DNA of 11,542 nucleotides from Chloroflexota bacterium (lineage in GTDB: Bacteria > Chloroflexota > Anaerolineae > Ardenticatenales > Ardenticatenaceae). The notes under the pieces were generated by a model, which worked only from the letters and a program-made list of their open reading frames with translations, was not told the DNA's origin and searched no databases. Of the stretch, positions 1 to 11,542 are shown one piece after another (the first letter of the stretch is position 1; each line of letters begins with the position of its first letter). The position numbers and the translations under genes were made by a program. The stretch is taken from contig DOUV01000495.1 of the NCBI GenBank assembly GCA_003520455.1, positions 1 to 11,542 on the forward strand. The letters run 5' to 3'.

Positions 1-98
1 CGGCCTGCGCGGATGGGCTCGGCGTGGGTCGGGACCGAGGCGCCGGCCGCCAGATCCGTGAGCGACGCCTGGTTGCCAACGACTGAGGCCGCCGACAT
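1..98 (-). CDS. Possible 5' end of an unidentified gene running off the left edge
   Basis: Reading the minus strand from an ATG at 98 gives 32 complete open codons to the window edge (begins MSAASVVGNQASLTDLAAG). Third codon positions are overwhelmingly G or C, as in the real genes here, which is the main argument for coding. The ATG lies 68 nt beyond the stop of the aldehyde dehydrogenase on the same strand, so it could be the next gene of that transcript. There is no good Shine-Dalgarno: the upstream stretch is A-rich (GAAGAACAAGAACGTACG). The frame is open upstream to a TGA but offers no other start. Too little protein is visible to name a family. A chance open frame in GC-rich DNA is the alternative. 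Confidence 0.35.
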   Translation of the reverse strand, partial: MSAASVVGNQASLTDLAAGASVPTHAEPIRAG

Positions 99-166
99 CC
101 GCGTACGTTCTTGTTCTTCGCTGAGTTCGCCGTTTCAGTCGACACGAGTCCGATGGCCTTGACAGG

Positions 167-1699
167 CTACTCGTCACCGAACTGGATTCCTTGGGCCAGG
201 GGCAGTTGCGATGACCAGTTGATGGTGCAGGTCTGCCGGCGCATGTACCCTTTCCAGGCATCGGAACCGGATTCGCGGCCGCCGCCCGTTTCTTTCTCGC
301 CGCCAAATGCCCCCCCGATTTCGGCACCGCTGGTCCCGATATTGACATTCGCAATCCCGCAATCAGAACCGGCCGCCGAGAGAAACTGTTCCGCTTTGAG
401 CAGGTTGGTCGTGAAGATGGCGCTGGAAAGACCCTGCGGAACGCCGTTGTGGATCGCAATGGCTTCGTCCAGGGTTTCGTACGTCATCAAGTACAGAATC
501 GGTGCGAAGGTCTCCTCACAGACGAGCGGCGTCTGCCGGGGCATCTTGACGATGGTGGGCTCGACGAAATTGGGGCCCTTCTCGGGCAGCCGGTGCCCGC
601 CGGAGAGGATCTCGCCGCCCTGCGCCCGGGCGACCTCTAGCGCTCTCAGCATGTTTTCTACCGCCGCTTCGTCCACCAGCGGTCCCATCAAGATGCCATC
701 CTCGAGGGGATCGCCGATCGTGACCTGCCGGTAGGCGCGTATCAGACGCCCGGTGAGCTCACCCGCGATATCCTTGTGCATGATGATGCGGCGGGTCGTG
801 GTGCAGCGCTGGCCGGTGGTGCCCACGGCCCCGAACAGGATCGCTCTCACCGCCAGCTCGAGGTTCGCATCTTCGGTCACGATGATGCCATTGTTGCCGC
901 CCAACTCGAGGATCGTGCGACCCAGCCGGCGGGCAACCGTCTCGGCCACGTGCCGGCCCATCCTCACCGAACCGGTGAAGCTAATGAGCGGGATGCGATG
1001 GTCGTTGAGCATCCGTTCGCCGACCTCACGGCCCTTGCCGATCGCCAGGTTGAACACGCCCTCCAGCCCGTGGTCGGCTGCCACTTGATTGGTGATATGC
1101 TGGACCGCAACCGCGGCCAGCGGCGTGTTGGACGAAGGCTTCCAGATCATCGTATCGCCGCAGACAGCGGCGATGGCGGCGTTCCAGGACCAGACGGCGA
1201 CGGGGAAGTTGAACGCTGTGATAATCCCCACCGGGCCCAGGGGATGCCACTGTTCGTACATTCGGTGGGCCGGACGTTCGGATTGGATGGTGAGGCCGTA
1301 CAACTGGCGCGAGAGCCCGACCGCGAAGTCGCAGATGTCGATCATCTCCTGGACCTCGCCCACGGCCTCAGCTTTGATTTTCCCCATTTCCAGGGCTACC
1401 AGTTCGCCCAGCGGCGCTTTCAATTCACGGAGGGCGTCCGCGAGGTCGCGAACCACCAGGCCGCGCTTCGGGGCCGGCACGGTGCGCCAGCGTTGAAACG
1501 TGTCGGCTGCTGTGCCGACCACCGCCTCGTAGGCAGTTTCCGTGACCTGCAGGACGCTCGCGATCCGCTCACCGGTCGCCGGGTTGTACGACATCAGCTC
1601 CGTGCCGTTTGGGTCTTCAATCCAGCGGCCCGGACCGGCGCAGGCCCCGGGATTCACGTCTTGAATGCAGAGCTTGTCCAACAAGGCTCGCACCTTCAT
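167..1699 (-). CDS. ALDH7-family aldehyde dehydrogenase (alpha-aminoadipic semialdehyde dehydrogenase-like)
   Basis: NAD(P)-dependent oxidation of an aldehyde to an acid in the cytoplasm. The closest family I recognise is ALDH7/antiquitin, which oxidises alpha-aminoadipic semialdehyde in lysine breakdown. The 510-residue product is normal length for the family. Visible motifs are the NAD-binding core with the FNFPVAVW and WKPSSNTPLAA segments, FTGS, ELGGNN carrying the general-base Glu265, and TTGQRCTTTRR carrying the nucleophile Cys299. The C-terminal EIGGAFGGEKETGGGRESG signature is characteristic of ALDH7. The start is the ATG at 1699, preceded by a perfect AGGAGG 7 nt away; an upstream in-frame TTG at 1717 has no such site. 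The substrate is inferred from family: ALDH7 members also oxidise betaine aldehyde and other semialdehydes. A partial gene may follow on the same strand. It has no obvious link to the glycan genes. Confidence 0.93.
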   Translation of the reverse strand: MKVRALLDKLCIQDVNPGACAGPGRWIEDPNGTELMSYNPATGERIASVLQVTETAYEAVVGTAADTFQRWRTVPAPKRGLVVRDLADALRELKAPLGELVALEMGKIKAEAVGEVQEMIDICDFAVGLSRQLYGLTIQSERPAHRMYEQWHPLGPVGIITAFNFPVAVWSWNAAIAAVCGDTMIWKPSSNTPLAAVAVQHITNQVAADHGLEGVFNLAIGKGREVGERMLNDHRIPLISFTGSVRMGRHVAETVARRLGRTILELGGNNGIIVTEDANLELAVRAILFGAVGTTGQRCTTTRRIIMHKDIAGELTGRLIRAYRQVTIGDPLEDGILMGPLVDEAAVENMLRALEVARAQGGEILSGGHRLPEKGPNFVEPTIVKMPRQTPLVCEETFAPILYLMTYETLDEAIAIHNGVPQGLSSAIFTTNLLKAEQFLSAAGSDCGIANVNIGTSGAEIGGAFGGEKETGGGRESGSDAWKGYMRRQTCTINWSSQLPLAQGIQFGDE

Positions 1700-1706
1700 T
1701 GTTATT

Positions 1707-1712
1707 CCTCCT
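1707..1712 (-). promoter_or_regulatory. Ribosome binding site of the aldehyde dehydrogenase
   Basis: On the minus strand this reads AGGAGG, a full match to the anti-Shine-Dalgarno core, 7 nt before the ATG at 1699. It fixes the start there rather than at the upstream TTG (1717), which lies beyond the site. Confidence 0.85.
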
Positions 1713-1874
1713 CTCAAAGGGAGAGCGACACGACGAACAGCTTCAAGTCCTCACCGACCCGGGCCACATCCTCCAGGTGCCAGGCGGCTTCAATCGTCTG
1801 ATCCTGGGGGCGCGGCGCAGGGTACTTGCTATCCTGGCGTGGAACCTGGCGATGCGCCGTCGCTGACCTTATAA

Positions 1875-1903
1875 AGTATATTCCAAATCATCGGATCCTT
1901 CAG
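1875..1903 (-). promoter_or_regulatory. Candidate sigma-70-type promoter for the aldehyde dehydrogenase
   Basis: On the minus strand a -10 hexamer TATACT (5 of 6 consensus) sits in the only AT-rich island of this spacer. It is preceded, after 17 nt, by CTGAAG (3 of 6 match to TTGACA). Transcription would begin near 1868 and give an untranslated leader of about 168 nt. The -35 match is weak, so the assignment rests mainly on the -10, the spacing and the local base composition. Confidence 0.35.
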
Positions 1904-2090
1904 CTTCTCGTTCACCGGATGGCTCGCCGCTCGTGGCGACACGTTGCCACCCTGCAGTCAAGCTGCTCTCCCCCCACCGGGGCGTGCCGGTCGCCGGCTG
2001 GAGGAGAGCCAACCGGTGATCACGAGGCACGCCGATATGCCTTGCGGCACCGAAACGCCCCAGGCCCGCAGGCGGCCCGGATTCTCACGC

Positions 2091-2747
2091 TCACCCCGCG
2101 GTCCCCCCCGGTTTTGTCGCGACGTACAGACGAACACTTCCCCAGCCGCCGACCGTGCGGTCGGTGTACGGCAATCCAAATTCCTGGAAGAGCGCGTCCA
2201 TATCGCGCAGAATGTCCCCACCTCGCGCCCACGCTTTGGCTATCGCCATCCCGCGCCAGTTGCCGTCCGCGGGAAAGTTGATGTCAATCATCACGAGCCG
2301 GCCGCCAGGCTTGAGGACGCGCCGCATTTCGGAGAGAGCCTGATGGGCGTCGGGATAGCCAGTGAAGGCCATGGTATTCAGCACGGAATCAAAAGCTGCT
2401 GAGCCAAAGGGGAGCGCCTCCACCTGCCCGACGAGGAGCCGCGCCGTGAGTCTGTGTTGGACTACATTGCGCCGGGCAATTTCGGCCATGCGCCGGTTGT
2501 AATCGAGGCCATAGGCATCAAAGGGGTGCGCATACTGTGTCAACAGGTACCCGGTACCAAAGGATACCTCCAACACGCGCGGGCCGCGCAAGGCGGGCAG
2601 GGCCGGCGCAATCCAATTCCGCCACAGTGGCAGCCATTTGACCAACCGATCATAAAGAGTGGCGAACCGAGTGTAGAAGGCGTCGAACGCCTCGGTGTAC
2701 AGCCGCTTGTTCTCCGGTTCCGACGAATACGGGTAGTTCGTGGGCAT
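2091..2747 (-). CDS. Class I SAM-dependent methyltransferase (Methyltransf_11-like)
   Basis: Transfers a methyl group from S-adenosylmethionine to an unknown acceptor; cytoplasmic, with no signal peptide or membrane helix. The 218-residue product has a Rossmann-like fold. Motif I is VLEVSFGTGYL (Glu60, Gly64, Gly66), the acidic residue contacting the SAM ribose is probably Asp82 in GLDYN, the motif II/post-I region is ALPFGSAAFDSVLNTMAF around 111-128, and the UbiE/COQ5-type MRRVLKPGGRLVMIDI follows at 141-156. The start is the ATG at 2747, with GGAGG 5 nt upstream; a longer GTG-initiated form adds 12 residues but would put this RBS inside the coding region. It is transcribed away from the glycan genes from its own strong promoter. 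Quinone, arsenite, lipid and small-molecule methyltransferases share this architecture, so the substrate cannot be read from sequence. Confidence 0.9.
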   Translation of the reverse strand: MPTNYPYSSEPENKRLYTEAFDAFYTRFATLYDRLVKWLPLWRNWIAPALPALRGPRVLEVSFGTGYLLTQYAHPFDAYGLDYNRRMAEIARRNVVQHRLTARLLVGQVEALPFGSAAFDSVLNTMAFTGYPDAHQALSEMRRVLKPGGRLVMIDINFPADGNWRGMAIAKAWARGGDILRDMDALFQEFGLPYTDRTVGGWGSVRLYVATKPGGTAG

Positions 2748-2752
2748 CGGGT

Positions 2753-2757
2753 CCTCC
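2753..2757 (-). promoter_or_regulatory. Ribosome binding site of the methyltransferase
   Basis: GGAGG on the minus strand, 5 nt before the ATG at 2747. It decides between this start and the upstream GTG. Confidence 0.75.
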
Positions 2758-2855
2758 ACTCCCAAACGGCTTGACGAGGTCACCCTCAGCTGTGGAAGCG
2801 ACAGTGGTGCTTCTGTATGGCGCAGCGGCGGATGGAGCCGGGGTGGGTATTCTCA

Positions 2856-2884
2856 ATTGTAGGGTGGCGCCGGAAAAGTGTAAA
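2856..2884 (-). promoter_or_regulatory. Strong sigma-70-type promoter for the methyltransferase
   Basis: On the minus strand the -35 hexamer is TTTACA (5 of 6), the spacer is exactly 17 nt, and the -10 hexamer is TACAAT (5 of 6). The start of transcription would be near 2849, leaving a leader of about 100 nt before the ATG at 2747. This is the best promoter match in the window. Confidence 0.65.
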
Positions 2885-3016
2885 GCGTGCGAGCGAGTCG
2901 GGTGCTTCCCAGCGCTGACCTTGTTGGCGGATGCGTGGACCGTCTCGGCGAGCGGAGACGGGTGCCGGCTGAAAGTACCGGCCGGCTGGTGCGGAGGGCG
3001 GCCAGGCCCGCGTCCA

Positions 3017-3034
3017 ATTGTGCAATCGCACAAT
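3017..3034. promoter_or_regulatory. Perfect 7-bp inverted repeat, candidate operator
   Basis: ATTGTGCAATCGCACAAT: two perfect 7-bp arms around a 4-nt centre. Symmetry, length and position between divergent genes suit a dimeric repressor or activator site. It lies about 133 bp upstream of the methyltransferase -35 and about 197 bp upstream of the first glycosyltransferase. No regulator gene is visible nearby. An RNA hairpin is the alternative, but no T tract follows on either strand. Confidence 0.45.
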
Positions 3035-3058
3035 CTCGGCGCCTGCCGAGCGGAGAAG

Positions 3059-3078
3059 CATTGGGCAAATGCCCGATG
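3059..3078. promoter_or_regulatory. Interrupted 20-bp dyad, candidate second operator
   Basis: CATTGGGCAAATGCCCGATG: the arms are CAT-n-GGGCA and TGCCC-n-ATG around a central AA, so 8 of 10 pairs match. It lies 24 bp after the first dyad and just upstream of the ATATAGA patch. The sequence differs from the first dyad, so the two would bind different proteins if both are operators. Confidence 0.35.
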
Positions 3079-3230
3079 TTCTTCTTCTTCTGGGTAGTTA
3101 CCATATAGACTGAGGACGCCGTGCTCGCCGTACAGACGGGTCTGAAGCGAGGCGCGGCGGGGGACGGGCACCGGCACGGGTGTTCCAGGTGGCGAATATT
3201 CTCATCTGATTGCTGACGGAGCGAGACGCG

Positions 3231-4223
3231 ATGCGACGGCTCAATATCCTGATCTGGCATATCCACGGCAGCTATCTCAATACGCTTGCCCGCATTGACC
3301 ACAACTGGTACCTGCCGGTCAAATCCGGCCGGCCGGAGGGCTATGGTGGCCGCGGCCCAACCTTCGACCTGCCGGACTCTGTCCGCGAGGTGCCCGCCGA
3401 ACGCGTCCGCGCGTTAGACCTTGATCTGATCATCTACCAGACGCCGAAGAACTACTTCGAGGACCAGTTCGAGATCTTGAGCGCGGAGCAGCGCCGGTCG
3501 CCGAAGATTTACCTGGAGCACAACACCCCCAGGCCGCATCCGACCGATACGAAGCATCCGGTGGAGGACCCGGACGTTCTGCTGGTCCACGTCACCCACT
3601 ACAACCGCCTGATGTGGGACAACGGCTGCACGCCCACGGTGGTGATCGAGCACAGTGTCGCGATCGATCCCTCGATCCGATACCGCGGTCAGATTGACCG
3701 CGGCATCACAGTTGTCAACGGGATCCAAAAGCGACCCCGGATTGCTGGGTATGACCTCTTCCTGAAGGCTCGAGAGCGGGTGCCGCTCGACGCCGCCGGC
3801 ATGGGGACCGAGGCCTTTGGCGGCCTGGGGGATATTCCCTATCGTGACCTGCACCGCCAGGTTGCGGACTACCGCTTCTTGTTCAGCCCGATCCGGTACA
3901 CCAGCCTGCCGCTGGCCGTGATCGAGGCGCTGACGATCGGGATGCCGGTGGTTGCTCTGGCAACGACCGAACTCCCAACCGTCATCGAGAACGGTGAGAC
4001 GGGCTACGTCTCCTGTAACCTCGATGAGTTGATCGATCGGATGCACCGTCTGCTTGCCGACCCGGCGGAGGCTCGCCGGCTCGGCACAAATGCGCGCACC
4101 GTCGCCCGCGAGCGCTTCGGCCTCGACCGGTTTATCCGCGATTGGAACGAGGCATTCGCGATGGTTACAGGCAAGAAGGATATCGCGCCGAGCCGTCAGC
4201 TAGCAGGGAGCCAGTCGCAGTGA
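3231..4223 (+). CDS. GT-B-fold glycosyltransferase with atypical donor-site motif
   Basis: Probable sugar transferase in surface-glycan assembly; cytoplasmic, with no membrane segment. The 330-residue product resembles GT4/GT1-type enzymes mainly in its C-terminal half: FSPIRYTSLPLAVIEALTIG and MPVVALATTELPTVIENGETGYV around 218-265, then a leucine/arginine-rich helical tail with the usual RLGTNARTVARERFGLDRF ending. In GT4 enzymes this region carries E-x7-E; here the second Glu is present (Glu232) but the first position is Thr224. The N-terminal half, about 180 residues, is divergent and I do not recognise its acceptor domain. The chosen start is the ATG at 3231, with GGAG 9 nt upstream; a TTG at 3210 in frame is less likely. 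First gene of the plus-strand run, 69 nt before the next. Confidence 0.82.
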   Translation: MRRLNILIWHIHGSYLNTLARIDHNWYLPVKSGRPEGYGGRGPTFDLPDSVREVPAERVRALDLDLIIYQTPKNYFEDQFEILSAEQRRSPKIYLEHNTPRPHPTDTKHPVEDPDVLLVHVTHYNRLMWDNGCTPTVVIEHSVAIDPSIRYRGQIDRGITVVNGIQKRPRIAGYDLFLKARERVPLDAAGMGTEAFGGLGDIPYRDLHRQVADYRFLFSPIRYTSLPLAVIEALTIGMPVVALATTELPTVIENGETGYVSCNLDELIDRMHRLLADPAEARRLGTNARTVARERFGLDRFIRDWNEAFAMVTGKKDIAPSRQLAGSQSQ

Positions 4224-4292
4224 CCAGGCGTTGCCCCCGCGACTCGTTCCCGGCCAGGTGGTACCTGATGGCCGGCAAAAAGGCCAGATACG

Positions 4293-5714
4293 ATGACACA
4301 TAGTTTCCGAATTGCATTTCTCAGTGAACATGCCAGCCCCGTCGCACTCTTGGGGAGCGAGGATGCCGGCGGGCAGAACGTTTACGTGGACGAGGTGACC
4401 CGGACGCTCGGCCGCTTCGGCTACGCCGTCGATATCTTCACCCGCCGCGACAGCCTGGATGCGCCCGAGATCATCGACTGGGCCCCGGGCGTCCGGGTCG
4501 TGAACCTGAGTGCAGGGCCACCCCGGTTTCTCCTCAAGGATCAGCTCTGGCCGTTGATGCCCACGTTTCGGACGGCATTCCTCCGCTTCATGATGCGCGA
4601 CGGCGCTCGCTACGACCTGATTCACGGGAACTTCTGGATGTCCGGCTGGGTTGCGGTCGAGCTGCAGCGCCGGCTCAGGATTCCGGCCGTTCAAATCTTC
4701 CACGCCATGGGCCTGACCAAACGGCGTCATCAGGGCGAGGCCGACACCAGTCCGGAGGTCCGGATCGAGATCGAGATGGGGATCGTCCGAGCGGTGACGC
4801 GGCTGATCGCCCAGTGTCCGAGCGAGCGTGCTGAGTTAATCGAGGACTACGGCGCCGATCCGGAGGAGGTCGAGGTGATCCCATCGGGGGTCAACATCGA
4901 GCGATTTCGGCCGGTGCCGCGCGATGAGGCCCGGCGTCGAGTCGGGCTGGACCTGGACGAGCCGGTGATCGTCTACGTCGGGAGAATGCTGCCGCGGAAG
5001 GATGTTCGCAATGTTGTCCGGGCGCTCGCGATTCTGACGCGGCGATACGATGAGGGGCAAGCGCTGCCGCGGTTGCTACTGGTCGGTGGGGAGACTGCAG
5101 AGCCCGACCCGGTCGCCACGCCTGAGATCGGCGAGTTGCAGCGGCTGGCGGTCGAACTCGGCGTGGCGGACCGCGTCTGCTTCGCAGGCAAGCGGCTGCC
5201 GCTTGTGCTGCGCGACTTCTACAGCGCCGGCGACTCGAACTGGCGACAGGCCGGTTCGGCCTCGATGACGCCGCTTGTGCTGCGCGACTTCTACAGCGCC
5301 GGCGACGTTGCGGTGACGACGCCCTGGTACGAGCCCTTCGGCCTTACACCCCTGGAGGCGATGGCCTGCGGTCGGCCCGTGATCGGCTCGGCGGTTGGGG
5401 GGATCACCTTCACCGTCGAGGATGGCGTGACCGGTTTTCACGTGCCTCCCCGCACTCCTGAGGTGCTCGCCGATCGCCTGCACGAACTCCTCACCCAGCC
5501 GGAGCTGCGTGCGGAGATGGGGCGGGCCGCCCGGGCGCGGGTGGAGCGCAAGTTCACCTGGCCGATGGTCGCGCAGCACACAGCCATGCTCTACGAGGCG
5601 CTTCTGGCGTCCAATGGCCCTTCAGCCACTGCGACGGCCGGCCGAGTCCGGCGTCTCCCGGTGGTGCCGAGGAAGCGTGTGTCCATTGTCCGCCCGCGAA
5701 CCGCTGATAGCTGA
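4293..5714 (+). CDS. GT4-family glycosyltransferase carrying a 24-residue internal insertion
   Basis: Retaining GT-B glycosyltransferase using a nucleotide-sugar donor, 473 residues. The N-terminal AGGQNVYVDE (25-34) is the glycine-rich loop typical of the sucrose-phosphate synthase/MshA-like branch of GT4. The linker VIPSGVNIERFRP marks the start of the donor domain. GRMLPRKDVRNVVRAL carries the phosphate-binding Arg/Lys, and YEPFGLTPLEAMACG holds E-x7-E (Glu347, Glu355). All catalytic-domain landmarks are intact. Residues 303-314 and 327-338 are identical (PLVLRDFYSAGD), because 72 bp have been added in frame; removing one unit restores a textbook GT4 sequence. The insertion falls shortly before the donor-binding Glu, so activity may be altered. 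The C-terminal tail after about 440 is low-complexity and basic. The RBS is modest (AAAAAGG). Next gene starts 49 nt downstream. Confidence 0.9.
   Translation: MTHSFRIAFLSEHASPVALLGSEDAGGQNVYVDEVTRTLGRFGYAVDIFTRRDSLDAPEIIDWAPGVRVVNLSAGPPRFLLKDQLWPLMPTFRTAFLRFMMRDGARYDLIHGNFWMSGWVAVELQRRLRIPAVQIFHAMGLTKRRHQGEADTSPEVRIEIEMGIVRAVTRLIAQCPSERAELIEDYGADPEEVEVIPSGVNIERFRPVPRDEARRRVGLDLDEPVIVYVGRMLPRKDVRNVVRALAILTRRYDEGQALPRLLLVGGETAEPDPVATPEIGELQRLAVELGVADRVCFAGKRLPLVLRDFYSAGDSNWRQAGSASMTPLVLRDFYSAGDVAVTTPWYEPFGLTPLEAMACGRPVIGSAVGGITFTVEDGVTGFHVPPRTPEVLADRLHELLTQPELRAEMGRAARARVERKFTWPMVAQHTAMLYEALLASNGPSATATAGRVRRLPVVPRKRVSIVRPRTADS
5198..5306 (+). repeat. 37-bp perfect direct repeat flanking a 35-bp hairpin-containing spacer
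   Basis: Copies at 5198-5234 and 5270-5306 are identical over 37 bp with different flanks on both sides. The period is 72 bp, a multiple of three, so the GT4 reading frame survives. The 35-bp spacer (5235-5269) is not a copy of either flank. It contains a perfect 6-bp inverted repeat, AGGCCG-GTT-CGGCCT (5248-5262). Origins could be replication slippage with template switching at the hairpin, or an assembly error. Confidence 0.9.
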
Positions 5715-5763
5715 AGATGCCACGTCCTTCAGGGGGTGTGACACCTGGAAGGGAGAACCGTCT

Positions 5764-6645
5764 GTGGCGCTGGTTGATGTCCTCATTCCAACCTGTGATC
5801 GCAAAACCGGCCTGGCCGTTGTGCTGACGAGCCTGCTCGGCCAGACCTTCAAGGATTTCGACGTGATCATCTCCGATCAGACCGAGGGCGAGGCGGCCTC
5901 CTTCGAGAGCCTCGAGACCCAGACGCTCATCCGGGCTCTGGAGTGGCACGGCCACCGCGTGACCGTGCATCGGCACCTGCCGCGGCGAGGCATGGCCGAA
6001 CAACGGCAGTTTCTCCTCGAGCAGAGCCGGGCATCCTACGTTCACTACCTCGACGACGACGTTCTGCTCGATCCGCCGGTGATGGAGCGGATGCTCGCGG
6101 TGCTTCGGGTCGAGGGATGCGGCTTCGTGGGATGCGCGGCGACGGGTCTCGAGTATCTGGGCGACGTTCGGCCCCACCAGCAGCACATCGAGCTGTGGGA
6201 AGGACCGGTGCGACCAGAGCTATTCGAGCCGGACACTGTCCCATGGGAGCGCCACATGATCAACAACGCCGCGAACCCGCTCCACCTCGAGCAACGGCTG
6301 GCTCCAAACGGCCGGGCGGTGCGTTACAAAGTCGCCTGGGTCGGGGGGGCCAATGTCCTCTATGATCGCGCCAAACTGCTCAGTGTCGGCGGCTTTTCCT
6401 GGTGGCGCCGCCTGCCGTGCGAGCATGCCGGGGAAGAGGTTGTTGTCCAATTTCTGCTCATCCGCAAGTACGGTGGCTGCGGCATTCTTCCGAGCGGTAC
6501 CTACCACCTCGGCCTGCGGACCCAGGTCGAGGACCGAAGGCGCAACGCCACCGAGTTATTTGGCGAGCTGATCCGGGAATTCAACGTCCATCCCGGTGAG
6601 CCGGTCGAGCCACTTGCAACGGCGCCGGCTCTTGCCGGGAGGTGA
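5764..6645 (+). CDS. GT2-family glycosyltransferase
   Basis: Inverting GT-A-fold sugar transferase, 293 residues, cytoplasmic. It opens with the family signature VDVLIPTCDR followed by LTSLLGQTFKDFDVIISDQ. The metal- and donor-binding acidic motif is LDDD (Asp97-Asp99) in YVHYLDDDVLLDP. The C-terminal part, WVGGANVLYDRAKLLSVGGF, then GEEVVVQFLLIRKYGG, resembles the acceptor-side GGxxF and ED-type motifs of GT2 enzymes. The start is the GTG at 5764, with AAGGGAG 8 nt upstream; the frame is open further upstream, but that stretch overlaps the end of the GT4 gene in a different frame and reads as its shadow. A small dyad, GGTGTGACACC (5735-5745), lies in the short gap. Acceptor and sugar unknown; by context it extends the same glycan as its neighbours. 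Confidence 0.88.
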   Translation: MALVDVLIPTCDRKTGLAVVLTSLLGQTFKDFDVIISDQTEGEAASFESLETQTLIRALEWHGHRVTVHRHLPRRGMAEQRQFLLEQSRASYVHYLDDDVLLDPPVMERMLAVLRVEGCGFVGCAATGLEYLGDVRPHQQHIELWEGPVRPELFEPDTVPWERHMINNAANPLHLEQRLAPNGRAVRYKVAWVGGANVLYDRAKLLSVGGFSWWRRLPCEHAGEEVVVQFLLIRKYGGCGILPSGTYHLGLRTQVEDRRRNATELFGELIREFNVHPGEPVEPLATAPALAGR

Positions 6646-6744
6646 GATCGGAGATGAACGGCCACTATCCAGTCCGACCGGGCCGGCCGGGAATCCCGAT
6701 CTCTCGGCTCGAATCGCTCGTCTTCAAGGAGGAGATCCGCGGCT

Positions 6745-7476
6745 ATGAACACAGATCTGAAAGGGAAAGTCGTACTCATCACCGGCGCCGGGAGCGGGCT
6801 GGGTGAGGCGACGGCGAGGGCCTTTGCGCGGGCGGGCTCAAAGGTTGCCTGCGTCGATATCAACGGGGAGGCCGCCGAGCGCGTCGGCCGCGCGCTCGAC
6901 GCCGAGAGCATGGTGCTGCGGTGTGATGTGAGCGAGGCCGAGAGCGTCTTCCAAACCGTCGGCGCGGTTGTCGAGCGGTTCGGACGATTAGATGTCGTGG
7001 TCAACAGCGCGGCCATTGACCACACGGTCTCCGTCGAGGAGATGGCGATCGAGCAGTGGGACCAGGTGATTGCCGTCAATCTGCGCGGGCCCTTCCTGGT
7101 CGCCAAGGCCGTGCTGCCGGCCATGAAGCGCCAGCGCTCGGGCCACATCGTCAACATCGCTTCGACGGCCGCGACACGGGCCTGGGCCAACGCCGCGGCC
7201 TACCATGCCTCGAAGTGGGGGCTGGTCGGGTTCAGCCGTGGCCTCGGGGTCGAAGGTCGCCCCTACGGCATTCGGGTCACGACAATCATTCCCGGCGGCA
7301 TGCGGACCCACTTTTTCGATCGCTTCCGGGAGCAAGACATTCCGATGCCGGACGAGCGCAACTTACAGGACCCAGCCAACGTGGCCCAGGCAATTCTCTT
7401 CGCTGCGCAGATGCCGCCCGAGTCGGTGGTCCAGGAGGTGATTGTCACACCGCTGACCGAGACGAGTTGGCCGTGA
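6745..7476 (+). CDS. Short-chain dehydrogenase/reductase (classical SDR)
   Basis: NAD(P)(H)-dependent oxidoreductase of 243 residues, usual length for a classical SDR. The cofactor loop TGAGSGLG is residues 13-20. Asp38 at the end of the second strand (VACVDIN) favours NAD(H) over NADP(H). The NNAG motif appears as the variant NSAA. The catalytic triad is Ser140, Tyr153 and Lys157 (YHASK), with the structural Asn in IAVNLRG. The start is the ATG at 6745, after AAGGAGGAG about 10 nt upstream. It sits between the GT2 gene (99 nt before) and the heptose kinase (143 nt after), so it may modify a sugar or precursor for the glycan. Classical SDRs act on many alcohols and ketones, and this one is not of the extended nucleotide-sugar type. 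Substrate unknown. Confidence 0.9.
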   Translation: MNTDLKGKVVLITGAGSGLGEATARAFARAGSKVACVDINGEAAERVGRALDAESMVLRCDVSEAESVFQTVGAVVERFGRLDVVVNSAAIDHTVSVEEMAIEQWDQVIAVNLRGPFLVAKAVLPAMKRQRSGHIVNIASTAATRAWANAAAYHASKWGLVGFSRGLGVEGRPYGIRVTTIIPGGMRTHFFDRFREQDIPMPDERNLQDPANVAQAILFAAQMPPESVVQEVIVTPLTETSWP

Positions 7477-7609
7477 GATGTGACACGTGAAGCGTGATGG
7501 AGAAGACAGGTTGCTTAGTCAATGGCGGAAAGTTTCTGCGACATTTCAATCGATAGGGTGGGGCGGAGCTGTATCTGACGGGTAGGTGATCGGTGAATCG
7601 ATATGGATT

Positions 7610-7614
7610 GGAGG
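7610..7614 (+). promoter_or_regulatory. Ribosome binding site of the heptose kinase
   Basis: GGAGG followed by AAGAA and the ATG at 7620. It decides the start: the earlier GTG at 7593 would place this site inside the coding sequence, and homologues of this family start right before a conserved R-A-P-x-R-I-S-F segment, as the 7620 form does. Confidence 0.8.
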
Positions 7615-7619
7615 AAGAA

Positions 7620-8789
7620 ATGCTGATTGCGCGCGCCCCGGTACGGATTAGCTTCGGGGGCGGTGGAACCGACCTCGCAGCCTACTATACTCGCTTCGGC
7701 GGGTTCGTCGTCAGCGCGGCGATCACCCGCTACTGCTACGTTGTCGCCCGGACACCGGCGGACCGTCGTCTCCGGATCTACTCGGCCGACTACCAGATCA
7801 CGGAAACCTTCCGCTGCGGCGAGCCGCCGGTGGTGGAGGAGCCCTTGATCTTGCCCAAGGCGGCGATCGAGCGGTTTCTGGATCGTGGGTTGCGCGAGAC
7901 CGGGATCGATTTGTTCCTGGCTGCGGAGGTTCCGCCGGGGACCGGGTTGGGCTCGTCGAGCGCGATGGCCATCAGCCTGATTCGGGCTCTTGCTGCCTCT
8001 GTAGGAATGGGGCTCACCGCGACCGAAGCAGCCGGGCTGGCCTGCTGGTTGGAGATCGAGCGGCTTGGAATGCCTATCGGCAAGCAGGATCAATACGCCA
8101 GCGCCTTTGGTGGGCTCAACACGATCGAGTTCACAGCCGATGGCGTGAGTGTCAGGCCGCTGAGGGCACCGGCTGACGTCGTCGCGGCCCTCAGTGCTCG
8201 TCTGCTCCTGTTCTCGACGGGGAAGAGCCGCGATTCGGCCGGGATCCTTCGCCAACAGCGGGCGGACACCGGGTCGAAGCCGGCAGTCATCGAGTCGCTG
8301 CACCGGATCAAGGCGCTTGCCGAGGAGATGTGTGAGGCCCTGATGGCTGCGGACCTGGACGGGTTCGGAGGGTTGCTCGACCGCGCCTGGTGGCACAAAA
8401 AGCAGTTGTCGGGGAAGATCTCCTCGGCCACCATCGACCAGTGGTACGAGGCGGCGAGGGAGGCCGGGGCGCTCGGCGGCAAGATCGCTGGCGCCGGGGG
8501 AGGCGGCTTTCTCCTGCTCTACTGCCCCCCGCGCCGACAGAAGGCGGTGCGGGCCGCGATGGCCCAGTTCGGTCTGCGCGAGTTGGCCTTTGGTTTCGAC
8601 TTCGCGGGCGCCCAGGTATTGGCCGCCGGCGATGCCAGCCGCTTCAATGGCCGGGTTCCGGTGAGAGTGGTTGGAACGGAGCGCCGCTCGACCGCGTACG
8701 AGCGAGCGGGTTCTTTTATCGAATGCGAGCAAGAAAAGGGTGGGACTAATGCGAGACGACATCGAACTGTACTGGCGCGAACTGGTTGA
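7620..8789 (+). CDS. hddA: GHMP-family kinase, D-glycero-D-manno-heptose 7-phosphate kinase-like
   Basis: ATP-dependent sugar kinase. By family it would phosphorylate D-glycero-alpha-D-manno-heptose 7-phosphate to the 1,7-bisphosphate on the way to GDP-heptose. Visible motifs are RAPVRISFGGGGTD (5-18), the ATP-binding PPGTGLGSSSA (105-115), GKQDQYASAFGG with the likely catalytic Asp157 (154-165), and the C-terminal GHMP motif KIAGAGGGGFLLLY (288-301). The product is 389 residues; the recognisable fold ends near residue 338 (FDFAGAQVLAAGD). The remaining ~50 residues resemble no conserved tail and have a lower third-position GC, overlapping the next gene by 41 nt. An adjacent gmhA-like gene strongly supports the heptose assignment over a fucokinase or galactokinase-type role. 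The symbol is given on that combined basis. Confidence 0.82.
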   Translation: MLIARAPVRISFGGGGTDLAAYYTRFGGFVVSAAITRYCYVVARTPADRRLRIYSADYQITETFRCGEPPVVEEPLILPKAAIERFLDRGLRETGIDLFLAAEVPPGTGLGSSSAMAISLIRALAASVGMGLTATEAAGLACWLEIERLGMPIGKQDQYASAFGGLNTIEFTADGVSVRPLRAPADVVAALSARLLLFSTGKSRDSAGILRQQRADTGSKPAVIESLHRIKALAEEMCEALMAADLDGFGGLLDRAWWHKKQLSGKISSATIDQWYEAAREAGALGGKIAGAGGGGFLLLYCPPRRQKAVRAAMAQFGLRELAFGFDFAGAQVLAAGDASRFNGRVPVRVVGTERRSTAYERAGSFIECEQEKGGTNARRHRTVLARTG

Positions 8790-9390
8790 TGTGACCCGGA
8801 CCATGCCCTTCGCCGCGCTCGCGAGGATGGCCGAGTTGCTGCTCGAGTGCCACGGGCGCAGCGGGACCATTTTCATACTGGGCAACGGCGGCAGCGCCGC
8901 GACGGCCTCGCACTTCGCCTGCGACCTGGCCAAAGGCACGCAGACAGAGGGCATTCCGGCCTTCCGGGTGGTTCCATTGACCGATAATGTTCCCTTGCTC
9001 ACGGCCTGGGCGAACGATACGAGCTACGACCGCGTCTTCGCCGAACAGTTGGCGGCGCTGATCCGGCCCGGCGACGTGGTCGTCGCGATCAGCACGAGCG
9101 GTGACTCGCCGAACGTCCTCGAGGCAACCAGGCTGGCACGGAAGGTCGGGGCGACGACAGTTGCCCTGACCGGGCAAAGCGGCGGCCGGTTGCGCCGCCT
9201 GGCCGACCTGACCATCCGAGTTCCAGCCGGCCCGATCGAGCAGGTCGAGGACGCCCACCTCGTCATCGCCCACAGCCTGTGCGTGGCTCTTCGCCAGCGG
9301 ATGCGCGCCGAGGCGAGGCCCCTGGCAGGCGAGCGGCCGGCGCTTCAGGAGGCGGTGGATGCATCAGTCGCGCTGGAGATCGGAGGGTAG
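8749..9390 (+). CDS. gmhA: SIS-domain sedoheptulose 7-phosphate isomerase (phosphoheptose isomerase)
   Basis: Isomerises sedoheptulose 7-phosphate to D-glycero-D-manno-heptose 7-phosphate, the substrate of the preceding kinase. It has 213 residues, slightly longer than the typical ~190-200. The SIS fold is shown by ILGNGGSAATASHFACDL (43-60), the phosphate-binding ISTSGDSPNV (114-123), and VEDAHLVIAHSLC (166-178). Comparing from memory with E. coli GmhA, the metal/active-site set His-Glu-Gln-His appears here as His55, Asp59, Glu167 and His175, so two positions are conservatively changed. The start is the ATG at 8749, after AAGGGTGG; the upstream in-frame extension lies inside hddA and is not GmhA-like. 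Translational coupling to hddA is likely because the genes overlap by 41 nt. The ~25-residue tail after 190 is unexplained. Confidence 0.87.
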   Translation: MRDDIELYWRELVDVTRTMPFAALARMAELLLECHGRSGTIFILGNGGSAATASHFACDLAKGTQTEGIPAFRVVPLTDNVPLLTAWANDTSYDRVFAEQLAALIRPGDVVVAISTSGDSPNVLEATRLARKVGATTVALTGQSGGRLRRLADLTIRVPAGPIEQVEDAHLVIAHSLCVALRQRMRAEARPLAGERPALQEAVDASVALEIGG

Positions 9391-9657
9391 TGCGACCAGG
9401 TCACCCACCGTGGGGAGAATGCGCGGTGGCGTTATGCCTGGACCCATTTTCCCGGGTGGGCTATCTGGAAGCGGGATGCTCGTCGTCCCGGCTGGCGGCG
9501 AAGCAAGCCCGGCTGACCGCCAGGTAGACGGTCGGGCGAGCGAATCGAGGAATGCGAGAAGCGACGGCAGGGGAAAACAGTGGGCGCCGGAGAATCCGGC
9601 GCCCGGTTTGTGCCTGGGTTCTGAACAGGTCAAAGGCGAGATGCTGAGCGAGCCGGC
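9391..9657. other. Convergent intergenic region with GC-rich inverted repeats
   Basis: A 267-bp spacer between the 3' ends of gmhA and the minus-strand small gene. It contains a 7-bp inverted repeat CTGGCGG...CCGCCAG (9492-9498 and 9517-9523) with an 18-nt loop. An 8-bp direct repeat CCCGGCTG (9487-9494 and 9508-9515) partly overlaps that stem, so two alternative folds are possible. The hairpin terminator at 9582-9604 follows. I matched no tRNA and no known riboswitch class. No open frame with convincing protein features is present. Confidence 0.5.
9582..9604 (-). terminator. Hairpin terminator, probably for the minus-strand small gene
   Basis: A perfect 10-bp stem GGGCGCCGGA/TCCGGCGCCC around a 3-nt loop. 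On the minus strand the stem is followed by ACTGTTTTCCCC, a short T run, and lies about 54 nt past the stop of the small gene, which fits an intrinsic terminator for it. On the plus strand it is followed only by GGTTTGTG, so it might also attenuate read-through from gmhA, less efficiently. Confidence 0.6.
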
Positions 9658-10098
9658 TCAATCGTGCTCGCGTTCCGGGCTATCAAACATGAAGAAGTTG
9701 CTCTGGTTGCCGTTGCTCAGATGCTCCTGGTAGAGGAAGACGAGTTGCCGCTCGTCGAAGATCTTGAACCATTCGTCCCAGCTAATCTCTTTGAGATCCT
9801 TGCCGCCGTAGCCGGGGAAGTCGAATCGCAGGACCCTGGGGCGTCCGTTATGCTCGGTGCCCGGCACTGTCGCCGGCTTGCCATCGCGCTCCTCGGCCCA
9901 GTGCTTGATGACCTCGTGGCTGCGGGCCGCCAATGTCTGGCCGGGGTGGTCCTCGTGCTCGTCCAACGAATGGATCCACATGGCACGCCTGGTCGTATCC
10001 GAGAGCATATCTTCGTGCTCGGCGATGAAGCGCGCCTCTTCAGGCGTCACATTCTTCGCCTTCACCTCAGGCGTCTTCTCTTTGCTTTTGCCCGCCAT
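9658..10098 (-). CDS. Small conserved protein of unknown function
   Basis: A 146-residue, highly charged, soluble protein without signal peptide or membrane segment. A lysine-rich N-terminus (KSKEKTPEVKAKN, 4-16) leads into TPEEARFIAEHEDML, then DEHEDHPGQTLAARSHEVIKHWAEE (46-70) and an aromatic/acidic C-terminal block, VLRFDFPGYGG, SWDEWFKIFDE and FLYQEH...SNFF (89-136). I recognise the C-terminal block as a widespread small family of unknown function that, as I recall, is sometimes labelled in databases as a 1,4-alpha-glucan branching enzyme. Nothing here resembles that enzyme's catalytic domain, so that label should not be used. The ATG at 10098 has GAGGG 7 nt upstream. It runs against the glycan operon, has its own terminator, and its base composition is visibly less GC-rich than its neighbours. 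Confidence 0.88.
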   Translation of the reverse strand: MAGKSKEKTPEVKAKNVTPEEARFIAEHEDMLSDTTRRAMWIHSLDEHEDHPGQTLAARSHEVIKHWAEERDGKPATVPGTEHNGRPRVLRFDFPGYGGKDLKEISWDEWFKIFDERQLVFLYQEHLSNGNQSNFFMFDSPEREHD

Positions 10099-10550
10099 TT
10101 GTTTCCCTCACTTTGTTTCTTGATGGTAAAGCGCGACGGAGAGCCAGGTGCTCCCTGCATCGCAATGGCGTTGTGCCATTCGACGTCCGACCGCACCATC
10201 GCGCTCGATCATTCGAGTGCCTATCGCGGGAGCCCTCCGAAGGCTATTCGGTCAGGCGCACTGGCCCAGCGCCGACCGGCCGGACCAATACACTGCTGGC
10301 CAATGACTAAAACAGCATATTACGTGCCGCCAACCGGGGGCGGCTGGAGGGCGGAAACTCTCCGGGGGTTGTCACCTCCCAATTCCAACATTCGGACGGT
10401 AGAAAGGCGGCAAGATTTATGCCAGGCCGGGCGAGGGCACTTCGACGTGGTATGAAACCTGCTTATAGGCCAGATCGAGAATTCGAACAGCGCGCAGTCG
10501 CCTGTTGGCTCCCGATTCGGGCTGACAGGCAAGTACCAGAGTGGTAGCTT
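10099..10550. other. Divergent intergenic region before the fused glycosyltransferase
   Basis: A 452-bp gene-free stretch between two divergent genes. It holds a 17-bp dyad AATGGC-GTTGT-GCCATT (10164-10180), about 66 bp upstream of the small gene's start, and a GC hairpin GCCGCC...GGCGGC (10326-10344) next to an AT-rich patch (GCATATTACG, 10315-10324). Two other AT-rich patches lie near 10415 and 10455. I tested these for -35/-10 pairs on both strands and found none with good matches and spacing. Long overlapping open frames here are shadows. Confidence 0.45.
10164..10180. promoter_or_regulatory. 6-bp inverted repeat with 5-nt centre, candidate operator
   Basis: AATGGC-GTTGT-GCCATT, perfectly symmetric arms, in the divergent region close to the minus-strand small gene. 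Nothing else supports a regulatory role; dyads of this size do occur by chance. Confidence 0.25.
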
Positions 10551-11542
10551 GTGAGCCCGCAACCAACACCTACCCCGCTTGTCACTGTCATCCTCCCAAC
10601 CCACAATCGCGCGGAACTGCTGAGGCGTGCAATCGCTTCGGTGACTGCGCAGACTTACCCCCACTGGGAACTCATCGTTGTGGACGACGCCTCGACCGAC
10701 TCCACCGCGGAGGTGGTTCAGTCGTTCGGCAACGCGCGGGTCTACAGGGTGCGCCTGCCGTTCAACTGCGGCCACCCCTCCCGGCCGCGCAACGTTGGCT
10801 GGCTTCTCGCCCGTGGTACCTACATCGCCTACATCGACGACGACAATGCCTGGCGGCCACACCACCTGGAGCGGCTCGTCGCCGCCGCCGAGGCCCATCC
10901 CGAGGCCGCCGGGGCCTACGGAGGTCGCTGCCACCACGCCCCGGACGGCAGCGTGGAAGACATTGTCGATCCCGATCACGGCATCGATACCGGCGACGGC
11001 CTCCACCGCCGCGATCTGATCCAGCTCATGCCGGAGATGTGGACGGAGACCAACTTTACGAACGAAGATCAGGAATTCTGGGCCCGCTTGCAGGAGCGCC
11101 ACCCTGTCGGGTTGGTATGGGTCCCTGAGATCCTGTCCGACTACTACATTCACGCAGGCAACCGCTACTTCAACCACTGGCTGAATGTCCGCCGCCACGA
11201 TCAGGGCTACTTCAGTCGCAATGCCTCCTGGCTCGATGATTCGGCGCGATGGGGCGCCTACGTGGATTGGGTCACCAGGCTCGAGCCTGCCCGCGTCCTG
11301 GACGTGGGCTGCGGTCGCGGGTGGGCCGTGCGGGCGCTGCGCGAACGGGGCATTTCGGCCTGGGGGATCGATTCCTCGCCGAGCCTGGCAGCGCTCACGG
11401 TGATCCCTGGCGCTTTCATTCGTGCTACCGCCGACCGCCTGCCGTTCGCCAATGGGATGTTCGACGTCGTGCTGTGTACCGATGTCCTGGCGCACATCCC
11501 CGACCGCTTCGTCGCGCGCACCCTACGCGACCTGGTGCGTGT
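10551..11542 (+). CDS. GT2 glycosyltransferase fused to a SAM methyltransferase (3' end outside window)
   Basis: Open to the right edge: 330 complete codons plus 2 nt. Residues ~10-210 are a GT-A/GT2 glycosyltransferase: VTVILPTHNR (11-20), VVDDAS (43-48), the DXD-type motif YIDDDNAWRPHHLERL with Asp96-Asp98, and NEDQEFWARL (171-180) as the acceptor-side ED motif. After a tyrosine/asparagine-rich linker, residues ~245 onward form a class I methyltransferase: VLDVGCGRGW (249-258), WGIDSS with the SAM-ribose acidic residue Asp274, then RLPFANGMFDVVLCTDVLAHIPD (296-318). A single protein could therefore add a sugar and methylate, or methyl-cap, a glycan. The start is the GTG at 10551; a TAG two codons upstream excludes anything longer, although the RBS is weak. 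The reading frame is continuous across the junction. The remainder of the methyltransferase, and any third domain, lie beyond the window. Confidence 0.9.
   Translation, partial: MSPQPTPTPLVTVILPTHNRAELLRRAIASVTAQTYPHWELIVVDDASTDSTAEVVQSFGNARVYRVRLPFNCGHPSRPRNVGWLLARGTYIAYIDDDNAWRPHHLERLVAAAEAHPEAAGAYGGRCHHAPDGSVEDIVDPDHGIDTGDGLHRRDLIQLMPEMWTETNFTNEDQEFWARLQERHPVGLVWVPEILSDYYIHAGNRYFNHWLNVRRHDQGYFSRNASWLDDSARWGAYVDWVTRLEPARVLDVGCGRGWAVRALRERGISAWGIDSSPSLAALTVIPGAFIRATADRLPFANGMFDVVLCTDVLAHIPDRFVARTLRDLVR

Follow-up and report, generated by a model that had tools for sequence, protein, structure and literature searches.

We found that the 3′ end of an 11,542-nucleotide stretch of Chloroflexota DNA (the window, i.e., the whole of that stretch) carries a gene in which a GT2 glycosyltransferase and a SAM-dependent methyltransferase (MT) are joined, and that this two-domain fusion is real and lies in a single continuous frame. 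The fusion protein is probably a bifunctional enzyme, with the GT2 domain predicted to add one sugar and the MT domain to O-methylate that sugar, a reading drawn by analogy. What might have been an edge artifact has thereby become a defined family of two-domain proteins, conserved and with one gene that recurs nearby. The parts of the gene and its neighbors in the window are as follows.

6745..7476, + strand: classical short-chain dehydrogenase/reductase (SDR) gene, whose homolog shortly precedes the fusion gene in three relatives
7623..8789, + strand: GHMP sugar kinase gene, D-glycero-D-manno-heptose kinase-like, start chosen by eye
8749..9390, + strand: GmhA-like phosphoheptose isomerase (SIS) gene, overlapping the end of the kinase gene, with an alternative start at 8743, two codons earlier
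9658..10098, − strand: conserved ORF without an assigned function, lying between the SIS and fusion genes
10551..11540, + strand: GT2-methyltransferase (GT2-MT) fusion gene of 330 codons, truncated on its 3′ side where the window stops
10572..11162, + strand: GT-A (GT2) glycosyltransferase domain, residues 8–204, by Pfam and by fold matches of the P0003 model
10680..10688, + strand: VDD, residues 44–46, with D45 and D46 unchanged in 42/42 sequences
10836..10844, + strand: DDD, residues 96–98, a DXD-type metal motif, unchanged in 42/42
11064..11069, + strand: ED, residues 172–173, candidate GT catalytic base, unchanged in 42/42
11163..11201, + strand: short linker, residues 205–217, mostly of low confidence in the model and without a coiled coil
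11202..11540, + strand: class I SAM-dependent methyltransferase domain, residues 218–330, by Pfam and the P0003 fold, its C-terminal part lying beyond the window
11301..11321, + strand: DVGCGRG, residues 251–257, SAM-binding motif I, with D251, G253, C254, and G255 in 42/42 and G257 in 40/42

The frame opens with GTG and runs without a stop to the window end, so that its 330 residues are a truncated product, the first three quarters of a two-part enzyme. Extension past position 11542, a check put forward in the preliminary description of this DNA, was obtained through P0046 (no start, 194 aa, from a 12150-base contig), which is identical to window residues 240–330 at 91 of 91 positions and continues the frame for another 103 residues, giving a predicted full-length protein of ∼433 aa. 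Third-position GC was high throughout, at 0.805 over residues 1–210, 0.775 over 211–250, and 0.812 over 251–330. It had also been claimed that gene-finders miss this gene, which was not the case, as it is already predicted in the protein database as P0002 (331 aa, 11542-base contig). A promoter and terminator scan of positions 9300–10700 returned one promoter-like site, located within the fusion gene (0.2 in shuffled sequence), and two terminator-like sites (1.2 in shuffled sequence).

Glycos_transf_2 (PF00535) matched residues 12–119 (E 6.4e-29; 101.5 bits against a cut-off of 23.3), and the GT-A fold was matched by the model of a relative, P0003, at about residues 7–210. GT2 family glycosyltransferases are inverting. 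We take VDD to have a nucleotide-binding role, and ED is presumably the catalytic base, a role known for GT2 enzymes. The other half matched Methyltransf_11 (PF08241) at residues 250–319 (E 7.6e-13; 49.4 bits against a cut-off of 21.2), Methyltransf_23 (PF13489; 48.3 bits against 27), and Methyltransf_25, likewise over its cut-off, and a Rossmann-like methyltransferase fold is present in this half of the P0003 model. Positions and Pfam matches alike thus bear out the preliminary description, which had placed an N-terminal GT2 domain with DDD at residues 96–98 in one frame and had seen it run unbroken into a SAM methyltransferase with DVGCGRG at 251–257; in the Pfam search that it proposed, neither half lacks a family match. 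The two folds are separated in the P0003 model by about a dozen residues, and a coiled-coil ruler sought in that model was not found, the longest helix being of 14 residues. Fold matches of the MT half included non-sugar methyltransferases at equal Z. No matched chain with the same GT and MT architecture was readable among the best 50 rows of each fold search; some long chains aligned over 350–500 columns had an rmsd of at least 15 and were discarded as meaningless.

A search with the window protein (7996 candidates scored; of 475 hits with E values no higher than 1e-10, the best 120 examined) yielded 43 close relatives, P0003–P0045, that are 50–82% identical to it. By their listed domains 41 of the 43 carry both, so that the survey of domain co-occurrence envisaged in the preliminary description gave 41 other database proteins. 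P0022 and P0023 are listed with the GT domain alone and deviate from the family around the SAM motif. When a 43-protein set (A3, including P0034 and P0037) was scanned for domains, all 43 matched Methyltransf_11. The two-domain relatives range from 362 to 458 aa, the shortest, P0031, being named partial, and one is located on a 1.33-Mb contig. Among the best 120 hits, bit scores fall from 361 to 132 after the family, with the fragment P0046 (189 bits) aside, and the 75 rows following the drop (P0047–P0121) are without a listed methyltransferase domain. When the 41 relatives served as a search profile (7996 candidates scored; best 120 of 1196 hits at E up to 1e-20 examined), the same 44 proteins (P0002–P0045) were recovered before a fall from 477 to 216 bits, and two of its 76 further rows, P0186 and P0197, list a different methyltransferase domain, PF13578. 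A search with P0046, i.e., with the MT part, gave 32 hits, proteins over about 340 aa being outside its range; these included three fragments of the same family (P0122–P0124, judged to be fragments from their sequence) and 27 more proteins with methyltransferase domains only, 30–47% identical over 38–78% of the query. These results mark a sharply bounded family, whose nearest outside relatives have one of the two domains. Its junction region aligns among relatives with at most small gaps (one row in two inspected).

Conservation was assessed in 42 sequences (the 41 two-domain relatives and the window protein). Residues D45, D46, D96–98, E172, D173, H201, D251, G253, C254, G255, and D305 are invariant in all 42, while G257 is replaced by A in two sequences, D274 by E in one, and H315 is altered in three; W358 and W359 are kept in all 41 rows that reach those positions. 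Mean pairwise identity was 0.689 in the GT half versus 0.505 in the MT half, and the identities of the two halves correlate (r = 0.88, with 0 of 2000 permutations as high). FastTree trees of both halves contain the same two subfamilies with support of 1.0, one of 20 sequences with H75, the window protein among them, versus one of 22 with S75. The trees have 15 of 39 splits in common; with support of at least 0.9 there are 12 and 13 splits, of which six are common and four pairs conflict, these pairs falling inside subfamilies as far as the names shown tell. As the subfamilies match between the half trees, the halves would have been joined before the two subfamilies parted, and the alignments point to an old fusion whose halves share a long common history. 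P0010 and P0033, one from each subfamily, both labeled jgi, each have a longest contig of exactly 5200 bases and may be tandem paralogs on one contig.

The family is narrow in range, so far Anaerolineae where a source name is given, most rows being without a name. The genomes containing loci L001 (Anaerolinea sp.) and L002 (Chloroflexota bacterium) have one fusion match each, encoding P0034 and P0037, respectively, and both loci fall in the S75 subfamily; the best 80 of 170 loci matched in a search of genome contigs included none from the H75 subfamily of the window. In the class of genome G002, the fusion family was found in 3 of 396 sampled genomes (best four candidates per genome scored, E up to 1e-60), and these three carriers are all of the database genomes of their taxonomic family (3/3) and of their order (3/3). 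In a sample of the phylum (best four candidates per genome scored, E up to 1e-50) it was found in 1 of 400 genomes, namely G002. A literature search for the family or for such enzymes in Chloroflexota turned up no paper on either, which is not proof of absence.

GT2-MT chains do exist outside the family, where they are a minority among the best 80 of 170 loci: when the 80 locus ORFs and the window protein were scanned, GT2 was found in 81/81 and Methyltransf_11 in 6/81, and three of the six carriers must be the window, L001, and L002, leaving 3 of 78 others. Among these others a motif scan singled out L035 (2568 aa) and L057 (1637 aa), both very long. We also considered and rejected a viral or plasmid origin, as 394 plasmid record matches were all below 60% identity (at most 34.2% in the best 20) and 34 matched viral loci were 25–43% identical; a few of these matches (e.g., H1–H3 and L104) extend beyond residue 260 and may include other GT2-MT fusions.

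Three of the window genes that precede the fusion gene encode glycosyltransferases, and 1160 bases, with the antisense ORF inside, separate the fusion gene from the last upstream gene on the + strand. No ABC-exporter domain was detected in the 10 window proteins scanned, the window ending inside the fusion gene. The GHMP kinase has sugar kinases and heptose kinases as its best solved relatives and scores 176.9, far below an NCBIfam cut-off of 600. The best solved relatives of the SIS protein are phosphoheptose isomerases; aligned to 1tk9, it shows the GNGGSA and STSG motifs of solved isomerases, and it scores 119.5 against NCBIfam gmhA, under the cut-off of 209.45.

The gene order SDR, SIS-fold protein, GT2-MT was found at L001, L002, and L090 (genome G064). 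The SDRs at these loci are 57–61% identical to that of the window, which lies three genes and 3 kb from the fusion gene. Within each of these three genomes, the fusion-adjoining SDR is the best match, the runner-up being 42–43% identical. As an SDR is near GT2-MT in 4/4 loci (three of them from one order), the recurring link is that of SDR with GT2-MT, and among the four loci a kinase and a catalytic-type isomerase are near GT2-MT only in the window. The SIS-fold (GmhA/DiaA-like) genes of the relatives (L001:2784–3413, L002:6484–7113, and L090:2461–3090) stop 21 bases short of the fusion gene at L001 and L090, and that of L002 runs over its start; the products of all three, 32–36% identical to the window's, have lost both GNGGSA and STSG. 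The least ordinary point is this motif-less SIS protein, whose gene adjoins that of the fusion protein in three genomes. Another contig of G002 carries a kinase together with a SIS protein that is 57% identical to the window's. The notion that a kinase adjoins the fusion gene in relatives was dropped, as the best kinase homologs are on other contigs; two of the three fusion contigs are short, and a kinase may lie near across a gap. Four flanking genes were scanned at L002, the one relative with wide context; these encode a radical SAM protein, UbiA, an FmdA_AmdA amidase, and a proton antiporter/NADH dehydrogenase subunit, and none is a glycan gene. L001 and L090 are on short contigs with little context.

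Three further observations concern the window itself. The antisense ORF (9658–10098) has no Pfam or NCBIfam match, and homologs 57–58% identical to it occur in the same three GT2-MT genomes (3 of the 100 genomes sampled from the class) and lie on contigs other than those of GT2-MT. Inside the second GT4 gene (4293–5714), positions 5198–5306 hold an exact 37-base direct repeat (spacing 72) that doubles LVLRDFYSAGD in frame, and the Pfam Glycos_transf_1 match of that GT4 is split in two stretches; the repeat arose either by recent tandem duplication or through misassembly. An aldehyde dehydrogenase gene at 167–1717 on the − strand scores 785 bits against the NCBIfam cut-off of 730 for L-piperidine-6-carboxylate dehydrogenase.

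In the mechanism that we propose, the GT2 domain would take a sugar from a nucleotide-sugar, with the metal held by DDD, and transfer it to a lipid- or glycan-linked acceptor, with E172/D173 acting as the base; the C-terminal class I methyltransferase would most likely then O-methylate a hydroxyl of the newly added sugar. The product would most likely be a glycolipid or surface glycan bearing an O-methylated sugar. The bifunctional reading follows the precedents of A064R and C. difficile GT2. Activity, reaction order, O-methylation, acceptor, and sugar are all predicted, and a heptose or related sugar as substrate would be a guess from the position of the kinase and isomerase in the window only. 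The preliminary description had suggested that glycosylation and methylation are coupled in one chain; the presence of both domains, their conserved motifs, and the age of the fusion are consistent with such coupling. A terminal-cap role is possible.

The alternative to which we assign the most weight, though it seems doubtful, is that the two domains have separate targets, the MT acting not on the sugar that the GT adds but on an aglycone, a lipid, or some other metabolite. The fold matches to non-sugar methyltransferases, the lesser conservation of the MT half, and the placing of the gene, in three genomes, in a short cluster beside SDR and SIS genes would all suit this arrangement, whereas A064R methylates in vitro the sugar added by the preceding domain (PMC9614988), and the same is proposed for C. 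difficile GT2 (PMC5207246). It is unlikely that the protein is a chain terminator or length regulator like WbdD or WsaE, in which the MT would cap the non-reducing end of a polysaccharide made by the upstream genes and stop its growth. Although three glycosyltransferase genes do lie upstream, WsaE joins MT and GT modules with the methyl as a proposed cap (PMC2943079), and WbdD systems stop their chains with a methyl or phosphomethyl cap (PMC11231755), the P0003 model has no coiled-coil ruler, 1160 bases separate the gene from those upstream, the four L002 flanking genes are not glycan genes, and no ABC exporter domain was seen in the 10 window proteins, even if an exporter could exist past 11542. 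The same points speak against the earlier suggestion that the fusion protein controls the length of the glycan made by the upstream operon.

That the fusion is real but its MT degenerate and non-catalytic is very improbable. A few members vary at G257 and H315, and P0022 and P0023 deviate around the SAM motif, but D251, G253, C254, and G255 are kept in 42/42, D274 in 41/42, and W358 and W359 in every row that reaches them. Since the window ends inside the gene, an artifact (i.e., a frameshift, a chimeric assembly, or a chance frame joining two genes) was also considered; as 41 other proteins show this fusion, one of them on the 1.33-Mb contig, and three genomes carry it, an artifact was rejected, and its probability is negligible. 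We thus retain the bifunctional enzyme as the preferred reading. A more speculative and rather improbable extension of it is that SDR, SIS-fold protein, and GT2-MT form a lineage-specific cassette, in one Anaerolineae order, for a small glycolipid or glycan with an O-methylated rare sugar, perhaps a heptose, in which the motif-less SIS protein would act as a pseudo-isomerase, sensing the sugar or passing it on; this idea stems from the loss of the SIS motifs in a gene that nevertheless lies 21 bases from GT2-MT or overlaps it. The family leads us to expect O-methylated sugars at the surface or among the glycolipids of an Anaerolineae lineage about which little is known; having a single GT and a single MT, it also offers a compact enzyme for asking how the two steps couple.

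A close precedent by domain content is the GT2 of C. difficile type B flagellin (CDR20291_0242), which has the same Pfam pair, PF00535 and PF08241, in one protein and is proposed to add and monomethylate rhamnose; it belongs to a flagellin O-glycan locus, and the likeness drawn here is one of domains (PMC5207246). A064R of chlorovirus PBCV-1 has its GT part first and its methyltransferase at the C-terminus, where domain 3 2-O-methylates the terminal rhamnose in vitro; it differs in having two GT domains and in being a viral N-glycan enzyme, and is likened by description (PMC9614988). WsaE of Geobacillus stearothermophilus NRS 2004/3a also combines GT and MT in one chain and gives an O-methyl rhamnose product with the methyl as a proposed chain-terminating cap, but its MT is N-terminal, it has two GT domains, and its locus includes ABC transporter genes (PMC2943079); in the window protein the GT comes first and the MT second. 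WbdD terminators transfer methyl onto the glycan or its terminal phosphate; they lack a GT module and possess a coiled-coil ruler plus, in O9a/O3, a kinase, whereas the window protein has neither ruler nor kinase (PMC11231755). The joining of GT and MT in one chain is an already known principle, and the fusion described here is a new family of that kind.
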